From a virus: a DNA stretch of 64,000 nt. Shown here piece after piece: positions 1 through 64,000 of this stretch. The notes under the pieces are model-generated. The model did not search any database and was not told the origin of the DNA. It saw only the letters and a program-made list of their open reading frames with translations. The stretch is taken from positions 37,341 through 101,340 of the IMG/VR virus record IMGVR_UViG_3300027573_000021, one strand, 5' to 3'. Position 1 is the first letter of the stretch. Each line of letters begins with the position of its first letter. The position numbers and the translations under genes were made by a program.

Positions 1-2
1 CA

Positions 3-1535
3 ATGATGCTGACAGAGAGAAATCCTGATGGAAGCAAGATACAGTTACCTTCCTTTAACGGCAAGGAGTATACTCTTGATGAACTGGCACAGGACATGAT
101 ACTGGCAGCTTATCTTGGTAATGCAGTACAGGAAGCCATACAATATACCAAGTATGTCCCTGTAGCTTACCTCAATGCAATGGGCTATTCCCTTGCCATG
201 AGGAAAAATAATGACAGGTTTCATTATGACTCCACCCTGTTGGGTCTTAAAATGAAGAAGGATGATGGTACTGATAAGCATTTTGTAAGCAGGTTCACCA
301 TGCAGTATATCCAGCACTACCCTGAGAGAGTACAAGCCAAGTATGATGCTAAGAAACTGGCTGCTGCTGCTCTTATGCATCCTGATGGAACTTTTACTTT
401 CATAGATGGCAGGAAGCCAACCTTTGTATCAGTCTATGACACTACTGTAATGAAGGGGGATAAGAAGTTCAAGTTATACTGGCTTGATGGAACAACTGGA
501 AGGTATGTCAGGATTCCTATACTGGGAGCTTTTGGTATGGATGAATACCAACCTGCTGTAGATATGGGAGTATCTTCTATCAATACAAGGATGGCCTTCA
601 GACCTAAACCAGCACCAATAATAGAAGAGGAGAATCCTGATACAGTGACCAATAACTTTGATATCAAGACTGGTGGTGATGTTACAAAGATGGTCACTAA
701 TATCAGTAAGAGTACAACTCCTTTTGCTTTACTGGCTAAAGAATTAATTCCTTTTGTTGATGGTATCAAGGTGGTCACTATGGATAGTATCATGATAGGG
801 GAAGAGTCACATGCTACAGCCCTTGGTGTTTATGAAGCCACTGGTAATACCATTTATATAAAAGAGTCAATACTCAGCAATGCTGATAAGCTGGCAGATA
901 CCTTTATGCATGAAGTAGTGCATGGTGTTACTGTCAGGCAGCTTATGCCTTATATTGATGGTCTGGATACTGCTAATCCACAGGTGAAGACCAGTGATGC
1001 TCCTGCTTATGTCTCTAATCTTATCATGTTGTATAACAGGGTAAAGAATAGCATGCCAAAAGGTGAGGTGGAGAGGATAGCTGCTGCTATGGCTAATAAG
1101 CAGAAAATAACTCAGGCAGAAATAGATCAGTTCTATGGCATGATCAACCTGAAGGAGTTTATTACTATGGCTATGACCAATAAGAAGTTTCAGGCTCATC
1201 TTTCTAATATTCCTATGGGAGGAGAAAACCAAAGTGCATTAAGCAAGTTCAAACAGATCATTAATGCAATACTGACTGCTATGGGTGTGGATATAAAACC
1301 TGGGAGTGTAGCAGAGGCAGCTTTTAATAATATATTTGAATTGATTGAGGCTGAGAATATCAGGGATGGCTTTGATCCTTATCAGGCACAGTATGGTGAT
1401 ATGAATGATACCACTGAAGGTGGGTATTTTAATGAAAATGACCTGTGGCCTACAGGTGATAATCTCAGTCCCAGTGCCAGTGAATCAGTCAGTGCTTACA
1501 TAGCTTCATTAAGTAACCAAGAAAAAATTTGTTAA
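3..1535 (+). CDS. Large virion-cargo-type protein with zinc metallopeptidase motif (probably 5'-truncated)
   Basis: The reading frame is open to the left edge, so these 510 residues are probably the C-terminal part of a longer protein. A HEVVH motif near residue 305 fits the HExxH zinc site of gluzincin-type peptidases. About 85 residues later a KEFITMAMTN segment could supply the third ligand, as in peptidase domains of large polyvalent phage proteins. The tail is acidic and low in complexity. The next large gene begins directly after the stop codon, so the two are probably co-expressed late. In crAss-like phages such giant proteins accompany the virion RNA polymerase and are thought to be injected. 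The peptidase call rests on the motif; the cargo role is inferred from size and position. Confidence 0.6.
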   Translation: MMLTERNPDGSKIQLPSFNGKEYTLDELAQDMILAAYLGNAVQEAIQYTKYVPVAYLNAMGYSLAMRKNNDRFHYDSTLLGLKMKKDDGTDKHFVSRFTMQYIQHYPERVQAKYDAKKLAAAALMHPDGTFTFIDGRKPTFVSVYDTTVMKGDKKFKLYWLDGTTGRYVRIPILGAFGMDEYQPAVDMGVSSINTRMAFRPKPAPIIEEENPDTVTNNFDIKTGGDVTKMVTNISKSTTPFALLAKELIPFVDGIKVVTMDSIMIGEESHATALGVYEATGNTIYIKESILSNADKLADTFMHEVVHGVTVRQLMPYIDGLDTANPQVKTSDAPAYVSNLIMLYNRVKNSMPKGEVERIAAAMANKQKITQAEIDQFYGMINLKEFITMAMTNKKFQAHLSNIPMGGENQSALSKFKQIINAILTAMGVDIKPGSVAEAAFNNIFELIEAENIRDGFDPYQAQYGDMNDTTEGGYFNENDLWPTGDNLSPSASESVSAYIASLSNQEKIC

Positions 1536-4500
1536 ATGGCTGCATGTTCATATAACTACAAGGGAAGACAATATACAGAAGAGGAACTCCTGAAGCATCC
1601 TGATTTCACCAGACCCTTTGCTGCCAACAGGATAGAGCAGGAGCATATCATGAACAATACAGGAACACTGCATAATAGTAATCTCAGCTTCTTTCCTGTC
1701 TCTAATAGTGTTCCTCCTGAACAGGGAGCATTTGCCAATTTTGTGGAATTCAAGAGGACTCAATTACTGGAATACCGCAGAAGGCTTGATGTGGTTAAGC
1801 GTGATAAGAAAAAGCAAGACCTTACCAAGGAACAGATAACTGCATTGAATAAACAGGAGAGAGTACTTGAGCTTCAGATAAAGGGTAGCTATGAACTGGA
1901 CAAGAAAGGAATAATGGATGAGATTGAAGACCTTGAGGAACTAAGGGATATTGATGCTATAGGATTTTATGTAGAAAGAGATTTGGAGAGACTGACAGCA
2001 TTGGCCTATTCATCCAATATTGATGATATACATGAGGCACAGAGATTAATTGACTTCTATACAAAGGCTGGTACATTTGAACTGGGTAAGGATAATCCTT
2101 TCTTCACTGAAGAAGAGATGTTTGTGAAAGATGCAGATGGTAAACTTACTACTGTCTATGTACAGTCTGCTGAGTTAATGAATAAATTCAAAGCATGGAG
2201 ACTGGAAGCTGAAGACCTTCAGAGTGTTGTTAATAAAAGAGAACAGGAGATAACGGAGAATGCTGTTAATAATGATTACTCTGTAAAGAGGACTTATGGT
2301 AATAAGAAGTTCAGCTTTGAAGAACTGGTCTATAATCAATCAGGCTTGAAGGATACACACTTCATTGATATGTGGACTATGGATATCACTCAGGGTATCT
2401 TCTCCACTAATGGTTTACTCCCACAGGCCATGTTCACTTATCTTGCCAATTCATTTGAAGAGAAGCTGTCATGGTCAAGAGGTGTAGCTACTACTATTGA
2501 TGATATGAGTCCAAGAGTACAGAAGGCTCTTATTAAGAAAGGACACTCTCTGCGGGGATCTGGAATCATAGGTCTTAAAGGAGCATCTTTTCAGTTATAC
2601 AAAGAGATCACTAAGGATGGTAATGAAACAGGAGGCTTGGTCAGAAGATTTGTCAAAGAGTTCTTTGATGCCAGTGATACAGTAGCTAATAAATTTGATG
2701 ATAAGTTCAAGGATGCCCTGACCTATCTTGATTATAAACAGAAAACAAGAGCTGTTAATAAAGCCTTTGAGGATCATAAGAGATGGAGGAGGCAGAATAC
2801 CATCATGATGAATCCTGCTCTTATTCCTGAAATATCAGGAGCTGCCAGTGCTGAAGCTATAGCACACAGGAAAGAGTTAGTGGATGTGCTGGGGGAAAAA
2901 GGTTATGATCAGCATGTCACCAAGCAAAAGAATGCATTAGCCCGCTTTGAGTCACAAAGAGATTATTTTATTGAGACAGTAATGGAAATTGAAGGAGTAT
3001 CTGACAAGGCTGATATTTCTGCTGAAGGTAAACTTCGCATTGTCAGGTGGGATAATAGCAATAATCCTACTTTAGGAGTTGAAGACTATCATAGTGTTAC
3101 TGGTGTCTTCTTTGGTGAGGGTGAGAATTCAGAGAAGGCCAATAACTTCATGAATTATAATATACTTGTTCCCCGTAAGAATACTGTTAATATTGGGATA
3201 GACAAGGCTACCAATAAATATACATTTACTGATACCACTACCTCTACAGGATATTATAGTAAAGCCTATGCAGAGATAGAAGGTGACACTGACTTAGCTG
3301 AGTTCTACGATGTGGTAGCTGAAGTATGTGAGACCATCAGGGAAAATATGCCTTACAGTGTACAACAGGGTATGGCTGCTAATACACTACCAGCTATGAT
3401 GAAGAACTCTGCTGAGATACTGGCAGATAAGAATATAGGCTGGATGAGTGCCCTGTGGCTTCCCTTCAAACACATGATAGAGAAGGCAAGGATGAGTTTT
3501 GGAGTAATGAAGGAGGGTGATGTATCCTATGCTGTCCTTGATCCTATTACTAAAAGACCTAACTACAAAGTCAATGACCAGTTTCTTCAGGGTAACAAAG
3601 GAGCTATTGATGCCAGAATGACTATTGAGAAAGGTAAGTTCCTGAAGCAATATAACAAGGGTTTACCCAAGAGCCAGCAAATAAGCAGCATCAATAGATT
3701 TACCAGTATTCCTTTATCCTCCATGAGTACTTCCTCCCTGCTATCACTGGCTGAATACCTGCATGTCAATATTTCACTGGCTGAGATCAATGCCGGCAAA
3801 CTTGATAAGATAAAGGAGAGGACAGGTGATTCAGTGCAGATAGGTAGATTTATTGGTGACTATTCCAGACACTCTGTAGTGCAGTCACAGAGCTTTGACC
3901 TGGGGAAAATATGTAAGTATTATTCCAATATGACTATGGCCTATGCTGCAAGACAGGAAGCTCTTCCTATTCTTCAGATCATGAAGAAGCACTACCAGAG
4001 TATCTTAGAGCCTACCACTACCAATATAGGAGTGGATAAGAAGACTCCTGATCAGAAGATCATGCAGTATGGACTCAGGACTAATGCTATTAAACAAATG
4101 GATGATTGGTTTGAAAGAGTAGTACTGGATAACTATGGTCTGAAGCATGGTGGTGTACATGGACAGGAAGCAGTCACCAGTGAGAGAATACAGAAAATTG
4201 ATAAGAGACTAAAAGAAATTGAGGAAAAGTTAGCTGCCAATCCTAATACCAGTGACTTAAAAAGTCTCATAGCGGAGAGAGAGAAATTGACACTTAAAAG
4301 GGCCATTCCATCCTTTGGTTCTGATATATACTCCTCAGAAGAGAAGAAGCAGTTAAAGGATATTGAAGACCTTCTTAAGGATGAAACTGATCCTGAAAAG
4401 ATAGCTGAACTCATTAAGATAAAGAGCAGGATGGGAAGGGCAAGGACTGCCACAGCCTTGTTTGATAATCTCATAGCATGGATAAGAACACTGGGGCTTG

Positions 4501-6119
4501 GTTATAATGTAAGCTCAGCCTCTACCAACCTTATTGAAGGTGTATCCTCCAATATGATACTGGCTTCAATGGGAGAACACTTTGACCCCAAAGAGATATT
4601 CCCGGCTTATAATATAGTCAAGGTTTCCATCCTGAAGAATGTCAGCTTTGGCCTCATAGAGGCAGGGGCTTCAAGGAAAAACAGGAAGCTGATGGACAGG
4701 TACAGTGTGATAATGGATTCCAGAAATGAATTACAGAAGTCTTCTCATAAGTCTTTTGCCTCTAAGCTCTCTTGGGCTGGGCCTCATGAAATTAACCAGA
4801 GAGTAGAGTTCCTTAACCAGAGTCCCCTTATGATTGCTATGCTAAGAACTATCAAGATAGAAGATGAGAATGGAAATAAGAGTAGTGTATGGGATGCTAT
4901 GGATGATAAGACTGGTCTTCTTACAGGTAAGTTCAGAACAGAGAAGAATATTAACAATTGGGAGAAACTTAAAGGAGAAGATTATCTTGTCTTTAAGCAG
5001 AGTTTAAACAAGGCAATTGTAAAGGCACATGGTAACTATGATGAGCTAAGAGGTATGATGATGAAATCCAAGACTGCTGGCAAGGCACTTGCTATGTTTA
5101 AAACATGGCTACCTATGCAGCTTTATTCCCGCTTTGCTATTGAGCAAGATGATATTCAAACTGGTAGTATAGGATATAAAGGAAAATATTGGAGTTATGG
5201 AGCAGGAGGTGCATTCACACATATTGGTGTAGTAGCTACTATAGCTTCTGGCCCTATAGCAGGTGTAATATGGGGCTTAGGTGGTGCTATTGCAGGAGGA
5301 CTTTTTGGTGTTAATAAAGGACAGTCTTTTAGCATAGTTGATGTCATCAAGGAAGTCATATATACTAACATACAGCTATTTAAGAAGGCAGTTGGTATGC
5401 CAATTAATCTATTAGCTGGTAAGCAACTTATTGGTTCAGATAAGTCCTTTGAAAAATGGGTAGGTAAGAAGAACTTTGACAAGCAGGATGCAGCTAACAT
5501 GAGAGCTAACATGGCTGATCTATCTCTTCAGTTAGCATGGATGGCAGGATTGTTAATAGTTAAGGCTCTATGGTGGGATGATGATAAAGAGAAGCAAAAA
5601 GAGCTGATGAAGAAAATGACTGAGCAGCAGAAGAAGGATTTTAAGAAGGAGCTGGCTGATGAAAGAGCCAAGCATAATATAGCTGCCAATAAGCTAATGC
5701 AGTTATCTCAAGGTGCTGGACAGTATATAAATGCACCTGATCTTTACAACTCCATCATTGGTTCCAATGGAGTCATCAGGTATCTTGAAGAGACTAAGAA
5801 ATGGATAGAGACTATAGGTAATGATGAAGCTAAATTCAGGAAGGAGAGTAAGAAGATGTTCCTGCCTGGGATTTTTAAAGACCCCACTTCACTTGGACTT
5901 GAGACACTATCTGAAAGACAGTTTAAGAAATCTCCATTTGATGAATGGTTTCAATCAGCTTCTAAGAAGGCCACTGAGCAATCAAAGGCAGAGAGGTCAG
6001 AGAGAAGAGCTGAACTTCAGGAAGAAGGTTTGGGAGAAGCAGAAATCAGGAAGATTCTGGATAAGGAACTACCAACACCTTCACAGCTTAGAAAGAAAAA
6101 CAGACCAAAGGAGAAATAA
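1536..6119 (+). CDS. Very large coiled-coil/membrane protein, candidate virion cargo
   Basis: This 1527-residue ORF starts at an ATG immediately after the TAA of the preceding gene. It begins with a short segment (NYKGRQYTEEEL) that resembles one near the start of the preceding ORF (NGKEYTLDEL). Charged helical and coiled-coil stretches dominate residues 60-240 and 900-1000. A Gly/Ala-rich hydrophobic stretch near residues 1225-1265 and a second near 1330-1350 could insert in a membrane. The C terminus is highly charged (Lys/Glu/Arg). I recognise no enzyme domain. Giant proteins of this kind in crAss-like phages are packaged in the virion and believed to enter the cell with the DNA; the hydrophobic segments would fit a role at the envelope, but this is inference. 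Confidence 0.6.
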   Translation: MAACSYNYKGRQYTEEELLKHPDFTRPFAANRIEQEHIMNNTGTLHNSNLSFFPVSNSVPPEQGAFANFVEFKRTQLLEYRRRLDVVKRDKKKQDLTKEQITALNKQERVLELQIKGSYELDKKGIMDEIEDLEELRDIDAIGFYVERDLERLTALAYSSNIDDIHEAQRLIDFYTKAGTFELGKDNPFFTEEEMFVKDADGKLTTVYVQSAELMNKFKAWRLEAEDLQSVVNKREQEITENAVNNDYSVKRTYGNKKFSFEELVYNQSGLKDTHFIDMWTMDITQGIFSTNGLLPQAMFTYLANSFEEKLSWSRGVATTIDDMSPRVQKALIKKGHSLRGSGIIGLKGASFQLYKEITKDGNETGGLVRRFVKEFFDASDTVANKFDDKFKDALTYLDYKQKTRAVNKAFEDHKRWRRQNTIMMNPALIPEISGAASAEAIAHRKELVDVLGEKGYDQHVTKQKNALARFESQRDYFIETVMEIEGVSDKADISAEGKLRIVRWDNSNNPTLGVEDYHSVTGVFFGEGENSEKANNFMNYNILVPRKNTVNIGIDKATNKYTFTDTTTSTGYYSKAYAEIEGDTDLAEFYDVVAEVCETIRENMPYSVQQGMAANTLPAMMKNSAEILADKNIGWMSALWLPFKHMIEKARMSFGVMKEGDVSYAVLDPITKRPNYKVNDQFLQGNKGAIDARMTIEKGKFLKQYNKGLPKSQQISSINRFTSIPLSSMSTSSLLSLAEYLHVNISLAEINAGKLDKIKERTGDSVQIGRFIGDYSRHSVVQSQSFDLGKICKYYSNMTMAYAARQEALPILQIMKKHYQSILEPTTTNIGVDKKTPDQKIMQYGLRTNAIKQMDDWFERVVLDNYGLKHGGVHGQEAVTSERIQKIDKRLKEIEEKLAANPNTSDLKSLIAEREKLTLKRAIPSFGSDIYSSEEKKQLKDIEDLLKDETDPEKIAELIKIKSRMGRARTATALFDNLIAWIRTLGLGYNVSSASTNLIEGVSSNMILASMGEHFDPKEIFPAYNIVKVSILKNVSFGLIEAGASRKNRKLMDRYSVIMDSRNELQKSSHKSFASKLSWAGPHEINQRVEFLNQSPLMIAMLRTIKIEDENGNKSSVWDAMDDKTGLLTGKFRTEKNINNWEKLKGEDYLVFKQSLNKAIVKAHGNYDELRGMMMKSKTAGKALAMFKTWLPMQLYSRFAIEQDDIQTGSIGYKGKYWSYGAGGAFTHIGVVATIASGPIAGVIWGLGGAIAGGLFGVNKGQSFSIVDVIKEVIYTNIQLFKKAVGMPINLLAGKQLIGSDKSFEKWVGKKNFDKQDAANMRANMADLSLQLAWMAGLLIVKALWWDDDKEKQKELMKKMTEQQKKDFKKELADERAKHNIAANKLMQLSQGAGQYINAPDLYNSIIGSNGVIRYLEETKKWIETIGNDEAKFRKESKKMFLPGIFKDPTSLGLETLSERQFKKSPFDEWFQSASKKATEQSKAERSERRAELQEEGLGEAEIRKILDKELPTPSQLRKKNRPKEK

Positions 6120-6136
6120 CTGGTAATCAAAAAAAG

Positions 6137-6211
6137 AAAATGGGCCAGAAGTATTGCTACTCGCTGACCCTTATTTGCCACACATCCAGTGCCTATAAAG
6201 ATACCCATTTT
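6137..6211. terminator. Branched hairpin between convergent modules
   Basis: AAAATGGG (6137-6144) pairs perfectly with CCCATTTT (6204-6211). Inside, GGGCCAG and CTGACCC pair with one mismatch around an AGTA/TACT hairpin. It lies just after the last plus gene and overlaps the end of the last minus gene, as expected for a bidirectional terminator. A-runs on one side and T-runs on the other suit termination in both directions. Confidence 0.65.
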
Positions 6212-6693
6212 CACTCATATAGATTATTCCTTGCCTCATTGAGTGACCTGAAATGCTGACCAGTTACCACATTGAATACATGCCGGCATTTAGGACATTG
6301 TACCATGTTGGTCTTTTGAAGATGCTTTTCAAACTCCACCCCTATCACATTGGAGAATCTTTTCTTCTCCCACTCTGTCCATCCATATTTCTCAGCCATC
6401 TTCTTAGCCTCTTTAGGTATCATGAAAAAGATGTCAAGTTTTGATAGCTCCTCAAAGATATCCCCTCCATCCCAGTTCTCATTGCAGCAGGGACATCTCC
6501 CACTCCTGTTCACAGGAGCAGCAACAAAGACCTTTTCCTTTACAGGTGTTTCACCCATCATTGCTGCAAATTCCTTTACCTCTGCTTCCATCTCTTCTTC
6601 ATCTCCGGGTATGTCAGGTATATCCTCATAGATATCATCATTCTTACTGAGGTTAAACATCCTGTCAAATTCTTCGCTGTCAAATCTACTCAT
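6211..6693 (-). CDS. Acidic protein with two CxxC pairs
   Basis: This 160-residue protein is the last gene of the minus-strand operon. Its N terminus is strongly acidic. CPCC near residue 88 and CPKC near residue 137 would form one zinc ribbon split by about 45 residues. The ATG overlaps the TGA of the upstream gene (ATGA), indicating translational coupling. The family is not recognised; a nucleic-acid or protein-binding zinc ribbon is plausible. Confidence 0.75.
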   Translation of the reverse strand: MSRFDSEEFDRMFNLSKNDDIYEDIPDIPGDEEEMEAEVKEFAAMMGETPVKEKVFVAAPVNRSGRCPCCNENWDGGDIFEELSKLDIFFMIPKEAKKMAEKYGWTEWEKKRFSNVIGVEFEKHLQKTNMVQCPKCRHVFNVVTGQHFRSLNEARNNLYE

Positions 6694-6884
6694 TGCTTTA
6701 GTTTTTTGAAGTGAGCAATTAAAACAATTTCATGTGAGTACTGGTAGTAGAGTGTAGTATCCTCAGAGTTAATATTAGTGTAGAGAAAAATTGGCCCTCT
6801 TACTGTAGGTCTGCATCTAAGAGCTTTGGATTCCAGCACTACTACTACCCCCTTCTTAGTTACTACCAGGGGTTTTGGTGTCAT
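6690..6884 (-). CDS. Small basic protein of unknown function
   Basis: The stop overlaps the start of the following gene (ATGA), which supports this frame. I chose the ATG at 6884 (64 residues, beginning MTPKPLVV) because a longer start would overlap the upstream gene by about 120 bases. The protein is beta-rich with a basic C terminus. No family is recognised. Confidence 0.55.
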   Translation of the reverse strand: MTPKPLVVTKKGVVVVLESKALRCRPTVRGPIFLYTNINSEDTTLYYQYSHEIVLIAHFKKLKQ

Positions 6885-7155
6885 GTCTCTTCTTTTTTGT
6901 TGGGCAATATACAATTCCTCCGGATACCATAGCCCAATTGCAGTGATTAATGGTGCAGTAAATGACCTCCTCAATGTTATTACTTATCCTTGCAATCTGC
7001 TCCATGATGTCACAGACATACACTGTCTGCTTTCTGCTGGTAAGCTCTGCCATGATAACATCAAGCTGATCAGATAACTCATCAGCCCTCTGTTCAGAGA
7101 TACCTACAGATTCATTATAGCTTCCTGCTGTCCTGTTAATGATGTTCAGTTTCAT
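6856..7155 (-). CDS. Unknown protein, helical
   Basis: Starting at 7155 (MKLNIINRTAG) makes a four-base ATGA overlap with the upstream stop, which is better than a longer start inside the upstream gene. The 99-residue product has a helical middle segment (residues 15-60) and Cys residues around 43, 62 and 78. Function unknown. Confidence 0.65.
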   Translation of the reverse strand: MKLNIINRTAGSYNESVGISEQRADELSDQLDVIMAELTSRKQTVYVCDIMEQIARISNNIEEVIYCTINHCNWAMVSGGIVYCPTKKKRHDTKTPGSN

Positions 7156-7541
7156 GATCTTGAAATTTTTGTTGATGGTTTCCATATAGGTAATCCCAAT
7201 CCTACCTGTGTAATGTAGCCTACTACATACCACTCCTTGCCTCCTTTGTATTCAGCTATGAGCAAGCAGTGATCAGAGGAGATCAGGTTAATGGAAAGTT
7301 GGTGAAAGTTTTTGACTTTTGTGAATTTCTTTACCCATTCAATCCTCAGTAAACTGGCAAGATCACTGAAGTGAGCCACCTTCCTTGTATCCTCATCACC
7401 CTCCACAAAGTCAGGTGTATGCTGTGTGATGATGCTTAGTGCTGAAGAAGGATCATCTCTTTTTGGGTAAGGGTAAGGTCTGATAGGGCCTGCATTGCTC
7501 ATTTTTCTCAGGCTTTCTTTTAATTTGTCCATTGGTGTCAT
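7152..7541 (-). CDS. Unknown protein
   Basis: This 129-residue protein has a Pro-rich basic N-terminal stretch followed by a mixed alpha/beta region. It sits in a chain of short minus genes with 0-4 base spacing, so it is probably one of many small accessory proteins read from a long early transcript. No recognisable motif. Confidence 0.65.
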   Translation of the reverse strand: MTPMDKLKESLRKMSNAGPIRPYPYPKRDDPSSALSIITQHTPDFVEGDEDTRKVAHFSDLASLLRIEWVKKFTKVKNFHQLSINLISSDHCLLIAEYKGGKEWYVVGYITQVGLGLPIWKPSTKISRS

Positions 7542-7543
7542 TG

Positions 7544-7879
7544 TTATTCTTTTTCTTGTGATGAAGGAATGTTTATATCTCCGTTTTCATGTAGCCTGTA
7601 GAGTATAAACTGGCACATGGCTACCATATCTGCCAGTTTAATAGGATCTAGGTGTCCATCATTGAATATTAGTGCCATATCAAGCAGTTGCTTGTCTACT
7701 GGCATTTTAAATCTTTGAATTCCTTCTTGTTGCTGGGGCACATAAGTTGTTATAGCCTCCTGAAGTATTTCACTTGCCCAGATAGTTGAAGGAACAGATT
7801 TATCCTGATAGGCATGATTCCATGTGGTGTCAATCAGGTGGAATATGAATTCCTTGTTGATGTCATTGAGATCAGTCAT
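7544..7879 (-). CDS. Unknown helical protein
   Basis: The 111-residue product is mainly helical by composition, with several Trp and aromatic residues. The upstream gene's TGA overlaps this ATG (ATGA at 7876-7879). Nothing identifies a function. Confidence 0.65.
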   Translation of the reverse strand: MTDLNDINKEFIFHLIDTTWNHAYQDKSVPSTIWASEILQEAITTYVPQQQEGIQRFKMPVDKQLLDMALIFNDGHLDPIKLADMVAMCQFILYRLHENGDINIPSSQEKE

Positions 7880-8196
7880 ATAGGTGTTTTAAGTTTTATT
7901 TCACGAATTTTCTCAATTGCTTTTACGAGGTCATTCAGAAAGTTTTGCAATATTATAGCTTGTTCTTCACGGGTCATTTTATTCCATCTTTGTCTCCCGT
8001 AATCTTCAATCATATATTTTTCAATCCACCGCATAACGGTACTATTTAAATTATTAATTGTTGTTTCATCTCCCTTGTATGGGGTGGATTCGGATTCAAT
8101 TAATTGCATTATTTTTTCAGCACCAATAGGCTCACCATCTGGTACATACATTTTCATATACTCCACTATCTGCTTTTTAATCTCATCTCTGGTCAT
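7876..8196 (-). CDS. Unknown protein
   Basis: This 106-residue protein has an N-terminal helical segment, a basic middle (RWIEKYMIEDYGRQRW) and a helical Lys-rich end. It is separated by 11 bases from the upstream gene. It shares a short YKGD/YKGG stretch with the product of 8208-8561, perhaps by chance. Confidence 0.65.
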   Translation of the reverse strand: MTRDEIKKQIVEYMKMYVPDGEPIGAEKIMQLIESESTPYKGDETTINNLNSTVMRWIEKYMIEDYGRQRWNKMTREEQAIILQNFLNDLVKAIEKIREIKLKTPI

Positions 8197-8207
8197 TGTT
8201 ATTATTT

Positions 8208-8561
8208 TTAAGTGATGGGGGTTAGCTTTGCTTCTAATTCTGCAATTTTATTTCTTGCCGCTTGACCCTCTTTGGCTAATTTACTTCTCCAACCATGTGC
8301 ATGAGCTATCCCGAAAACATCATCCAATTCATCTGATAGGATTTTTATGTATTCATTTTTAGCTTCAACCAGTGCCATCCAATCCCCTCCCTTGTATGCA
8401 GGGGCGGCAGCAAAAAGGCCAGCTAATTTTTTAGACAACTCCAAAAACTCACCCCTATGAATAGTCATTTTATCCTTTTCATTCGCCCATTCAAAAAGGG
8501 CATCACAAATATCAAGTGCCGGATAGTCATCCATCTGTTGTTTAACTGAGTCTTTATTCAT
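8208..8561 (-). CDS. Unknown helical protein
   Basis: The 117-residue product has a hydrophobic Ala-rich segment (GLFAAAPAY, about residues 48-56) and a C-terminal heptad-like helix (residues 95-115). It may oligomerise. There is a two-base gap to the upstream gene. Not recognised. Confidence 0.65.
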   Translation of the reverse strand: MNKDSVKQQMDDYPALDICDALFEWANEKDKMTIHRGEFLELSKKLAGLFAAAPAYKGGDWMALVEAKNEYIKILSDELDDVFGIAHAHGWRSKLAKEGQAARNKIAELEAKLTPIT

Positions 8562-8563
8562 GG

Positions 8564-8776
8564 TTATTGTTTTTCAAAGATGGCAATAATTGTTTCAGTC
8601 AGTGTATTATTATGAATAGTGGTGCTTAGCTTCCATTCCTTCAAGCTATACCCTCTCTCATCATTCACATTGATGACCTTCTCAAACTTCTGGCTTAGTA
8701 AGTCACTGATAGGTGTTCCCGGTATCCAGGTTTTGCTGACCTCTGCTACAATGAATTTTGGTATTGTGTCACTCAT
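8564..8776 (-). CDS. Small unknown protein
   Basis: This 70-residue protein overlaps the upstream gene by eight bases and belongs to the same chain of short genes. It is mostly beta-type sequence ending in a helical Glu/Lys segment. Function unknown. Confidence 0.6.
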   Translation of the reverse strand: MSDTIPKFIVAEVSKTWIPGTPISDLLSQKFEKVINVNDERGYSLKEWKLSTTIHNNTLTETIIAIFEKQ

Positions 8777-9044
8777 GGTTAGTTTTTTTTATTAGTTGTG
8801 TAATGTGTATTGCAGCTTTCATCATTACTTGATAGGCTCCGGCATCAGTGGATTTTATATCCTCTAACTCCTGTGGTGTCAGGGGAATTAAATTCAAGTC
8901 CTCATCAAACTTGGATAATGTAGCACAGTAAAGACAAATAGATAGGTCTCCGGGTCTGGGTACAGCATCAGTATCAAGGGATTTATGCGCATCCTGTAAC
9001 TTTTTACAGGTAGTGCAATATTTTGGTTCAGTTCTGGTAATCAT
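8769..9044 (-). CDS. Small zinc-ribbon-like protein
   Basis: CTTCKK near residue 10 and CLYC near residue 37 form two CxxC pairs 24 residues apart, the layout of a small zinc ribbon. The rest of the 91-residue protein is helical. An intergenic gap of 61 bases separates it from the lipoprotein gene downstream. The zinc site is inferred from cysteine spacing only. Confidence 0.65.
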   Translation of the reverse strand: MITRTEPKYCTTCKKLQDAHKSLDTDAVPRPGDLSICLYCATLSKFDEDLNLIPLTPQELEDIKSTDAGAYQVMMKAAIHITQLIKKTNHE

Positions 9045-9105
9045 AATTGATCTTTTTTATTATAATAGCCCCAACCATACAGGTTGAGGCTATAAAATTT
9101 ATTGA

Positions 9106-9651
9106 TTAAGGGTTTGGTATAAAAAGGGAGAAATGACCATCAGTTAATACTCTGTCATTAAAGCCATTTGCTCCAAATATGATTCTGAAAGTTCCGGTAA
9201 TCACTTCACCATCTTTTCTTTTCTTCACTTTCCTGATTATGAAAATGCCTTCTCTGGAAGGTGGGTGAATAACAAATGTAAAATTATATGATGCAGTAGT
9301 AGTAGAGACCACTGGATTACCCCACCCATCAGGAGAGCCAATTAGGAAAATACCTTTCTTACCTCTATAACCATCAATGCGCAAAGTTAAACTTTCTACA
9401 TATTGTACAGCAGAGTTAATCACCCTTGATCCACGAATGGTTAATAAATCTCCAATGCGTTCAATGGTAAAAGTTTCTGCATTGACAAGCTGTCCATTAA
9501 TTATAAAGGACAAACTATTGTCATGAGCTTTAACTTTGTTTGACGTTAATTGTTCTGACTCTGATTTGGTAGGTTTTGGTTCTTCAAGGACATCCTTTTT
9601 ACAACTTACAAGTAATGTAAGGGCAATGAGAGGCAATAAAACTTTACGCAT
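9106..9651 (-). CDS. Predicted lipoprotein
   Basis: The N terminus (MRKVLLPLIALTLLVSCKKD) is a typical lipoprotein signal with lipobox LVSC, cleaved before Cys17. The mature 165 residues begin with a charged, disordered linker and continue as beta-rich sequence. The protein would be anchored to the host envelope. Lipoproteins made early by phages often block superinfection or receptor use; here that is only a possibility. The gene opens a cluster with three other signal-peptide or membrane proteins. Confidence 0.75.
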   Translation of the reverse strand: MRKVLLPLIALTLLVSCKKDVLEEPKPTKSESEQLTSNKVKAHDNSLSFIINGQLVNAETFTIERIGDLLTIRGSRVINSAVQYVESLTLRIDGYRGKKGIFLIGSPDGWGNPVVSTTTASYNFTFVIHPPSREGIFIIRKVKKRKDGEVITGTFRIIFGANGFNDRVLTDGHFSLFIPNP

Positions 9652-9694
9652 ATATATCTGAGTATATTTAGCGTGTTCTCCAGCACGTTTTTGG

Positions 9695-9865
9695 TTACAA
9701 CTTTTTATTCAGTTTACTCATAGCTCCACATCTGGAGCAATACATTCTGGCATAATCCAGAAATCCTTCAAGAGACTGTAGTTGTTCAGGGGTAGGTTTG
9801 ATGCCTTTCATTGCATGGCAAGTCCACTGGTGTCCTTTGAGCCAGCAGATTATTTTTTTTATCAT
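9695..9865 (-). CDS. Small zinc-binding protein (Cys/His rich)
   Basis: This 56-residue ORF begins MIKKIICWLKGHQW. It has a GHxW stretch followed by Cys17 and His18 and a CSRC pair near residue 43, the pattern of short phage Cys/His proteins of the DUF1660 type. The ATG overlaps the upstream TGA (ATGA at 9862-9865), which strongly supports a real gene. Function unknown. Confidence 0.65.
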   Translation of the reverse strand: MIKKIICWLKGHQWTCHAMKGIKPTPEQLQSLEGFLDYARMYCSRCGAMSKLNKKL

Positions 9866-10098
9866 TGTCTTATTCTTTTCAGTTTACGCTTATTTCTTAT
9901 TATCATTACTTCAGTAGTCTTCACAATGGTCATGTTCTTCTTCAGCCTGTCATAGTAGATAGTATCTTTCTTATTCTTGACTATTATTATCTGTGCATCC
10001 TTGTACTGTATAACAGTATCAGCATGGTCATATTGCTTTTGCTGGCTATAGACACTGACTGCTATCAGTAACAGGACAATCATCATGAAGGTACTCAT
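9862..10098 (-). CDS. Small secreted or membrane-anchored protein
   Basis: Starting at 10098 (MSTFMMIVLLLIAVSVYSQQ) creates an ATGA overlap with the upstream lipoprotein gene. The first 18 residues form a signal peptide with a likely cut after VYS. The remaining 60 residues are basic, ending in a Lys/Arg-rich tail. It is probably exported to the periplasm. Not recognised. Confidence 0.65.
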   Translation of the reverse strand: MSTFMMIVLLLIAVSVYSQQKQYDHADTVIQYKDAQIIIVKNKKDTIYYDRLKKNMTIVKTTEVMIIRNKRKLKRIRQ

Positions 10099-10457
10099 GG
10101 TTTTGTAAGTGTTTCTATGGGAGTGATAAACATGGATTTGTCTTTCCTGCTGAAAATTCTGCACCTGAACCTGACTACTTCTCCCTTTGGAACACCAGTT
10201 AAGTATTCTGTAAGGTTGTAAATCAACAGGTAGGTGCTGTCATTAATAAGCCTATGCTGTTCATTGCTGTAGCTAATACCATAGAAGCCACTCCATCCTC
10301 TTGGAGTCTCTATTTGAACTTCAAAGTGACCAAAATCCTCCATCTTACCAATGCTGATATTCTGGACTGACCATATTTCACATTGAGTCCCTCTCACATT
10401 GTCTACAACTTTATTGCATGACATCATGAGTAGGGGTAGTAACAGGAGGTGTTTCAA
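10095..10457 (-). CDS. Predicted lipoprotein
   Basis: MKHLLLLPLLMMSCNK is a short lipoprotein signal with lipobox LMMSC (Cys14). The mature part is about 107 residues and beta-rich. The start overlaps the upstream membrane-protein gene by 47 bases in another frame. Overlapping membrane/lipoprotein pairs recall spanins, but the upstream partner lacks the expected periplasmic coiled coil, so I leave the role open. Confidence 0.65.
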   Translation of the reverse strand: MKHLLLLPLLMMSCNKVVDNVRGTQCEIWSVQNISIGKMEDFGHFEVQIETPRGWSGFYGISYSNEQHRLINDSTYLLIYNLTEYLTGVPKGEVVRFRCRIFSRKDKSMFITPIETLTKP

Positions 10458-10620
10458 TACAGCCTTTTTTATTTACTTTAACTAATCTTGTTTTGACAGT
10501 GGTTCTCAACTGGGAGGCACTATTCCCCTGTGCATTAGCCAAGATAGCAAAGTAAAGCAGGATGAGTGCCACTCCTACTATGATTGCTATGATGTAGTAA
10601 GTTTTCTGATTCATAACCAT
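10411..10620 (-). CDS. Single-span membrane protein
   Basis: The 69-residue product has one hydrophobic segment (about residues 8-28) followed by a short polar, Pro/Thr-rich tail. It overlaps the downstream lipoprotein gene. Probably an inner-membrane protein; no family recognised. Confidence 0.6.
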   Translation of the reverse strand: MVMNQKTYYIIAIIVGVALILLYFAILANAQGNSASQLRTTVKTRLVKVNKKGCIETPPVTTPTHDVMQ

Positions 10621-10647
10621 CTGTTTAAAGGTTAAAGATACCCTATT

Positions 10648-10926
10648 TTATTCCTTGAGCTTCTTTGACAGGAACTCCTCTGCATCATTGGCAATGTCCT
10701 TCTTGGGTGACTGGTGATACTGCAATGCAAAGTCAGCTAACCAGACATATAAATCATCCCTGTTTATTGTAGGGGCATCATCACTATCACCCAATGGGAT
10801 GTTATCCCTGATAAGCTGCCATTTCACATGAGCCTCAGTCTGTGCATCAGTGATATCAGGATCACAGGGAGACTTCTCAATGAAGTCTTCAGCAGCCAAA
10901 CATCTTTGTTTCCAGTATTTGTTCAT
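10648..10926 (-). CDS. Unknown helical protein
   Basis: This 92-residue acidic protein contains mostly helical sequence and two cysteines (residues 9 and 20). Its start lies 38 bases inside the upstream gene. No motif identifies its function. Confidence 0.6.
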   Translation of the reverse strand: MNKYWKQRCLAAEDFIEKSPCDPDITDAQTEAHVKWQLIRDNIPLGDSDDAPTINRDDLYVWLADFALQYHQSPKKDIANDAEEFLSKKLKE

Positions 10927-11182
10927 GGTAAATGGCTGGGAGTTTAAATATATTATATAACCAATATTGGTAAAGGTCTTTTGGAGAGTAAAGAGTAGCT
11001 GTAAATCCTGTTGTAGGATAATACTCTCTTTCCTTAGTTATCTCTGTCTCCAATCTATATACTAACTCACCTTTAGTGTTCCAGAGATACCTTGTATTAA
11101 GAGTAGTCCATATACCAAACTTAACAGGTAAACCTACTGCTTCCTTTGGATTATTTTTAATCCATTCTTCTAACTTGTTCAT
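10889..11182 (-). CDS. Unknown protein
   Basis: The 97-residue product begins with a short helix and continues with Tyr/Trp-rich beta-type sequence. The start overlaps the upstream stop by four bases. Not recognised. Confidence 0.6.
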   Translation of the reverse strand: MNKLEEWIKNNPKEAVGLPVKFGIWTTLNTRYLWNTKGELVYRLETEITKEREYYPTTGFTATLYSPKDLYQYWLYNIFKLPAIYHEQILETKMFGC

Positions 11183-11448
11183 AACTTTAAAATTTTATTT
11201 CTTAACTTATTGTTTTCATGTCTCAGGTCATTAAACTTTCCCCGCCAAAAGGTAACTTCATTCTTAAGAGCCTTGATCCTTTCAATAGAAGATTTCCATA
11301 TCTTATAATAAGAGCCATCACCTTTAGTCAACCACAGGTTATAGTAAGAATGGAGTAATGACTTTGCAGTTTCCAAATCTATCAATGAGCATTTTGGACT
11401 ATGACCTTTTAAGGCACTGCATTCTGGACACCTGACTTCTGTACTCAT
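11179..11448 (-). CDS. Small zinc-finger/coiled-coil protein
   Basis: CPEC (residues 8-11) and a third Cys at residue 20 near a His suggest an N-terminal zinc finger. Residues 55-88 form a Lys/Asn/Leu-rich coiled coil, so it may dimerise. ATGA overlap with the MazG-like gene upstream couples the two. Confidence 0.65.
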   Translation of the reverse strand: MSTEVRCPECSALKGHSPKCSLIDLETAKSLLHSYYNLWLTKGDGSYYKIWKSSIERIKALKNEVTFWRGKFNDLRHENNKLRNKILKL

Positions 11449-12005
11449 AGCTGTGGGGTTTCAGGGTGAATAAAATCCTTTGGGTTAAGCTTTCCATGAA
11501 GTAATTCAAGAACCTTCCTTTCAGCTTCCAGATCCCTGTTCAGAGCCTTGTCAGCATCAAACTTATCAGGGTATCTTACTTTCAGCTTATTGATATTAGC
11601 AGCAAGGATTTCTCCCAGATCAAGACCATAGCTACAAGCAATAGTGTAGACAACATTCAGCAGGTAATACTCCTTCTTTGAATCTGTCAGGGTCATGTAA
11701 GTCCTAAAGCAAAATAAGATGTCCATCACCTTGATTTTACCTTCACAGACCAGTCTTGGAACAAGGGGAGCTGACATACTTCCCAATGACAGCTTATTGA
11801 CTGTGTACCAGCAGATATCAGCAAGCTCCTCTCCCAGGTTTACAGTGTCAACAGGCTTGTTATAGGCCAGTTCTTTTTTAAAGATGTCCATGAGTTCACC
11901 TATCTCTGTCATGATACCCATATCCATGTGCATAATGTTCTTGTAGTTGTCACCAAGATCAGGTCTGGTTCTGCTGGCTAAAATTTGATATTCAATTAAT
12001 TTCAT
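11445..12005 (-). CDS. MazG-like nucleotide pyrophosphohydrolase
   Basis: The start at 12005 (MKLIEYQIL) leaves a 14-base overlap with the upstream gene. Residues 34-37 (EIGE) and 60-63 (ELAD) reproduce the ExxE...ExxD metal-binding pattern of the all-alpha NTP pyrophosphatase fold (MazG/dUTPase-like). The N-terminal RTRPDLGDNYKN region is also typical. Such enzymes hydrolyse NTPs or dNTPs, or lower alarmone levels, and are common in phage nucleotide modules. Its neighbourhood (GroES-like, ThyX, dNMP kinase) fits nucleotide metabolism. The substrate cannot be read from the sequence. Confidence 0.75.
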   Translation of the reverse strand: MKLIEYQILASRTRPDLGDNYKNIMHMDMGIMTEIGELMDIFKKELAYNKPVDTVNLGEELADICWYTVNKLSLGSMSAPLVPRLVCEGKIKVMDILFCFRTYMTLTDSKKEYYLLNVVYTIACSYGLDLGEILAANINKLKVRYPDKFDADKALNRDLEAERKVLELLHGKLNPKDFIHPETPQL

Positions 12006-12228
12006 GTCTTGTGATTTTAAAGTGTACACTGTTAAATTTTCCTTTGAATCCTGCAAGGGTAATCTTAGTATGCCAGCTATGGACTTCTACTTCCCTGACC
12101 TTGTATTTGCTACCCATAGAGAGTATAGCTCTTGGATCATCACAGTTGCCAAAGTTTACCTGATCATCAGTAGCTCCTATGAATTCTACTATGTCACCTG
12201 CATGTAAATCATCATGATCTTCATTCAT
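11992..12228 (-). CDS. Small unknown protein, SH3-like composition
   Basis: The 78-residue product reads HAGDIVEFIGA near its start and YKVREVEVHSW in the middle, the kind of short strands seen in small barrel domains, but no family is certain. It sits between the MazG-like and GroES-like genes with a three-base gap upstream. Confidence 0.6.
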   Translation of the reverse strand: MNEDHDDLHAGDIVEFIGATDDQVNFGNCDDPRAILSMGSKYKVREVEVHSWHTKITLAGFKGKFNSVHFKITRHEIN

Positions 12229-12231
12229 GGC

Positions 12232-12591
12232 TTAAATTTTTGAAGGTGAAAGGTCAATAGCTATAATGGAGTTCTCATGGACAAGAACAAGGCTGGTCAT
12301 GCCATTATCAGTCTTCTCAATAACCTTGAGTCCCATGAATTGCACATGCTCTTCAAAGACAGGGAAATCTCCTATATCTATTCCCTCCCTTTCACACTTT
12401 TGACCTTTAGCCACCACTTCAAAAGAGTAGTCAAACTGTTGCTTCTGGTCTCTGGCTGCATCCATGATGATGGCAGATTTCTTCTTCACCATCTTTTGCT
12501 TAACAAGGACATACTGATCCAGTACTCTTATGTTGCTGATTTCTTTTTCTAACTGTTCAGCAGACAGTAGTTCATCATTAAATTTGCTCAT
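12232..12591 (-). CDS. GroES-like co-chaperonin
   Basis: After a short helical N terminus, residues 21-112 follow the Cpn10 pattern: an opening strand (RVLDQYVLVKQ), a loop where the mobile loop would be, a central EVVAKG strand and turn, IGDFPVF for the usual GDxV strand, and a closing strand ENSIIAID. At 119 residues it is slightly longer than bacterial GroES, as phage T4 gp31 is. It would cap the host GroEL, perhaps to fold phage proteins. The assignment rests on pattern recognition and should be checked by structure prediction. Confidence 0.65.
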   Translation of the reverse strand: MSKFNDELLSAEQLEKEISNIRVLDQYVLVKQKMVKKKSAIIMDAARDQKQQFDYSFEVVAKGQKCEREGIDIGDFPVFEEHVQFMGLKVIEKTDNGMTSLVLVHENSIIAIDLSPSKI

Positions 12592-12887
12592 TCTAATAGA
12601 TTTTTAATTGTTTGATTATTATTGTACCAAGGAGAGTTGATGTAAAACTGGTAGACCATCTCTTTGGGGAGGTCATCAAATGTATGCACTTTTATATGAC
12701 TCTCAATAGTTAAGAGCATATCAGGAGTCCTGATGTGTTCATACTCTACACCTTCAGCCCTCCTGTTAGTAGCCATGACCAAAGTATGAAAGAGTTGGGT
12801 GTTCTCCACCCACTCTCTGAACTTATACCATTCTGTAGGATCATCACACTCTATCCCCTGATGGTTGATTATTATTATCTGGCTCAT
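12588..12887 (-). CDS. Unknown protein
   Basis: This 99-residue protein has an ATGA overlap with the downstream GroES-like gene and a 44-base overlap with the upstream HTH-type gene. Mixed alpha/beta sequence; not recognised. Confidence 0.6.
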   Translation of the reverse strand: MSQIIIINHQGIECDDPTEWYKFREWVENTQLFHTLVMATNRRAEGVEYEHIRTPDMLLTIESHIKVHTFDDLPKEMVYQFYINSPWYNNNQTIKNLLE

Positions 12888-13353
12888 GCTGATTATTTTT
12901 TAAAAAGGTTAAGAAATTATTCCATATCTCTTTGTTTGCAGGAACAGTTCTGAAGGACTTGGTGAATTCCCTTCTTCTTGTGGTAATGATATAAGGTTCT
13001 TCCACTCCTGTGTATTTTGCCAGTTCAGGGCCTTTGAATCCATGTTCTAATCCATACTTGTAAAAGACATTCCTTGCCAGTGTCCTGCTACTCCTGACCT
13101 CATGGTTTATCCTGTTACCAGTATTGAGTTTGGCATCCATGAATTCCTCCACTAAGTGTGCCAAGTCCTGAAGTTCCTTTAGCCTGTCCTCTTTTATCCT
13201 TGAGATCAACTGTCTCAGATTCCTTATCTTATTCTTAGCATTAGCCATTCTTGCTTTATGGTTCTTTAACAGTATCTCCCTGCGCTTTAGCTGTTGCTTT
13301 AGTCTTGACTCTAACTGTGACCTGTCCAATATGGTATATGCTTTCTCTTTCAT
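12844..13353 (-). CDS. Coiled-coil protein with DnaA-like helix-turn-helix candidate
   Basis: Residues 12-75 are a long, very basic coiled coil. Residues 90-125 (ARNVFYKYGLEHGFKGPELAKYTGV) look like a helix-turn-helix of the type found in DnaA domain IV, where a long helix leads to a GxSxxEIG-like turn. The C terminus is disordered and Asn/Gln-rich. A DNA-binding dimer is plausible. The DnaA resemblance is weak, and the protein lacks an AAA+ domain. Confidence 0.5.
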   Translation of the reverse strand: MKEKAYTILDRSQLESRLKQQLKRREILLKNHKARMANAKNKIRNLRQLISRIKEDRLKELQDLAHLVEEFMDAKLNTGNRINHEVRSSRTLARNVFYKYGLEHGFKGPELAKYTGVEEPYIITTRRREFTKSFRTVPANKEIWNNFLTFLKNNQHEPDNNNQPSGDRV

Positions 13354-13369
13354 AGTGATTAAGTTTTAG

Positions 13370-14449
13370 TTAGACTTCACCTTCCATGATAGCTCTTAAC
13401 TGGATAAAGCCTTTAAAGTTCCTGCACCAGCCTTCATCTATACTCTGTCCAATTACTTTGCCATTTAAGCGGATAGGAATAGTATGAGTGAAGGCTTGGT
13501 ATTCATCTTTGGTCATGCACTTGGCACAGTGTTCAAAGGGTGACCAATGCTCCTGTTTGGACAAGTTATCAAACAATTTCAGATCTGCTGCATAGTCATC
13601 TTTACCTTCATAATTGATGTATGAAGTCCTTGCACATCTGGCAGTGGCAATCTTGACTTTGTAATGAGTGATACCCAAAGGATCAAACCATGTTTCTTTA
13701 GGCTCTGAACCATAAACCAGATTAGCTAATCTATTCTCATCAATATCATCTCCAAAGGGAATATGCCATTCTCCTGGTTTTAGTTCTTTGGGCTTGCTCT
13801 CATTCATAGCATCCCAGATAGCTTCACAGGCAAGTGATAAATGTATCTCAGCACCTCCACTGTTTTGCTGTAACCATTGATGTATAGGAGCAGCTTCTAT
13901 GTGACTGGTATTAACTCCTGCTTCTTTCATAGCAGCCAGCACATCTTTCTTACTGCGGTAAGTATTAAGATCAATCATATCCTTGCTCCACCTATATATA
14001 GGAGACCTGAGAGTAAAGAAGTTCCTCCATTCTGTAGCTGTGATTAAAGCCTGATGCCACATGAAGGGTTCAAGCAGCCTGTTACACAGCTGCTTGGTTA
14101 CACCATCTGCATTTAACTCCTGAGCTATACCTACCATATAGTCTCTGGCTTCTAACCAATCTGCGGGAGGATATATAGCATCATTACCATCAATATCAAT
14201 GTATTCAGTTCCCTGCATGCCATTGTGATCCTTCTGCCATGCTATAGGGGTAAAAGGGTCTTCCAGTACTCTGTTGGTCATAATCTTAAATGGCACTGCC
14301 CTTGATGAAGCTGAGTTGCGGGAGAATACCCTGTGAGTGTTAATCTCTGAGAGGATAAACCTTGGCATTACACAGAGCAGGGAACTGATCCTGTTACCAT
14401 GAGGACTAAGAGAGTCTGCTACTATTTTGGCTGATATTTTTTGTATCAT
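13370..14449 (-). CDS. thyX: Flavin-dependent thymidylate synthase ThyX
   Basis: The start at 14449 (MIQKISAK) overlaps the upstream TGA (ATGA). Residues 39-50 (HRVFSRNSASSR) match the ThyX signature RHRxxSxNExSxR, with Ala in place of the second acidic position, as in many phage forms. ThyX makes dTMP from dUMP using FAD, NADPH and methylenetetrahydrofolate. At 359 residues it is longer than typical ThyX (220-250), with an extra segment before the C-terminal catalytic region (TARCARTSYINYEG). It is flanked by a methyltransferase and a dNMP kinase, forming a nucleotide-supply group. Confidence 0.9.
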   Translation of the reverse strand: MIQKISAKIVADSLSPHGNRISSLLCVMPRFILSEINTHRVFSRNSASSRAVPFKIMTNRVLEDPFTPIAWQKDHNGMQGTEYIDIDGNDAIYPPADWLEARDYMVGIAQELNADGVTKQLCNRLLEPFMWHQALITATEWRNFFTLRSPIYRWSKDMIDLNTYRSKKDVLAAMKEAGVNTSHIEAAPIHQWLQQNSGGAEIHLSLACEAIWDAMNESKPKELKPGEWHIPFGDDIDENRLANLVYGSEPKETWFDPLGITHYKVKIATARCARTSYINYEGKDDYAADLKLFDNLSKQEHWSPFEHCAKCMTKDEYQAFTHTIPIRLNGKVIGQSIDEGWCRNFKGFIQLRAIMEGEV

Positions 14450-15219
14450 TTTCGTAGTTTTAAGATGATTTTTGTATGTGTATCGCTTCTGATATTGGTA
14501 ATACCAAAGTCCTGCTCCCATTTATATTCAAGATAAGGCAGCTTATAGTTCTCTTGGTAGATTACCCTGTATTCTGATGGTATGATCTCCAGCAGGTCAA
14601 TGTAATTGAACTTCAGATAGTCTTCTTTCAGTTCCCTGTTCCAGTTAGGAGAGGACATATACAGGTACTTGAGCAGGAAATGCACAAGGGACTTGACCAT
14701 TGATAGTGAACCATACATGGATTCATATCTGTGAAGCTCACCCAGTGAAGAATTCTCCTCACACCACCTGATGATATTACTCTGTGCCTTCACCATAGTG
14801 TTGGGATATTCATCCTTGGCTCTCCAGATCATATCCCTTATGACAATGTACCTGAATCCACTGCGGAATACATAATCCCAGAAATCCTGCACTGGTGGCT
14901 TCTTATAGTTGTACACTTCATGAATGACAGAAGATAATAGCAGCACATCAGTCTTAACAGGGACACCTGTAAAGTAGGCATTGGCAGGATTTGAGCCTGT
15001 GGACATCATGGCTGACATATTGGTATTATCATCAAAGCCATAGATGGTCTTGTCAGGAAATGTCTCTGCTATTATCTTGGTCAAAAATCCATCAGCACAA
15101 CCATAATCCAGCATGGTTTTCCAGCCTCCAAAGAGCTTATCTGCAAAGAAGAGCTTGTCATAAAATCCATTCCTCATCAGTGTAGTGTACCTGTGGTAAT
15201 CCTTTATCTCTTCTGTCAT
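14446..15219 (-). CDS. SAM-dependent methyltransferase (class I)
   Basis: Residues 38-45 (DYGCADGF) are the SAM-binding motif I, followed by the acidic end of strand 2 (YGFDDN). Residues near 100 (VLLLSSVIHEVY) take the place of motif IV. The 257-residue protein resembles class I small-molecule or nucleotide methyltransferases; there is no DPPY/NPPF motif of adenine-N6 or cytosine-C5 DNA methylases. Its stop overlaps thyX and its start overlaps the dNMP kinase gene, so all three are coupled. The substrate is unknown. Confidence 0.7.
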   Translation of the reverse strand: MTEEIKDYHRYTTLMRNGFYDKLFFADKLFGGWKTMLDYGCADGFLTKIIAETFPDKTIYGFDDNTNMSAMMSTGSNPANAYFTGVPVKTDVLLLSSVIHEVYNYKKPPVQDFWDYVFRSGFRYIVIRDMIWRAKDEYPNTMVKAQSNIIRWCEENSSLGELHRYESMYGSLSMVKSLVHFLLKYLYMSSPNWNRELKEDYLKFNYIDLLEIIPSEYRVIYQENYKLPYLEYKWEQDFGITNIRSDTHTKIILKLRK

Positions 15220-16025
15220 AGCAAAATTTTAAAGTGTTTGAGAGTTTCTTTTAAAGCAAATATCAAATCTGCAATAGAGCCATCATTGACAATGTAGGCA
15301 TCCCATTCCTTCTGATTATCAAGAGCAGTCTCACTTTCATGGGTGTCACTCCCCTCATCAGGTCTGTATATCCTTATAGTCCTTCCACTTGCCCTGTTCT
15401 TGATAGCTTCCAGTTCATTAGGAAACCTGACATCAGTGATAAGCCAGTTAGGAAATGTTTCAACCTCACTAACCTGATTATAGGAGTAAGTAGGCTCATT
15501 GGTGAATACATCCACCTTAAGCCCCGGAATCCTCCCTGCTGCTATCTTGTACCTGTGAGTAGAATGAATGATGGGAGTGGCATCAGCAGTGATCATTGTC
15601 TCCTTCTCAATCTTGGATACCAGTCTGTAATCACTGAACAGAGCATTGATCCAAAAATCCCTGTGGACTGTATTTCTCAGTGCCTCAGTGCCAATTTTCT
15701 GAAGAAATGTTCTCATGGTCATGTGATTGTCTCCCACATCATTCCATTCAGTAGGAAAAATGTGGTTATACTCCTTCATGAATTCTATCTCTTTTATAGG
15801 AAGGCCAAGAACAAGAGATGCTATTCTCTTGATCTTATGACCAAATGCAACTTGCTCCCATCCTGAATTAGTTGCTATGAGGTCTCTGTCAAGATTAGCA
15901 TCTGTACAACAGTCTTCTACAAATCTGTTATCATAACCTTTCTTTGCAGCGTAGATGAGTAGCTGGATGATGGTAGCTGCAAGGTTTTTACCATGTCTTT
16001 TTTTGCCTGATAGTCCAATTATCAT
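15216..16025 (-). CDS. Deoxynucleoside monophosphate kinase-like protein
   Basis: Residues 4-17 (GLSGKKRHGKNLAA) form a P-loop variant of the phage T4 gp1 type. The block TMRTFLQKIGTEALR with HRDFWINALF, then LITDVRFPNE and a late HESETALD stretch, is the conserved pattern of phage dNMP kinases. The enzyme phosphorylates dNMPs to dNDPs, following ThyX in the dTTP route. Coupled by ATGA to the methyltransferase gene. Confidence 0.8.
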   Translation of the reverse strand: MIIGLSGKKRHGKNLAATIIQLLIYAAKKGYDNRFVEDCCTDANLDRDLIATNSGWEQVAFGHKIKRIASLVLGLPIKEIEFMKEYNHIFPTEWNDVGDNHMTMRTFLQKIGTEALRNTVHRDFWINALFSDYRLVSKIEKETMITADATPIIHSTHRYKIAAGRIPGLKVDVFTNEPTYSYNQVSEVETFPNWLITDVRFPNELEAIKNRASGRTIRIYRPDEGSDTHESETALDNQKEWDAYIVNDGSIADLIFALKETLKHFKILL

Positions 16026-16036
16026 AGTATATGTTT

Positions 16037-16642
16037 TTAATGATAAGGTAAAAAACTTTCTTTGTCTTTAGCTTCAAGCAGATCATTGGCCTGCTTAAGA
16101 GTGATCTGTTTTCCATCCTTCCAATACTCAGTCTTATAGTATGGTTTCTCAGGCTGGATAAACCTGTCAACTCCTAAAGGCCCATTGGTAATCCTATAAT
16201 TCCATCCCTGCACAAAACAGAAGAAGTCAAGCCTCTCCATGTCTTGTGTAGGATTATAGAACACCATAGTGCCTTTGTCTTCAGGTGCAACTTTAGTGTG
16301 GTCAATCTCCTTAGTGGCATACTGAGTATAAGCTAAGTAAGGACAGACTTGCAAGGCATACCTGCCACACTCATAGTGAACAGGAGGATCATTGAAAGCT
16401 CCCTGTGGATGAAAGGCTGATAACTGTCCTCCTATGAACCACATGTTCCCCCTCACCAGTTTCACACCACAGATAGTACATAGCCTGTGCTCTATACAGA
16501 AATCAGTTTTCCTGCTGTCATTGATCTTGAAGTGGGTGACCTTCTTTGCATCCACCAGTACTGTGAAGGGGATAGGAAATCCCCTCTCATCTTTGAGTAA
16601 TCCCTGCATGTGTTGTGGCAGGGGAACATCTTTGAAGTTCAT
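16037..16642 (-). CDS. Unknown Cys-rich protein, possible zinc site
   Basis: The 201-residue product contains CxxxxxCxxC (CIEHRLCTIC) near residues 47-56, and further Cys near 88 and 95, consistent with one structural zinc. The remainder is mixed alpha/beta. A coupled start (ATGA) follows the upstream gene. No family recognised. Confidence 0.65.
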   Translation of the reverse strand: MNFKDVPLPQHMQGLLKDERGFPIPFTVLVDAKKVTHFKINDSRKTDFCIEHRLCTICGVKLVRGNMWFIGGQLSAFHPQGAFNDPPVHYECGRYALQVCPYLAYTQYATKEIDHTKVAPEDKGTMVFYNPTQDMERLDFFCFVQGWNYRITNGPLGVDRFIQPEKPYYKTEYWKDGKQITLKQANDLLEAKDKESFLPYH

Positions 16643-17112
16643 TTTTTATCGCTTAAAATGTGAAGTAATACATCTTTTGCAAACTTGTTATACTGACCTT
16701 GGGCATGAGGATTCCAGAAAGAGAGGCTGACTGGCTCATCACCAGTCTTAACCTTGTTCTCATCCTTATACTCAACTCCTACTACAAATTGGTTAGGCTG
16801 GAGTTTAAGCTCTACCTGTTTTACCTTGAAGTACATGTCATACAGGTCATAAGCTATCTCATCATGAAGGGCTTTCTCTATCAGTATATACAGGGTAGGT
16901 ATGTTCATCTTCAGCCACTCCTGTGCTTCTTTGATTTGCTCTGCGGAAAACTTTTGTATTTGGGGCATAAAATATTTGTTTAATCGTGAAGGTTTAGAAG
17001 GCATTACTTTAATCCTAAAGTCAGGAGATTCAAAGAACATACTGGCATAGTCATCATCAGGAGCTATGTCATCATTACCAGTACCACAGACAAAATATTT
17101 TCCTTTTTCCAT
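16639..17112 (-). CDS. Unknown protein
   Basis: This 157-residue protein has a disordered acidic start and a central helical region (residues 50-100). It has a two-base gap from its upstream neighbour and an ATGA overlap with the downstream gene. Not recognised. Confidence 0.65.
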   Translation of the reverse strand: MEKGKYFVCGTGNDDIAPDDDYASMFFESPDFRIKVMPSKPSRLNKYFMPQIQKFSAEQIKEAQEWLKMNIPTLYILIEKALHDEIAYDLYDMYFKVKQVELKLQPNQFVVGVEYKDENKVKTGDEPVSLSFWNPHAQGQYNKFAKDVLLHILSDKK

Positions 17113-17114
17113 GA

Positions 17115-17387
17115 CTATTCTTTTTGGGGTTCAATAAAATCTTTTTCATCTCCGGGGTTAAAAGGCTCAATTTGTGCAAACATGACTCCATCATTGGTGA
17201 CTGTTGCCAGTTTCTTAAGAGCAGAGGTAGCAGCAGTCTCTATCTCCTTGAGAGCTTTCAGGGCTGCGGTATTAAACTTAACTCCTTTAACTTCAGCTTG
17301 GGTATCCTCCAGAACTATCTGGAGGCCCATAACTATAACCATTAATTCAGACTTGCTGATGTCTAATTTACTTACTGTTAGTGCCAT
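17115..17387 (-). CDS. Small helical protein
   Basis: Residues 8-68 are a heptad-like helical hairpin rich in Ala, Leu and Glu, followed by a short acidic tail. The 90-residue protein could dimerise. Its start overlaps the upstream gene by 20 bases. Function unknown. Confidence 0.65.
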   Translation of the reverse strand: MALTVSKLDISKSELMVIVMGLQIVLEDTQAEVKGVKFNTAALKALKEIETAATSALKKLATVTNDGVMFAQIEPFNPGDEKDFIEPQKE

Positions 17388-18030
17388 TGTCTTTCTTTTT
17401 TAAATGGTGATTGAATATTTCTTTATCATCTGGTTTTAACTCAACCTCACCATCCCAGTCTTCAGCATCCTGATGAGTAAGATTGGTGCCAAATTTCCTG
17501 TTGAGAGTTTTAGTGACAAAATTGATTTTATAGTTATGCTCCTTAATGAAAACTTTTATGACATCTGGATACTCCCTGAAGAATTTCTGAATGGTCTCAG
17601 CACTATACATCCTGCTATAGCTGCCATCTTTGAAATCATCCAAAGACCCCCAGAACTTCTCAGGAAATCTTATGACTACCATATGATAAGTTGACTTTTG
17701 AATATTGCCAAAGACATAATCATCCTCATACATCTCCTGCTCTTTTATCCAGTCAAGGAAACCAATGAAAAAAGAGCTGGCAACTTTACTATCCAGCAGC
17801 ATGAAGATATGTTTCTCATGGGTAAAACCACAATTGTCAGTAACAATATCAGCCACTCCTGCTGCTATTTTGAAGACATTATTTATCCTGAACATGAATT
17901 CATCACCATATTCCTTAAGACATGGCAGCAGGTATTTACGGGTTTTGTTTGGATACAGGGAAGGCACTCTTATTTCAATATCATCCTGAATGATCTTTCC
18001 CATGTAGACTTCTCCTATTTGTATTTTCAT
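17368..18030 (-). CDS. Unknown protein
   Basis: The 220-residue product is mixed alpha/beta with a charged, disordered C terminus. It lies between a small helical protein and a PD-(D/E)XK nuclease, so a recombination or repair accessory role is conceivable, but no motif supports this directly. Confidence 0.65.
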   Translation of the reverse strand: MKIQIGEVYMGKIIQDDIEIRVPSLYPNKTRKYLLPCLKEYGDEFMFRINNVFKIAAGVADIVTDNCGFTHEKHIFMLLDSKVASSFFIGFLDWIKEQEMYEDDYVFGNIQKSTYHMVVIRFPEKFWGSLDDFKDGSYSRMYSAETIQKFFREYPDVIKVFIKEHNYKINFVTKTLNRKFGTNLTHQDAEDWDGEVELKPDDKEIFNHHLKKKDNGTNSK

Positions 18031-18034
18031 TGAC

Positions 18035-19174
18035 TTAGATATTTACAGTGTACTCAAAAAATTGATCCATGAACACTACTCCATTGGTTTCAGCAAACCT
18101 GTTCTCCAAAGAGAATTCATGTCTCCTCCACAGGTTGTATCTTGCCATAGCCTGATTCCATCCCATGAGCTTCTTACCATCACCACTGACTCCCTGTGTC
18201 ATCATGTCATCAGTCATGACAAATACCATAGGAGTTCCCGGATACTTGGTGGACTCACACAGAAAAGCAAAACTTGCCATCCTGTAGCCCTCAATGTCCT
18301 TACCAATGAGATTGGAGATAGTGGCAAGGTTCTTCCATATTCCATAATTATAGAAGCTACCCTGAATATCATATCTTCTTGCCCTGAGAGCTAAGATGAA
18401 TGACAGGATATCCCCTCCATGAGTTTTGAAATCAAATGGATATACCTTTCTTGCATTATGATCTATCCTCATCATGTCAGGTAGTATCTTACAGGCTACT
18501 CCTTCATAGTCAAAAAATAATGGCATCTGGTAAACAATATCTACTCCTGCCTCTTCAAGGAAAAACCTGGAGGTGTGAGGATGGTTCCTGAGACTCCCTG
18601 CTGTTCTTGTGACTACATCCCCTTCTTCCTCTGACAATATTATCTTGCCATAATTCTCTACTAACTCTTCAAAATAATCTGAACCTCCATTCTTAGCCAC
18701 TGTCAACCACCTGTTATCCTCTTCCCAGATAGGGGCTGCTCTCTTCATGTAATAACCTATCTCCACTTTTCCATCCCTCATGATCTCCACTGTATTACAG
18801 GCTTCATAGATCAAATCCCTGTACTGGTCAAAGCCATCCATCTTATTTACCTCCCCATCTTTTCTTATCAATGCCCATTCAAATACTTTCCTTGTAATAC
18901 TCAACACTGCTCCACTTGGAGTAGTAGCTGAACTGGAGAAGTGATAGCAATGCTGGAATTCATCATCTCCATGTGATAACATGAAATCAACTGCCTTACC
19001 TATCTTGAAATACTCCTTCTCTGTGTACCACTCCTCCTCTCTTAGTGCTTCTTCTTTCTTACGGAGAAAGGCTTGAATTCCTTCCTGTGCAATGATCTTT
19101 AACCCTGATTGATTCATTCTTGGGTCAGCATGATAGCTGGCCACCTGAGCTTCTGTGTGTCTGAATGTTGACAT
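18035..19174 (-). CDS. PD-(D/E)XK nuclease (RecB/RecE-like exonuclease)
   Basis: The core of the 379-residue protein reads ILPDMMRID followed by YPFDFKTHGG, giving the D...DxK triad of the PD-(D/E)XK fold. The following RRYDIQGSFY helix carries the Q-containing motif typical of RecB/Cas4/lambda-exonuclease-like proteins. A related nuclease is standard in crAss-like phages. It probably resects DNA ends in recombination-linked replication. The overlap with the RusA-like gene upstream supports joint action on recombination intermediates. Confidence 0.8.
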   Translation of the reverse strand: MSTFRHTEAQVASYHADPRMNQSGLKIIAQEGIQAFLRKKEEALREEEWYTEKEYFKIGKAVDFMLSHGDDEFQHCYHFSSSATTPSGAVLSITRKVFEWALIRKDGEVNKMDGFDQYRDLIYEACNTVEIMRDGKVEIGYYMKRAAPIWEEDNRWLTVAKNGGSDYFEELVENYGKIILSEEEGDVVTRTAGSLRNHPHTSRFFLEEAGVDIVYQMPLFFDYEGVACKILPDMMRIDHNARKVYPFDFKTHGGDILSFILALRARRYDIQGSFYNYGIWKNLATISNLIGKDIEGYRMASFAFLCESTKYPGTPMVFVMTDDMMTQGVSGDGKKLMGWNQAMARYNLWRRHEFSLENRFAETNGVVFMDQFFEYTVNI

Positions 19175-19574
19175 AATGAATTGGTTTTGTCTTTAAAATT
19201 TTGATTTTGACTCCGGGAAAGTGCTTATCCAGCACATAGTCTCCGTAATAGGGTTTGAGATTGTCAGCATCATCATCTTGTAACCATCCATGTTCTACCA
19301 TTGTATCAGTGACAATTTGTGAGGCATTAGTATAATCAAATCTTCTCCTGCTATCCCTGTAGAAAGTGAACTCAATATAATAAGGAGCAGGTAAACCATA
19401 CAACTGAGATATGAATCTCAACCTTTGATCTACCCACTCCTGTTTTGTAACCCTGATCCACCTTGCTGCTACTTTGGAATAGACAAGGAATTTGCCAGTC
19501 CACACCTTGCTGTTCTTACTGGAAGGTGTATTACTGCTTATCCAAAACTCATCTTCTCCTAGTATTAGCTCCAT
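19125..19574 (-). CDS. RusA-like Holliday junction resolvase
   Basis: I prefer the start at 19574 (MELILGEDEF), giving 149 residues with a 26-base overlap with the upstream gene. The segment RRRFDYTNASQIVTDTMVE followed by GWLQDDD is the RusA signature, whose clustered Asp residues bind Mg2+. RusA-type enzymes cut four-way junctions; here it would resolve branched phage DNA before packaging. The C terminus overlaps the start of the exonuclease gene. Confidence 0.8.
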   Translation of the reverse strand: MELILGEDEFWISSNTPSSKNSKVWTGKFLVYSKVAARWIRVTKQEWVDQRLRFISQLYGLPAPYYIEFTFYRDSRRRFDYTNASQIVTDTMVEHGWLQDDDADNLKPYYGDYVLDKHFPGVKIKILKTKPIHYVNIQTHRSSGGQLSC

Positions 19575-20307
19575 AGATTTCTTTTTTAAAGTGTTCACTT
19601 AAAATACTGTTCATCTTATTGGCATAATCCAGTGATTGCTGAATAGTCAGGAACTTGGGTGGCTTGAAGGACTTATCATTGAAGAGAACTGACATGATAT
19701 TATTGGTATAGACCATATCAATCTTATCAGCTATCTTCTCAATGAAGAGCTTGTTCACATTCCTGTACACCTTGAAATGCTCTGCATCATTAATGAAATC
19801 ATTATTAATAACAAGAGCAAACTTACTCAGGTCTCTCTCCTTTGGAGCAATGTCAAACAGGTACTTATGCTTCACAGCCATCATCATCATGGGCACTGTG
19901 GGATTACTCCTGAAGATGATTGTGCCTTTATTAGCTACATAATCAGAACCAGCACTGCTATGCCTGTACCTGCACCAATAATGCTCCCTTGGCCTCATAT
20001 CAAGGCGCAGGGCTTCACAGAATTCATTGTACTTGTGACTCTGAAGCTGTGAACCCGGCACATGAAACTTATAGATCAGGACTTTGTGATCCCCCCTCCT
20101 CACTAACTCACCCTCTGAGAGAGAATGAATTGGAATATACTCATTGTCTGAAGACAGGGAGGTACAAATCCTGTTAGTCCCACCAGATTGCTCAGTGCTT
20201 ACTACCTGATCTGATGTAGGAATCCTCATCTCTGTGAACACTATGACAGGCTCTATGACTGCTGTGGGAGTTGCTTGTGTTGCTGTAATTGGTTGTACTG
20301 TGTCCAT
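19549..20307 (-). CDS. Unknown protein adjoining the ubiquitin-like cassette
   Basis: The 252-residue protein follows the ThiF/E1-like gene after 11 bases, so it probably belongs to the same transcript. Residues 1-45 are Thr/Pro-rich and disordered. The middle contains HYWCRYRHSS and an IIFRSNPTVPMMMMAV strand-rich stretch, and the end is basic. I recognise no domain. It could be a target, adaptor or fifth component of the cassette; position is the only evidence. Confidence 0.6.
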   Translation of the reverse strand: MDTVQPITATQATPTAVIEPVIVFTEMRIPTSDQVVSTEQSGGTNRICTSLSSDNEYIPIHSLSEGELVRRGDHKVLIYKFHVPGSQLQSHKYNEFCEALRLDMRPREHYWCRYRHSSAGSDYVANKGTIIFRSNPTVPMMMMAVKHKYLFDIAPKERDLSKFALVINNDFINDAEHFKVYRNVNKLFIEKIADKIDMVYTNNIMSVLFNDKSFKPPKFLTIQQSLDYANKMNSILSEHFKKEIYGANTRRR

Positions 20308-20318
20308 AGTGTTTCATT

Positions 20319-21026
20319 TTAGCTGACAATTAATAAATCCATTGGAGTAAAATATGTCCACTCAAAAGGAACTGTCCTCTCACTTGTATTATTTGCTACA
20401 TTGGTCATGTGATTGGTGAGAAATCCTATGATATGAGAGGCAATCATGGCTGCTGAATGAGAGGTTTGCTTTGCAGTACATGGCTCATCTATCAACTCTG
20501 AATCATCAAAGAGCAGCCCTTTATATGCATCCTGCTTACCCTTACTCTTTCTTCCTCCGGGGACACAATAAATCCACATCTGTTCAGCATTAAGTCTTCC
20601 ATCAATGAACAGGGCTGTGGCATCATTGCTGTATATCTTCATCCAGTTCTCAAACATGGCCTTTCTTGCCTTCATGTTATCAAAGGCAGAAATACAGATG
20701 GCATTAGTAGGACTATCCTCATCCATCATCTCACAATAATTCATGAGAGTAATACTTGCAAACTCTTCTACTACTTCATAGAGGGCATCTGTCTTATGCT
20801 TCTTTACCTGCCTTCTCTTATATAACTGCCCTCCCAGGTTATGCTCTTCTATCTCATCTGCATCATAAACCATTAGCTTGAATCCAGCCCTTGCTGCTAA
20901 CAGGGCTGTCCATGAACCTATGCCTCCTGCTCCTCCTATAAGCACATAGGTTGTACTTGCAAGGTTATACCAAGGCAAATCCTTGAACCTGCTGTGTTGA
21001 GGTGGTACATTAACTATCTGTTCCAT
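20319..21026 (-). CDS. ThiF/E1-like ubiquitin-activating enzyme
   Basis: The 235-residue protein has the E1 Rossmann ATP-binding motif GGAGGIGS (31-38), then DADEIEEHNL (55-64) with the usual Asp and Asn, Gln67, basic residues 75-78, and ISAFDN (113-117) with Asp116 for MgATP. Cys183 in EPCTAKQTSHS sits where MoeB/ThiF/E1 proteins carry the catalytic cysteine before a long helix. It is short, with only the adenylation domain. It would adenylate and perhaps thioester-link the C-terminal Gly of a ubiquitin-like protein. It sits two bases after the JAMM gene. Confidence 0.88.
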   Translation of the reverse strand: MEQIVNVPPQHSRFKDLPWYNLASTTYVLIGGAGGIGSWTALLAARAGFKLMVYDADEIEEHNLGGQLYKRRQVKKHKTDALYEVVEEFASITLMNYCEMMDEDSPTNAICISAFDNMKARKAMFENWMKIYSNDATALFIDGRLNAEQMWIYCVPGGRKSKGKQDAYKGLLFDDSELIDEPCTAKQTSHSAAMIASHIIGFLTNHMTNVANNTSERTVPFEWTYFTPMDLLIVS

Positions 21027-21028
21027 AA

Positions 21029-22309
21029 TTAAGATATTAATTCTTTGTTTTGTAATGTGTATTCAAATCTGTTTCCTAATAGTGTGAGCTTGTGAATTAA
21101 GTCTGTAATGAATGGATAGTTTCTTTCATCCACTTCTTCATAGAGCCTTATCACCTCTCCTAATGTATCCAAGAACATTTCATCTCCATGATACTTTGGT
21201 AACTTAGCAAAGAAGTTGGCATGATAGACTCCATAGTTGCTGACAATGACATCTACCACAGCATCATTGTTGATATTGGCATAATCCAGATCACCCAATG
21301 CTTCTTCAATAGTATCCTGTTCCACTTCATTGCCCAGTCTTATTAAACATGCAGCAAATTCTTCTTCAATAGTTGGGATATCTGAGAGGTCTTTTGTCTC
21401 ATCCACATCCATCTTCTCCTCCACAGGCTTCTTGCCCCATTTATCCATGATAAACTGGTTATCCAAATAGTTTTCCTTGGATGATTTTTTTGAGGGATCG
21501 TAATCTGGAAATGGATCTTTTTTTTTCCCATCCCAATACTTTGCTGGCTTACCTGTTGGAGGATATTGTGCTGGCAGTGGATAACCACCAGTACCAGTGC
21601 TGATACCAGCAGGATGATTCTTTTTCCACTGTTCTGCTGCTTTCTCAGCCTTGTGAGTACTGGCTTCCATGACCAGCTTCATTCTTGTATCAAACTCCTC
21701 TGCTACAGTTACAGTATGCACACTGGTGAACACCTCACAATCATAGACCAGCATCTTAACTTCAGGATGCTCAGACTTCACCCTTATCACATAGTCCTTG
21801 CCATTCTCATCCTTACAGGTATAGTTCTCAGCCTGAATACCAGTGAAGGCTATCTTAGCCTTGATGTCCATGAAATTATTGACAATGACTGACAGATAAT
21901 AATTGTGCAGGGGGCAGTTATCATTCAGCTCCTCCCAATCTGTACCAGAGAAGAACACCTGCATGGTATTATGAGAATGGATATGACCAATCTTATAGTC
22001 AATGGTCTCCATGTGGTTCATCCTGTACTCCACTATAGTCTCATCCCAATCAAATGCAGTAGCTCCTCCAGTCCCCTTATCCATGAGATAGAGGTCTTTG
22101 ACTATGATCTTTATCTTTTCTGTCTTTTGGATACTACCCTCTACTGCATAGAATAATACCCCACTCCACTCCTCCTTTGGCATGTTCTTGCATAAATACT
22201 TTATCTTGTCCATGACATCATCAGGTATATGCAAGGGAATTGAGTTTGTCAATTCCAACTTGTCTAGTTTTAATGATGTTGGCTTTGGCTTCCAGTTCTG
22301 TTCTGACAT
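21029..22309 (-). CDS. JAMM/MPN+ metalloprotease-domain protein (deubiquitinase-like)
   Basis: Residues 25-170 form an MPN domain. Glu48 lies in KEEWSGVLFY, and H111-x-H113-x7-S121-x2-D124 matches the JAMM zinc motif H-x-H-x7-S-x2-D exactly. Catalysis is therefore likely. Residues 225-305 are Pro/Lys-rich and probably disordered; residues 310-426 form an acidic helical domain. JAMM proteins process ubiquitin-like precursors or remove the modifier. The gene starts 89 bases inside the E2-like gene and ends two bases before the E1-like gene. It resembles PRTRC protein A-type JAB proteins in context. Confidence 0.88.
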   Translation of the reverse strand: MSEQNWKPKPTSLKLDKLELTNSIPLHIPDDVMDKIKYLCKNMPKEEWSGVLFYAVEGSIQKTEKIKIIVKDLYLMDKGTGGATAFDWDETIVEYRMNHMETIDYKIGHIHSHNTMQVFFSGTDWEELNDNCPLHNYYLSVIVNNFMDIKAKIAFTGIQAENYTCKDENGKDYVIRVKSEHPEVKMLVYDCEVFTSVHTVTVAEEFDTRMKLVMEASTHKAEKAAEQWKKNHPAGISTGTGGYPLPAQYPPTGKPAKYWDGKKKDPFPDYDPSKKSSKENYLDNQFIMDKWGKKPVEEKMDVDETKDLSDIPTIEEEFAACLIRLGNEVEQDTIEEALGDLDYANINNDAVVDVIVSNYGVYHANFFAKLPKYHGDEMFLDTLGEVIRLYEEVDERNYPFITDLIHKLTLLGNRFEYTLQNKELIS

Positions 22310-23399
22310 AATCTTTTATTGATTGGTTAATAAATTGTTTCCTTACAATGCTTTCATCCTCCTGTTCTGGTAGGGGGATTACTTTGAAGACTATCCTTTC
22401 TCCCCTGAATGGCATCCATGTAGTAGTGGGAGCTAATAATTGTGGAGATACTCTTGCCTTCTTGTACCATGAGCCATCTGTGTCCCTGAAAAAATAAATG
22501 CTTGGGTCAGTTTCTTCCAGCACCCTTAACATATCATCAAATTTCTCATCATTGACAATGGAATACACTCCTCTTGACAGCTTCCAGTTGATATCTATGT
22601 CCCTGCCTCTGGCAATATGCTCTCCTATTATCCTGTTGAAATAAGACCTTAACAAAGCAGGACTGGTGATAGCATCATATCTGGTATCCTTCAGGGCTAT
22701 CTCTTCCAGCCTCTTATAAGGAGTGCCTTCAATGCTCTCCCATTCAGCAAAGGTCTTGAACTGCATCAGCATCAGCCTGAACATATTGGCATCATATCCT
22801 GTATTGAGTACCATCCTGTTGATATCAATATCCTGTCCTGAACCTGTGCAGAAATTACCATAATCACATTGATCATCAGGGCCAAGGAAAGAATAACTAC
22901 CCAAGTGACTATGCCTGTAGCCTGATACAGCTTCAGCAGTGGTGACAGTGGCTCTTGAACCTTGGATAGTATCAAAGGTCAGCCTTGCAGGATGAACCAT
23001 TAAATCCACTGGCATCCTGATGAATAAATCCCTGATGATGTGCTTGTAGTTCTTTGAATTAGTTATGGGGATTAACGGGAAACGAACTACAATATACATC
23101 TTATGGATTTCAAATTTCTTAAATAGAAAAAAGTCCCTTGCATGATTGCTGCCATAGCTATTGGTGTGATGCCTGAAAGTGGGCTGTAATTCAAAGTGAA
23201 TATCTCCATTGCCGGGATACAGCTCTTCCAGTATAGCCCATGCCTCCTTGTAAAACCTTATCTGGAAGGGCTTCAACCTGAATTTGAGTATCATGTCATC
23301 AATCTTGGCAGGGTTAGCCTTCAGGGAAAATAACTTGGACATTGCCACTGCCCTCCTTATGACATAGGCTCTGTACTCTGATGAATCTTGTGGTATCAT
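22221..23399 (-). CDS. E2-like (Prok-E2/PRTRC-B-type) conjugating protein candidate
   Basis: The 392-residue protein has a central block with HPARLTFD (136-143), SGYRHSHLGS (159-168) and GNFCTGSG (181-188). Conserved His residues followed by an FCxG-type Cys (Cys184) fit the active-site layout of divergent prokaryotic E2-like proteins found with ThiF and JAB genes. The order ubiquitin-like, this gene, JAB, ThiF is what supports the call. The N terminus is helical and the C terminus charged. It overlaps the JAMM gene by 89 bases. Confidence is limited because the fold is inferred from motifs and context. Confidence 0.55.
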   Translation of the reverse strand: MIPQDSSEYRAYVIRRAVAMSKLFSLKANPAKIDDMILKFRLKPFQIRFYKEAWAILEELYPGNGDIHFELQPTFRHHTNSYGSNHARDFFLFKKFEIHKMYIVVRFPLIPITNSKNYKHIIRDLFIRMPVDLMVHPARLTFDTIQGSRATVTTAEAVSGYRHSHLGSYSFLGPDDQCDYGNFCTGSGQDIDINRMVLNTGYDANMFRLMLMQFKTFAEWESIEGTPYKRLEEIALKDTRYDAITSPALLRSYFNRIIGEHIARGRDIDINWKLSRGVYSIVNDEKFDDMLRVLEETDPSIYFFRDTDGSWYKKARVSPQLLAPTTTWMPFRGERIVFKVIPLPEQEDESIVRKQFINQSIKDYVRTELEAKANIIKTRQVGIDKLNSLAYT

Positions 23400-23426
23400 G
23401 GCTTAACAAATTAAAATTTTAAAAAT

Positions 23427-23461
23427 AGGAGCTACCATATCATTACTAATAGGTAGCCCCT
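23427..23461 (-). terminator. Intrinsic terminator between ubiquitin-like and E2-like genes
   Basis: AGGAGCTACC (23427-23436) pairs with GGTAGCCCCT (23452-23461) with one mismatch. On the minus strand it is followed by a T-rich run. It may reduce transcription of the E2/JAMM/E1 genes relative to the ubiquitin-like gene upstream. Confidence 0.6.
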
Positions 23462-23491
23462 GTCATTATCCGAAAATCCCAGGTCATAGTC

Positions 23492-24286
23492 CTACATCAT
23501 ACCAGCAAACAGGTCTTTAGCTTCTTTAGCTAACCTGTCTTTCTCCTCTCTTTCAGCCTTGTCCCTGTCCTCCTTCTCCTGTTTCAGCCTCTTTGTCTCA
23601 GCTACTTCAGCATCCACTCTTGCTTTAGCTGATGCTTCTTCAGGAGATGGCCCTTTGATAGTTGCTACTACTTCCTCCTGACCATGCTTCAAGCCTAACA
23701 GCAACTCCACCATCAAATCAATCTTCTCATCTGTGGTCAAACCCTGTAACAGAGCCAAGGTCTCTACCTTATCTCCATTCTTTACAGATTTGCCCACTGA
23801 TTTTACCACATCACTGATGGCTTCAGCTTTGCTGACACTGGCCTTTGCTTTTGTTCCCGGAGAATACTTCTCCAATAATGCTTCAAGGTCAGCAGAGGAC
23901 ACCCTTGTGTAATTCTGACCATTGACAGTAAAGAAGTCCCTTGCCCTTTCTCCATCCTTTTCAATCAGGGTTTTGATCCTTTCATAAATCTCCCCCCTAC
24001 TGAGTCCTCCTGACTTACTCTTCACTGGCATCATGAATAAAAAGAAGTTTTCCCTTGGCACCACAGCATCCTTATGCTCAAAGCTGTGCCTGTTGGTACT
24101 CTCCACACATTTCATGTGGTCAGTGTCAAATCCCTTCTGATCAAGGATTTTCTTCAGTTCACTCCAAGTTGAACCTGAAAAGGAGATTTCTGTCTTTTCC
24201 CCTCTGGTACTAACAGTAGTGATGATCCTGCTGTTAGAAGAACCTGCTGTCTGTGTGGCTGTGCCACCTGATTGTTGTTCACTCAT
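23492..24286 (-). CDS. Ubiquitin-like beta-grasp domain fused to a helical tail
   Basis: After a disordered Ser/Gly/Thr-rich start, residues 20-88 have the beta-grasp order: two strands (IITTVSTR, TEISFSG), a helix (WSELKKILDQKG), strands, and a last strand FFLFMMPV. This is followed by KSKSGG with Gly93-Gly94. Residues 95-160 are a helical region; residues 230-260 are a charged coiled coil. The arrangement resembles PRTRC protein C-type ubiquitin-like proteins but is much longer (264 residues). If the JAMM protein cut after the Gly-Gly pair it would yield a modifier with a GG end. That processing is inference. Confidence 0.6.
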   Translation of the reverse strand: MSEQQSGGTATQTAGSSNSRIITTVSTRGEKTEISFSGSTWSELKKILDQKGFDTDHMKCVESTNRHSFEHKDAVVPRENFFLFMMPVKSKSGGLSRGEIYERIKTLIEKDGERARDFFTVNGQNYTRVSSADLEALLEKYSPGTKAKASVSKAEAISDVVKSVGKSVKNGDKVETLALLQGLTTDEKIDLMVELLLGLKHGQEEVVATIKGPSPEEASAKARVDAEVAETKRLKQEKEDRDKAEREEKDRLAKEAKDLFAGMM

Positions 24287-24300
24287 TTTTGTTTGGATTT

Positions 24301-25041
24301 TTACCAGTTAATAATTGTGTTACCTTTAATTTTCAATAAACTATTACATAATTTAAAATGATTGCATCCTGAAAACTTATACTTGCTGTCAGGATATGCT
24401 TCTGCTGCTGGATGATTCCCTTCAAGGATAAAATTAAGTTCATGAGCTGTACTGGTGACAGTAGATGTATCTGTACCAATATTAACCTTGTTGGGAATAT
24501 AGTCTTTAAATGCCTTGGCCTTTGATCCCCATAACACCCACACAGGTTTTACCTGAAGCCCTATTATCTTTATTACCTCTCTGGTAAACCACTGCCAGAT
24601 ACCCATGTGAGAACCACTGTCCCTGAAGGCTACTGTCAATGCTGCATTCAATAAGAATACTCCCTGTGCCTCCCAATGAAGAAGAGACTGCCAGCTCTCC
24701 TGAAATTTTGTATCAGGATATGACCTGCTTACTTCTCCCTTAATGATCTGTAGTGAAGGAGTGATCTTATATCCACCCTTAACAGCAAAGGCCAGCCCTG
24801 TAGCTTCTCCATTGATATAGGGGTCTTGTCCCAGTATGACTACTTTGATCTCCTGCATTGGCATTCTGAAGACCTTGAATACATCCTCGCTATTAGGACA
24901 GAATGGAGTTCTTGGAATAATATCCCTGTTCATGATCTCCATCTTCTTGTCTTCAAATAAGGGTTGCAGATATTCATGCCATGATTCATGGATGATGGAA
25001 GGCAGTTCTGCCTTTTTTGACTCTGGGTTTTGGTTGCTCAT
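24301..25041 (-). CDS. ung: Uracil-DNA glycosylase (UNG family)
   Basis: Residues 71-75 (GQDPY) are the water-activating motif of family 1 uracil-DNA glycosylases, with a following GLAFAV strand and VFLLNAALTV. The minor-groove loop, usually HPSPLS, reads NHPAAEAY near residue 212; the His-Pro is kept but the rest differs. UNG excises uracil from DNA and is a common gene of crAss-like replication modules. Length (246) is normal. The N-terminal coding overlaps the next small upstream gene by 56 bases. Confidence 0.85.
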   Translation of the reverse strand: MSNQNPESKKAELPSIIHESWHEYLQPLFEDKKMEIMNRDIIPRTPFCPNSEDVFKVFRMPMQEIKVVILGQDPYINGEATGLAFAVKGGYKITPSLQIIKGEVSRSYPDTKFQESWQSLLHWEAQGVFLLNAALTVAFRDSGSHMGIWQWFTREVIKIIGLQVKPVWVLWGSKAKAFKDYIPNKVNIGTDTSTVTSTAHELNFILEGNHPAAEAYPDSKYKFSGCNHFKLCNSLLKIKGNTIINW

Positions 25042-25216
25042 CTTCAGATTGTTTTATCAAGTAATAAAATAGCTCCTTTGCAGATGGAGCATACTTTCCA
25101 ATCTTTCTTTGTTCTTCTACAAATCTTTCATACACTGGCATCAATGTGTTAATAGGATATAATGGTTTCTTCGCAAATAAATCTTCATTTCCCATTTCCA
25201 CTTTCATAAATTCCAA
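24986..25216 (-). CDS. Small unknown protein between primase and UNG
   Basis: The ORF gives up to 76 residues; Met4 or Met8 could also start it. It overlaps both neighbours (32 and 56 bases). The sequence is helical with a Lys/Arg-rich C terminus. It may be a small replication accessory protein, on position only. Confidence 0.5.
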   Translation of the reverse strand: MEFMKVEMGNEDLFAKKPLYPINTLMPVYERFVEEQRKIGKYAPSAKELFYYLIKQSEDEQPKPRVKKGRTAFHHP

Positions 25217-26228
25217 TTTGTTTTAATACGGTGAATAAATCTTGTTTACCTTCCTTGTTAATGAATTCCCCTGGGTCTTTCCATGTTAATTTTCTTGAAA
25301 TAAATACTGGTAAATGAACCATCCTACAGCACCCTTGTCTGATAGAATTAAAAATATCACATAGCTTCATGGCTGCTATTATCCCATCCACATCATTGTC
25401 ATAGAAGATGGTGATGAGCTTAAATCTCTGTGTGAGGTTCACTAATATCTCCCTCTCTGGCACACAGCCTTCACTCTGAAACCATATCACATTCAATCCC
25501 CACTCCAAATTCCTTAAGACCCTATGATCCTTGTAGCTCTTCTGGATGATCAACTCCTCACCACTGGGAGGCAGGTTATCAAAGTTGCCAATATTATTCT
25601 CATCACAATTAGTAATGAACCTGTACTTGATACTGTAGGGCTGATAGAACTTCTTCCTGTCAACAAAATCAAATACATAACAATACTGGTATATGTTAAT
25701 CTGCTTGAGCTTTCCATCCTTTAAAACAGTAAACCTCCTGACAGCATAGGAATTATCTGAAAGGAGGTGTTCAGGCTTGATAAGGAACTGTGACCAGTGA
25801 ATAATGTCAGCTCTTGAAAATGGCTTTGATTCATACTCCATTGGCATAAAGGACTTCTCCATCCTATCATACTTTACTATTCCCTCTTCACTATAGTCAC
25901 TTTTACAAATGGACAAATTAAATTCCTTGCATAGTAGTCTTATTGCCCCATGCATGGTGACATTGAACTTATCCATGACCATCCTGAATGCACTTCTGTG
26001 AGTTTTATTGGGGTGGAGGAACTTCTCTCCAAAGTCTACAAATACTATAGTCCCATCAGGTCTCTGTTCAAACCTGCAATCTGGCCTCTTATCTTCTCTG
26101 AATGGAGATAGGTATCTATCATTGAAATCAAACTGCTTCTTTAGCACAAATTCAAATATCTGCTGCTGTGTTATCTTCTGTAGTATCTGATCAGGGGTTA
26201 ATTCAATAAGACCTTCATAGCCATACAT
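25185..26228 (-). CDS. DnaG-like DNA primase (TOPRIM)
   Basis: The 347-residue protein opens with a segment equivalent to the DnaG N-terminal region (LSPFREDKRPDCRFE and later FVDFGEK), but without the Cys/His residues of the zinc-binding domain. The TOPRIM Glu is probably within EELIIQKSYKD, and TIFYDNDVDG near residue 280 is the acidic TOPRIM motif. It makes RNA primers for the phage polymerase. The position next to the DnaB-like helicase and polymerase matches a crAss-like replication module. Confidence 0.8.
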   Translation of the reverse strand: MYGYEGLIELTPDQILQKITQQQIFEFVLKKQFDFNDRYLSPFREDKRPDCRFEQRPDGTIVFVDFGEKFLHPNKTHRSAFRMVMDKFNVTMHGAIRLLCKEFNLSICKSDYSEEGIVKYDRMEKSFMPMEYESKPFSRADIIHWSQFLIKPEHLLSDNSYAVRRFTVLKDGKLKQINIYQYCYVFDFVDRKKFYQPYSIKYRFITNCDENNIGNFDNLPPSGEELIIQKSYKDHRVLRNLEWGLNVIWFQSEGCVPEREILVNLTQRFKLITIFYDNDVDGIIAAMKLCDIFNSIRQGCCRMVHLPVFISRKLTWKDPGEFINKEGKQDLFTVLKQIGIYESGNGK

Positions 26229-26248
26229 AGTTTAGAGATTTAAAAGAA

Positions 26249-26328
26249 CAATAGGTGAGTCCTTTCTTGAGTTTCTCAACCAAGAGCCACGTAGCTTCTC
26301 TTTGTTAGCTACCCTCCCTCACCTATTG
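26249..26328 (-). terminator. Three-way-junction terminator-like element
   Basis: CAATAGGTGAG (26249-26259) pairs perfectly with CTCACCTATTG (26318-26328). Inside are two further hairpins, TTGAG/CTCAA and GTAGC/GCTAC. A TTCTTTT run follows on the minus strand. It separates the candidate SSB gene from the primase gene. Confidence 0.6.
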
Positions 26329-26336
26329 AACTAATT

Positions 26337-27134
26337 TTACCACGCAGATTTCTGAGCTGAACCTGCAGCTTGAGTAGCTGCTGCTGCATTTGCTGATGCT
26401 GCATCAGTACCATTAACTGCACCACCAACTCTCTGTTGACGAGCAAAGTTACTTGTCATGAACCAGCCATTTTTAACAAATGGATGTTCTTCACCTTTCT
26501 CATTAACATACCACAGAGCTTTCTTTGTCTGTTCTGTGATTACACCTTCTGCTCTTTTCTCTACCCATGTCCCTGGCTGTGCAGGTCTCAACCATGCACC
26601 ATACTTCATCTTTCTTGGAATCTCCAGATAAGTTCTTTCCTGTCCTTCACTCATCTGCCATTGAAACTGCAGGAAGATGTCAAGGTTAATCTCCTTGTAG
26701 TTCTTGGGCAGCATTGACATTACTATCTGGCAGAATTCCTTGAAGCTGGAAATGGGCCTTGCCAAACCTGCTTGGATAGCTTCACTCTCCATAAAGGCAT
26801 GAAGGATATGGGTCACCCTTGCATTGAAATCCTGCATGGCATCCTTAAATTCTGCTGAATTAGGGTCAATGGTCTCCCCTTTATTATCAGGCAGGAATGC
26901 CTTGGTCACAGGAAACATCCTGTAGTTCTTCTCCACTTTGTTGATGACAAAAGTCACATCCAGAGCTTCCTGTTCAGCTCCACTTGCCCCACCATTGGGA
27001 ATCCATTCAAACTTTATGAGATTGGTTACACCAAAGTTTCCTCCAAAATTAAATGGACTGATTTTCACTTCATCTGTCTGGTAACCATACCCCGCTGGGG
27101 CAGTGGTTCCTGTTGGTAATTGCTGATCACTCAT
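26337..27134 (-). CDS. Possible single-stranded DNA-binding protein
   Basis: The 265-residue protein has a Gly/Pro-rich start, a folded middle (residues 20-225) and an Ala/Thr/Gln-rich disordered tail ending in Trp. A folded DNA-binding core with a flexible tail, encoded between primase and helicase, is what phage SSBs look like, but I see no clear OB-fold signature and the tail is not acidic. The neighbouring 27189-27590 protein also has an Ala-rich tail ending in Trp. The call is mainly positional. Confidence 0.4.
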   Translation of the reverse strand: MSDQQLPTGTTAPAGYGYQTDEVKISPFNFGGNFGVTNLIKFEWIPNGGASGAEQEALDVTFVINKVEKNYRMFPVTKAFLPDNKGETIDPNSAEFKDAMQDFNARVTHILHAFMESEAIQAGLARPISSFKEFCQIVMSMLPKNYKEINLDIFLQFQWQMSEGQERTYLEIPRKMKYGAWLRPAQPGTWVEKRAEGVITEQTKKALWYVNEKGEEHPFVKNGWFMTSNFARQQRVGGAVNGTDAASANAAAATQAAGSAQKSAW

Positions 27135-27188
27135 CATTAATACGTATTAAAAATTAAAAATTACGATGTTTGTTTTACTGTCTTGATC

Positions 27189-27590
27189 TTACCATAATCC
27201 CTTCTTCACTTCCACAGGGTCTTGACTGGCAGCAGCAGGAGCAGCTTCAGCAGCTTTAGGCTTCTGTTCTTCAGCTTCAGCTACAGCTTCAGCCTGTAGT
27301 TGCAATGTTGGAGCTTCACTTGCACCATTGGAAGCAGAGACAATAGCACCTTCATCTTTAGGCTTGCGTGGAATCTTTGGTTTCTTCTCAATGGGTGGTG
27401 GAGCATCATCAATGATGGTAAAGGTCATAGGCTTGCGGGTTTTCTTTCCCAGAAGAGCAGGATGCTGGAATAACTGTTTAGCTTCAGCCAGTGTAATACC
27501 ATACTTTGCTGCAATAGCTGGCCTGTCAAGACCATCTGTTAAATCCTGCAATACTCCCTTAATAGAGATTGGTTTTTTTTCTGTTGCCAT
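27189..27590 (-). CDS. Small HTH-like protein with disordered Ala/Pro tail
   Basis: Residues 8-40 (GLDRPAIAAKYGITLAEAKQL) resemble a helix-turn-helix of the type that selects DNA sites. Residues 45-133 are Pro/Lys/Ala/Glu-rich and disordered. I start at 27590 (MATEKK). It lies between the P-loop ATPase and the candidate SSB, so it may be a replication accessory protein. Confidence 0.55.
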   Translation of the reverse strand: MATEKKPISIKGVLQDLTDGLDRPAIAAKYGITLAEAKQLFQHPALLGKKTRKPMTFTIIDDAPPPIEKKPKIPRKPKDEGAIVSASNGASEAPTLQLQAEAVAEAEEQKPKAAEAAPAAASQDPVEVKKGLW

Positions 27591-27636
27591 GTTATACAAT
27601 TTTTGTTTGTTTACAATGTGGTTATCAAATCATGAA

Positions 27637-28308
27637 TTAGTAAGTAGCCAATTTTTCAAGGATCATATTGAAGTCATTTTCAATTTTGCCTTCAAACAAT
27701 CCCATAGTGCTTCTTGCTGTATTAAAGCCATTATTCTGAGTTTCAAGGATGAAACTTGGCTTTCCTCCATCCATCTCCACTCTTGAATATAATACAGTTT
27801 CCATCTTGCCCTCCAACTGCATCTTGGTGCCCAGCTTTCCTAAAATCTTTAGCCTCTCCTTGGTATCATTACCAACTTTATAGGTCTCAGTATGACCCAG
27901 TATAAATGCATACCTGTCCTTCTCAAATCCATCATTGTCAAGACCTATCTTGACATGGGTAATGATGTCTGTGTAAGTCTGTGGAATGACATGATACCTT
28001 GGTCTTGGCTCTGTCTTCTTGCCATACTCCTCCTTGCCTCCTATCCAGACAGGATTCTTGTTATCCGCATTATACCAGATATTGGAATCATGAGGAAGTG
28101 TCCTCTGGCCTGAACTCTTTCCAGTTCCCGGCTCTCCTAATATCAGTATATTCTCAAACCCAAAATCCTGTAAAGTAGCCATGAAGGTATAAATGGTCTG
28201 ACCATAATCCTTCCATTGATCATGACCCGGCTTTCTTCTATCTGCCATAAACTCATCACTCTGTATAGCTGTCAGAGTGTCAATGCAAATGCTTCTGATT
28301 TTTGCCAT
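27637..28308 (-). CDS. Sak4/AAA-type P-loop ATPase with Walker B unit before Walker A
   Basis: The 223-residue protein belongs to the small phage ATPases related to Sak4/RecA that aid recombination. Walker A is GEPGTGKSS at residues 58-66, followed by WYNADNKNP and a late LGHTETYK block, then the family end pattern KLGTKMQLEGKMETVLYS and TARSTMGLFEG. The Walker B-like strand and its helix (SICIDTLTAIQ, then QWKDYGQTIYTF) lie at residues 6-45, before Walker A, whereas related proteins place them after it. The upstream gene ends nine bases before this start, so no Walker A lies further upstream. Confidence 0.7.
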   Translation of the reverse strand: MAKIRSICIDTLTAIQSDEFMADRRKPGHDQWKDYGQTIYTFMATLQDFGFENILILGEPGTGKSSGQRTLPHDSNIWYNADNKNPVWIGGKEEYGKKTEPRPRYHVIPQTYTDIITHVKIGLDNDGFEKDRYAFILGHTETYKVGNDTKERLKILGKLGTKMQLEGKMETVLYSRVEMDGGKPSFILETQNNGFNTARSTMGLFEGKIENDFNMILEKLATY

Positions 28309-28316
28309 AGTTTGTC

Positions 28317-29456
28317 TTAGATTGTTTTTTGGTTATTGAATAATGGTGTGAAGGTGCTGATACCTCCATACATGTTTGTCTGGATATGGGCAGGACACTT
28401 GGTATTTCTGGATTCTGTAATGTGAATGCTCCTGTAATGCGGATTCTCTTTCAACTCTACTCCCATGTGCTTCTTTAAATTATACTTTTCATCTCCGGGA
28501 TTGAACAAGGTCATGAATATAGTGCACTCCTCTGCTGGATTTCCACTGTCCTTGCAATCATCAGCAGTGGGGAATACCTGCTCTCCTGCCATCCTTAGTC
28601 TATCTACATTGGCTAAATTCCTGTTACTGTGAATAACATGAATGAAAGTCCATGCACATAAATTCCTGATGATAGTAGAGTACTCCAAATACTTATCAAT
28701 GTTCTCCTTCATGCTGAAGCCCCTCTCTCTTCTCAGCTTCCTGATGTGATCTGTAATGACAATGGTAAACTTATCAGGATCATTAGGCACATAGCCTGAA
28801 ACTCTCTGTCTTTGCACCCTGTTACCCTGATCATCCACAGTCCAGTAAGTAGTATAGAGAAACTTCCCTTGTGTAGCAGCATGATGCAGCAGAAACTTGT
28901 TAATCCCTGTAGGATTCTCTGGTTCTTCAATGATGTGAATCTTACCAGCCTTCAACATTGTTCCATCAGCAGCATACTCTCCAAATAAAGGAATGATCCT
29001 TTCATCATAGACCTTCTTCAGTATCTCAAAGTGCTCATCACTTACCTGTACTACTTCCAGAGTGCCATCAGGATTCTCATGCAATTGCTGCCCCTTCAGG
29101 TAAACATCACTCATAGCATAGGTCTTTTCTTTGTACACATAATTGTAGATACCATGATCATGGGCCATGAAGAATGCTGCAAACTTAAACTCCTTGCTTA
29201 CCCTGTCAATCTCATAAGAAAAATAGATCCACTCCACCTTATCCAGTATCCCTAATGCCAAACATTGTAAATAGGGATGAATGACAAAACTGAAATCACA
29301 CAGTGTAGTCTTCCCGCATTTAGGTGCTGCTGCCAAGCCTATGCTTGTTTTTCTTTGAAGCCCGTTGATTGCTTTATCCAATCCCTTTATCCCAGTGGTC
29401 AATCCAAAACTCTTACCCTGTCTGCCCTTTTTGTAGGTTTCAATAAAGTTGCTCAT
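28317..29456 (-). CDS. DnaB-like replicative helicase (RecA-fold)
   Basis: Residues 18-31 (GLTTGIKGLDKAIN) are the usual lead-in of DnaB C-terminal domains. Residues 43-51 (AAPKCGKTT) are Walker A; FTIVITDHIRKL supplies the Walker B Asp, and VIHSNRN replaces the usual H4/sensor segment. There is no N-terminal DnaB helical domain, so it is a minimal hexameric helicase (379 residues). It unwinds DNA at the fork with the adjacent primase and polymerase. Confidence 0.8.
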   Translation of the reverse strand: MSNFIETYKKGRQGKSFGLTTGIKGLDKAINGLQRKTSIGLAAAPKCGKTTLCDFSFVIHPYLQCLALGILDKVEWIYFSYEIDRVSKEFKFAAFFMAHDHGIYNYVYKEKTYAMSDVYLKGQQLHENPDGTLEVVQVSDEHFEILKKVYDERIIPLFGEYAADGTMLKAGKIHIIEEPENPTGINKFLLHHAATQGKFLYTTYWTVDDQGNRVQRQRVSGYVPNDPDKFTIVITDHIRKLRRERGFSMKENIDKYLEYSTIIRNLCAWTFIHVIHSNRNLANVDRLRMAGEQVFPTADDCKDSGNPAEECTIFMTLFNPGDEKYNLKKHMGVELKENPHYRSIHITESRNTKCPAHIQTNMYGGISTFTPLFNNQKTI

Positions 29457-29983
29457 GATAAGATTTCTCCTTTAACATTAGTGTCAGGGTCTCCGGGATG
29501 AGCCACCTTCTCACAATACTCCAACAGTGTGCTCTTCTTCATTGCCCCTGCTCCATCAAAAATGAACTTGTGAGACTTCATACAGAACTTAGGCTGTGTC
29601 ACAGAGAAATATAAATCTCTTGCTGCATACACATCTTCTTTCCTGTACTCAGGATACTTGGCAAAGAAAGCCTTCATCCTGTCTACAGCATCCCTGTAGC
29701 TCCCTTTTCTTTCAGTGTTCATCCTGCCAAATCCAGCTATCCAATCTTCTACCCATGCAAAAGAAAATTCAATACCCTTGAACAAAGGCATATTCCACAC
29801 TATCTGCCTGCTATCATACTCCTTCTCTACGATTTTAGTCAGATTAATGCCTCTTAGTGTTTCCTCTGGGACTAACCTATCCACATCCAGGTTGTGATAG
29901 ATGCCCAATAAAAATAAAAGTCCCTCATCTCTGTTGATATGATGGACTCTTAATAGTTCAATGACTTCGGGGTTAAATTCCAT
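29453..29983 (-). CDS. Unknown protein coupled to the DnaB-like helicase
   Basis: The 176-residue product is helical and aromatic-rich. Its TGA overlaps the helicase ATG (ATGA), suggesting equal expression and possibly a physical partner such as a loader, though no AAA+ motif is present. The start is preceded by a leader (AAAAATCAAAGCA) shared with the gene at 34817-35083. Confidence 0.65.
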   Translation of the reverse strand: MEFNPEVIELLRVHHINRDEGLLFLLGIYHNLDVDRLVPEETLRGINLTKIVEKEYDSRQIVWNMPLFKGIEFSFAWVEDWIAGFGRMNTERKGSYRDAVDRMKAFFAKYPEYRKEDVYAARDLYFSVTQPKFCMKSHKFIFDGAGAMKKSTLLEYCEKVAHPGDPDTNVKGEILS

Positions 29984-30010
29984 TGCTTTGATTTTTGATG
30001 TGATGTGATT

Positions 30011-30325
30011 TTAAATCATGTTGCTATCATCAATCTCCTCCTCCTGCTGTTCTTTTTGGTTAAGCCTCTCCTTTAAAAGCTTTTTAGCATCCAGTGTATA
30101 ATCAGTTGATTCCATAATGATACAGAGGTGAGCTGAAGTCACTTCATCTAACTCCAGCTTACCCCTGTAAAATTGTTTTGCTGCCAAACTGTTTCCAGCA
30201 GAGTCACTGTCAATGAATACTGAGTAGTAATCAAATTCAGTGGTGATGTCATTGTCTGTTCTTTTCCTTTCTGTCCAGAAGACTGCATACTTCGTGGTAA
30301 TAACCATTTCCGTTGTCTTTGCCAT
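30011..30325 (-). CDS. Small unknown replication-module protein
   Basis: This 104-residue protein has strands in the first half (MVITTKYAVFW, FDYYSVFID) and an acidic C terminus with a Glu/Gln run. The location between SF2 helicase and DnaB-like helicase suggests a replication accessory role. Not recognised. Confidence 0.6.
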   Translation of the reverse strand: MAKTTEMVITTKYAVFWTERKRTDNDITTEFDYYSVFIDSDSAGNSLAAKQFYRGKLELDEVTSAHLCIIMESTDYTLDAKKLLKERLNQKEQQEEEIDDSNMI

Positions 30326-30352
30326 AATTGGTATTTTAATTGTTGATTTACT

Positions 30353-31732
30353 TTAAAAGGATATTGTATCCAATCCCAACCTCAACCTTGACAATTCCAC
30401 TGTAGTGATGTTAGCCACACTAAATCCTGCTGTAGCTGATTTCACCCACTCTTTATCCATACTATCTTCCACGCACAATATTATAATCTTGCCTCTATGC
30501 CCCGGCTTATACCTGATAGCCCTTCCTATTCTCTGAATGAGGTTCTTTGCATTTCTATTGAGCTGCACTACAAATGCCACATCAATATCATTCAGGTTAT
30601 GTCCTTCATTCAGAGCATCAACACAAGCCATCCTGTCTATGATCCCACTCTTGAAATCATCAAAGGCTGCATCACCTTCATATACCTTCATCATCTGCTC
30701 ATATTCTATAGTATCCTTCACAAATTTATCCAGCTTGGCTGCTGAAGGATTATTTGGTAGCTTCTTTGGCAGGGATGGCTTGGAGAAATAAGTCCTGTCA
30801 CAGAGTTCTACTGCTTGCTTTTTACCACCACAGAATATCAATGTTCTCAGCTCTTTTGGTATGATATGTTCAAGGATTAGCTTTGCTGCTTTAGTCTTAC
30901 TTCGTAGATCATAAATAAATCTCATTCTTTGAATAAATCCCATCTTGGTTGGTCTGGAGAATGCTGATCTGCTAAGGTATTCATATCTTGATTTCTCTGT
31001 CTGAAAAAATCTGTTAGTTGCTGATCCTCCCTCTATATATTTATCCACACTGTCAAGATACATGGTCACAATGGTGATATCATAGGGAGCAACTATTCCA
31101 AGCATCACTGCTTCATCCAGTGTCAGTTCATAAACACAGGAGAACTTCAAGTCAGAAAATATCCTTTCTTTATCCACTCCCCTTGGCTTGGTGGCAGTCA
31201 GCACCATGCAATGATCCACTGTATTCTGTGCAAAGAACTTCACCACATTATTATCTGTAGCATTATGCCCTTCATCCAGTACCACATAAGTGAAATGCTG
31301 GCCCTCATACTTGTTCAATGAGGCATAGCATGTCCTTTCTACTGTATTCCATACCTCACCTGCCTCCCACTTCTCAAATTCCTCTTTCCAATTCTCATCT
31401 CTCAGCTTCTCAGTTGGAACCACTATCAGGACTTTGGATGGCCTAACTCCTTTACAGACATTGTAATCATAAACTGCTAAATCTACTCCTATCTTAGATT
31501 TTCCTGACCCTGTAGCCATATAGACAGAACCCCATCCACCATTGGCTACAAATGCCTCCTTTGCCTCCATCTGAACTCTATCCTTAATCTGATAGCTTAT
31601 CTTGACCTTTTCCTCATCAGTCAGAACCTCATCTAAAGCTATCCTTATGTCAAGAATTTCCTGGGCATGCAATTTAATACTTTCTTTGGCATGAAGTATC
31701 TCCGATAACCTCATTAAATTTGAATGTGTCAT
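30353..31732 (-). CDS. SF2 (DEAD/SNF2-type) helicase
   Basis: Motif I is ATGSGKS (73-79), motif Ia follows in VLIVVPTEKL, motif II is DEGH (153-156), motif III LTATKP lies near residue 180, and motif VI QRIGRAIR is at 400-407. This is the UvsW/SNF2-like layout of superfamily 2. crAss-like phages regularly encode such a helicase. It may remodel forks or branched intermediates. At 459 residues it has both RecA-like lobes and little extra. Confidence 0.85.
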   Translation of the reverse strand: MTHSNLMRLSEILHAKESIKLHAQEILDIRIALDEVLTDEEKVKISYQIKDRVQMEAKEAFVANGGWGSVYMATGSGKSKIGVDLAVYDYNVCKGVRPSKVLIVVPTEKLRDENWKEEFEKWEAGEVWNTVERTCYASLNKYEGQHFTYVVLDEGHNATDNNVVKFFAQNTVDHCMVLTATKPRGVDKERIFSDLKFSCVYELTLDEAVMLGIVAPYDITIVTMYLDSVDKYIEGGSATNRFFQTEKSRYEYLSRSAFSRPTKMGFIQRMRFIYDLRSKTKAAKLILEHIIPKELRTLIFCGGKKQAVELCDRTYFSKPSLPKKLPNNPSAAKLDKFVKDTIEYEQMMKVYEGDAAFDDFKSGIIDRMACVDALNEGHNLNDIDVAFVVQLNRNAKNLIQRIGRAIRYKPGHRGKIIILCVEDSMDKEWVKSATAGFSVANITTVELSRLRLGLDTISF

Positions 31733-31789
31733 GTTTTGTTGTTTTAGGGTACTTAAAGTGTATTTTTTGTTGTTTTCAAATGTGGATAA

Positions 31790-32023
31790 CTAATTATCTT
31801 TTAGCAGATGATATAGCTCCCTGAAGGAAATAAGATATAAAGTCCTTGCTACTTTTGTCATTATTCCTTCCTTAGATATGATATACCATCCACCTTGTGA
31901 TCTTACTAAGGCATTTCTTAGGCCATTAAAGGCACAGAATGAAGTGATAGCTCTTGTAGATAGTACTGGCTCATCAGGATCAATAGTCCTATACCTGCCA
32001 CTAATCCAGATTCTTGTTTCCAT
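31790..32023 (-). CDS. Small unknown protein
   Basis: The 77-residue product lies two bases after the polymerase gene and is probably translated with it. It is beta-rich at the start and helical at the end, with no recognised motif. Confidence 0.6.
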   Translation of the reverse strand: METRIWISGRYRTIDPDEPVLSTRAITSFCAFNGLRNALVRSQGGWYIISKEGIMTKVARTLYLISFRELYHLLKDN

Positions 32024-32025
32024 GT

Positions 32026-33912
32026 TTAATGTATTTCAGAATAATTATTACCAAAATCAATACTAATACCCAACTTAACATTGAGCTTTAGCTGCTCATT
32101 TACCTCATCTATAGCTTCAAGCAGCTTAATTTTAGTGCACTCCTCTTCTCCTTTCTTAACTGGAAAGATGATCTCATCATGGAACTGGCCACAGATTCTA
32201 ATGCCTTTTGCTCTTACTTTCTTTATCCAGCAGTCAAAGCAATAGACTCCAGTTCCCTGATTCAGAGTGCTGAACCTGTCCTTGAAGGCTCTTAGGCTAT
32301 ACCACAGTTGTGATACTGGATTGAATAGCCACATCTGCTCTCCTATGGTCTTGGTAATGCTATCTTCAGCCACTCTTTTCACTGACCAATTTCTCTTCCA
32401 GTATGTCACATGGAGCTTCTTGGCCTCAGACATTGAAAAGCCTCCTGTCAGGGCCAGTTTAGCCACCCCTGCACCATATATGCCACCAAAATTTACCTTC
32501 TTTGCTTTGGCTCTAATGGGCTTGTGACTGACACCCTCTTTTCCCTTTGTCCTTTCATATAACTTATGCTCTTCAGCCTGCTCTGGTGTCAGCATCCCTG
32601 CCAGCACTGCGATATCCAGATGTGGATCAAATCCATCCTCCATCATCTCCTTTACATACTCAGGATCATAGAAATACATGTAGTGTCTCTTGGTATTATC
32701 CTCCAATCCTTTCATATCAGAGCCACAGAGGACATAATCCTCACTGGGGGCTATTAAACAGCTTCTCACATATTCTCCATATAGTTTTTCTGAAGTTGGC
32801 AGATTAACCAAGACAGCATGTTGAAACCTTAAAGTATTGGTGAAGCCCTGTGTGCCTGCCACCAGATACCCATCCTTATCCACATCTCTTAGAAATCCCT
32901 GAAGTATTCCCATCCTGCTGCCAATGGAATAGAGACCATTTAGTTCTCCCAGTTCTGGCATGTTCTCCACCAGTTCCATAACACTCTCTGTGAGTTCAGC
33001 TTCAGGAGTGCTAATCTGTGGTATCCTTCTCATGGAACCATCCAGCTCCCTGATATACTTATATAAGTCAGGAACCCATCCAAGACTAAACAGCCATGCT
33101 TTTATCTGCTGATGTGATCTTGGATTCCCAGGTTTGCGGCTATGCTCTACCTGTATTGTTCCCATGTGATAAGATGGCAATCCCTTAAGCTCAAGCAGGT
33201 CTAACCATTTTTGTCCTGCTATTGATATGCTCTCATCTTTTCTGTACAATGTCTTTGGCCTTGCCACCAGCTTGTATTTGATATCAGGAGGCATGAGGGC
33301 TGACACTGCCTGTTTCTTCTTCTGATATTCATCCTCCAAATGAGCCAGATTATCCCTACAGGCTTGTTCATCCAGTTTCCATCTCATCTCTACCTGCTCT
33401 CTTGCACACTCCATCTTGAACATCAGGTAATTTATCAGCCTGTCAATATCATCCCTGTTATCATTGTAGATCAACCTGAGATGATAAATGAGATTATAGA
33501 ACAGGGCCACATTGATCCTCACATCCTCACTGCACCTGAAGACATAATCCACAGTCTCCAGATTAGTCCAATCATCTATGGGAGGCTTTTCAATATGGAG
33601 ATCATATCCCCACTCTCCCAGAGCATGTGAATCTCTTTCAGGATGGATATATCTTGATAGTCCTAAAGTATCAATAGCCCTGCCCCTGTATGTCACTCCC
33701 AGTATCTTCTTCACTGCTGGAATATCAAACTCAATAATGTTATGACCTACTATTACTTCCTCCTCCTCAAAGAACCTTCTCATGTCCTCATAGTTAAGCA
33801 GAACTAACTGTTCTTCTTTACCATCTCTGAATCTTGTGGCACAAACACAGTGTATCTTGGTAATAGTATCCAGTAAGCCATCACTTTCAAGGTCAACTAC
33901 ACTGTAATTCAT
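32026..33912 (-). CDS. Family A DNA polymerase with 3'-5' exonuclease
   Basis: Residues 7-12 (DLESDG) are Exo I, and VGHNIIEFD near residue 54 is Exo II of a DEDD proofreading domain. In the polymerase domain, GSDMKGLEDN is motif A, the RAKAKKVNFGGIYG stretch near residue 470 is the fingers motif B, and QFHDEIIF near residue 580 is motif C. There is no 5'-3' exonuclease domain. At 628 residues it is a compact T7-like replicative enzyme. It is surrounded by the other fork proteins. Confidence 0.92.
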   Translation of the reverse strand: MNYSVVDLESDGLLDTITKIHCVCATRFRDGKEEQLVLLNYEDMRRFFEEEEVIVGHNIIEFDIPAVKKILGVTYRGRAIDTLGLSRYIHPERDSHALGEWGYDLHIEKPPIDDWTNLETVDYVFRCSEDVRINVALFYNLIYHLRLIYNDNRDDIDRLINYLMFKMECAREQVEMRWKLDEQACRDNLAHLEDEYQKKKQAVSALMPPDIKYKLVARPKTLYRKDESISIAGQKWLDLLELKGLPSYHMGTIQVEHSRKPGNPRSHQQIKAWLFSLGWVPDLYKYIRELDGSMRRIPQISTPEAELTESVMELVENMPELGELNGLYSIGSRMGILQGFLRDVDKDGYLVAGTQGFTNTLRFQHAVLVNLPTSEKLYGEYVRSCLIAPSEDYVLCGSDMKGLEDNTKRHYMYFYDPEYVKEMMEDGFDPHLDIAVLAGMLTPEQAEEHKLYERTKGKEGVSHKPIRAKAKKVNFGGIYGAGVAKLALTGGFSMSEAKKLHVTYWKRNWSVKRVAEDSITKTIGEQMWLFNPVSQLWYSLRAFKDRFSTLNQGTGVYCFDCWIKKVRAKGIRICGQFHDEIIFPVKKGEEECTKIKLLEAIDEVNEQLKLNVKLGISIDFGNNYSEIH

Positions 33913-33928
33913 AGTAAAAGTTTTTTAG

Positions 33929-34207
33929 TTACTTGAACATTGATCTGGGGCAGATAACAACATTACCTACTAACATGACTGGGATAGGTAAAGTCACTAA
34001 TGCTGTAGCTTTAGGATTAGGAGCAGACTTCTTAAATCTTCCATCTTCATCTACAATCATGATCATCCCTTTCTCCTTTGTCTTCCACACTACTTCAATC
34101 ATGTCACATTCCATGTGCTTATACAGCTCATCAAAGCTGAACCACTTGCTGTTAGCAGGCTTAATCTCCACCTCTGTGCCATCAGGCTTGATTAGTCTTG
34201 CATTCAT
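33929..34207 (-). CDS. Small unknown protein
   Basis: The 92-residue protein is beta-rich and ends in a hydrophobic stretch (ALVTLPIPVMLVGNVVI). Its ATG overlaps the upstream TGA (ATGA). Unknown function. Confidence 0.6.
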   Translation of the reverse strand: MNARLIKPDGTEVEIKPANSKWFSFDELYKHMECDMIEVVWKTKEKGMIMIVDEDGRFKKSAPNPKATALVTLPIPVMLVGNVVICPRSMFK

Positions 34208-34449
34208 TTTCTTGGCTTTTGTCTGGTGGGAGAAATAGATGTTGTGGTCACCCTGTAGATCACTGGCCCTGTAATAGAATTGCTATCATCCTGAAACAGG
34301 GCTGAGCTTGAGTTCAACACCCTGAGAGTGGCCTGTGCACTTGCATAAGCTGCCTGTCTTGTAGTAAAATTCTTAGTCCATAGCTCTTTGTTGTTGATAC
34401 TCATAATAATCAGGTTGAATTTGTCTTTGATTCTTCTTAATCTGAACAT
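34204..34449 (-). CDS. Small basic unknown protein
   Basis: This 81-residue protein is basic and Ser/Thr-rich in its second half, with short strands at the start. It is coupled to the next gene by a four-base overlap. Not recognised. Confidence 0.55.
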   Translation of the reverse strand: MFRLRRIKDKFNLIIMSINNKELWTKNFTTRQAAYASAQATLRVLNSSSALFQDDSNSITGPVIYRVTTTSISPTRQKPRK

Positions 34450-34467
34450 AACTGTTGATTTAATGTG

Positions 34468-34806
34468 TTATTGATCTGGTTTTGTAAATCCACTTTCATA
34501 GAAACGTTTAATGATTTGATCTTCTTCCTGTGTGAGCATAGGAGTATCAGGAGCTTCTCTGAATTTTTCTCTTAATTTCTGAGCATACAGTTCTGATATC
34601 TTCTTCTCCTCTCCAAGTAATTCCTCCTGCATCTCCTCCTCCAAAGTTTTTCTTGCCAGCCTGACATAATCTATCTCAGCTCTTAAATGCAGGGTATTCT
34701 TCATCTTATCAATCATTCTTAATATGATAATAAAGGTGACCAAGCAGGCTAAGAACAGGGCAATGAGACATAGCCAGATGGCATTGATTTCTACAGTTGC
34801 ATCCAT
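34468..34806 (-). CDS. Membrane-anchored coiled-coil protein
   Basis: Residues 9-30 form one transmembrane helix (WLCLIALFLACLVTFIIIL). Residues 33-85 are a charged coiled coil facing the cytoplasm or periplasm. With 112 residues it resembles small phage membrane proteins that anchor complexes; an i-spanin role cannot be excluded but no lipoprotein partner adjoins it. Confidence 0.65.
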   Translation of the reverse strand: MDATVEINAIWLCLIALFLACLVTFIIILRMIDKMKNTLHLRAEIDYVRLARKTLEEEMQEELLGEEKKISELYAQKLREKFREAPDTPMLTQEEDQIIKRFYESGFTKPDQ

Positions 34807-34816
34807 AGTTTTAGTT

Positions 34817-35083
34817 TTAGGCTTTGAAATAATGAATTACAATCTTATCATCCAGTATCATCAGTGTCCCAAGATAGTCTTCAGGGAATACCTCTTCTGG
34901 TATCCCTGTACCAATGGCTCTGATAACTACTGGAATTGTTCCCACTCTCAGCTTCTCTTCAAATGCATACCAGAATACTCCTATGCCCTTCTGAAAGTCA
35001 ATCTTGAGAATTTTATAATCCTCCGGTAATTTATACCCTTTTGTTTCTCCCAGCATGGGGAGGACTTCTTTGTGTACTGTCAT
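34817..35083 (-). CDS. Small unknown protein
   Basis: The 88-residue product is beta-rich and overlaps the upstream gene by 53 bases. The start at 35083 is preceded by a leader AAAAATCAAAGCA also found before the 29453-29983 gene. A later Met10 could be used instead. Confidence 0.55.
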   Translation of the reverse strand: MTVHKEVLPMLGETKGYKLPEDYKILKIDFQKGIGVFWYAFEEKLRVGTIPVVIRAIGTGIPEEVFPEDYLGTLMILDDKIVIHYFKA

Positions 35084-35378
35084 TGCTTTGATTTTTGTGG
35101 TTAATTAATTTTTGAATCATGACATGGGCTTCCTCCCCAAACTTAATCCTGATATAGGCACTCATGGAGATATTATCAAGACCCTTATATCTTGCTATCT
35201 TGCCATTGTAATCAGGATCATACTCTGTCAGCATATCATCCAGCTTTATGAGATCAATCTCAATCTGGTGGGTGACCAGTGACAATGTCCCATCAATAGG
35301 CATTCTGAATCCAAAGAGTTTATTTAGCTGGTAGATCATTTTATATCTCCTGCTATTGCTTGCTACATCTACACTCAT
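35031..35378 (-). CDS. Unknown protein
   Basis: The 115-residue product has a folded, helical first 90 residues and a basic disordered C terminus. Its ATG overlaps the stop of the SF1 helicase gene (ATGA). No family recognised. Confidence 0.6.
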   Translation of the reverse strand: MSVDVASNSRRYKMIYQLNKLFGFRMPIDGTLSLVTHQIEIDLIKLDDMLTEYDPDYNGKIARYKGLDNISMSAYIRIKFGEEAHVMIQKLINHKNQSNDSTQRSPPHAGRNKRV

Positions 35379-36688
35379 TTTACATTATTTAAGATGACTA
35401 AATCTGATGACCTTGTGACAGCAGTGTACAATAATCTTGTTCTCTCTTCTGTATTCTTATTCATCATCATGTCTCCTATGTTTAATACTGCTTGTCTGTA
35501 AGTTGAGCCTTGGGATTTATGCACTGTTATACTATGATTGTACTTAATATCTGCAAATTGCTCCTTGAAGAATGTCTTGCCCCTGTATCCCCATCCATGC
35601 TTTGCACAGTTATTGGACAAGATTTTGAATACATGATCAAACATGGCCTCTGACTCCTCATGGATCACATTGAAGGCATCATTGATCCTGTAATACTTCA
35701 TCTTGATCCTGTCTGTGGTGGTAAGGGGCTGATTCATGCTATCATATTTTGTAGCCTGCTTGGGGACACAGATATAATCAGTGACAACAGCAACATCCAC
35801 AATCTTCTCCTCTTTATTAGTGTAGAAGCTGCCATAAGGAGAATTAAATACTATGGTCTCATCCTTCTCTATCTTCTTTGGATTACCATATCTGCGCTGC
35901 CTCACTAACCTGTTCATTTCATCTACCACCCTGTTAGTCCATGCTAAGTATTTCATCTCATCAGTGCCATTGACTTCAGCCAAATCTTCTATCAGTCTCT
36001 CCCTGTTATCATCATAGACATATCCTTTGCCATCAATGAGAAATGGAGTCTTAAAAAATATCATGTCCAGATCCCTGCTTAATTCAATGATGGGATTACC
36101 TGCACCCTGCCTTACTATCTCTGTCAGCTCTATGACAGGATAATCTTTCAGGAATACAGGAGATGATACCTCGCCTACTGGATTAATTTGCTTATCATCT
36201 CCTATATAGATGATTGGAATTCCATAGTCATCCAAATAACCTTCAAGATATTCCTTTTCACCTTCCTCATTGATGATCTCTCCTCCCTCAATTTGTGAGT
36301 TAAGCATTGATACTTCGTCTATTACAGCAAATTTACATTTGGAGAATTCATCCTTTTTACTGAACATTTGCTTGTAACATTCCTGCCCTGTCTTATTGTC
36401 TACCCACCTAGCCAGTTTAAGAGCACTGTGAATAGTGCAGAAATTAACTGGACTGGATACCTTAGTCTTCAGCACTGCGAGGGCTTTATTAGTAGGGGCT
36501 GTAACATAAACCAAACCATTATTTTTTCTGTAGGGCCATATAGTCCTGTCCTTTAATAAGAACTTGACCAGTTCTCCTGCAAAGAAGGTCTTACCTACCC
36601 CTGCACTCCCCTTAATCAGTATCCTGTTATGCCTGCCCAGAGCTTCCAGAGCCTCTGTGAATTTTTCCTGTTGATGTTGTGTTAGCAT
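35375..36688 (-). CDS. SF1 helicase (Dda/RecD-like)
   Basis: Walker A GSAGVGKT is at residues 27-34, motif Ia is TAPTNKAL near 63-70, Walker B IDEVSML is at 123-129, and motif IV/V-like blocks with TVHKSQGSTY and YTAVTRSS near the C terminus are characteristic of Dda and RecD helicases. It is a 5'-3' helicase for fork restart or recombination-dependent replication. Length (437) matches T4 Dda (439). Confidence 0.88.
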   Translation of the reverse strand: MLTQHQQEKFTEALEALGRHNRILIKGSAGVGKTFFAGELVKFLLKDRTIWPYRKNNGLVYVTAPTNKALAVLKTKVSSPVNFCTIHSALKLARWVDNKTGQECYKQMFSKKDEFSKCKFAVIDEVSMLNSQIEGGEIINEEGEKEYLEGYLDDYGIPIIYIGDDKQINPVGEVSSPVFLKDYPVIELTEIVRQGAGNPIIELSRDLDMIFFKTPFLIDGKGYVYDDNRERLIEDLAEVNGTDEMKYLAWTNRVVDEMNRLVRQRRYGNPKKIEKDETIVFNSPYGSFYTNKEEKIVDVAVVTDYICVPKQATKYDSMNQPLTTTDRIKMKYYRINDAFNVIHEESEAMFDHVFKILSNNCAKHGWGYRGKTFFKEQFADIKYNHSITVHKSQGSTYRQAVLNIGDMMMNKNTEERTRLLYTAVTRSSDLVILNNVK

Positions 36689-36691
36689 GAT

Positions 36692-36919
36692 TTAGTCCTC
36701 CTTGAATCTGTCTTTTTGTGGTTTAACCTTCATTCCCAGTTTAACTGAATTGTATTCCCAATTGTATAATAATAATTTCCTGGCTTCATCAATAGCCTTC
36801 AGGGTATTTCTCTCCTCTTCAGTGACACACTCTTTAGGAACAATAAATATCAGCCCTGTTATCCTTGACTTCAGCCAATTCCTCTGTCTTGCTATTTCAG
36901 CTTTAGTAGGTGCTGCCAT
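36692..36919 (-). CDS. Small basic helical protein
   Basis: The 75-residue product is basic and helical and ends three bases upstream of the SF1 helicase start. It has an N-terminal Lys/Arg-rich helix. Unknown role. Confidence 0.55.
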   Translation of the reverse strand: MAAPTKAEIARQRNWLKSRITGLIFIVPKECVTEEERNTLKAIDEARKLLLYNWEYNSVKLGMKVKPQKDRFKED

Positions 36920-36921
36920 GA

Positions 36922-37335
36922 TTATTTATTTTTAGAATTAAACCAGATAATGAAATCATAAATGGCATTGCGCATATTAGCCATATCATAGGCAATGAGA
37001 GATGTTATAAATCTGCTTCTCATGTTTGATACATTGGAGAGCAGTACAATATCCTGCATAACAGAATTGGTAGTGTAGAACTTAGCCTTGGGAGCTTTTG
37101 CCAGACATATCCTGAAGGCTATGAGCAGGTCTGTCTCTTTTGTGGGATTAGAGACTGTGCCTCCACAGAACTTGATAATGACTGCATTCATTGCATGATT
37201 CCTGTCCTTTACTTCCTTAAGCATTCTTTTGACATCAGCTTTAGCTTTAGCCAGACTCTTATCAGCAGTAGTCTTCACTGTCTGTGATCTCCCCTTGAAT
37301 GGGGGGATTGGTTTTTTCTTTTTTGTCTTTGCCAT
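36922..37335 (-). CDS. Basic unknown protein
   Basis: The first 45 residues are Lys-rich and disordered, and the remaining 90 are helical with a few hydrophobic stretches. Its basic start suggests nucleic-acid binding. The leader before ATG contains AAAATCAATCAA, a pattern that recurs at many starts in this module. Confidence 0.6.
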   Translation of the reverse strand: MAKTKKKKPIPPFKGRSQTVKTTADKSLAKAKADVKRMLKEVKDRNHAMNAVIIKFCGGTVSNPTKETDLLIAFRICLAKAPKAKFYTTNSVMQDIVLLSNVSNMRSRFITSLIAYDMANMRNAIYDFIIWFNSKNK

Positions 37336-37370
37336 TTGATTGATTTTGTAATAAGTAATTTAAAAAAAAA

Positions 37371-37440
37371 GGTCAGGCTTAATCAGGCTATACTATGGTA
37401 CACCATGACAGAAACCATAATTCACCTTTTGAACCTGACC
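37371..37440 (-). terminator. Branched terminator
   Basis: GGTCAGG (37371-37377) pairs perfectly with CCTGACC (37434-37440), enclosing an ATGGT/ACCAT hairpin. On the minus strand the closing stem is followed by a run of nine T. It ends transcription of the 37448-37753 gene. Confidence 0.7.
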
Positions 37441-37447
37441 AGTAATA

Positions 37448-37753
37448 TTAGTCAGTGAATTCATTATCCGGAAACATAGTCTTCAGCTCCTTATATGTCA
37501 TAATCAGGCTATCCTTGGGTAAATCTTTATTACCTTTACCATCATATAATATACTGGTATGAATTATAAAGGGTCTGCCTGTGGTCATATACTCTGCTGG
37601 TATATAATTGTAGGAGACCTTACCCTTAGTGTAATTGCTTCCAAATAAGACGTTATCATCTTTATCAAACACTTTCTTTAACAAGTTTTCCGGGAATGCT
37701 TTGATTTCTGCTTTCTCAGCATTGGGAGATAATTTTTTGACTTCTGTGCCCAT
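37448..37753 (-). CDS. Small unknown protein flanked by terminators
   Basis: The 101-residue product is Lys-rich at its N terminus and ends in an acidic segment. It lies between two strong terminators (37371-37440 and 37798-37830), so it must have its own promoter. Unknown. Confidence 0.65.
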   Translation of the reverse strand: MGTEVKKLSPNAEKAEIKAFPENLLKKVFDKDDNVLFGSNYTKGKVSYNYIPAEYMTTGRPFIIHTSILYDGKGNKDLPKDSLIMTYKELKTMFPDNEFTD

Positions 37754-37797
37754 AGATTTAAATTTTTACAATGACAGGTAGTAATAAAAATAAAGGG

Positions 37798-37830
37798 GGG
37801 AGCTAAGATAAATGATATATCTCAACTCCC
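37798..37830 (-). terminator. Intrinsic terminator
   Basis: GGGAGCTAAGATA (37798-37810) pairs with TATCTCAACTCCC (37818-37830) with two mismatches, followed on the minus strand by C-rich then T-rich sequence. It ends the 37867-38508 gene. Confidence 0.75.
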
Positions 37831-37866
37831 ACACCTTCATTCACTGATCAATAGAGGACTACACAA

Positions 37867-38508
37867 TTAAATGGTCTGGTTTGCCATAACAGAAGCACCA
37901 GAAAGCTCCGCTTGCAATAATGCCGATACATAGGGTGTATCAATGTGTCTTGCATCCACATCAGCTTTAGGAGAACCCCAGAAAAATGTTCTGCGATATT
38001 GCACTCTGCCAGCTTTATCCAGCACCAGTTTGCCAGCAGTACCATCTGCAATGGTAGCAGGATTTTCCGGGAACCTTACAGCTTGTGTAGCTGCAAAATC
38101 ATCCAGTGTTCTGAGCTTTGCATTAATGGCATATATCTGGTTCTCATCCAGAATTGGCCTGCAGCTCAAAGCCTTATAAATGCAGGCTCCATTTGCATTT
38201 GCCTTTTCAATCCTTGCCTGTACTTCTGCAACAGAAATACCTTCAGGGACTAAAATCCAGGCTACCCGATTTTCCACAGATTTAAAATCCTGTGTGCTGA
38301 AACCAAATTCTTCATTGATGAAGATATTGTCCTGCATGTTGGAAGCAGTCTTTTTAGAAGGGTACTGAGAAAGTGTTTCCACAGATTGCCTGATCTGTGC
38401 TGTGAGTGTTCCTTTCTTCTGGAACTCACCATTGTTAGAAACTTTGTCCAATGTGATTTGACTTGGGGTGATAGTAGTAACTACACCAGATGCGGAAGTT
38501 GTTTGCAT
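37867..38508 (-). CDS. Conserved-looking unknown protein, monocistronic
   Basis: The start at 38508 (MQTTSASG) is preferred over a longer frame because it follows an A-rich leader and removes a non-conserved aromatic prefix. The 213 residues are mixed alpha/beta. Terminators on both sides and a copy of the G-rich motif 155 bases upstream indicate a separate, possibly strong, unit. Part of its 3' end reappears near 46.83 kb. Not recognised. Confidence 0.7.
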   Translation of the reverse strand: MQTTSASGVVTTITPSQITLDKVSNNGEFQKKGTLTAQIRQSVETLSQYPSKKTASNMQDNIFINEEFGFSTQDFKSVENRVAWILVPEGISVAEVQARIEKANANGACIYKALSCRPILDENQIYAINAKLRTLDDFAATQAVRFPENPATIADGTAGKLVLDKAGRVQYRRTFFWGSPKADVDARHIDTPYVSALLQAELSGASVMANQTI

Positions 38509-38660
38509 AAAACTTAATTTTAGTTTTTGTTTTGAATTAGAAAAAATTGTCTTTTTGAAATGATTATATTGATCAGCTAATTGTGTACATGTTGTCCAGA
38601 AAGTGCTCCAGAAATTCTTGAAACTATGCATGTTTCAAGTAATTCGTTATAGTGCTGCTG

Positions 38661-38690
38661 GGATTAGTGGGGGTTGGTAGGGTATGGAGT
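38661..38690 (-). promoter_or_regulatory. G-rich repeat motif, copy 1 (candidate promoter)
   Basis: The plus strand reads ATTAGTGGGGGTTG followed by GTAGGGTATGGA. On the minus strand it lies after the 38707 terminator and before the 37867-38508 gene. It is one of six related copies; the copy at 45.84 kb differs by only a few bases across 24. Confidence 0.5.
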
Positions 38691-38706
38691 GAAAAAATAC
38701 AAAAAG

Positions 38707-38736
38707 AAAGGCCAGTGTAACAACTCACTGGCCTTT
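38707..38736. terminator. Strong bidirectional terminator
   Basis: AAAGGCCAGTG (38707-38717) pairs perfectly with CACTGGCCTTT (38726-38736) around an eight-base loop. T-rich runs on both strands allow termination either way. Confidence 0.8.
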
Positions 38737-38795
38737 TACATGGTATCAAACATTCCTAAACACTTAGGCTCTTTAATTATTTGCTTTAAAAAAAA

Positions 38796-38865
38796 AGTCT
38801 TCAACTGTGCTATGACACTGGCCTTGAAGGTTGCTGTCAAAATTACACCAATACCTGAGAAGACT
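38796..38865 (-). terminator. Branched terminator-like element
   Basis: AGTCTTC (38796-38802) pairs with GAAGACT (38859-38865). Inside, TGACA pairs with TGTCA around a small CCTT/AAGG hairpin. On the minus strand nine T follow the closing stem. With the 38707 terminator, this gives two stops in about 160 bases. Confidence 0.6.
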
Positions 38866-38985
38866 CTGTGTTTACCATCATCTTGAAAATGTCTAAAAGG
38901 TTGGTTGATGGCTTTACCTTTCCTTTTTCACCGATTAATGCTTATTGTGGGATGATATCACTAAGGATACATGTGCACTTACACA

Positions 38986-39243
38986 TTAAGGGGATAACTT
39001 TGAAATATTTTCTGCTTCCAGCTTATCTTCAAGGTCTGCTACTTTGATGAGAGGCTCAAAGTTATGGTATTTGAATAATGTTGGCAGCTCCTCTATTGAA
39101 TACAGTGACATGAAGACCAGATGGATTCCATACTTGGTATATAACTCTTCCATTGCTGTCATTTCATCTAATGTCTCAAAGGTTTCACCTTTTACTACAT
39201 CAGGTTGTCTTTTATCCCTGAACAGGATATGATATTTGGGCAT
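38986..39243 (-). CDS. Small unknown protein
   Basis: The 85-residue product begins with strands (KYHILFRDKRQ) and continues with helical, acidic sequence. It could be a small phage adaptor; no motif is recognised. The start is preceded by the leader AATTAAAATCATCAATT. Confidence 0.6.
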   Translation of the reverse strand: MPKYHILFRDKRQPDVVKGETFETLDEMTAMEELYTKYGIHLVFMSLYSIEELPTLFKYHNFEPLIKVADLEDKLEAENISKLSP

Positions 39244-39254
39244 AATTGATGATT

Positions 39255-39497
39255 TTAATTGTTGGTGGGTTTAACAGGCACAATTTTTACATAGTCTTTC
39301 AGCTTGCGGGTTCTGTATTCAAGTGGGCATTGACCACACTCACATTGAATAACAACATACTCTCCATATATATCACCTGCTATACCATAATAGTTAGTTT
39401 TCAGGTTTAAAATGAAGTTACCTACTTCAGGCTTGTCTTTGGATACAAAAAATTGCTGGCCATCTATGTCTATAAAATATGGTGATTGACTTGACAT
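39255..39497 (-). CDS. Small protein with Cys-rich turn
   Basis: The 80-residue product has a CECGQC stretch near residue 54 that could bind a metal. Otherwise it is beta-rich. It is upstream of 38986-39243 by 11 bases and probably co-transcribed with it. Confidence 0.6.
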   Translation of the reverse strand: MSSQSPYFIDIDGQQFFVSKDKPEVGNFILNLKTNYYGIAGDIYGEYVVIQCECGQCPLEYRTRKLKDYVKIVPVKPTNN

Positions 39498-39532
39498 GGT
39501 GTATTTTTTTAAACTTCTACTCTACATAGGCC

Positions 39533-39613
39533 CCAGGTTTACCCTGAAGGAGCATAGTTCCAACTGGAGTTCCAACAGGAGTCACAGTTGAGACTAATCC
39601 ACTTCAAGGTGAA
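39533..39613. repeat. Imperfect inverted repeat, 2 copies of a dispersed element
   Basis: The plus-strand arm beginning GGTTTACCCTGAAG near 39535 and the minus-strand arm GGTTCACCTTGAAG ending near 39613 align over about 38 bases with roughly two thirds identity. A third copy is at 48150 (+). The arms surround about 5 bases, so the unit could form a long hairpin. Confidence 0.55.
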
Positions 39614-39644
39614 CCAGGAGAGGATGTACAGTCATGAGTTGATA

Positions 39645-39824
39645 TTATTGTTTAGTTCTTTTGTTTGAATCCTTGTAAAGGTTCTTTTCTCTTCTTTCTT
39701 CTCTCACTCCCATCAGGTAATGATATAAAAAATAAGCTCCAAGGATACAAGCTACATAGAATGCACCTATTAATGCATTATATAGTGATACTGGGCCATA
39801 TTCAATGTCATAATCGTAATACAT
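39645..39824 (-). CDS. Small single-span membrane protein
   Basis: This 59-residue ORF (MYYDYDIEYGP start) has a hydrophobic stretch at residues 15-37 followed by a Lys/Arg/Glu-rich cytoplasmic tail. It is just downstream of the 39839-40306 gene. Too small to assign. Confidence 0.55.
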   Translation of the reverse strand: MYYDYDIEYGPVSLYNALIGAFYVACILGAYFLYHYLMGVREERREKNLYKDSNKRTKQ

Positions 39825-39838
39825 AGTTTTTTGTTTTT

Positions 39839-40306
39839 TTAAGTTGGTGAAATTGGTGAAATTGATTGTCCATCCTGAGCTGCTGAAATTCCCATCTGGC
39901 TTCTTATTGCATCCATTGCAATATCTTGTCTTAATTGGTGATACTGCATTTGTCTTAGTAATCCTTCATCAACCTGATTGCCATATTGCTCTATTACCTC
40001 ACCAATTGATAAAACTTGTGTGGATGTTGAGGATTCCGGGTATTCATAAATCATACCATTGGCATCAGTGTTTATGACTTGAATGCCTGTTGTACTTAAC
40101 TGTTGCTGCCATACAGCAAGATCAAAATCAGTGTATTGAGGAATGGCATCTACATTCATCCTGATATTTGATATCCTCTGTGTATCAGGCCCACCCCATT
40201 TCTCTGCTCCCCACTCTTGAAATACAGGCTCATTGCAATCAGGACATTTATTGAACTTGTAGCTGTCAAATTTGATACAGCAATTTTTGCAGATGTGCTT
40301 CATCAT
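39839..40306 (-). CDS. Zinc-ribbon protein
   Basis: CKNCCIKFDSYKFNKCPDC at residues 6-24 is a classical CxxC...CxxC zinc ribbon. The remaining 130 residues are Gln/Ser-rich and partly disordered. The 155-residue protein could bind nucleic acid or a polymerase. It is preceded by a strong terminator, so it has its own promoter. Confidence 0.65.
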   Translation of the reverse strand: MMKHICKNCCIKFDSYKFNKCPDCNEPVFQEWGAEKWGGPDTQRISNIRMNVDAIPQYTDFDLAVWQQQLSTTGIQVINTDANGMIYEYPESSTSTQVLSIGEVIEQYGNQVDEGLLRQMQYHQLRQDIAMDAIRSQMGISAAQDGQSISPISPT

Positions 40307-40346
40307 GGCTGGTTAATTTAGGCATAAAGATAGAAAATAATGAAAA

Positions 40347-40372
40347 AAGCAGGATATAGAGATATCCCGCTT
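40347..40372 (-). terminator. Intrinsic terminator
   Basis: AAGCAGGATAT (40347-40357) pairs with ATATCCCGCTT (40362-40372) with one mismatch around an AGAG tetraloop; a TTTTTT run follows on the minus strand. It ends the small 40418-40573 gene. Confidence 0.8.
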
Positions 40373-40417
40373 ATTTAAATCACCAATTTTAATCTTTACT
40401 ATGCCAGTAAAGTAAGT

Positions 40418-40573
40418 TTAAGGCTTTTTGTTATTATCTTCTCTGTGTCTTGTGTTAATTGCATCAAGGACTACTACCATTGCTAATAATAATACACCAA
40501 TTCCTCCCATAATAATATAGGAGTCAACAAAGCACAGACAGAGTATGGCCAATATGATGAGAATTGTTTTCAT
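40418..40573 (-). CDS. Small two-span membrane protein
   Basis: The 51-residue ORF (MKTILIILAILCLCF start) has two hydrophobic segments (3-17 and 19-38) and a charged tail. It lies between two terminators, so it is a separate unit. Holin-like in shape, but no proof of function. Confidence 0.5.
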   Translation of the reverse strand: MKTILIILAILCLCFVDSYIIMGGIGVLLLAMVVVLDAINTRHREDNNKKP

Positions 40574-40619
40574 GATCATGATGTTAATTGATTTAGTAAT
40601 GAATGACTGATTAAATATA

Positions 40620-40643
40620 GGAAGAGTATAGAAATACTCTTCC
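40620..40643 (-). terminator. Intrinsic terminator
   Basis: GGAAGAGTAT (40620-40629) pairs perfectly with ATACTCTTCC (40634-40643) around an AGAA loop, downstream of the 40685-41083 stop. Confidence 0.7.
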
Positions 40644-40684
40644 TTATTCTTCTAAACACTCTAATTGTTGGCACTCCAACTTTT

Positions 40685-41083
40685 TTATAGTATTCCTACT
40701 AAATCTTTTGGTTCATCTGCACAAATATCTGCCATCTCTGCATAATTGATAATGTCACTGAGTTCATTATGGGCATAAGTGATCATGTAGTCTTCATTGC
40801 CATGATAATCTCTCATAGTGGTCAGCAGGTCAAGGATTTGATAAAGGGTGTGTACTTCATTCTCATGAGAGTAGTCACTGTTGAATGATCCATCAAAGCT
40901 GGCATTCTGTAACAGGACAGAACTGGCAACAATATGAGGGAACACCTTGTATGGGCCATTCCAGTATCCTGAGAGTTTCTCATATACCCTGTGAAATTTA
41001 CGAATTTGTTTCTTGATTGATGCTAATGTCTCTGGTGACATAACAGATGCTTTTGCTTGTGCAGGCTTTTTAACTGATTGCAT
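40685..41083 (-). CDS. Unknown helical protein
   Basis: The 132-residue product is helical, His- and Tyr-rich, with an acidic C terminus. It follows the alpha-CTD-like gene by 31 bases and carries an AATCAATCAATTTT leader. No family recognised. Confidence 0.6.
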   Translation of the reverse strand: MQSVKKPAQAKASVMSPETLASIKKQIRKFHRVYEKLSGYWNGPYKVFPHIVASSVLLQNASFDGSFNSDYSHENEVHTLYQILDLLTTMRDYHGNEDYMITYAHNELSDIINYAEMADICADEPKDLVGIL

Positions 41084-41114
41084 AAAATTAAAATTGATTG
41101 ATTATTGAATTGAT

Positions 41115-41420
41115 TTAAAGAATACTTGTATTGCGGTTTAGATAGTCTCTGAGTTCATCAATGGTGATGTATCCAGAGGATATCAATTGGCCTATTTTAT
41201 CTACAGGTGGAATTTCTTTGAAGGATAATCCTGCTTCAGACATTAGTGTTCTTATTTCTTCAAGTGATTTAAATCCCATGTGCCTATGCTGCATAACCTC
41301 CTTTTCAGTGAGTTTGGTAAGATCACCTAATATGTTGATCTTAAGATGGTGTCTTAGTATATTGTAACACCTGACACTGAGATCAAGGTCTTCTATTGAT
41401 GTATCAAAATGTGATGACAT
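41115..41420 (-). CDS. RNA polymerase alpha-CTD-like protein
   Basis: Residues 8-68 match the bacterial RpoA C-terminal domain: IEDLDLSVRCYNILR, then GDLTKLTEKEV, then HMGFKSLEEI and a final helix. Arg17, Asn20, Gly49, Lys51, Ser52 and Glu55 sit at the positions of E. coli R265, N268, G296, K298, S299 and E302, the DNA- and sigma-contacting residues. The 101-residue protein lacks the N-terminal dimerisation domain, so it is a free CTD. It could bind promoter DNA, compete with host alpha-CTD or assist a phage polymerase. C-terminal residues 75-100 are a small extra helix. Confidence 0.8.
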   Translation of the reverse strand: MSSHFDTSIEDLDLSVRCYNILRHHLKINILGDLTKLTEKEVMQHRHMGFKSLEEIRTLMSEAGLSFKEIPPVDKIGQLISSGYITIDELRDYLNRNTSIL

Positions 41421-41452
41421 GATTAATTATTGAATTGATTTAAAAAATACTT

Positions 41453-41869
41453 TTATTTGACACCATCAATTAGAAGCCTGTCATAACAGGTTGTACACTT
41501 GAAATCAAGATAGATGGTATTGTGGCCAAAATAACCCTTTCCTACCCACTGGTTTGGAGTTCCTGCTGAACCATTGTAATTCTTTCTTGCAAAGACCTCA
41601 TTCAGGGTGAAGGTTAAATCTGGTGCCAGCTTTATCTTGGTAAAAATATATTCCGGGTTGCAGCAATCCTTAAATCTCATCCTGAGTGTACCATCTGCAT
41701 TAGCTGTGACAGTAGTGATAAATGAATTAGAGCCAACTCTGTAAACAAATTGCTTGTAAGTTCCCACAACATCTTTTGATAAAACATTCTGGTCAGTGGA
41801 ATTATTGCCTTTGTTGCAGCTCATAGTGATAGTGCCTAATACAAATAGGCAGATTAATAACTTTTTCAT
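41453..41869 (-). CDS. Predicted lipoprotein
   Basis: The start at 41869 gives MKKLLICLFVLGTITMSCNK, a lipoprotein signal with lipobox TMSC (Cys18). The remaining 120 residues are beta-rich, with Cys-Cys (DCCNPE) and CTTCYD near the C terminus that may form disulfides or bind metal. An envelope protein made early; a role in blocking other phages is possible but not shown. Confidence 0.75.
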   Translation of the reverse strand: MKKLLICLFVLGTITMSCNKGNNSTDQNVLSKDVVGTYKQFVYRVGSNSFITTVTANADGTLRMRFKDCCNPEYIFTKIKLAPDLTFTLNEVFARKNYNGSAGTPNQWVGKGYFGHNTIYLDFKCTTCYDRLLIDGVK

Positions 41870-41900
41870 TAACTTAAAAATTGATTGATTAAAAAAAAAT

Positions 41901-42012
41901 AGGTATAATCCAAGTCCACCATAGGATGAGACTTGCAATTCTCATCCTTGCAGGGGAAGACTCACATTGCAAGGGTTTAAGCCTTCTTGGATGCTATGGT
42001 AAGATTATACCT
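41901..42012 (-). ncRNA. Structured RNA element, multibranch, with T-run
   Basis: AGGTATAATC (41901-41910) pairs perfectly with GATTATACCT (42003-42012). Inside, ACCATAG (41918-41924) pairs with CTATGGT (41994-42000), GGATGAGA (41924-41931) with TCTCATCC (41940-41947), CTTGCA (41947-41952) with TGCAAG (41968-41973), and AAGG with CCTT. This makes a branched 112-base fold. A run of nine T follows on the minus strand, so it is either an elaborate terminator or the end of a small RNA. No known family is recognised. Confidence 0.6.
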
Positions 42013-42023
42013 AATAAGTTGAA

Positions 42024-42272
42024 TTATTTCGGGGCATGATGCTGGCATTTATCACCGGCAACTTTTACTGTCATTTTACAGGGGATCTTCTTTGAAGTCA
42101 TTACACCACATCTGGGAGTTAGTGGTGAATGATGTTTGCAAAATCCATCTGCTAATGTCATGGTTGATTTACAGGGCTGACCTTTAGTTGTTGTGCCTTT
42201 GCATGGGTCTTTGGCAAAGCTGGCTATACTAATTAATAGTATAGCAAGTAAAAGCGGGAGTTTACGGATCAT
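42024..42272 (-). CDS. Small secreted Cys/His-rich protein
   Basis: A signal peptide (MIRKLPLLLAILLISIASFA, cut after SFA) precedes two near-repeats of a Cys..Cys..CxHH pattern (residues 23-49 and 54-80, with FCKHH and KCQHH). Such tandem C-x-G-x-P-C...CxHH units probably bind zinc or are disulfide-linked. The mature protein is about 62 residues and goes to the periplasm. Function unknown. Confidence 0.65.
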   Translation of the reverse strand: MIRKLPLLLAILLISIASFAKDPCKGTTTKGQPCKSTMTLADGFCKHHSPLTPRCGVMTSKKIPCKMTVKVAGDKCQHHAPK

Positions 42273-42281
42273 GAGTTTATT

Positions 42282-42629
42282 TTAATAAATTTTAGGTCTG
42301 GGTTTAGTCCTTACTGGAGGAAGATCATGTGTCATAAAGAAATGAAACATATCCACATAAGCAGTTAATCTTCCAATGACTGTCACTGTATAATGCTTAT
42401 CATTAATCTCCTCTGTAATCAGGCTTCTGTAAAAGGAATGATGAGTCATTTTAAAATGAGCCAAATCCAGTAAATCAATCATGTCAGTGGTGTTACCACC
42501 TCTTGCTCTCAGGTCATGAATGATGGTATTGATTAGCTGCTTCAAATACTGATCCAGCTCACTCTTTTTTTGTAGAGTAAGCTGGGTATTTGGGACGGTG
42601 GGAAATAATTTAAATTCCATGTTTGCCAA
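42282..42629 (-). CDS. Unknown helical protein
   Basis: The 115-residue product is largely helical with a His-rich centre (HFKMTHHSFY). It overlaps the upstream gene by 20 bases. No family recognised. Confidence 0.6.
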   Translation of the reverse strand: MANMEFKLFPTVPNTQLTLQKKSELDQYLKQLINTIIHDLRARGGNTTDMIDLLDLAHFKMTHHSFYRSLITEEINDKHYTVTVIGRLTAYVDMFHFFMTHDLPPVRTKPRPKIY

Positions 42630-42948
42630 AGATTTTTAAATAAGAGTATGTAATGTAAGAGTTCTTCCTGAACATTAACCAGCTCTGATCAATTTGCCTG
42701 AAGCCAAAGCCCTCAATGAGGTAAGTATCTCCATCACTGATGTCCACAATGATATCTCCAACAGAAGTTGATCTGTGTCCACCTAATGCATAGGTGGGAT
42801 TTAAATCATTCTGGGTCATTCTGAATACATCATGGAGATCAGGGACATCAATTTCACAAATCTCTTCATACTCATAGAAATTGGGTTTGCACTGGTAGTT
42901 GAGGTGTCCACCTCTTGGGTGGAACACCTTGAATCTGTGTGTGGTCAT
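42610..42948 (-). CDS. Unknown protein
   Basis: This 112-residue protein begins with basic residues and continues as beta-rich sequence. It is coupled by overlap to 42282-42629. Not recognised. Confidence 0.6.
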   Translation of the reverse strand: MTTHRFKVFHPRGGHLNYQCKPNFYEYEEICEIDVPDLHDVFRMTQNDLNPTYALGGHRSTSVGDIIVDISDGDTYLIEGFGFRQIDQSWLMFRKNSYITYSYLKIFGKHGI

Positions 42949-42988
42949 GGTAGGTAGGGATTAATAATTATTTAATTTTTATTAGTAG

Positions 42989-43384
42989 TTAATCTTCCAT
43001 TTCATAGCATACTGCGTAGTTATCATACTTGACAAAAATCCAAAAACTTTTATCAGTGTAATCAAGAACAAGCCTTACTTGGCAGGATTTTCCATCTTTA
43101 TCCCTGCATACATACTCATTGACCTGTTCAGTCTTGCTTTTTGGCAGCTCAAGTTTTTTGATATACCTGAATGAGGACTGGGCTTCATTTAGAATATAAA
43201 GCCTTCCGGGTTCCATAATAATCTTCATCCTTTCTTCTTCGCGATTATCATATTCATATTGATTTGTCACCTCACTCCAGTAACCAATGGTTACATGTTT
43301 AGTGTAGATGACTTTGGGTTCCTGTGCCCTGCTGACTATTACAAACAGGATTAGGAATCCTGCAACCATACTTAACTTTTTCAT
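42989..43384 (-). CDS. Secreted protein of unknown function
   Basis: Residues 1-20 (MKKLSMVAGFLILFVIVSRA) form a signal peptide with a cut after SRA. The mature 111 residues are beta-rich with two Cys (about residues 94 and 101) that could form a disulfide. It belongs to the group of envelope-directed genes in this zone. The leader carries AAATCATCAATCAAATC. Confidence 0.65.
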   Translation of the reverse strand: MKKLSMVAGFLILFVIVSRAQEPKVIYTKHVTIGYWSEVTNQYEYDNREEERMKIIMEPGRLYILNEAQSSFRYIKKLELPKSKTEQVNEYVCRDKDGKSCQVRLVLDYTDKSFWIFVKYDNYAVCYEMED

Positions 43385-43427
43385 TTGTACTTTGATTTGA
43401 TTGATGATTTAAATAATAAAAGTAACC

Positions 43428-43482
43428 CCGGACATTATCCTTTTTCATACTTAGTTATAAGTATTACTGGAGATAATGCCGG
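43428..43482 (-). terminator. Hairpin element between minus genes
   Basis: CCGG plus CATTATC (43428-43439, with one bulged base) pairs with GATAATG plus CCGG (43472-43482). An inner ATACTT/AAGTAT hairpin is enclosed. A TTACTTTTATTATTT run follows on the minus strand. It is a likely terminator or leader for the 42989 gene. Confidence 0.55.
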
Positions 43483-43531
43483 AGCTATGTGAAGGTTTAT
43501 CCCTACTACCTACAAGTTGCGCTAGTTTATA

Positions 43532-43759
43532 TCAGCAAGGGAGTTCCTGAATTTGCTCAATAGTCCATAATTTCATGTAAGCCTTACCCAACAGCATTCC
43601 CAGCATTATTAATTGCTGTGATGTGTACTGGTCAGGTATGATCATGAAATAGCACACTTCTTCATTTACTAATCTTCTCTGAATATCAACATCAGGAAAA
43701 TCATTGTTGAGTGTGTTGACTGTTGGAAATAGCATATCATAACTGATTTGATGCTCCAT
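43532..43759 (-). CDS. Small unknown protein
   Basis: I prefer the start at 43759 (MEHQISYD), which follows an A-rich leader; a longer frame would add 27 residues of unlikely sequence. The 75-residue product is mixed alpha/beta. Unknown. Confidence 0.55.
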   Translation of the reverse strand: MEHQISYDMLFPTVNTLNNDFPDVDIQRRLVNEEVCYFMIIPDQYTSQQLIMLGMLLGKAYMKLWTIEQIQELPC

Positions 43760-43859
43760 ATATCTGGTGTTTTGGTGATTTAAAAATATAGCCTGCACTC
43801 TCCTGGCCTGTGGCCTGAATGCAGGGCTTTTGATATACAATAGTACTTGGATACTATAA

Positions 43860-44120
43860 GATTGTTATTAAATAATCCAATGGTTACACCAGTAGTGTCT
43901 GTCCAAGGACACTCACTGCCTGCCATTGAATAAGAGCCTATATTCCGGTACTGGGTATATCTTCCAGTTCCTTACATTCAGCCCTTTTGGTTTATTAATA
44001 TATGAACCCTTATGGGTTATAATCAAATTAATGAAAATGAAAATGAAAACAAGGCTGCTGATCCATGTATTAGTGTTGCATTGCTGTCAACTCTGAACAT
44101 ATAGCACTTTATAGCACCTT
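43860..44120. other. Noncoding hairpin-rich stretch
   Basis: No convincing ORF is present. Stems include CAATGG/CCATTG around AGTGTC/GACACT (about 43882-43928), GGTACTGG/CCAGTTCC (about 43956-43981) and AACCC/GGGTT near 44010. It contains a short A/T-rich purine tract (AATGAAAATGAAAATGAAAAC). It may hold small RNAs, leaders or terminators. Confidence 0.45.
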
Positions 44121-44126
44121 GAAAAA

Positions 44127-44303
44127 TCAATCCTGAATAAGAGTGGCTTGCTCAAGATTCATCTCCCACTCATCAGGGTCAGTGGCCTCAGGATGGCCTT
44201 TAAGCAGGTCTGCATAAGCACCTTCTTTGGTGGTATGCCAGCTTGTTAAGGGATGGATGACACATGAATGAGTCTCTTCCCAGTAATAACGGTAAATGGT
44301 CAT
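44127..44303 (-). CDS. Small unknown protein
   Basis: With the start at 44303 (MTIYRYYWEE) the product is 58 residues, aromatic and acidic, with a GHPEATDPDEWE segment. It sits alone between noncoding stretches. The coding call is moderate, based on composition and an intact frame. Confidence 0.5.
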   Translation of the reverse strand: MTIYRYYWEETHSCVIHPLTSWHTTKEGAYADLLKGHPEATDPDEWEMNLEQATLIQD

Positions 44304-44309
44304 AAACAA

Positions 44310-44824
44310 GGATGCCCTGTTTTGTCAGAGCAATAATTTAAAAAGAAAGACAGGCTACGGTGCTTTATTACACCAGAACTCCTGTCTTATTGCTGTATCC
44401 CATGAGGGCCACCCCACAGGTGAAAGTTGTATGTACACTCAGGCAGTATTGGCCCACTTACCTGAATGGAGGGTTTATTTTCCAGCAATCATACAACAAG
44501 ACTGCTTTATTTTATCCCTCGGTTTTGTTCTTAAATGAAATGAAATTAAATATAGTGCTGGTTCTCCCACTTTTTCTCCTTTTGGAATTTATTTTAATTC
44601 TACTCAGGATTACAGTCCAGTTTTTGATACTCCATGATTACTTCTTATCATGTTTCTCTCACCACCTTCTTTTGGGATTTGGACACTATGTTTAAAGAAG
44701 TTTAAAATACTGCATGGCCCCTGCCTTTTTTAGGGTGTTTCTAATGCTGTCATCCAGTGACAGTAGGATTATTCACTACACCTTGTGCACTTAAGTGTGT
44801 GTACCACAGCAGTATTTTAATATT
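44310..44824. other. Noncoding stretch with several stems
   Basis: About 500 bases without a credible ORF. Two plus-strand frames here overlap each other and have no coding character. It contains AAGACAGG/CCTGTCTT (44347-44388) with an inner GGTG/CACC, GTTGTATG/CATACAAC (44426-44497), GGGCCA/TGGCCC (44406-44455) and CAGGT/ACCTG (44417-44464). Some of these cross, as in a pseudoknot. The 10-bp closed element at 44704-44818 is listed separately. Confidence 0.45.
44704..44818. ncRNA. Structured RNA candidate with 10-bp closing stem
   Basis: AAAATACTGC (44704-44713) pairs perfectly with GCAGTATTTT (44809-44818). Inside, CTGTCA and TGACAG form a hairpin, and CACTT/AAGTG another. The size (115 bases) and layout resemble the 41901-42012 element, though the sequences are unrelated. 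The strand is uncertain. Confidence 0.5.
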
Positions 44825-45229
44825 TTATTCCTCTGTAGAGACTAAGAAACCAAAGATATTGTGAAATTGCTCTGATGTCATGTGATCATAAGCATATTCT
44901 TCTCCATCTGTAGAAATGTATCTGCAAGAGATATAACCACCAGGAGTTACATTGATCTGCTTGATGACAATCTGTGGCATAGGGCTTGGACACTCCATTC
45001 CATCACATGTACATTCACCATCACATTTGATGTGATTTAGATCTTTGCAGATGTGGCCAGTTGGAGGTTGAGCAAATGCTGCAATCCTTAATTTGGCTTT
45101 AGGTTTCATGTGACCAGATTTAGAATCACAGGAAACTAAGGAGATGAGTACTGCTAAAGCTAAGCAGAACAAGATAGTATGAATTGTATAGCTTGCTTCT
45201 GGGTTTGATGATTTAGATGTCTTTTTCAT
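44825..45229 (-). CDS. Predicted lipoprotein, Cys-rich
   Basis: A long N-terminal region leads to a hydrophobic segment (ILFCLALAVLISLVSC) with lipobox LVSC (Cys34). The following region has Cys residues in CKDLNHIKCDGECTCDGMEC, a dense cluster that could bind metal or form disulfides. The remaining sequence is beta-rich. Exported to the envelope; function unknown. Confidence 0.6.
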   Translation of the reverse strand: MKKTSKSSNPEASYTIHTILFCLALAVLISLVSCDSKSGHMKPKAKLRIAAFAQPPTGHICKDLNHIKCDGECTCDGMECPSPMPQIVIKQINVTPGGYISCRYISTDGEEYAYDHMTSEQFHNIFGFLVSTEE

Positions 45230-45256
45230 GAGTAATGAGTTGGGTTTAGAGTATGA

Positions 45257-45496
45257 TTAAAATGGTAATTCTTCAATAGTTTCATAGGTATCAAAAAATA
45301 GGACTTCCCACTGCCAGTCTTCCTCATTGAACTTCATTAGATAATGAGCTGGTTTGACAATCATCTCTTCATAGTCAATGTAATCAGAAAGAATGGGTTC
45401 CTGAGTCTCATCATGATGGGAATTTACCCAGTTTGTGATGTGATAGAGGACAGGATTGAGTGTGTTGCTGGAATAGAGCTGTTTTAGCTTTGTCAT
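45257..45496 (-). CDS. Small acidic unknown protein
   Basis: The start at 45496 (MTKLKQLYSS) follows a TTTAATCAA leader and gives 79 residues. The product is acidic with many Trp, Tyr and Phe in its second half. Not recognised. Confidence 0.55.
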   Translation of the reverse strand: MTKLKQLYSSNTLNPVLYHITNWVNSHHDETQEPILSDYIDYEEMIVKPAHYLMKFNEEDWQWEVLFFDTYETIEELPF

Positions 45497-45524
45497 TTGA
45501 TTAAAATTATAGGTGATTGAGAAA

Positions 45525-45665
45525 CTATGAGATAAACTTGGCAACTGTCATCCAATAGCCAATCTTTCTGCGTAGTATAGGTGCACAATGGGTGATAATA
45601 CCATTTTGGATAACAAATCCTGCACACAGATAGGTATTAGTTACCTGATAGAGTCCATCTTTCAT
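45525..45665 (-). CDS. Small phage protein with CAGF...CAPILR pattern
   Basis: This 46-residue ORF reads YLCAGFVIQNG then CAPILRRKIGYW. The CAGFVxxxG...CAPILRR pattern recurs in short uncharacterised proteins of many phages. The match of pattern, length and position supports a real gene. Function unknown. Confidence 0.65.
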   Translation of the reverse strand: MKDGLYQVTNTYLCAGFVIQNGIITHCAPILRRKIGYWMTVAKFIS

Positions 45666-45831
45666 AATTAAAGGCTATTAAAATTATAGTTAAGGCAAGA
45701 TTTGCATGTTTTTTAGATGCACAAATAACTAATCACCAGGTACTGAGCAAGTTAGCTATGCTTTTAAGCCTCAAAGTGCTCCGAGTTTAACCTAATAGTT
45801 AGCATTAACATAGCATTCTGGTAATGGCATC

Positions 45832-45865
45832 GGAGATTAGTGGGGGTTGTTAGGGTATGGAATTA
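45832..45865 (-). promoter_or_regulatory. G-rich repeat motif, copy 2 (candidate promoter)
   Basis: The plus strand reads ATTAGTGGGGGTTG then TTAGGGTATGGAA. On the minus strand it lies 167 bases upstream of the 45525-45665 gene. It is nearly identical to copy 1 at 38.66 kb. Confidence 0.5.
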
Positions 45866-46008
45866 TATACCCAATTTAACCTTATTCCTACCCAATATAC
45901 TTTAACATTTCATTAACAATAACTCCAGTCTCTCTAATCTTCTTGACCTCCACTCTCTCTCCTACTTACTAACATTTGTAAGCCATCAAGTACAAATACT
46001 CACTTTTT

Positions 46009-46045
46009 ACCGTATTTTTCCATGCCAAAATAGTAAAAATACGGT
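46009..46045. repeat. 11-bp inverted repeat
   Basis: ACCGTATTTTT (46009-46019) and AAAAATACGGT (46035-46045) form a perfect 11-bp inverted repeat around 15 bases. A T-run follows on the plus strand. It may be an operator, an origin element or a terminator. Confidence 0.55.
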
Positions 46046-46298
46046 GCAACTTTTTTCATTAATCCTTTGATTATCAATCTATTAACTTTGCGGAAAACGA
46101 TTTCCCCCCTGCACCCCCTTTTTTTATATAGAATAGGGGAAGATGATTAGGAAGATGATTTGTTGTGTGGTGGGGAGAGGGTATAAGTGGTGAGGGAGAG
46201 GGTGAATGACTGTAAGTTATGGTATTTTTCTGACATTTCCAAATATATTTATTCACAATAACCTATCTCCCTTTTCTATGAAGGCAATAAAAAAAGAA

Positions 46299-46322
46299 GG
46301 ATACACCTCTTATAGGTGTACC
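46299..46322 (-). terminator. Intrinsic terminator
   Basis: GGATACACCT (46299-46308) pairs with AGGTGTACC (46314-46322) with one bulge; a T-rich run follows on the minus strand. It ends the 46332-46652 gene. Confidence 0.7.
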
Positions 46323-46331
46323 ATTCTTAAC

Positions 46332-46652
46332 TCATTTCCCAAGGAATTCATCCCAAGGAGTAGGAGGAGTATTCCTATTCCTCTTACCAACTGCCTTGAT
46401 GACCTGCTCAGTGAGATTCTTCAGCTTATCTGAAATCAGTTGGGTATGACCTGCTGCTGTGATAGGCATGAAGAATGTCACTACCCACTCTCCATTCCTG
46501 CAATCACACTCTTCCCATCTTACAATGAATGGATAATGTTCAAGAGTAGCAGGAATAACAGGAGTGCTAAATGCATCTAGAGTAGACAGGTAATCAGAGA
46601 AGGCATACATCTCAGGAGTCCAGCTTGACATAGGAAGAAATTGTAATTGCAT
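46332..46652 (-). CDS. Unknown protein
   Basis: The 106-residue product is mixed alpha/beta with a basic end and two Cys (CDCRNGEW). It has its own terminator, and the structured element 46698-46783 lies just upstream. Not recognised. Confidence 0.6.
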   Translation of the reverse strand: MQLQFLPMSSWTPEMYAFSDYLSTLDAFSTPVIPATLEHYPFIVRWEECDCRNGEWVVTFFMPITAAGHTQLISDKLKNLTEQVIKAVGKRNRNTPPTPWDEFLGK

Positions 46653-46697
46653 AAAAGACTAATTTATAGAATTAAAGAATGGTGAAATTAAAAGTGA

Positions 46698-46783
46698 AAG
46701 TATCTTGATAGCCTACTCATCCCATAAGGACAGTAAACTGCATTGCCTCAAATCATTGCTGTCTGAGTTTTACCAAGATACTT
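46698..46783 (-). ncRNA. Structured leader/RNA element upstream of 46332-46652
   Basis: AAGTATCTTG (46698-46707) pairs perfectly with CAAGATACTT (46774-46783). Inside, ACTCA pairs with TGAGT and GACAG with CTGTC. The 86-base fold ends 46 bases before the downstream start codon, as a 5' leader would. It could be a regulatory leader or a separate small RNA. Confidence 0.5.
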
Positions 46784-46957
46784 GTTACTACAGTAAACTG
46801 TAGCCTGATAGGGACTGCACCAACTAAATGGTCTGGTTCTATCTATGACTAATTTAAAAAAATAGCTTGACAGGTACAGGTGTATCTGCTACATTGTTCA
46901 TGTGCTTCAACCTTTCACCATCAAACTAATTTAAAAAAAAGGACTGCTGTTGCAGCC

Positions 46958-46990
46958 AAGAATTAGTGGGGGTTGCTCGGATATGAAACC
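46958..46990 (-). promoter_or_regulatory. G-rich repeat motif, copy 3 (candidate promoter)
   Basis: The plus strand reads CCAAGAATTAGTGGGGGTTG. It lies directly after the 47013 terminator on the minus strand and before the 46.8 kb elements. Confidence 0.5.
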
Positions 46991-47012
46991 AGAAGCAGAA
47001 AAGATTAAAAAA

Positions 47013-47037
47013 CGAAGGGGAGAAATTCCCCCCTTCG
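47013..47037 (-). terminator. Intrinsic terminator
   Basis: CGAAGGGG (47013-47020) pairs with CCCCTTCG (47030-47037) and is followed on the minus strand by TTTTTT. It ends the 47051-47332 gene. Confidence 0.8.
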
Positions 47038-47050
47038 TGAAGGGCCACTC

Positions 47051-47332
47051 TTAGAGTGTACCCAAAAGTTCCTTAGGCGTGATGATCACAATCCTGGTGT
47101 AAGGCAGCTTACTAGCATCTGTAGGAGTAACCGTAGATGTTTTGTAAGCCAGCTTATCGAAGGACTTGTCAGCCACAATGATGTTATACACATCATCATG
47201 CATGGTGACCCTGACCCTATTGGTATCGTCCCAATGAGACACCCAAGGTTGAGGCAGATTCTGCTCATCAACCTGACGTGAAATGTTAAGAACTGGGATA
47301 CCAATAGCGAGTTTGATCTGAGAAATGTTCAT
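47051..47332 (-). CDS. First minus-strand gene, unknown
   Basis: The start at 47332 (MNISQIKLAIG) is used because the longer frame runs through a repeat motif (47370-47400). The 93-residue product is beta-rich with no recognised fold. As the gene nearest the divergent region, preceded by three motif copies and followed by a strong terminator, it is likely a strongly expressed early gene. Base composition is slightly more GC-rich than its neighbours. Confidence 0.65.
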   Translation of the reverse strand: MNISQIKLAIGIPVLNISRQVDEQNLPQPWVSHWDDTNRVRVTMHDDVYNIIVADKSFDKLAYKTSTVTPTDASKLPYTRIVIITPKELLGTL

Positions 47333-47369
47333 AATAATGACATTTAAATTGTGAAGGAAATATGTAATA

Positions 47370-47400
47370 CCAAGAATTAATGGGGGCTGATAGGGTATTG
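47370..47400 (-). promoter_or_regulatory. G-rich repeat motif, copy 4 (candidate promoter)
   Basis: CCAAGAATTAATGGGGGCTG on the plus strand, 38 bases before the 47332 start on the minus strand. The closest copy to any start codon. Confidence 0.5.
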
Positions 47401-47471
47401 TGTGTATACAGTTAAGATGTACATACATTGTACAACTGTTCAGTCTGTACCACACAGTGATGAATGATTGA

Positions 47472-47500
47472 TCTAAGATTAGTGGGTGCTGGTAGGATGT
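47472..47500 (-). promoter_or_regulatory. G-rich repeat motif, copy 5 (degenerate)
   Basis: The plus strand reads AAGATTAGTGGGTGCTGG. It has one base fewer and a T in the G-run. An inverted repeat (ACAGTT/AACTGT) follows on the minus strand before copy 4. Confidence 0.4.
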
Positions 47501-47515
47501 TCTGCACCCTACCTG

Positions 47516-47565
47516 TCATGAGCTATCACTACACTAGGTGTGTGTAGCCACAGGAACACTCATGA
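47516..47565. ncRNA. Nested hairpin between motif copies
   Basis: TCATGAG (47516-47522) pairs perfectly with CTCATGA (47559-47565), enclosing CTACAC (47529-47534) with GTGTAG (47542-47547). It lies between motif copies 5 and 6, so it could be a short RNA made from copy 6. Confidence 0.45.
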
Positions 47566-47618
47566 TATATTAGCAGCCACGGAAAAGTGCCTCTGCCTAT
47601 GATGGCGGGGGAGTCTTT

Positions 47619-47650
47619 GTCCAAGGATTAATGGGGGCTGCTCGTGTAGG
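47619..47650 (-). promoter_or_regulatory. G-rich repeat motif, copy 6 (candidate promoter)
   Basis: CCAAGGATTAATGGGGGCTG on the plus strand. It is the first copy on the minus strand after the divergent point; a nested hairpin follows. Confidence 0.45.
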
Positions 47651-47870
47651 GTGGATCACCTTCACACTCCTACTCTAAAATTTTTTTATACTCATCTTAA
47701 TACCAAAAAAAATTTTAAGTGTCTCATTGACCTTACCTTTGTCTCTCTTATCATCTGGTTGGTGATAAAGTTTTCATTTTTCGTAGTATATGTTTTTTTT
47801 AAAATTGGTTCACCCTCTGTTTCTACAGGGGGTTTCCTTTTTGACTATCTTTAACCTTATTTCATCTACT

Positions 47871-48122
47871 ATGCCTGATGATTTCAGAAATTGGAACACG
47901 ATTAATACAATGGTCTACAGGATGTGGGATCAGTTCATCAAAAATCCTGACTCCAACCAGATCATAGGCTCTAACCTCACCCCTCCCTTGACCAATGATA
48001 ACATTCAGGCAGCAGCCAGCCCTCTTTACTACATCTTAGGTGACGGAGTTAAGAAAATTACCATGTCTTCCTCTCCTCCCTCCAGCCCTGAACCCGGAGA
48101 TATCTGGATTGATACCTCTTAA
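47871..48122 (+). CDS. Small virion-associated protein (tail/fibre region)
   Basis: The start at 47871 (MPDDFRNWNT) is preferred because the upstream part of the frame is hydrophobic and pyrimidine-rich. The 83-residue protein ends in a Ser/Pro-rich stretch followed by PGDIWIDTS, a motif common at the ends of short phage tail or fibre proteins. It opens the plus-strand virion operon. Confidence 0.55.
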   Translation: MPDDFRNWNTINTMVYRMWDQFIKNPDSNQIIGSNLTPPLTNDNIQAAASPLYYILGDGVKKITMSSSPPSSPEPGDIWIDTS

Positions 48123-48147
48123 GTCTCACCTCCTCCTCACCCCTACT

Positions 48148-48182
48148 CAGGTTTACCCTGAAGTGGCTTAGTTACAATTACC
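48148..48182 (+). repeat. Third copy of the dispersed GGTTTACCCTGAAG element
   Basis: GGTTTACCCTGAAGTGGCTTAG lies between two virion genes and matches the two arms at 39.53-39.61 kb over about 30 bases. In one frame all three copies read a short Val-(Tyr/His)-x-Glu...stop, which may be coincidence. Confidence 0.5.
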
Positions 48183-48212
48183 ACTCATCTACTAATACTT
48201 AAATAATCTCTC

Positions 48213-48800
48213 ATGAACTCAGAAAAACTTAATATCAATGACAGCTTCAACGCTAATACCATCAAATCTCCCACTCTCCCCATTGATCACCTTGATCTTA
48301 AGGGAAAATATCACTTCCAGTGCTTTGATTGTCATGGAAATCTCAAATGGGAGGACACTATTGATAACCTCGTTGTCAATGTTGGAAAGAATCTCACCCT
48401 TGATACAATCATGGCAGGTGCAGCATACACTGTAACAGGCCCTTTCATGGGTTTGGTCTCCTCAGTTGGCTATTCTGCTATAGTTGCAGGTGATACAATG
48501 GCTTCACATGCTGGTTGGACTGAAGCTGGACTGGCTAATGCCCCAACTTACACAGCCCCACGCAAAACTGTAGTCTTTAATGCAGCCTCAGCAGGCTCAA
48601 AAACCACAACTGCAGCCCTGTCTTTTGCCATTACTGGTGCCGGCACTGTAAAAGGAGCTTTTATTGTCCTTGGAACAGGTGCAGTCTCTACCATTGACAA
48701 CACTGCTGGAGTTCTCTTCAGTTCTGGTCTCTTTACTGGTGGTGACAGGCCAGTGGTGAACACAGATACTCTTAATGTAGCCTATACAGTTTCAGCTTAA
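48213..48800 (+). CDS. Structural protein, fibre or decoration type
   Basis: The 195-residue protein begins with a short helix, then a strand-rich region with CFDCHGNLKWEDTI followed by LVVNVGKNLTLD. The rest is Ala/Thr/Gly/Val-rich beta sequence, as in phage fibre or decoration proteins. Its position beside an Asp-box protein supports an adhesion-related virion role. Confidence 0.55.
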   Translation: MNSEKLNINDSFNANTIKSPTLPIDHLDLKGKYHFQCFDCHGNLKWEDTIDNLVVNVGKNLTLDTIMAGAAYTVTGPFMGLVSSVGYSAIVAGDTMASHAGWTEAGLANAPTYTAPRKTVVFNAASAGSKTTTAALSFAITGAGTVKGAFIVLGTGAVSTIDNTAGVLFSSGLFTGGDRPVVNTDTLNVAYTVSA

Positions 48801-48817
48801 ACCCCCCTCCTCCTGCC

Positions 48818-50005
48818 ATGCCCAGAAGATTAGAGATGGTTATATCACAGAATGGAGCAGCTACCGGAAGAAATCAGGGAGCATGCACTTATTATCTTAT
48901 CCAGACTCCTACTGGTGTACTGTACTATGTCTACATTGATGCTGCTGCGGATATAAGCTTTAAAAAGTCACTGGATGGAGGATTTACATGGTCAGTGGGT
49001 ACAGTTGTTTATACAGGTACAGCTTTTAACCTGTCTGTCTGGTATGATAAGTGGTCAGGACTGTCCTCTGGTCTTATTCATTGTTCTTTCGTGGAAACAG
49101 TAGGGCATGATTGTCTTTATCGCACTATAGACACTGACTCTTCAGATACTCTCTCAACTACTTCTACTGTTATCTTTGCAGGAGCTTCAGCAGTACTGGC
49201 AGGAAGCTTCATGAGCATTACCCGTAGCAGGGGAGGAAATGTATATTGCAGGACTCAAATAGATAATGGCACTGAAGGAGGTTTCTTCAGGCTTACTAAT
49301 GCCAATGTCCCAAATGGTGTATGGGATACCAGAACAATCAATGAAGCTGCTGCAACCACAGATATGATGATTCTTATGCCGGGTTTTGCCACTGATAACA
49401 ATGACATTATCGGCATATTCTGGGATATCTCGACTAATGAAGTTAGCAGACAGCTTTATGATGACTCAGCTAACACTTGGGCTGAAACTTTAATTTCTGC
49501 TTCAATGGCTGATAGTCCTGCATCCATAGCCTTCTCTAACTTTTCAGCAGTACCAGACCTTACCAATTCCCGTATTATTCTAACAGCATGGAATGGGGTT
49601 GATACTCTCAATGCTGACTTACAGGCATGGATAATTACTGAAACAGCTATCACTGCCCTCACTAATGTTGTCAACAACTCAGTGGATGATCAGGGATTAT
49701 GTGCTATCACCCTTGACCTTGTCACTAACTACTGGTATGTCTTCTATGCTGGTAAATCTGATGGCTCTGAGACATGGCCTACATCAATGAATATGTATTA
49801 TAAGATTTCAACAGATGCAGGAACAACCTGGGGAGCTGAGACTCTTATGACAAACCAGCAATATAACCTTACAGGGATATATACTGTTCCAAGATTGTAC
49901 ATTAAGCCTAATCCCATCATACTTTCAATAGATGCAAATGCTGATGAATACAGGATATCAGTGGACATAACTAAACCAAGAGCAAGATTGCAATTAGGAA
50001 TTTAA
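48818..50005 (+). CDS. Asp-box (sialidase-type) beta-propeller-like protein
   Basis: The 395-residue protein has two Asp-box sequences: SLDGGFTWS near residue 51 and STDAGTTWG near residue 330. They belong to the S-x-D-x-G-x-T-W type found in sialidases and BNR-repeat propellers. The catalytic residues of sialidases are not evident, so it may be a carbohydrate-binding tip rather than an enzyme. It fits the tail-fibre or receptor-binding part of a crAss-like virion. The leader is C-rich (TTAAACCCCCCTCC). Confidence 0.6.
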   Translation: MPRRLEMVISQNGAATGRNQGACTYYLIQTPTGVLYYVYIDAAADISFKKSLDGGFTWSVGTVVYTGTAFNLSVWYDKWSGLSSGLIHCSFVETVGHDCLYRTIDTDSSDTLSTTSTVIFAGASAVLAGSFMSITRSRGGNVYCRTQIDNGTEGGFFRLTNANVPNGVWDTRTINEAAATTDMMILMPGFATDNNDIIGIFWDISTNEVSRQLYDDSANTWAETLISASMADSPASIAFSNFSAVPDLTNSRIILTAWNGVDTLNADLQAWIITETAITALTNVVNNSVDDQGLCAITLDLVTNYWYVFYAGKSDGSETWPTSMNMYYKISTDAGTTWGAETLMTNQQYNLTGIYTVPRLYIKPNPIILSIDANADEYRISVDITKPRARLQLGI

Positions 50006-50026
50006 TTAAACCCCCCTCCACTTACT

Positions 50027-50341
50027 ATGGCGGCCCCTTATAATCCACCAAAAAAGAATGAAGATTTCCTGATCAGGATTTCGCTGGAAGACTATGCTAG
50101 TGCAGGAGACTTTAAATCCAGTCCTACTATTGCTGCTGGTGATTTCAAGGTCTCTATAGATGGTGGTGCTCTTACTGATCTTGCTACCCTGCCTACAGTA
50201 TCACCTGCAGCTTCCATATTAGTCCTGCTCACCTTATCTGCCTCTGAAATGAATGGTGATGTAATTACAGTGGTAGCTATAGACCAGACCTCTCCCAAAG
50301 AATGGGCTGATTTTGTTCTTAGCATTCCTACTACAACATAA
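50027..50341 (+). CDS. Small structural protein
   Basis: The 104-residue product is beta-rich with an Ile/Val/Thr-rich end and no cysteines. It lies between the Asp-box and repeat proteins, and its leader is C-rich (TTAAACCCCCCTCC) like that of the Asp-box gene. Likely a virion fibre component. Confidence 0.55.
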   Translation: MAAPYNPPKKNEDFLIRISLEDYASAGDFKSSPTIAAGDFKVSIDGGALTDLATLPTVSPAASILVLLTLSASEMNGDVITVVAIDQTSPKEWADFVLSIPTTT

Positions 50342-50347
50342 TCATAA

Positions 50348-51511
50348 ATGCCAGCAACCTTCAAGATATTCTTCGGTAATATTCCTCCTGTTGCTGGTGG
50401 CACTACTTATAATGAAGCCATTACTGAAGCTCTTGCCCTCAGTGATTCTCCTTCCACTACTATTATCATTGCTACTCTCACTATCACTGAAGCATTAGCT
50501 CTTACTGATATCTCTTCAGTCACCATCACTATCATTACCAATGTCATTACAGAAACCATTGCGCTTACTGATGCTCCTGCTGCCCCTGTTGGTGGCAGTA
50601 CATATAATGTATCTGTGTCTGAAGTTCTGTCTCTTGCTGATTCTCCTTCTGCCACTATCATTTTTGTCACTGTATCTGTTAGTGAAGCTATGGCTCTTAG
50701 TGATACTCCTTCTGTTACCATCACTATTGCCACTGTTTCAATTACTGAAGCTCTCTCCCTGACTGATGCTATTACTCCTACACAGGTAATGTCTTCATCT
50801 GTTCTTGAGGCTATGGCCCTCATTGATGAAATAGTTGGACTCACTGGAAGTGTACCTGCCATAATAGATGAGACCATGACTCTGGCTGATCTTCTCAGCT
50901 CATCTCTTATCACTTCAGCCTCAATTACAGAAGCACTTGCTCTGGCAGATGCTCCCTTCAGTTCTCTCATTAGTAACAGAGCTATCAATGAAGCTCTCTC
51001 CCTATCAGATGCTCCATCAGCTTCAGGAGCATTCTCAGCCATTATATCAGAGCTGATGGGTCTCACTGATACTATCATTTCCACTAATGTTTACTTAGTC
51101 AATATCACTGAACCTCTGACTCTCAATGATAGCTATCTCTCTTCTTCTGCTTACCTGATGGTGATAGCTGAGACTATGACCCTTGCTACTCAGCAAACCA
51201 GCAGGATGACTTACTTAGCTCCTCTTGCAGAAGCTCTTACTCTTAGTGATAGTCCTTCTTCTTCTATGTCATTTCTCAGTACTATCATTGAAGCTCTTAC
51301 ACTCTCAGATCTGATATCCTCCCAGTCTGCTATCATTGCTTCCATTAATGAAGCCCTCGCCTTAACCACTACCCAATCAGGTACAGGTTCATACACTATT
51401 GTTTTGCTTGAAGCCATGAATCTTCAGGATTACTCCAGTCCACCAGCTAAGATGAAATTCTGGAATGGAGTAGCGTGGCAGGATATTGATGTTTTGGTTG
51501 TAAAGACCTAA
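50348..51511 (+). CDS. Tandem-repeat fibre protein
   Basis: About 17 imperfect repeats of 20-22 residues fill residues 10-365. The core is ITEALALTDxxS, with positions alternating Glu, Leu and Asp. The protein ends in a different, compact domain (KFWNGVAWQDIDVLVV). The regular period suggests a beta-solenoid or triple-stranded fibre shaft. Such repeats are prone to length change by recombination. Similar proteins occur as shafts in Bacteroidetes phages. The adhesin function is inferred. Confidence 0.65.
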   Translation: MPATFKIFFGNIPPVAGGTTYNEAITEALALSDSPSTTIIIATLTITEALALTDISSVTITIITNVITETIALTDAPAAPVGGSTYNVSVSEVLSLADSPSATIIFVTVSVSEAMALSDTPSVTITIATVSITEALSLTDAITPTQVMSSSVLEAMALIDEIVGLTGSVPAIIDETMTLADLLSSSLITSASITEALALADAPFSSLISNRAINEALSLSDAPSASGAFSAIISELMGLTDTIISTNVYLVNITEPLTLNDSYLSSSAYLMVIAETMTLATQQTSRMTYLAPLAEALTLSDSPSSSMSFLSTIIEALTLSDLISSQSAIIASINEALALTTTQSGTGSYTIVLLEAMNLQDYSSPPAKMKFWNGVAWQDIDVLVVKT

Positions 51512-51616
51512 TGAGCTATCTTTAATATGCACTTGGGTAGTGTGTACCCCAGGTTGTAGAAACTTTTGCATATTTTTTTTGTTTTTTGTATTACGGCTTT
51601 GTCTTTGATTGAAATG

Positions 51617-51644
51617 AAAACCCTGTTATTCCTAATAGGGTTTT
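51617..51644 (+). terminator. Intrinsic terminator after the fibre genes
   Basis: AAAACCCTGTTA (51617-51628) pairs with TAATAGGGTTTT (51633-51644) with one mismatch and is followed by a T-run. It separates the fibre genes from the next plus genes. Confidence 0.8.
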
Positions 51645-51717
51645 TTTATGGTACATAAATTGATTTCTTCACAGTACCATCCTTTTCACTTAAGAAACGT
51701 CATCAAATGAAACCAAC

Positions 51718-51897
51718 ATGAGTATAATCCTATTGTTTCTGATTGTGGTATTATTCGCTGTTTTGTTCTGGGCCAATAATACTTATGTAACCCCCGGAAT
51801 CCCAAGAATAGCAATCAATATCCTGTTGATCATTATAGGGATATTATACCTGCTTCATATCATGGGAGTGAATACAGGGGTGAACTTCAAGACTTAG
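51718..51897 (+). CDS. Small two-span membrane protein
   Basis: The 59-residue ORF (MSIILLFLIVV start) has two hydrophobic helices (2-18 and 31-49) joined by a polar turn with TYVTPGIPR. This shape resembles small phage membrane proteins of the Thivi_2564 type or holins. It is flanked by terminators, so it is a separate unit. A holin role is only possible. Confidence 0.55.
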   Translation: MSIILLFLIVVLFAVLFWANNTYVTPGIPRIAINILLIIIGILYLLHIMGVNTGVNFKT

Positions 51898-51933
51898 GCA
51901 TAGTAACTTTTTCTTTTGTACCCATCTCCTAAT

Positions 51934-51964
51934 AATCCCTGATAAAGAGTCATTATCAGGGATT
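51934..51964 (+). terminator. Perfect 12-bp hairpin
   Basis: AATCCCTGATAA (51934-51945) pairs perfectly with TTATCAGGGATT (51953-51964). The T-run is weak. It ends the small membrane-protein unit. Confidence 0.65.
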
Positions 51965-52008
51965 CCTATTATAAATCTGACAATACATAAATTTATTTGG
52001 AAATTACA

Positions 52009-52060
52009 TTTTAGTATGTAATTTTGCATCAGACTTAAGTAAGATTTTTACATACTAAAA
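52009..52060. promoter_or_regulatory. Inverted repeat, candidate operator
   Basis: TTTTAGTATGTA (52009-52020) and TACATACTAAAA (52049-52060) form a perfect 12-bp inverted repeat with 28 bases between. It lies just before the leader of the next plus operon, as an operator pair or a cruciform would. Confidence 0.5.
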
Positions 52061-52099
52061 TTAAAACTATGAGTATGTTTAAGTTGGATGAGGTGAGTT

Positions 52100-52152
52100 T
52101 CAGCACTTAGCAATGAGACTAAGCAAAGAAGTTACAAGTGCTTAAGTGCTGA
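52100..52152 (+). promoter_or_regulatory. Structured 5' leader
   Basis: TCAGCACTTA (52100-52109) pairs perfectly with TAAGTGCTGA (52143-52152). An alternative CTTAG/CTAAG hairpin overlaps it, so two mutually exclusive folds exist. A 13-codon ORF (52069-52110, MSMFKLDEV start) ends in the first arm. The layout is that of an attenuator or leader-peptide control upstream of the 52199 gene. Confidence 0.45.
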
Positions 52153-52198
52153 TATTCCCCCAAACTCTTCCCCTCTCGACATTAAAGTAACACACATT

Positions 52199-52420
52199 AT
52201 GCCTATTGAGACAGAACTTACAGGGGAGCAAGCAGTAGAAATAACCAATAGGATTGGAATTAGCAGGATGGTCTTCGATAACCAGTCCTGCTTTTGTTTT
52301 CTAAAGGATGGATCAGCTATTGAATTCACCATTGACCTTGACCTGTCCTTATCCAAACATGAATTCAGATTTTTTCATAAGGTCTTCTTACCACTAGACA
52401 ATAAGCCAGTAATGCCATGA
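52199..52420 (+). CDS. Small unknown protein
   Basis: The 73-residue product has a helical start and strand-rich end. It follows the structured leader and overlaps the next gene by four bases. Not recognised. Confidence 0.6.
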   Translation: MPIETELTGEQAVEITNRIGISRMVFDNQSCFCFLKDGSAIEFTIDLDLSLSKHEFRFFHKVFLPLDNKPVMP

Positions 52421-52701
52421 TGCCAAAAGGATTGAATATTCCCATCTTCCATGATAATGAGATTACTATGTCCATGACTGCCAACCATGAGGGATACTCT
52501 TTACAGATGTGTGATGTCAGGGAGCTGATGTTCTACCAGATAGATGCAGTGGGAATATTCGTTGACATCAATGATGGGAACAGGGACTATGGGGAGATAT
52601 ACAGCAGTGGTAAGAAGTTCATCAGTATTATGCCACAGCACCAGCTAATCAACAGGATAGAGAAACATCTCAAGGCACTCATTCCCCTCACCTTATCCTA
52701 G
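52417..52701 (+). CDS. Small unknown protein
   Basis: The 94-residue product is beta-rich, with an acidic NDGNRDYGE turn in its middle. ATGA overlap with the preceding gene. Unknown. Confidence 0.6.
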   Translation: MMPKGLNIPIFHDNEITMSMTANHEGYSLQMCDVRELMFYQIDAVGIFVDINDGNRDYGEIYSSGKKFISIMPQHQLINRIEKHLKALIPLTLS

Positions 52702-52719
52702 ACCAATCATATACTACCA

Positions 52720-53109
52720 ATGGATCAATACATTAGAAAAACATTAAGACTCTCTACTGACAAATACTATGAGATTCATCTCAATCTTATTAATTGTATT
52801 CTCCCCATTAAGATGACCCCAAGGGAGATAGAGGTCATTGCTGCTTTCATGGCTCTGGAAGGAGACATAGCCACTTACAGGTTTGGGCCTTCAGCCAGGA
52901 AAATTGTAATGGCTAAACTTCATCTTTCTCCGGCAGGATTATCTAACTTTATGAAGTTCTTATTTGACAAAGGAGTGTTGGAAAGGCAAGGGGATATGAT
53001 AAAAATATACCCCTTGCTTATTCCTAATGTAGATGAACAGAAATATCTGTTTAAATTAGTGAATCTCAGTACTATCACTGTCTCACAAAACAATAATAAC
53101 CATGAGTAA
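52720..53109 (+). CDS. Winged-helix-type DNA-binding protein
   Basis: Residues 30-95 contain KMTPREIEVIAAFMALEGD then ARKIVMAKLHLSPAGLSNFMKFLFDKGVLER, a helix-turn-helix and wing arrangement of the MarR/winged-helix kind. A late EQKYLFKLV follows. Proteins of this type recur beside structural genes in Bacteroidetes phages. It could regulate late genes or be a virion DNA-binding protein. It overlaps the next gene by eight bases. Confidence 0.6.
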   Translation: MDQYIRKTLRLSTDKYYEIHLNLINCILPIKMTPREIEVIAAFMALEGDIATYRFGPSARKIVMAKLHLSPAGLSNFMKFLFDKGVLERQGDMIKIYPLLIPNVDEQKYLFKLVNLSTITVSQNNNNHE

Positions 53110-53338
53110 GACACAGTTAAATGACACACAGCATAATCCCGTAGACATCACTCATCCAAGACCCATGAAGCCTCATGAATATTATAACCTGCATGTAAGA
53201 CAGGAAGGACAACCAGTTATTACTGAAGCTGAGTTTAATGCCGGCCTCCATAAAGAGGCTGCTTTTGTTGAGGGATTGGATAAGATAGAAGCTGATTTCA
53301 ATAAGGCTATGGAAATCCTCACCAAAAAATACAGGTAA
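53102..53338 (+). CDS. Small unknown protein
   Basis: The 78-residue product has a polar disordered start and a helical second half. It is translated from an ATG inside the preceding gene's last codons. Unknown. Confidence 0.55.
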   Translation: MSKTQLNDTQHNPVDITHPRPMKPHEYYNLHVRQEGQPVITEAEFNAGLHKEAAFVEGLDKIEADFNKAMEILTKKYR

Positions 53339-53339
53339 T

Positions 53340-53702
53340 ATGCCCATCTTAACACAGGATCAGGCTATTGAACAGTACTATGAATCAGTAAAAGATCAGT
53401 ACCCTGACATGGACTTTCTCACCTTCTCTGACATTTGCAGAACTCCTTCAGAGTTTATTAAACACTGCATAAGACAGGATAATATTCCTATCATTCATGT
53501 CAAGTACCTTGGTAAGATAAGGACTTACAGGACAAGGCTTAAAAGGATCATATACATATATACAAAAAGGGTAGCACTCAATAAGGATACTCCGGAAATA
53601 AGACAGGCTTACATAGATACTATTGATTATTTACGCAGGTACATGAAACACCTTGATGAGTATGACAAAAAAGAGATTAACGAAGAGCAGGAATCTGGTT
53701 GA
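53340..53702 (+). CDS. Small basic unknown protein
   Basis: The 120-residue product is basic and helical with an acidic end. It begins two bases after the preceding stop. Not recognised. Confidence 0.55.
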   Translation: MPILTQDQAIEQYYESVKDQYPDMDFLTFSDICRTPSEFIKHCIRQDNIPIIHVKYLGKIRTYRTRLKRIIYIYTKRVALNKDTPEIRQAYIDTIDYLRRYMKHLDEYDKKEINEEQESG

Positions 53703-54072
53703 CATCTGGCATTACTTCCTTGGTTACTATAGATACTGGATATTCTATAATAATAAACTCAGGTGGATGATGAGAAATCACATACATGAGCAGATACAGT
53801 ACAGGATAAGATGGATGGATGTTGATTGCTATTCTGAAGGTTCCTGTAAGTTATGTGGCTGTGCTACCACAGCTTTACAGATGGCAAACAAATCCTGTGA
53901 TAAACCCTGTTATCCTCCTATGATGAATGCTGACCAGTGGAGAAGATTCAGTGTCAATCAGTCAGTGGTGTGCATCAATGAACAGTGTTGGGAGCAGGAA
54001 TATCAGCAGTTTGGAAAACCTAAATTATTAAACGATAAATCTAAGGTGCATGTTACTGAGAAATTCTATTGA
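53656..54072 (+). CDS. Cys-rich zinc-binding protein
   Basis: The sequence CKLCGC near residue 65 and CDKPCYPPMMN, then CINEQCW, gives six or more cysteines arranged as a structural zinc knot. The 138-residue protein overlaps the previous gene by 47 bases and the next by 23. It precedes a DUF1573-like gene. Small CxxCGC proteins next to the packaging genes appear in other Bacteroidetes phages. Function unknown. Confidence 0.6.
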   Translation: MSMTKKRLTKSRNLVDIWHYFLGYYRYWIFYNNKLRWMMRNHIHEQIQYRIRWMDVDCYSEGSCKLCGCATTALQMANKSCDKPCYPPMMNADQWRRFSVNQSVVCINEQCWEQEYQQFGKPKLLNDKSKVHVTEKFY

Positions 54073-54352
54073 TCTTGGCCATGTAAGAGCAGGGCAGACT
54101 ATCCATGTGAAATTTCCCTATGACTACATGGGTGAAATCCTTGATGTAAAGAGCACCTGTGATTGTGCCACTGTTTACAATGATACAGCCAGTCATGAAA
54201 TTGTTATCACTTACAAGCCCAACTCTGTACCCAAGCAGTTAATGGTTCAGGGCTGGTACAAGGCTAATAAGACTGTCACTATCCAGTACACTTCTCAGGA
54301 TGGAACAACAGTGACAGAGGAACTGAAGTTCACAGCAAGGGTAGGAAGATAA
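54050..54352 (+). CDS. DUF1573-like Ig-type protein
   Basis: The 100-residue product has a strand-rich Ig-like pattern with KSTCDCATV, the sCxC segment common to DUF1573 proteins. It could be a virion protein or a periplasmic factor; no signal peptide is evident. It overlaps the preceding Cys-rich gene by 23 bases, suggesting a functional pair. Confidence 0.6.
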   Translation: MLLRNSIDLGHVRAGQTIHVKFPYDYMGEILDVKSTCDCATVYNDTASHEIVITYKPNSVPKQLMVQGWYKANKTVTIQYTSQDGTTVTEELKFTARVGR

Positions 54353-54362
54353 ACATATACAC

Positions 54363-54914
54363 ATGAAAATACTCAGGATCATTAAGTCTTTGTTCAGGGC
54401 AGCAGCTCCCATTAACACCCTCACTACCACTACCAAGGAACCTGAGCTGGAAACTCTGCAGGCCAAAGTGATGGAGACTAACTTCTTTATCAGGAAGAAC
54501 AACTTAGTTGAGGAGTTTGCTTACATTCCTACTCCTGTCTACTCTGCTAACTTTGAGAACCCACAGATCATAGGATGGTTACAGGCTGATGGAAGCATTA
54601 TTAATAACCAGCCCTTACTTGGTTCACTTATAAAAGAGGAGTACAAGGGATATATGCTTATGGCTGATACAATCAGTGAGATGAAAATGCAGAAGCTCTA
54701 TGTTGATTATGGTGATACAGATGGTCTTCTCACTATTGAAAAGTATCATGAAGAACAGAAGTTCAAGGAAGCCACTCATGAAGAGTTATTGGCAGATGAT
54801 GTGGATTTGCTTGAGAATAAGATGCTGCCACCAGCCCAACCTAACACTACTGTACCTTATACAGATGGATTAGATAACACAATTAAACAGACTACAGGAT
54901 GCTTTGGGAAATAG
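54363..54914 (+). CDS. Unknown structural-operon protein
   Basis: The 183-residue product is mixed alpha/beta with an acidic linker and a disordered Pro/Thr-rich tail. It overlaps the next gene by 16 bases. Its place before the packaging genes suggests a virion or assembly role, without further support. Confidence 0.6.
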   Translation: MKILRIIKSLFRAAAPINTLTTTTKEPELETLQAKVMETNFFIRKNNLVEEFAYIPTPVYSANFENPQIIGWLQADGSIINNQPLLGSLIKEEYKGYMLMADTISEMKMQKLYVDYGDTDGLLTIEKYHEEQKFKEATHEELLADDVDLLENKMLPPAQPNTTVPYTDGLDNTIKQTTGCFGK

Positions 54915-55447
54915 TTAATGGAGTGCTCATAGTCAGTGAACATGCTCTGATGATAGAACCCTTCTCTTCCATTTGGGAAGCTGATAAGAGTGAAGGTCAT
55001 TCAAGGGCAAGGCAGTTATTCAAATATGTGGAACTGGTATGCTCACCTAAGAAATCCAATCCTTACTTTGGATATAGTGAAGAGGACAGGCCAGCTAAAG
55101 TAAAGAAGGAGGTTTATAAAGACGAACACTATCCTGATACTGACTTCATGATCCAGTGCATTGATAAGTACAAGGAGTTGCTGGATGACTACTCTCCTTC
55201 CTATGGCTTACTTACCTCTGGTCTTGTAGCCTCTGAGAAACTGAAGAACTATTTCAATACCTTTAACTTCAGTGAGAGAACAAGGACAGGAATGATGATC
55301 ATCAAGCCTAAAGAAGTGGCAGCAGCTCTGAAAGAACTGCCTGATGTGGCTAAAGGAGTGGAAATAGCAAGAAGTAAGGTCAACTTTGAACTGGTGGAAG
55401 AGTCAAGGACTCGTAACTCAAGGAAGATAGGTCAGTATGAGAGATAA
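54899..55447 (+). CDS. Unknown packaging-region protein
   Basis: The 182-residue product is helical and charged, with a KKxNPYFGYSEEDRPAK stretch and a basic C terminus. It lies just upstream of the tRNA and terminase. Not recognised, but size and place match genes found before terminase in crAss-like phages. Confidence 0.6.
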   Translation: MLWEIVNGVLIVSEHALMIEPFSSIWEADKSEGHSRARQLFKYVELVCSPKKSNPYFGYSEEDRPAKVKKEVYKDEHYPDTDFMIQCIDKYKELLDDYSPSYGLLTSGLVASEKLKNYFNTFNFSERTRTGMMIIKPKEVAAALKELPDVAKGVEIARSKVNFELVEESRTRNSRKIGQYER

Positions 55448-55458
55448 TCACCTAACAT

Positions 55459-55533
55459 GTCCAGTTGGCTGAGGGGCTAAAGCACAGGTCTGCAAAACCT
55501 GGGACACTGGTTCAAATCCAGTACTGGACTCCA
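55459..55533 (+). tRNA. tRNA-Cys (GCA)
   Basis: A full cloverleaf is visible. The acceptor stem GTCCAGT/ACTGGAC is perfect, the anticodon stem CAGGT/ACCTG encloses CTGCAAA with anticodon GCA, the T arm ACTGG/CCAGT has loop TTCAAAT, and the gene encodes its own 3' CCA. It lies inside the virion operon between 54899-55447 and 55551-55955, so it would be cut from a late transcript. Confidence 0.92.
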
Positions 55534-55550
55534 ACCTAAAAACATATACT

Positions 55551-55955
55551 ATGTCACACACAGAAGAACTAACAGATGAAGGCAGGCAAATGTGGGAGAA
55601 CATTGCCAATTATGAAAAGTTGATAAGCAGTAAGTATGTCACTCCTTCTGAGAAGAAGGTAAGGACTAAATTAAACATCTTTGAGATACAGCTTCTCTTC
55701 ATGAGAGATGAGATCAGGAGGATGATCATTAACTCAACAAGAGTGGTAAGGGACTGTGATGATATCATCAGCACCTACACCTCAAAGGAAGAGTACATAA
55801 GCAGTGATGCTAAAGTAGCAAAACAGATCCACCTCAATCTCATAGTAAGGCTTAACAGGCTGCTTGAGTATGAGAGTGTCTTTGATGAACATATTGAATT
55901 GACACCAGACAGAGAAATTAATACTTTATTTTATGACAGCTTTAAAAACAGGTAG
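55551..55955 (+). CDS. Small helical protein, candidate small terminase subunit
   Basis: The 134-residue product is almost fully helical and charged, of the right size and position for a small terminase, three bases before the large subunit. No HTH is evident. The TAG stop is followed directly by the GTG of the next gene. Confidence 0.45.
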   Translation: MSHTEELTDEGRQMWENIANYEKLISSKYVTPSEKKVRTKLNIFEIQLLFMRDEIRRMIINSTRVVRDCDDIISTYTSKEEYISSDAKVAKQIHLNLIVRLNRLLEYESVFDEHIELTPDREINTLFYDSFKNR

Positions 55956-55958
55956 CCA

Positions 55959-58274
55959 GTGAGCACAAGGTTTATAACCAATCAGGTCAGGAATGAACAG
56001 GGAGTATGGTTAAACACACAGGTATTCAGGGAGGAGGCCATTGGCTTCAGGAAGAATGGATACTATTGTACTGACCCTGAAGGCTCACACCAGTACACAG
56101 AGTACTGGGATACTATGCTGGACAGGTGCATCAATGGATACAGTAGTGGTGGGGTGAAGATAACACAACACCACTATTTTTATTTGAACTTCACACAGAT
56201 CAAGATAGCAGAGGAGAAGGGAGGTAAGATAGCAATCAAGGAGGTGAAAGCTCCTGATTTCTGGGATGGGGACTTTGCATTTTTCTGGGCCATTGAGATA
56301 GCAAAAAATGGCCTGTTCACTGATGAGGCTTTAGCTCCTTCCACTAAGGAACAGAGAGCTGAGTACTGGAGACTTGAAGCTGAGAGGGTGAGAATTAGTA
56401 ATGCTCTTGAAATAAATGATACAACCAATTTCCAGTATGTTGACCCTGATGGTGTACTTAAAAAGAACTCTGATCTCAGAACTATCCTTGAGGAGAAAGT
56501 TCTTAAAAGTCTTGCTCTTCCTTTTACCATTGAAGTTGATTGGAGGGATGGAGGACATCACATTATCATTGGTAAATCCCGTAGAAAAGGTTACTCATAT
56601 AAAAACGGAGCTATCTGTGCCAATGTCTACAACACTATTCGCAAGTCTCAGACTATCATTGGGGCTTTTGACAAGAAATATCTCTACCCTGCTGGTACAA
56701 TGGGTATGGCTTCTGAATATCTATCCTTCCTCAATGACAAAACAGCTTGGGGAAAGGCAAGGGAATATGTTGATAAGGCAGAACATAAGAGGGCCTCCTT
56801 CAGGGAAATGAATGCACAGGGTATGCCAGTGGAAGCAGGCTATATGTCAGAGATAATGGCAATAACATTTGCAGATAATCCTGAAGCAGCCAGAGGTAAA
56901 GACCCCAAGGTAGTTCTGTTTGAAGAGTCAGGAGCTTTCCCTAATCTTAAGGAGAGCTTCAGGAAAACCTCACCAAGCCTGTCAGCAGGTAAATATATTA
57001 CAGGACAGATCATCATCTTTGGTACAGGTGGTGATATGGAATCTGGCACTGCTGACTATGCAGATATGTTCTATCATCCCAAGGAAGATAACCTCATGCC
57101 ATTTGTCAATGTATGGGATGAGGATGCAGAGAATTCCTGTTGTGGCTTCTTCCATCCTGTTACATGGAACATGGAAGGCTACTATGATGAACAGGGAAAC
57201 AGTGATATCATAGGAGCAACCAAGGAAGAGAAAACAGTAAGAGCAAAGATCATTGCCAATGCATCTGACTCTGGCTCTATCCAGCAAAGAGTACAGGAGC
57301 ATCCTTTCAATCCAATGGAGGCATTCTTAATGGTCTCCATGAATGACTTCCCTGTAATTGAACTGCGTAATCAATACAACAGGGTGATGAGAGAGAACCT
57401 GCATCTCAAATATGGGCAGGCATGCTTTCTTGAAAGAAGGGAAGTCAATCAACCAGATACCTATACAGATGATGGACATAAAATCCCCGGTAAGAAATAC
57501 ATCATCAAGGCAACACCTGATCTGGATGGATACCTGCAGCCACTCTGGGATTACAAACCAAAGACCAAAGACCTTAAAGGCTCTGTTGTCATCTATGAAT
57601 ACCCAATTCCCAATGCCCCTCGTGGTCTCTACAAGATGGGCTTTGACCCTTACAGACAGGATCAGTCAACCTCTGTCCTCCCTTCTTTAGGCAGCATCTA
57701 TGTTTACAAAGCAAATCATAAGTTCAGTTATAGCTCCAACAGGATAGTAGCACAGTACATAGGCAGACCTTATGATCCTGATGATGTGAACAGGATATGT
57801 GAAATGTTAGCAGAGCTTTATGGAGCAGAGATCATGCATGAGAATGAGGTCACTCATGTTAAAAAATACTTTGAACGTAGAAAAAAGTTACATTTGCTTG
57901 CTGCTCAGCCTGATGGTGTTATCTCTAAAGCTATCAACAATTCCAAGGTAGCAAGAGTCTATGGTGTTCACATGGCAGAGAAACTTAAAGATGCAGGAGA
58001 GAAATACATTAAGCAGTGGTTATTAGATATACGTGATTATGACGAAAATGGATATGCAGTTCTTAACCTTGAAACTATTTATGATCCTGCATTGCTTGAA
58101 GAGTTGATCTTCTACAACAGACAAGGTAACTTTGATAGGGTGATGTCCTTCATGATGGTCATGTTCCAGATAGCAGAAGAAGAAGAGAACAAGGTACATG
58201 GTGAGAATAATGGCTCATCCAATGCCAGTGACTTACTTGAAATGATGAAGAAACAATTTAAACATTCAGCCTGA
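55959..58274 (+). CDS. terL: Terminase large subunit
   Basis: The start is a GTG at 55959, just after the preceding TAG. The ATPase domain has a Walker A variant (IIIGKSRRKGYSY, about 203-215) and Walker B VVLFEESGA (317-325), followed by IIFGTGGDME, the coupling motif. The RNase H-like nuclease begins near residue 556 with GFDPYRQDQS as the first Asp. At 771 residues it is the long crAss-like type. It drives DNA packaging into the procapsid through the portal gene directly downstream (a one-base overlap). Confidence 0.88.
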   Translation: MSTRFITNQVRNEQGVWLNTQVFREEAIGFRKNGYYCTDPEGSHQYTEYWDTMLDRCINGYSSGGVKITQHHYFYLNFTQIKIAEEKGGKIAIKEVKAPDFWDGDFAFFWAIEIAKNGLFTDEALAPSTKEQRAEYWRLEAERVRISNALEINDTTNFQYVDPDGVLKKNSDLRTILEEKVLKSLALPFTIEVDWRDGGHHIIIGKSRRKGYSYKNGAICANVYNTIRKSQTIIGAFDKKYLYPAGTMGMASEYLSFLNDKTAWGKAREYVDKAEHKRASFREMNAQGMPVEAGYMSEIMAITFADNPEAARGKDPKVVLFEESGAFPNLKESFRKTSPSLSAGKYITGQIIIFGTGGDMESGTADYADMFYHPKEDNLMPFVNVWDEDAENSCCGFFHPVTWNMEGYYDEQGNSDIIGATKEEKTVRAKIIANASDSGSIQQRVQEHPFNPMEAFLMVSMNDFPVIELRNQYNRVMRENLHLKYGQACFLERREVNQPDTYTDDGHKIPGKKYIIKATPDLDGYLQPLWDYKPKTKDLKGSVVIYEYPIPNAPRGLYKMGFDPYRQDQSTSVLPSLGSIYVYKANHKFSYSSNRIVAQYIGRPYDPDDVNRICEMLAELYGAEIMHENEVTHVKKYFERRKKLHLLAAQPDGVISKAINNSKVARVYGVHMAEKLKDAGEKYIKQWLLDIRDYDENGYAVLNLETIYDPALLEELIFYNRQGNFDRVMSFMMVMFQIAEEEENKVHGENNGSSNASDLLEMMKKQFKHSA

Positions 58275-60682
58275 TGAACACCAAGTATCTTAACAATAAA
58301 CAGAGGATAAGTCAGAGAAAGAAAGATGCAAATGATAAACAGTGGTATAAGGATCAGGCAAACCTGTTAGATACTAAATCCTTTAATGGTACAAATTTCA
58401 TGGCCTTTAGTGGCCTCTCAGAATATAAGCGCAAGAAAGTCAACTATGACTTATTCAATAACATCATAGACATACAGGATTTCACTTATGTATGTCAGCC
58501 CTTTGGTTCAGAGGTAGGAGACCTCCCCGCAAATTTCACCAACAGGGATATAGTTTCAGGAAAGATAAAAGTTCTCATGGGCATGGAGATGAAGATGCCT
58601 TTCTCATGGAAGGTAGTAGCTGTCAATGAAGATGCTACTACCAGAAGGGAGCAGAAGGAGACTGAACTGCTGAAAGAGTTTGTGACATCACAGGTGATGA
58701 GACCCATAAGAGAGCAGATTGAAGCACAGGTCATGGCTCAGACCAAGGGAAGGAAGCTCACCCCTGAAGAAGAACAACAACTTAAACAGCAGATAGAAGA
58801 AGAGACCAAAGCACAAACTCCTGAAGAAGTAAGAAAGTACATGGTAAGGGATCATCAAGACCCTGCTGAAGCCATGACTCATCAAATTCTGGAGTACCTC
58901 ATCCTCAAGGAGAAAGTGGCAGAAAAGTTTAATAAGGGCTGTAAACACTCCCTGATAGCCGGAGAAGAAATATATTGGGTAGGTATTCTCAATGGTGAAC
59001 CCTGTCTTAAAGTCATTAATCCCTTATTCTTTGACTATGATAAATCTCCTGACCTTGATTATATTGAAGATGGAGAGTGGGCAGTATATGAATACAGGCT
59101 CTCTCCTTCAGAAGTAGTAGCCAGCTTTGGTTCTGAACTTTCTGAAGATGATATTGATAAAATCTACACCTATCATCATAATCCCGGAGCTGCTCTCAGG
59201 GATGCTGAATTCACTTTCAATGAAGATTACAATGATCCTTATACTATAAGGGTAGTCCATGCTACATGGAAGTCTCTGCGCAAAACTGGATTCCTGACCT
59301 ATCTTGATAAGAACAACAGGGAGCAAATGAAGCTGGTGGATGAGAATTACAAGTTCAATGAAATGGCAGGGGATATCACCCTTGAATGGGAATGGCTACC
59401 TGAAGCTCATGAGTGCTATAAGATTATGAGTGACATCTTTGTTTATGCAAGAGCCATCCCAGGTCAGCATAAGGACTTGGACAATCTCTATGTCTGCAAA
59501 CTTCCCTACTGTGGTGCAACCACTGATAACCTCAATTCTCCTGTCACCTCTGCAATGGACAGGATGAAGGGATATCAGTACTTCTATGATGTTATTCTCT
59601 ATAGGGTTGAATTGATGATGGCTTCAGACAAAGGAAAGAAGCTGGCCATGAACCTAAACTCTATTCCCAAATCTGCTGGTATTGATATCAATAAGTGGAC
59701 TTACTTCTTTGAGGCAAACTCTATTGCATGGCTTAATCCCAATGAGGAAGGCAACAGGGGAGGAGGAGATGTTACCAACATGGTGAAAGAAATTGACATG
59801 TCCCTTGCCTCATCCATTGACCAGTATATCAAATTTGCAGAATATATTGAACATAAATGTGGAACAAGCATTGGGGTCACTCCACAGATGGAGGCACAGA
59901 TTGGCCCTAATGAAGCAGTGTCAAATACAAGGCAGAACTTGGTTCAGTCCTCTCATATCATTCAGCCTTACTTTGAGCTGCACAACTCTGTCAAAGGCAA
60001 TGTCCTTGAGAGATTAGTAGAGACAGCCAAAGTAGCTTATGCTGGTTCCAAGCCACGCAAGCTGGTCTATATCCTTGATGATATGACCTATAAGATGATC
60101 ACTATTGATCCTGAACTACTGGATTCCTCCACTTATGGTCTGTTCATATCCAATTCTTCCAAGGCTGCTGATGCCAAAAGAGCAGTGGAAGGCTTAGCCC
60201 AAGCTGCTATGCAGAATCAGCAGGCTGACCTTGCTGATATCATCAAGGTTATCAGGTCTGAATCTGTTACTGAGGCTGAAGACTTACTGGAAGTTGCACA
60301 AATTCGTAAATCTGAAGAAGCCCAAGCTTCTGAACAAAGAAGGATTGAAGCTGAACAACAGGCAAGGCAGGCTATCTCAGCAGAGAAACAAATAGACAGG
60401 GAACATGAGATCAATGTCATCATTACCAAGGAGAAAGAAAGAAGAAAGACTGTCATTCAACAGCAGGCTATTCTTTCAATGGGCTTCAATGAAGATAAAG
60501 ATATGGATCAGGATACTGTACCTGATGTACTGGAAGTTGCTAAATATGGGGTTGATGCTGAGATCAGGCAAAGAGAGCAGAGTCTTAAGGAAGAACAATT
60601 CAGGCATCAGAAGAATGTGGATAAAGAGAAACTTAAGATTGAAGATAAAAAGGCTTCTAAACAGTTAGCACCAGCCAAATAA
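58274..60682 (+). CDS. Portal protein
   Basis: The 802-residue protein follows terL by a one-base overlap and precedes the scaffold-like and capsid genes. Its size matches crAss-like portals. Features include a charged helical insertion near 125-200 (Glu/Gln-rich), a beta-rich core with FDYDKSPDLDYIEDG near 255, and a long C-terminal coiled coil of Glu/Gln/Lys (660-790), as in the barrel of podovirus portals. It forms the dodecameric ring for DNA passage. Confidence 0.82.
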   Translation: MNTKYLNNKQRISQRKKDANDKQWYKDQANLLDTKSFNGTNFMAFSGLSEYKRKKVNYDLFNNIIDIQDFTYVCQPFGSEVGDLPANFTNRDIVSGKIKVLMGMEMKMPFSWKVVAVNEDATTRREQKETELLKEFVTSQVMRPIREQIEAQVMAQTKGRKLTPEEEQQLKQQIEEETKAQTPEEVRKYMVRDHQDPAEAMTHQILEYLILKEKVAEKFNKGCKHSLIAGEEIYWVGILNGEPCLKVINPLFFDYDKSPDLDYIEDGEWAVYEYRLSPSEVVASFGSELSEDDIDKIYTYHHNPGAALRDAEFTFNEDYNDPYTIRVVHATWKSLRKTGFLTYLDKNNREQMKLVDENYKFNEMAGDITLEWEWLPEAHECYKIMSDIFVYARAIPGQHKDLDNLYVCKLPYCGATTDNLNSPVTSAMDRMKGYQYFYDVILYRVELMMASDKGKKLAMNLNSIPKSAGIDINKWTYFFEANSIAWLNPNEEGNRGGGDVTNMVKEIDMSLASSIDQYIKFAEYIEHKCGTSIGVTPQMEAQIGPNEAVSNTRQNLVQSSHIIQPYFELHNSVKGNVLERLVETAKVAYAGSKPRKLVYILDDMTYKMITIDPELLDSSTYGLFISNSSKAADAKRAVEGLAQAAMQNQQADLADIIKVIRSESVTEAEDLLEVAQIRKSEEAQASEQRRIEAEQQARQAISAEKQIDREHEINVIITKEKERRKTVIQQQAILSMGFNEDKDMDQDTVPDVLEVAKYGVDAEIRQREQSLKEEQFRHQKNVDKEKLKIEDKKASKQLAPAK

Positions 60683-60765
60683 AAAAGCTATTAAGCAACT
60701 TTCTTAAAAGTTCAGTTTTAAACTGTAATAAATTCAACTTTCAAACTTTAAATTTACACAGGATT

Positions 60766-62166
60766 ATGGCAAAGACAAACACAGCATCAAATCCTTTGGC
60801 AGGTTTTGGATTTGATGGAGATTCTGAAGACTTCTTCGGAATTACCTCAGAAAAACTTGAATCTCAGACAAGTAAGACAATCAAAGAAGTAAAGAAATCT
60901 CCCGCAGAATTAGAAGATGATCCTGATGATGACCTTGGAGATTCTACAAACTTCGATGATGCAAAGCCCAAAAAGAAATCAAAGGGGTCAGATGAGGAAG
61001 AGGATGATTTAGACCCTGAGAACATGGAGTTTTTCACTGACAAGCCTGCACCTCCTAAGAAGAAATCAGTAAAAGCTCAGGATGATGAAGAAGAGGAAGA
61101 AGAGGTCACTCCAAAGAAAACTCCTAAGAAGGGAGGTAAAAAAAAGGATGAGGAAGAAGAGGAGGAACCTGATCCAGATGATGATGATGAGGATGCTCCA
61201 GTAGTGAAGAAGAAGAAACCAGCTAAAACTGATGAGCAGGAAGAGGAGGAAGATGAAGAGCAGATTGAGAAGGATAAGGAGTTCTACACTACATTGGCAC
61301 TGGAGCTGAAAGAAAAAGGAATACTTGAACACATTGAGATAAAGAAGGGTACAAAGCTCACTGAAGACCAGTTCTTTGAATTACAAGCAATGGAAGTTGA
61401 TGAAAGATTTCAGGAAGCTCTTGAAGGCTATGCCAAAGACCTTGACCAAGATGGTAAGGATTTCCTGAAATTTAAAAAGGATGGTGGCAGAACCTCAGAT
61501 TTTGTTGCTGTCTATGTCACTGGTACTCTTGGCCTTGATAAATTTGATAGTAGCAAGCCTGAACAGGTTGATGCTGTTATCAATCACTATCTTACCAAGT
61601 ATGAAAAAGTAACTGGTGAAGACTTGGAAGACAGGAAGGAATTCATCAAGGACAAAGGACAGGAGAAGATCAAAGCTGAAGCATGGTATGATAAGATCAA
61701 GACTGCTGAAGATAAGAACAAAGATGCCCTGATGAAGGCACAGGAGAAAGCCAGTAAGCAGAGAGAGATTGATGCAAGGGATTTTGAAGATGACTTCTCT
61801 AAGGTGCTGGATAAAACTGAGGCAGTAGGTATGTTTCCCATTGGTAAAGCTGAAAGAAAAGAGCTTAACAGTTACATCAACAGGGCAACAGTGAAGGTAG
61901 GGCCTAACAGGTATGTTCCTCCTGTAAATGCAGAACTTTCAAGGATACTAAGAGCAGAAACAGAAAAGGATAAGCAGGATTTAATCATCCTTGCAAAGCT
62001 CCTCAAAAATAACTTTAAGATAGACGATGAACTGATAACTGAGATTGAAACCAAAGTTGTCAAGAGAACAAAGTCTAAATTACAGGAAGCTAAAAAAGGA
62101 GTGAAGCCATCCTCTTCAGGATCATATACTAAGAGATCAATGGCAGACTACTTTGAAGAAGGTTAA
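60766..62166 (+). CDS. Acidic scaffold-like protein
   Basis: Residues 40-170 are an extreme run of Asp/Glu/Lys, probably disordered. The remaining 300 residues are helical and charged, ending in a Ser/Gly-rich basic tail. Placement between portal and capsid genes and this composition suit a scaffolding or head-morphogenesis protein. No protease is apparent. The 83-base gap upstream contains a CAGTTTTAAACTG palindrome. Confidence 0.55.
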   Translation: MAKTNTASNPLAGFGFDGDSEDFFGITSEKLESQTSKTIKEVKKSPAELEDDPDDDLGDSTNFDDAKPKKKSKGSDEEEDDLDPENMEFFTDKPAPPKKKSVKAQDDEEEEEEVTPKKTPKKGGKKKDEEEEEEPDPDDDDEDAPVVKKKKPAKTDEQEEEEDEEQIEKDKEFYTTLALELKEKGILEHIEIKKGTKLTEDQFFELQAMEVDERFQEALEGYAKDLDQDGKDFLKFKKDGGRTSDFVAVYVTGTLGLDKFDSSKPEQVDAVINHYLTKYEKVTGEDLEDRKEFIKDKGQEKIKAEAWYDKIKTAEDKNKDALMKAQEKASKQREIDARDFEDDFSKVLDKTEAVGMFPIGKAERKELNSYINRATVKVGPNRYVPPVNAELSRILRAETEKDKQDLIILAKLLKNNFKIDDELITEIETKVVKRTKSKLQEAKKGVKPSSSGSYTKRSMADYFEEG

Positions 62167-62197
62167 GTAATTTAAAATAAAACAAAAACTTGTTACA

Positions 62198-63655
62198 ATG
62201 GCAAGACTATTAAACAGATTAATCACTAAGCAAATGCCTTGGCATGCTAATATGACGGAGCTGAACCACCTTGGTGCAGCTTTACTCATTAAGCCAACAG
62301 TGTTTGAACCCAAGATGACACAGTTGTTCACATCTGAGAGATACTCAGATAACCCCCTGACAACTATGCTGGCTGGCAAACAACAAAAGACAATCAATAC
62401 TACTGTCTGGGAGTGGACAATGAAGGGTGCAAACACCAGACCATTGATAGTGATTGAGAATGTTGAACCATCTGCCAATTTAACTCCCGGAAGATTTAAA
62501 CAGACCTTCAAGCTGAAGCTTGATGAAGACTGGTATGTTCCCGGTGATATTCTCCATCCTGGGTCAAGTAATAAAAAGTGGCAGGTACGTGTAACAACAC
62601 AATCCTTCAAACATGGTAAGGGCTTCATTTATGAAGTAAGAGGTATGTGGGATGATCCTACAGTTTCCTTACCAATCAAGTACCTGTCTCCCAATCAGCA
62701 ATGGGCCAAGCTTTACTCTCAATATGAGGAAGCTGCTGAACAATCTGGTTCTACTCAGTACAGCCTGCCTATTGCTTTGCAAAACAGGATGTCTCGTTTC
62801 AGGAAGAAATACAGGGTAACTGGTGATGCTGCCAATGAAGTGCTGGCTATCAAGATACAGGATAGCAAAGGCAGGTGGCATGATTCATGGGTAAAATATG
62901 CTGAAGTTGAATACTGGGAACAGTGGTACAGGGAGATTGAAAGAGGCTACTGGTATTCCCGCAGCACTGACACTGTGCTTGGTGCCAATGGCAGACCAAT
63001 CTATTCTGGCCCCGGTGTTCAGGAACAACTGGAAGACTCCCACCAACACTTTTATTCTCACCTGTCTGCCCCCTTAATAGAAGAATACCTGATGGATATC
63101 TTCTACAGCAGGGTAAAACCCGGAGCTACAAGAAAAATTAAAGGCTTCAGTGGTGAGTATGGAATGATCCAATTCCACAGGGCTATACAATCATGGTCTG
63201 AAAAGAGAAGGGGCTTTATACAAGTGGTTGATAAAGTTCTCATTGACAAGACAACATCAGCCTACCATGAGAATGCCCTTGTTGCCGGCTTCCAATTTGT
63301 AAGATATCGCATGGCTAATGGTGCTGAACTGGAACTGGTTCACAACCCTCTTTATGATGACAGGGAAATCAATTTTGAGATTGATCCTGTAACAGGTTAT
63401 CCTGTTGAATCTCAAAGAATCACCTTCCTTGATTTCAATGGCAAGGGTGAAATGGGCACCAATGTCCAGCTTGTTGACAGGGCAAATAGCTTCAAGCTTG
63501 GCTATGTACATGGTTTGCATACTCCTTATGGGCCTGTGAACAAAGGTTCTATGGCACATAGCGGTGACTATTATGAAATGCATGTGCAAAAACAGTGTGG
63601 TGTCCACATTGAAGATGTGACAAGATGTGGTGAACTCATCCTGTCCCGTAACTAA
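62198..63655 (+). CDS. Major capsid protein (crAss-like HK97 fold)
   Basis: The 485-residue protein begins with MPWHANMTELNHL in its first 25 residues, followed by TSERYSDNPLTTMLAG and VWEWTMKGANTRPL, which resemble the start of crAss-like capsid proteins. The middle contains RGFIQVVDKVLIDKTTS and FQFVRYRMANGAELELVHNPLYDD, a typical P/A-domain arrangement. A strong terminator follows, as expected for a highly expressed gene. Confidence 0.82.
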   Translation: MARLLNRLITKQMPWHANMTELNHLGAALLIKPTVFEPKMTQLFTSERYSDNPLTTMLAGKQQKTINTTVWEWTMKGANTRPLIVIENVEPSANLTPGRFKQTFKLKLDEDWYVPGDILHPGSSNKKWQVRVTTQSFKHGKGFIYEVRGMWDDPTVSLPIKYLSPNQQWAKLYSQYEEAAEQSGSTQYSLPIALQNRMSRFRKKYRVTGDAANEVLAIKIQDSKGRWHDSWVKYAEVEYWEQWYREIERGYWYSRSTDTVLGANGRPIYSGPGVQEQLEDSHQHFYSHLSAPLIEEYLMDIFYSRVKPGATRKIKGFSGEYGMIQFHRAIQSWSEKRRGFIQVVDKVLIDKTTSAYHENALVAGFQFVRYRMANGAELELVHNPLYDDREINFEIDPVTGYPVESQRITFLDFNGKGEMGTNVQLVDRANSFKLGYVHGLHTPYGPVNKGSMAHSGDYYEMHVQKQCGVHIEDVTRCGELILSRN

Positions 63656-63692
63656 AGTTTATGTTTTCATTGCTTTGATATATCCTCCGAGG

Positions 63693-63723
63693 GGTGGAGG
63701 AGACTAGCCTCCACCTTCTTTTT
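63693..63723 (+). terminator. Intrinsic terminator after the capsid gene
   Basis: GGTGGAGG (63693-63700) pairs perfectly with CCTCCACC (63708-63715), followed by TTCTTTTT. Confidence 0.85.
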
Positions 63724-63768
63724 AAGACTAAGATCAACACATTTATTAACGACAAAAACTGAATTATT

Positions 63769-64000
63769 ATGGCACTAGCAGATGAGATCACAGATTTTGA
63801 TCAGGTAGCTGAAGCGAGACCAAGACAATCACAGATTATTTCAACAACAATGCCTGCACAGATACCTGATCCCGCAGCAATAAAAGTTGAAGTAAGACCA
63901 CTGGACAGGAAATCATGGCATGGCAAGAAAGGGAAAGAGTCCTTTGCACAGCCAAAAGCAGTTGAAGCTCTTTATGAACATACAACTGGTAAATATGCCA
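63769..64000 (+). CDS. Virion gene following the capsid, 3'-truncated
   Basis: The ORF starts at 63769 (MALADEITDF) and runs off the window; 77 residues are visible. They are polar, Pro/Lys-rich and without a recognised motif. A gene of about this position after the capsid is usual in crAss-like phages and is thought to be a head or neck protein. Confidence 0.6.
   Translation, partial: MALADEITDFDQVAEARPRQSQIISTTMPAQIPDPAAIKVEVRPLDRKSWHGKKGKESFAQPKAVEALYEHTTGKYA

Follow-up and report, generated by a model that had tools for sequence, protein, structure and literature searches.

A likely phage-encoded ubiquitin-like conjugation pathway in the replication operon of a crAss-like phage lineage

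What would a virus gain from a set of protein-tagging genes placed among those for its own DNA replication? The question is raised by five open reading frames (ORFs) in the window, that is, the whole stretch of 64,000 nucleotides analyzed here, which comes from a virus record of 101,340 bases. The portal, terminase and major head protein of this record match the corresponding PHROG families, and the head protein shares 64.5% identity with those of the Flavobacterium phages FpV4 and Fpv2, the matches to crAss001 and p-crAssphage being weaker. These markers agree with the preliminary description of the locus, which had assigned it to a crAss-like phage, and the nearest relatives are the Flavobacterium phages Fpv, not the gut prototypes; the virus is kin of the commonest human gut viruses. 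All five ORFs announced in that description are present and co-directional, and the proposed setting within a replication operon holds as well, with uracil-DNA glycosylase (UDG) and primase genes on one side of the cassette and RusA and exonuclease VIII genes on the other. The features are as follows.

18035..19174, minus strand: flanking exonuclease VIII-like protein (phrog_412, 1.6e-24)
19125..19598, minus strand: flanking RusA-like resolvase (phrog_1682, 1.3e-13)
19549-24286, minus strand: the cassette, 5 co-directional ORFs (ORF translation)
19549..20307, minus strand: fifth syntenic protein, 252 aa, no assigned fold, downstream of E1
20319..21026, minus strand: E1/ThiF-like adenylating enzyme, 235 aa, Cys183 (Pfam ThiF, 3.2e-14)
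21029..22309, minus strand: JAMM/JAB metallopeptidase, 426 aa, E47, H111, H113, S121, D124 (Prok-JAB, 1.5e-3; PRTRC_A profile)
22221..22309, minus strand: E2/JAB frame overlap, 89 nt (+1) (ORF coordinates)
22221..23399, minus strand: E2-like protein, 392 aa, HSH at 163-165, candidate catalytic Cys184 in FCTGSG at 183-188 (AF2, alignment)
23492..24286, minus strand: precursor of a ubiquitin-like protein (Ubl), 264 aa (AF2, Foldseek, alignment)
24005..24010, minus strand: Gly93-Gly94 codons of the Ubl, predicted cut after Gly93 (translation, alignment)
24301..25041, minus strand: flanking UDG (ung, 7e-43)
25185..26228, minus strand: flanking DNA primase (phrog_12622, 1.5e-45)

We consider it likely that the cassette is a complete, working, phage-encoded pathway of Ubl conjugation, retained within the replication module of a large crAss-like lineage. 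The analysis shows the gene order, the invariant residues, the predicted Ubl fold and the precursor form; catalysis, the cleavage site and the E2 activity of its proteins are inferred, and there are no data on conjugates. In the proposed mechanism, the JAMM peptidase would trim the Ubl precursor after Gly93 (between G and x in K-S-G-x), and E1 would adenylate the freed Gly and then carry the Ubl in thioester linkage to Cys183. From there the Ubl would pass to Cys184 of the E2-like protein, which would attach it to lysines of one or a few partners, without a recognizable E3. The JAMM peptidase may additionally release conjugates, and for the fifth protein a part as adaptor, regulator or substrate is possible. 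Neither an E3 nor a target was seen. Of the possible targets, those we favor are proteins of phage DNA replication or recombination, or host proteins met there, in which case the pathway would regulate phage replication in a SUMO-like manner; this is a guess suggested by the replication setting, to which we give distinctly less than even credence, none having been identified.

Searches with profiles of the four proteins found their genes in the order Ubl-E2-JAB-E1, all on the same strand, not only in the window but also in 82 related loci, including two with a split JAMM gene (L002 and L059) and one with a broken E2 frame (L021). Outside these 82, four loci (L008, L055, L062 and L069) lack the Ubl at contig ends, and one (L007) has E1 only. 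Loss of synteny in related phages, which the preliminary description had named as a finding that would refute the cassette, was not observed, and neither was the other such finding, predicted structures at odds with a beta-grasp Ubl and an E2-like protein. Because the order recurs in 82 loci and no catalytic residue is lost from any of the 52-59 non-redundant sequences, the cassette is far beyond chance. The surroundings recur as well: among the loci with a match, the cassette has the primase on its upstream side in 79 of 80 and the helicase likewise in 72 of 73, with the exonuclease downstream in 61 of 62.

Relatives of E1 were found by tblastn in 80 phage records, including crAss001. A viral scan with E1 as a single sequence yielded no match, and the alignment query succeeded, the IMG/VR scan returning 251 contigs; 80 of them were retained. 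A crAss-type head protein is present in 18 of 19 cassette genomes; some of these proteins are only ~25% identical to that of the window, and retention of the cassette is therefore of long standing. Several other Crassvirales with a matching head protein gave no E1 by tblastn, so that the cassette is lineage-restricted and not essential to the whole order. A cellular origin was considered and rejected: a scan for E1 across bacterial and archaeal genomes (84,980 species) produced nothing beyond two distant E1s and two MAG fragments of crAss-like character, and the two MAG contigs with this form of E1 have crAss-like flanks.

Throughout a phage lineage that includes cultured crAss001 (gp79-gp75) and the Flavobacterium phages, all four parts lie in the replication operon, under labels of thiamine biosynthesis, metalloprotease or hypothetical protein. 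In crAss001, gp76 is annotated as 'thiamine biosynthesis protein, ThiF' and gp77 as 'metalloprotease', with gp78, gp79 and gp75 listed as hypothetical; the vitamin-gene label of gp76 is a mislabelling. We found no literature linking crAssphage with ThiF in open-licence papers, which does not exclude recognition elsewhere; the open-licence Crassvirales papers searched do not mention the cassette genes, and the crAss001 structure paper is silent on gp76-gp79. To our knowledge, the known bacterial Ubl conjugation systems serve host defense or are plasmid-borne. Core conservation in the replication operon favors a replication-linked role over an accessory one. That a complete SUMO-like pathway, with maturation, activation, conjugation and release, belongs to the core replication machinery of this lineage, its obligatory-precursor Ubl regulating proteins of phage DNA replication or recombination in crAss001 and the Flavobacterium Fpv group alike, comes close to an even call without reaching it. 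The four genes, with natural short variants of the Ubl, offer a tractable system in which to ask why a virus would need protein tagging.

Several known systems resemble the cassette. The Bil operons, a bacterial anti-phage system, encode Ubl, E2, JAMM and E1 in that order (BilA-BilB-BilC-BilD), so that both the four parts and their order are shared, but the PADLOC Bil models gave only a weak BilD match by E1 (E 0.0099) along with matches to generic E1-E2/JAB models. Cap2/Cap3 of CBASS likewise combine E1/E2 with JAMM, but there E1 and E2 are fused, the modifier is cGAS, and the role is host defense (PMC10097602). The TAPI-TAPK proteins of phage lambda/T1 tail assembly (PMC1779556) also pair a phage-encoded Ubl domain with a JAMM peptidase, but without an E1 or E2 and in a tail assembly locus.

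Given that bacterial conjugation systems act against phages (PMC10097602) and that a phage JAMM could undo conjugates, the pathway might instead be directed at the host, tagging, inactivating or stripping a defense protein (for example, in CBASS Cap2/cGAS conjugation or Bil virion tagging). Host-directed tagging is not excluded, but we regard this explanation as unlikely: most counter-defense genes are sporadic, unlike the cassette with its core syntenic position in the replication operon and long vertical maintenance, and the four parts stay together, whereas deconjugation would need JAMM alone.

The Ubl of the window consists of a beta-grasp domain (~20-87), a conserved K-S-Gly93 tail, and a 171-residue, mainly helical extension. 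The beta-grasp fold proposed from the sequence is reproduced in the AF2 model (mean pLDDT 85.5; beta-beta-alpha-beta-beta, with the beta-grasp domain confident), and the Foldseek neighbors in the PDB are ubiquitin, UBX and UBL domains (prob 1.00, TMt 0.6-0.68), at E values of only 2e-3 to 2e-2. The Gly-Gly pair noted earlier is indeed present in the window but is not the conserved feature: the first Gly alone is kept, Gly93 being found in 59 of 59 Ubls and Gly94 in 6 of 59 in the non-redundant alignment, and what is conserved is K-S-G. Gly93 is followed by 1-221 residues, never by 0 (n=59); in 7 of the 59, only 1-5 residues follow (KSGE, KSGI, KSGK etc.), and in the others 64-221. Because every one of the 59 carries at least one residue after Gly93, the Ubl needs cutting to expose it and is, judging by these tails, made as a precursor. 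Phages with short Ubls, down to 1 residue past Gly, keep the other three genes. By analogy, single-Gly modifiers are known to work, the precedent being CBASS, where the single C-terminal Gly of cGAS is required and sufficient and Cap3 cuts after that Gly (PMC10097602).

The JAMM motif had been described as exact, and H111-x-H113-x7-S121-x2-D124 is found in this form; together with E47, all these residues are invariant in 58 of 58 members. The profile comparison with PRTRC_A yielded 91-95% (best, 94.7%, 6e-8), and that of E1 with PRTRC ThiF 99.1% over nearly the full length (5e-19), both in accord with the four-part reading. Every phage with the E2 gene also has the JAMM gene. Of the E1 ATP motifs that had been called intact, GxGGxGS, D55/D57, N63, K78 and D116 are present, but the usual Arg of N-x-x-R-Q is absent, with Gly66 instead in 50 of 52 sequences; the suspected catalytic Cys has fared better, Cys183 (PCT) being invariant (52/52). 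The best PDB sequence match of E1 is UBA5 (7.5e-13), the E1 of the UFM1 system; in UFM1, too, a single Gly is exposed by trimming, but the system is eukaryotic and its maturation protease is of the cysteine type, not JAMM.

The E2 identity is the least certain of the four assignments and rests on a structural model. Both the HSH and the FCTGSG block previously pointed out are in place, and the AF2 model (mean pLDDT 85.9) contains a helix, a four-strand meander, HSH, Cys184 and two helices, a predicted order of elements that is the one of E2. H165, C184, G186, S222 and G225 are invariant (59/59), and H163 is found in 49 of 59. Topology and invariant His and Cys hence fit the E2-like reading, but significant support from profiles or the PDB is missing: none of the 59 members has a relevant Pfam or NCBIfam match, hhalign with the PRTRC_B profile is not significant, only the Cys motif aligning, and a Foldseek search of the model against the PDB gave no significant match and no E2. 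The weak Foldseek matches include inner-kinetochore chains labelled O, which carry RWD domains. Phylum-sample searches yielded no E2 material. The E2 call is an inference only, because there is no E2 among the PDB matches and no fitting family model.

A rival explanation is a sulfur-carrier pathway, in which ThiF would activate the Ubl and JAMM would trim it. The Ubl would then supply a thiocarboxylate, in the manner of ThiS/MoaD, to a nucleotide, tRNA or cofactor, and the 392-aa protein would be the sulfur acceptor enzyme, not an E2. E1 scores with the ThiF/MoeB families, is of small size and lacks a separate Cys domain; the Ubl has a single conserved Gly; and bacterial JAMM proteins are predicted to trim sulfur carriers (PMC1779556). 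We nevertheless find this explanation improbable given the predicted E2-like topology and invariant His/Cys of the 392-aa protein, the lack of a sulfurtransferase, rhodanese, or thiamine or molybdopterin gene among the scanned flanking proteins, and a gene order as in PRTRC, whose E2 is recognized (Prok-E2_D, 1.9e-25).

The PRTRC system, operon type 6d of Iyer et al. 2006 (PMC1779556), had been said to have the same order as the cassette, and the relative order Ubl-E2-JAMM-E1 does match PRTRC C-F-B-A-ThiF, minus F. Plasmid PRTRC operons read parB-E-C(Ubl)-F-B(E2)-A(JAMM)-ThiF, some without A. PRTRC is, like the cassette, carried by mobile elements, with homologous E1 and JAMM, and its Ubl has one conserved tail Gly (K-G end), naked or extended, the single conserved Gly being shared with the phage Ubl. 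The differences are that PRTRC has the extra genes F, E and ParB, that its Ubl and E2 (Prok-E2_D) are not alignable to the phage ones, that its E1 retains the Arg missing from the phage E1, and that JAMM is missing from half of the examined PRTRC operons. Membership by sequence was rejected, the curated cut-offs not being reached: the phage ThiF scores 40.3 bits against TIGR03736 (144.75 needed) and the phage JAMM 12.8 bits against PRTRC_A, TIGR03735 (101.8 needed), and for the phage Ubl and E2 as PRTRC_C and PRTRC_B there was no NCBIfam match and hhalign was not significant. ParB, E and F partners were absent among the 10 proteins of 18035-27137 that were scanned. The best reading of these scores is that the phage cassette resembles PRTRC without qualifying for membership under the curated cut-offs.

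The shared order, the homologous E1 and JAMM, and a single-Gly Ubl tail that in both comes with or without an extension would also be compatible with an origin as cargo, the phages having taken up a PRTRC cassette from a plasmid or conjugative element. There is little to recommend this origin, with scores so far under the cut-offs, no PRTRC partners in the scanned flanks, an unalignable Ubl and E2, and a cassette that is near-universal within the phage lineage, not sporadic. Hardly credible, finally, is a non-covalent or permanently fused Ubl, with JAMM and the E2-like protein as scaffolds around E1 and replication proteins: the long helical extension on most Ubls and the lack of a database match confirming the E2 could be so accommodated, but not the invariant catalytic residues of JAMM, E1 and E2 and the invariant Gly93, nor the short Ubls, ending 1 residue past Gly, that coexist with the other three genes.

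The comparison with PRTRC provides a testable rule, namely, that a need to trim the Ubl goes with retention of a JAMM gene. IMG/VR contigs supplied 80 further loci with PRTRC-type ThiF. Of 76 PRTRC operons compared, 35 have both JAMM and the Ubl extension, 38 neither, 3 JAMM only, and 0 the extension only (Fisher 9e-18, with the reference column two residues off and no correction for descent). On the ThiF tree of PRTRC, each of the two traits changes 4 times, and 3 independent pairs are concordant in 2.5 on average and never opposite, too few for significance. This lends support to, but does not prove, the view that JAMM is mainly a Ubl maturase in PRTRC and, by analogy, may be so in the phage.

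The protein encoded next to E1, once suggested to be a possible fifth part, turned out to be a real syntenic partner: in 59 of 88 loci a member of its family comes immediately after E1, mostly at -4 to +3 nt relative to the E1 stop. It evolves fast and has no Pfam or PHROG match. Several members, not that of the window, end in acidic-DLPF, which we take to resemble an SSB tail. Two candidate identities were discarded: PRTRC_F, for which there is no profile match and which is unlike the E2-like protein as well, and a periplasmic binding protein fold, a lone odd PDB match (3e-5 over 56 positions) that we do not trust.

The frames of E2 and JAB overlap by 4-287 nt among relatives or not at all. 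An E2-JAMM fusion via programmed frameshift was entertained for the long +1 overlap in the first seven phages and then rejected; it is not required because other relatives have 4-nt overlaps or gaps. An insert separates VGH from IHSH, in the metal-binding motif, in the JAMM gene of the Flavobacterium phage Fpv1. It is likely a group I intron, although its Rfam match (E 2.5e-9, 43.4 bits) stays under the gathering score of 50, and it comes with a LAGLIDADG gene on the opposite strand. The JAMM gene is split at the same motif in L059 and uninterrupted in the relative L010. Homing elements tend to insert in conserved, needed genes, and an intron at the metal-binding codons of JAMM fits a needed JAMM activity.

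In the mobile-element PRTRC operons compared here (L093-L180), the JAMM gene and the C-terminal extension of the ubiquitin-like protein (Ubl) co-occur: 35 operons have both and 38 have neither, the discordant cases being limited to three with JAMM but no extension and none with the extension but no JAMM. Many of these operons sit on IMG/VR contigs of about 40 kb, which may be prophages. The phage Ubl has an extension as well:

Window 23492-24286, minus strand: Ubl extension, residues 95-264, with counterparts in relatives

In the window and its relatives, the extension combines a helical segment that is conserved (NYT...DL..LL) with an acidic helix whose end is aromatic (ARELGY, AKMFG, ELGEGF), and it may persist after the predicted JAMM cleavage as a peptide of its own.

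The JAMM gene overlaps the E2-like gene and is interrupted in two relatives:

Window 22221-22309, minus strand: E2/JAMM frame overlap, at the equivalent place in most of the related phage loci L001-L087
L002 (Flavobacterium phage Fpv1) 6716-9008: JAMM gene interrupted by a probable group I intron that includes a LAGLIDADG gene
L059 7645-9960: split JAMM gene

The overlap, in the +1 frame, spans 11-287 nt in most of these relatives; a few have only a 4-nt overlap, or a gap instead. The Fpv1 insertion point falls exactly at the JAMM H-x-H codons, and the L059 gene is broken at the same motif.

Some members of the fifth-protein family carry an acidic D-L-P-F C-terminal end that resembles the SSB tail; the fifth protein of the window lacks it.

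L010 10672-11760, L025 10690-11583, L054, L015 and others: fifth proteins with this end
L021 7595-8857 and 10672-11521: broken frames, E2-like and fifth-protein genes each in two pieces

The L021 breaks could reflect sequencing error or decay, neither being favored.

Elsewhere in the window lies one large ORF:

Window 1536-6119: 1527-aa ORF, with zero matches in a PHROG search at E 1e-3

Perhaps a second phage E1-E2 pair is present in a 229-kb jumbo phage:

L007 (Xanthomonas phage PhiXhv-16) 6280-8958 and 8971-9654: ThiF/E1 and adjoining 892-aa protein

The 892-aa protein includes an E2-like stretch, IHPHMAVPSSQESHGSLCLGS, and is Cys-rich at both ends; no JAMM or Ubl was recognized beside the pair. 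Erwinia phage Ep032 carries a similar E1.

Two crAss-like phage fragments bearing the cassette or its E1 (L089 and L090) were binned into MAGs labeled Clostridium sp. and Spirochaetia.
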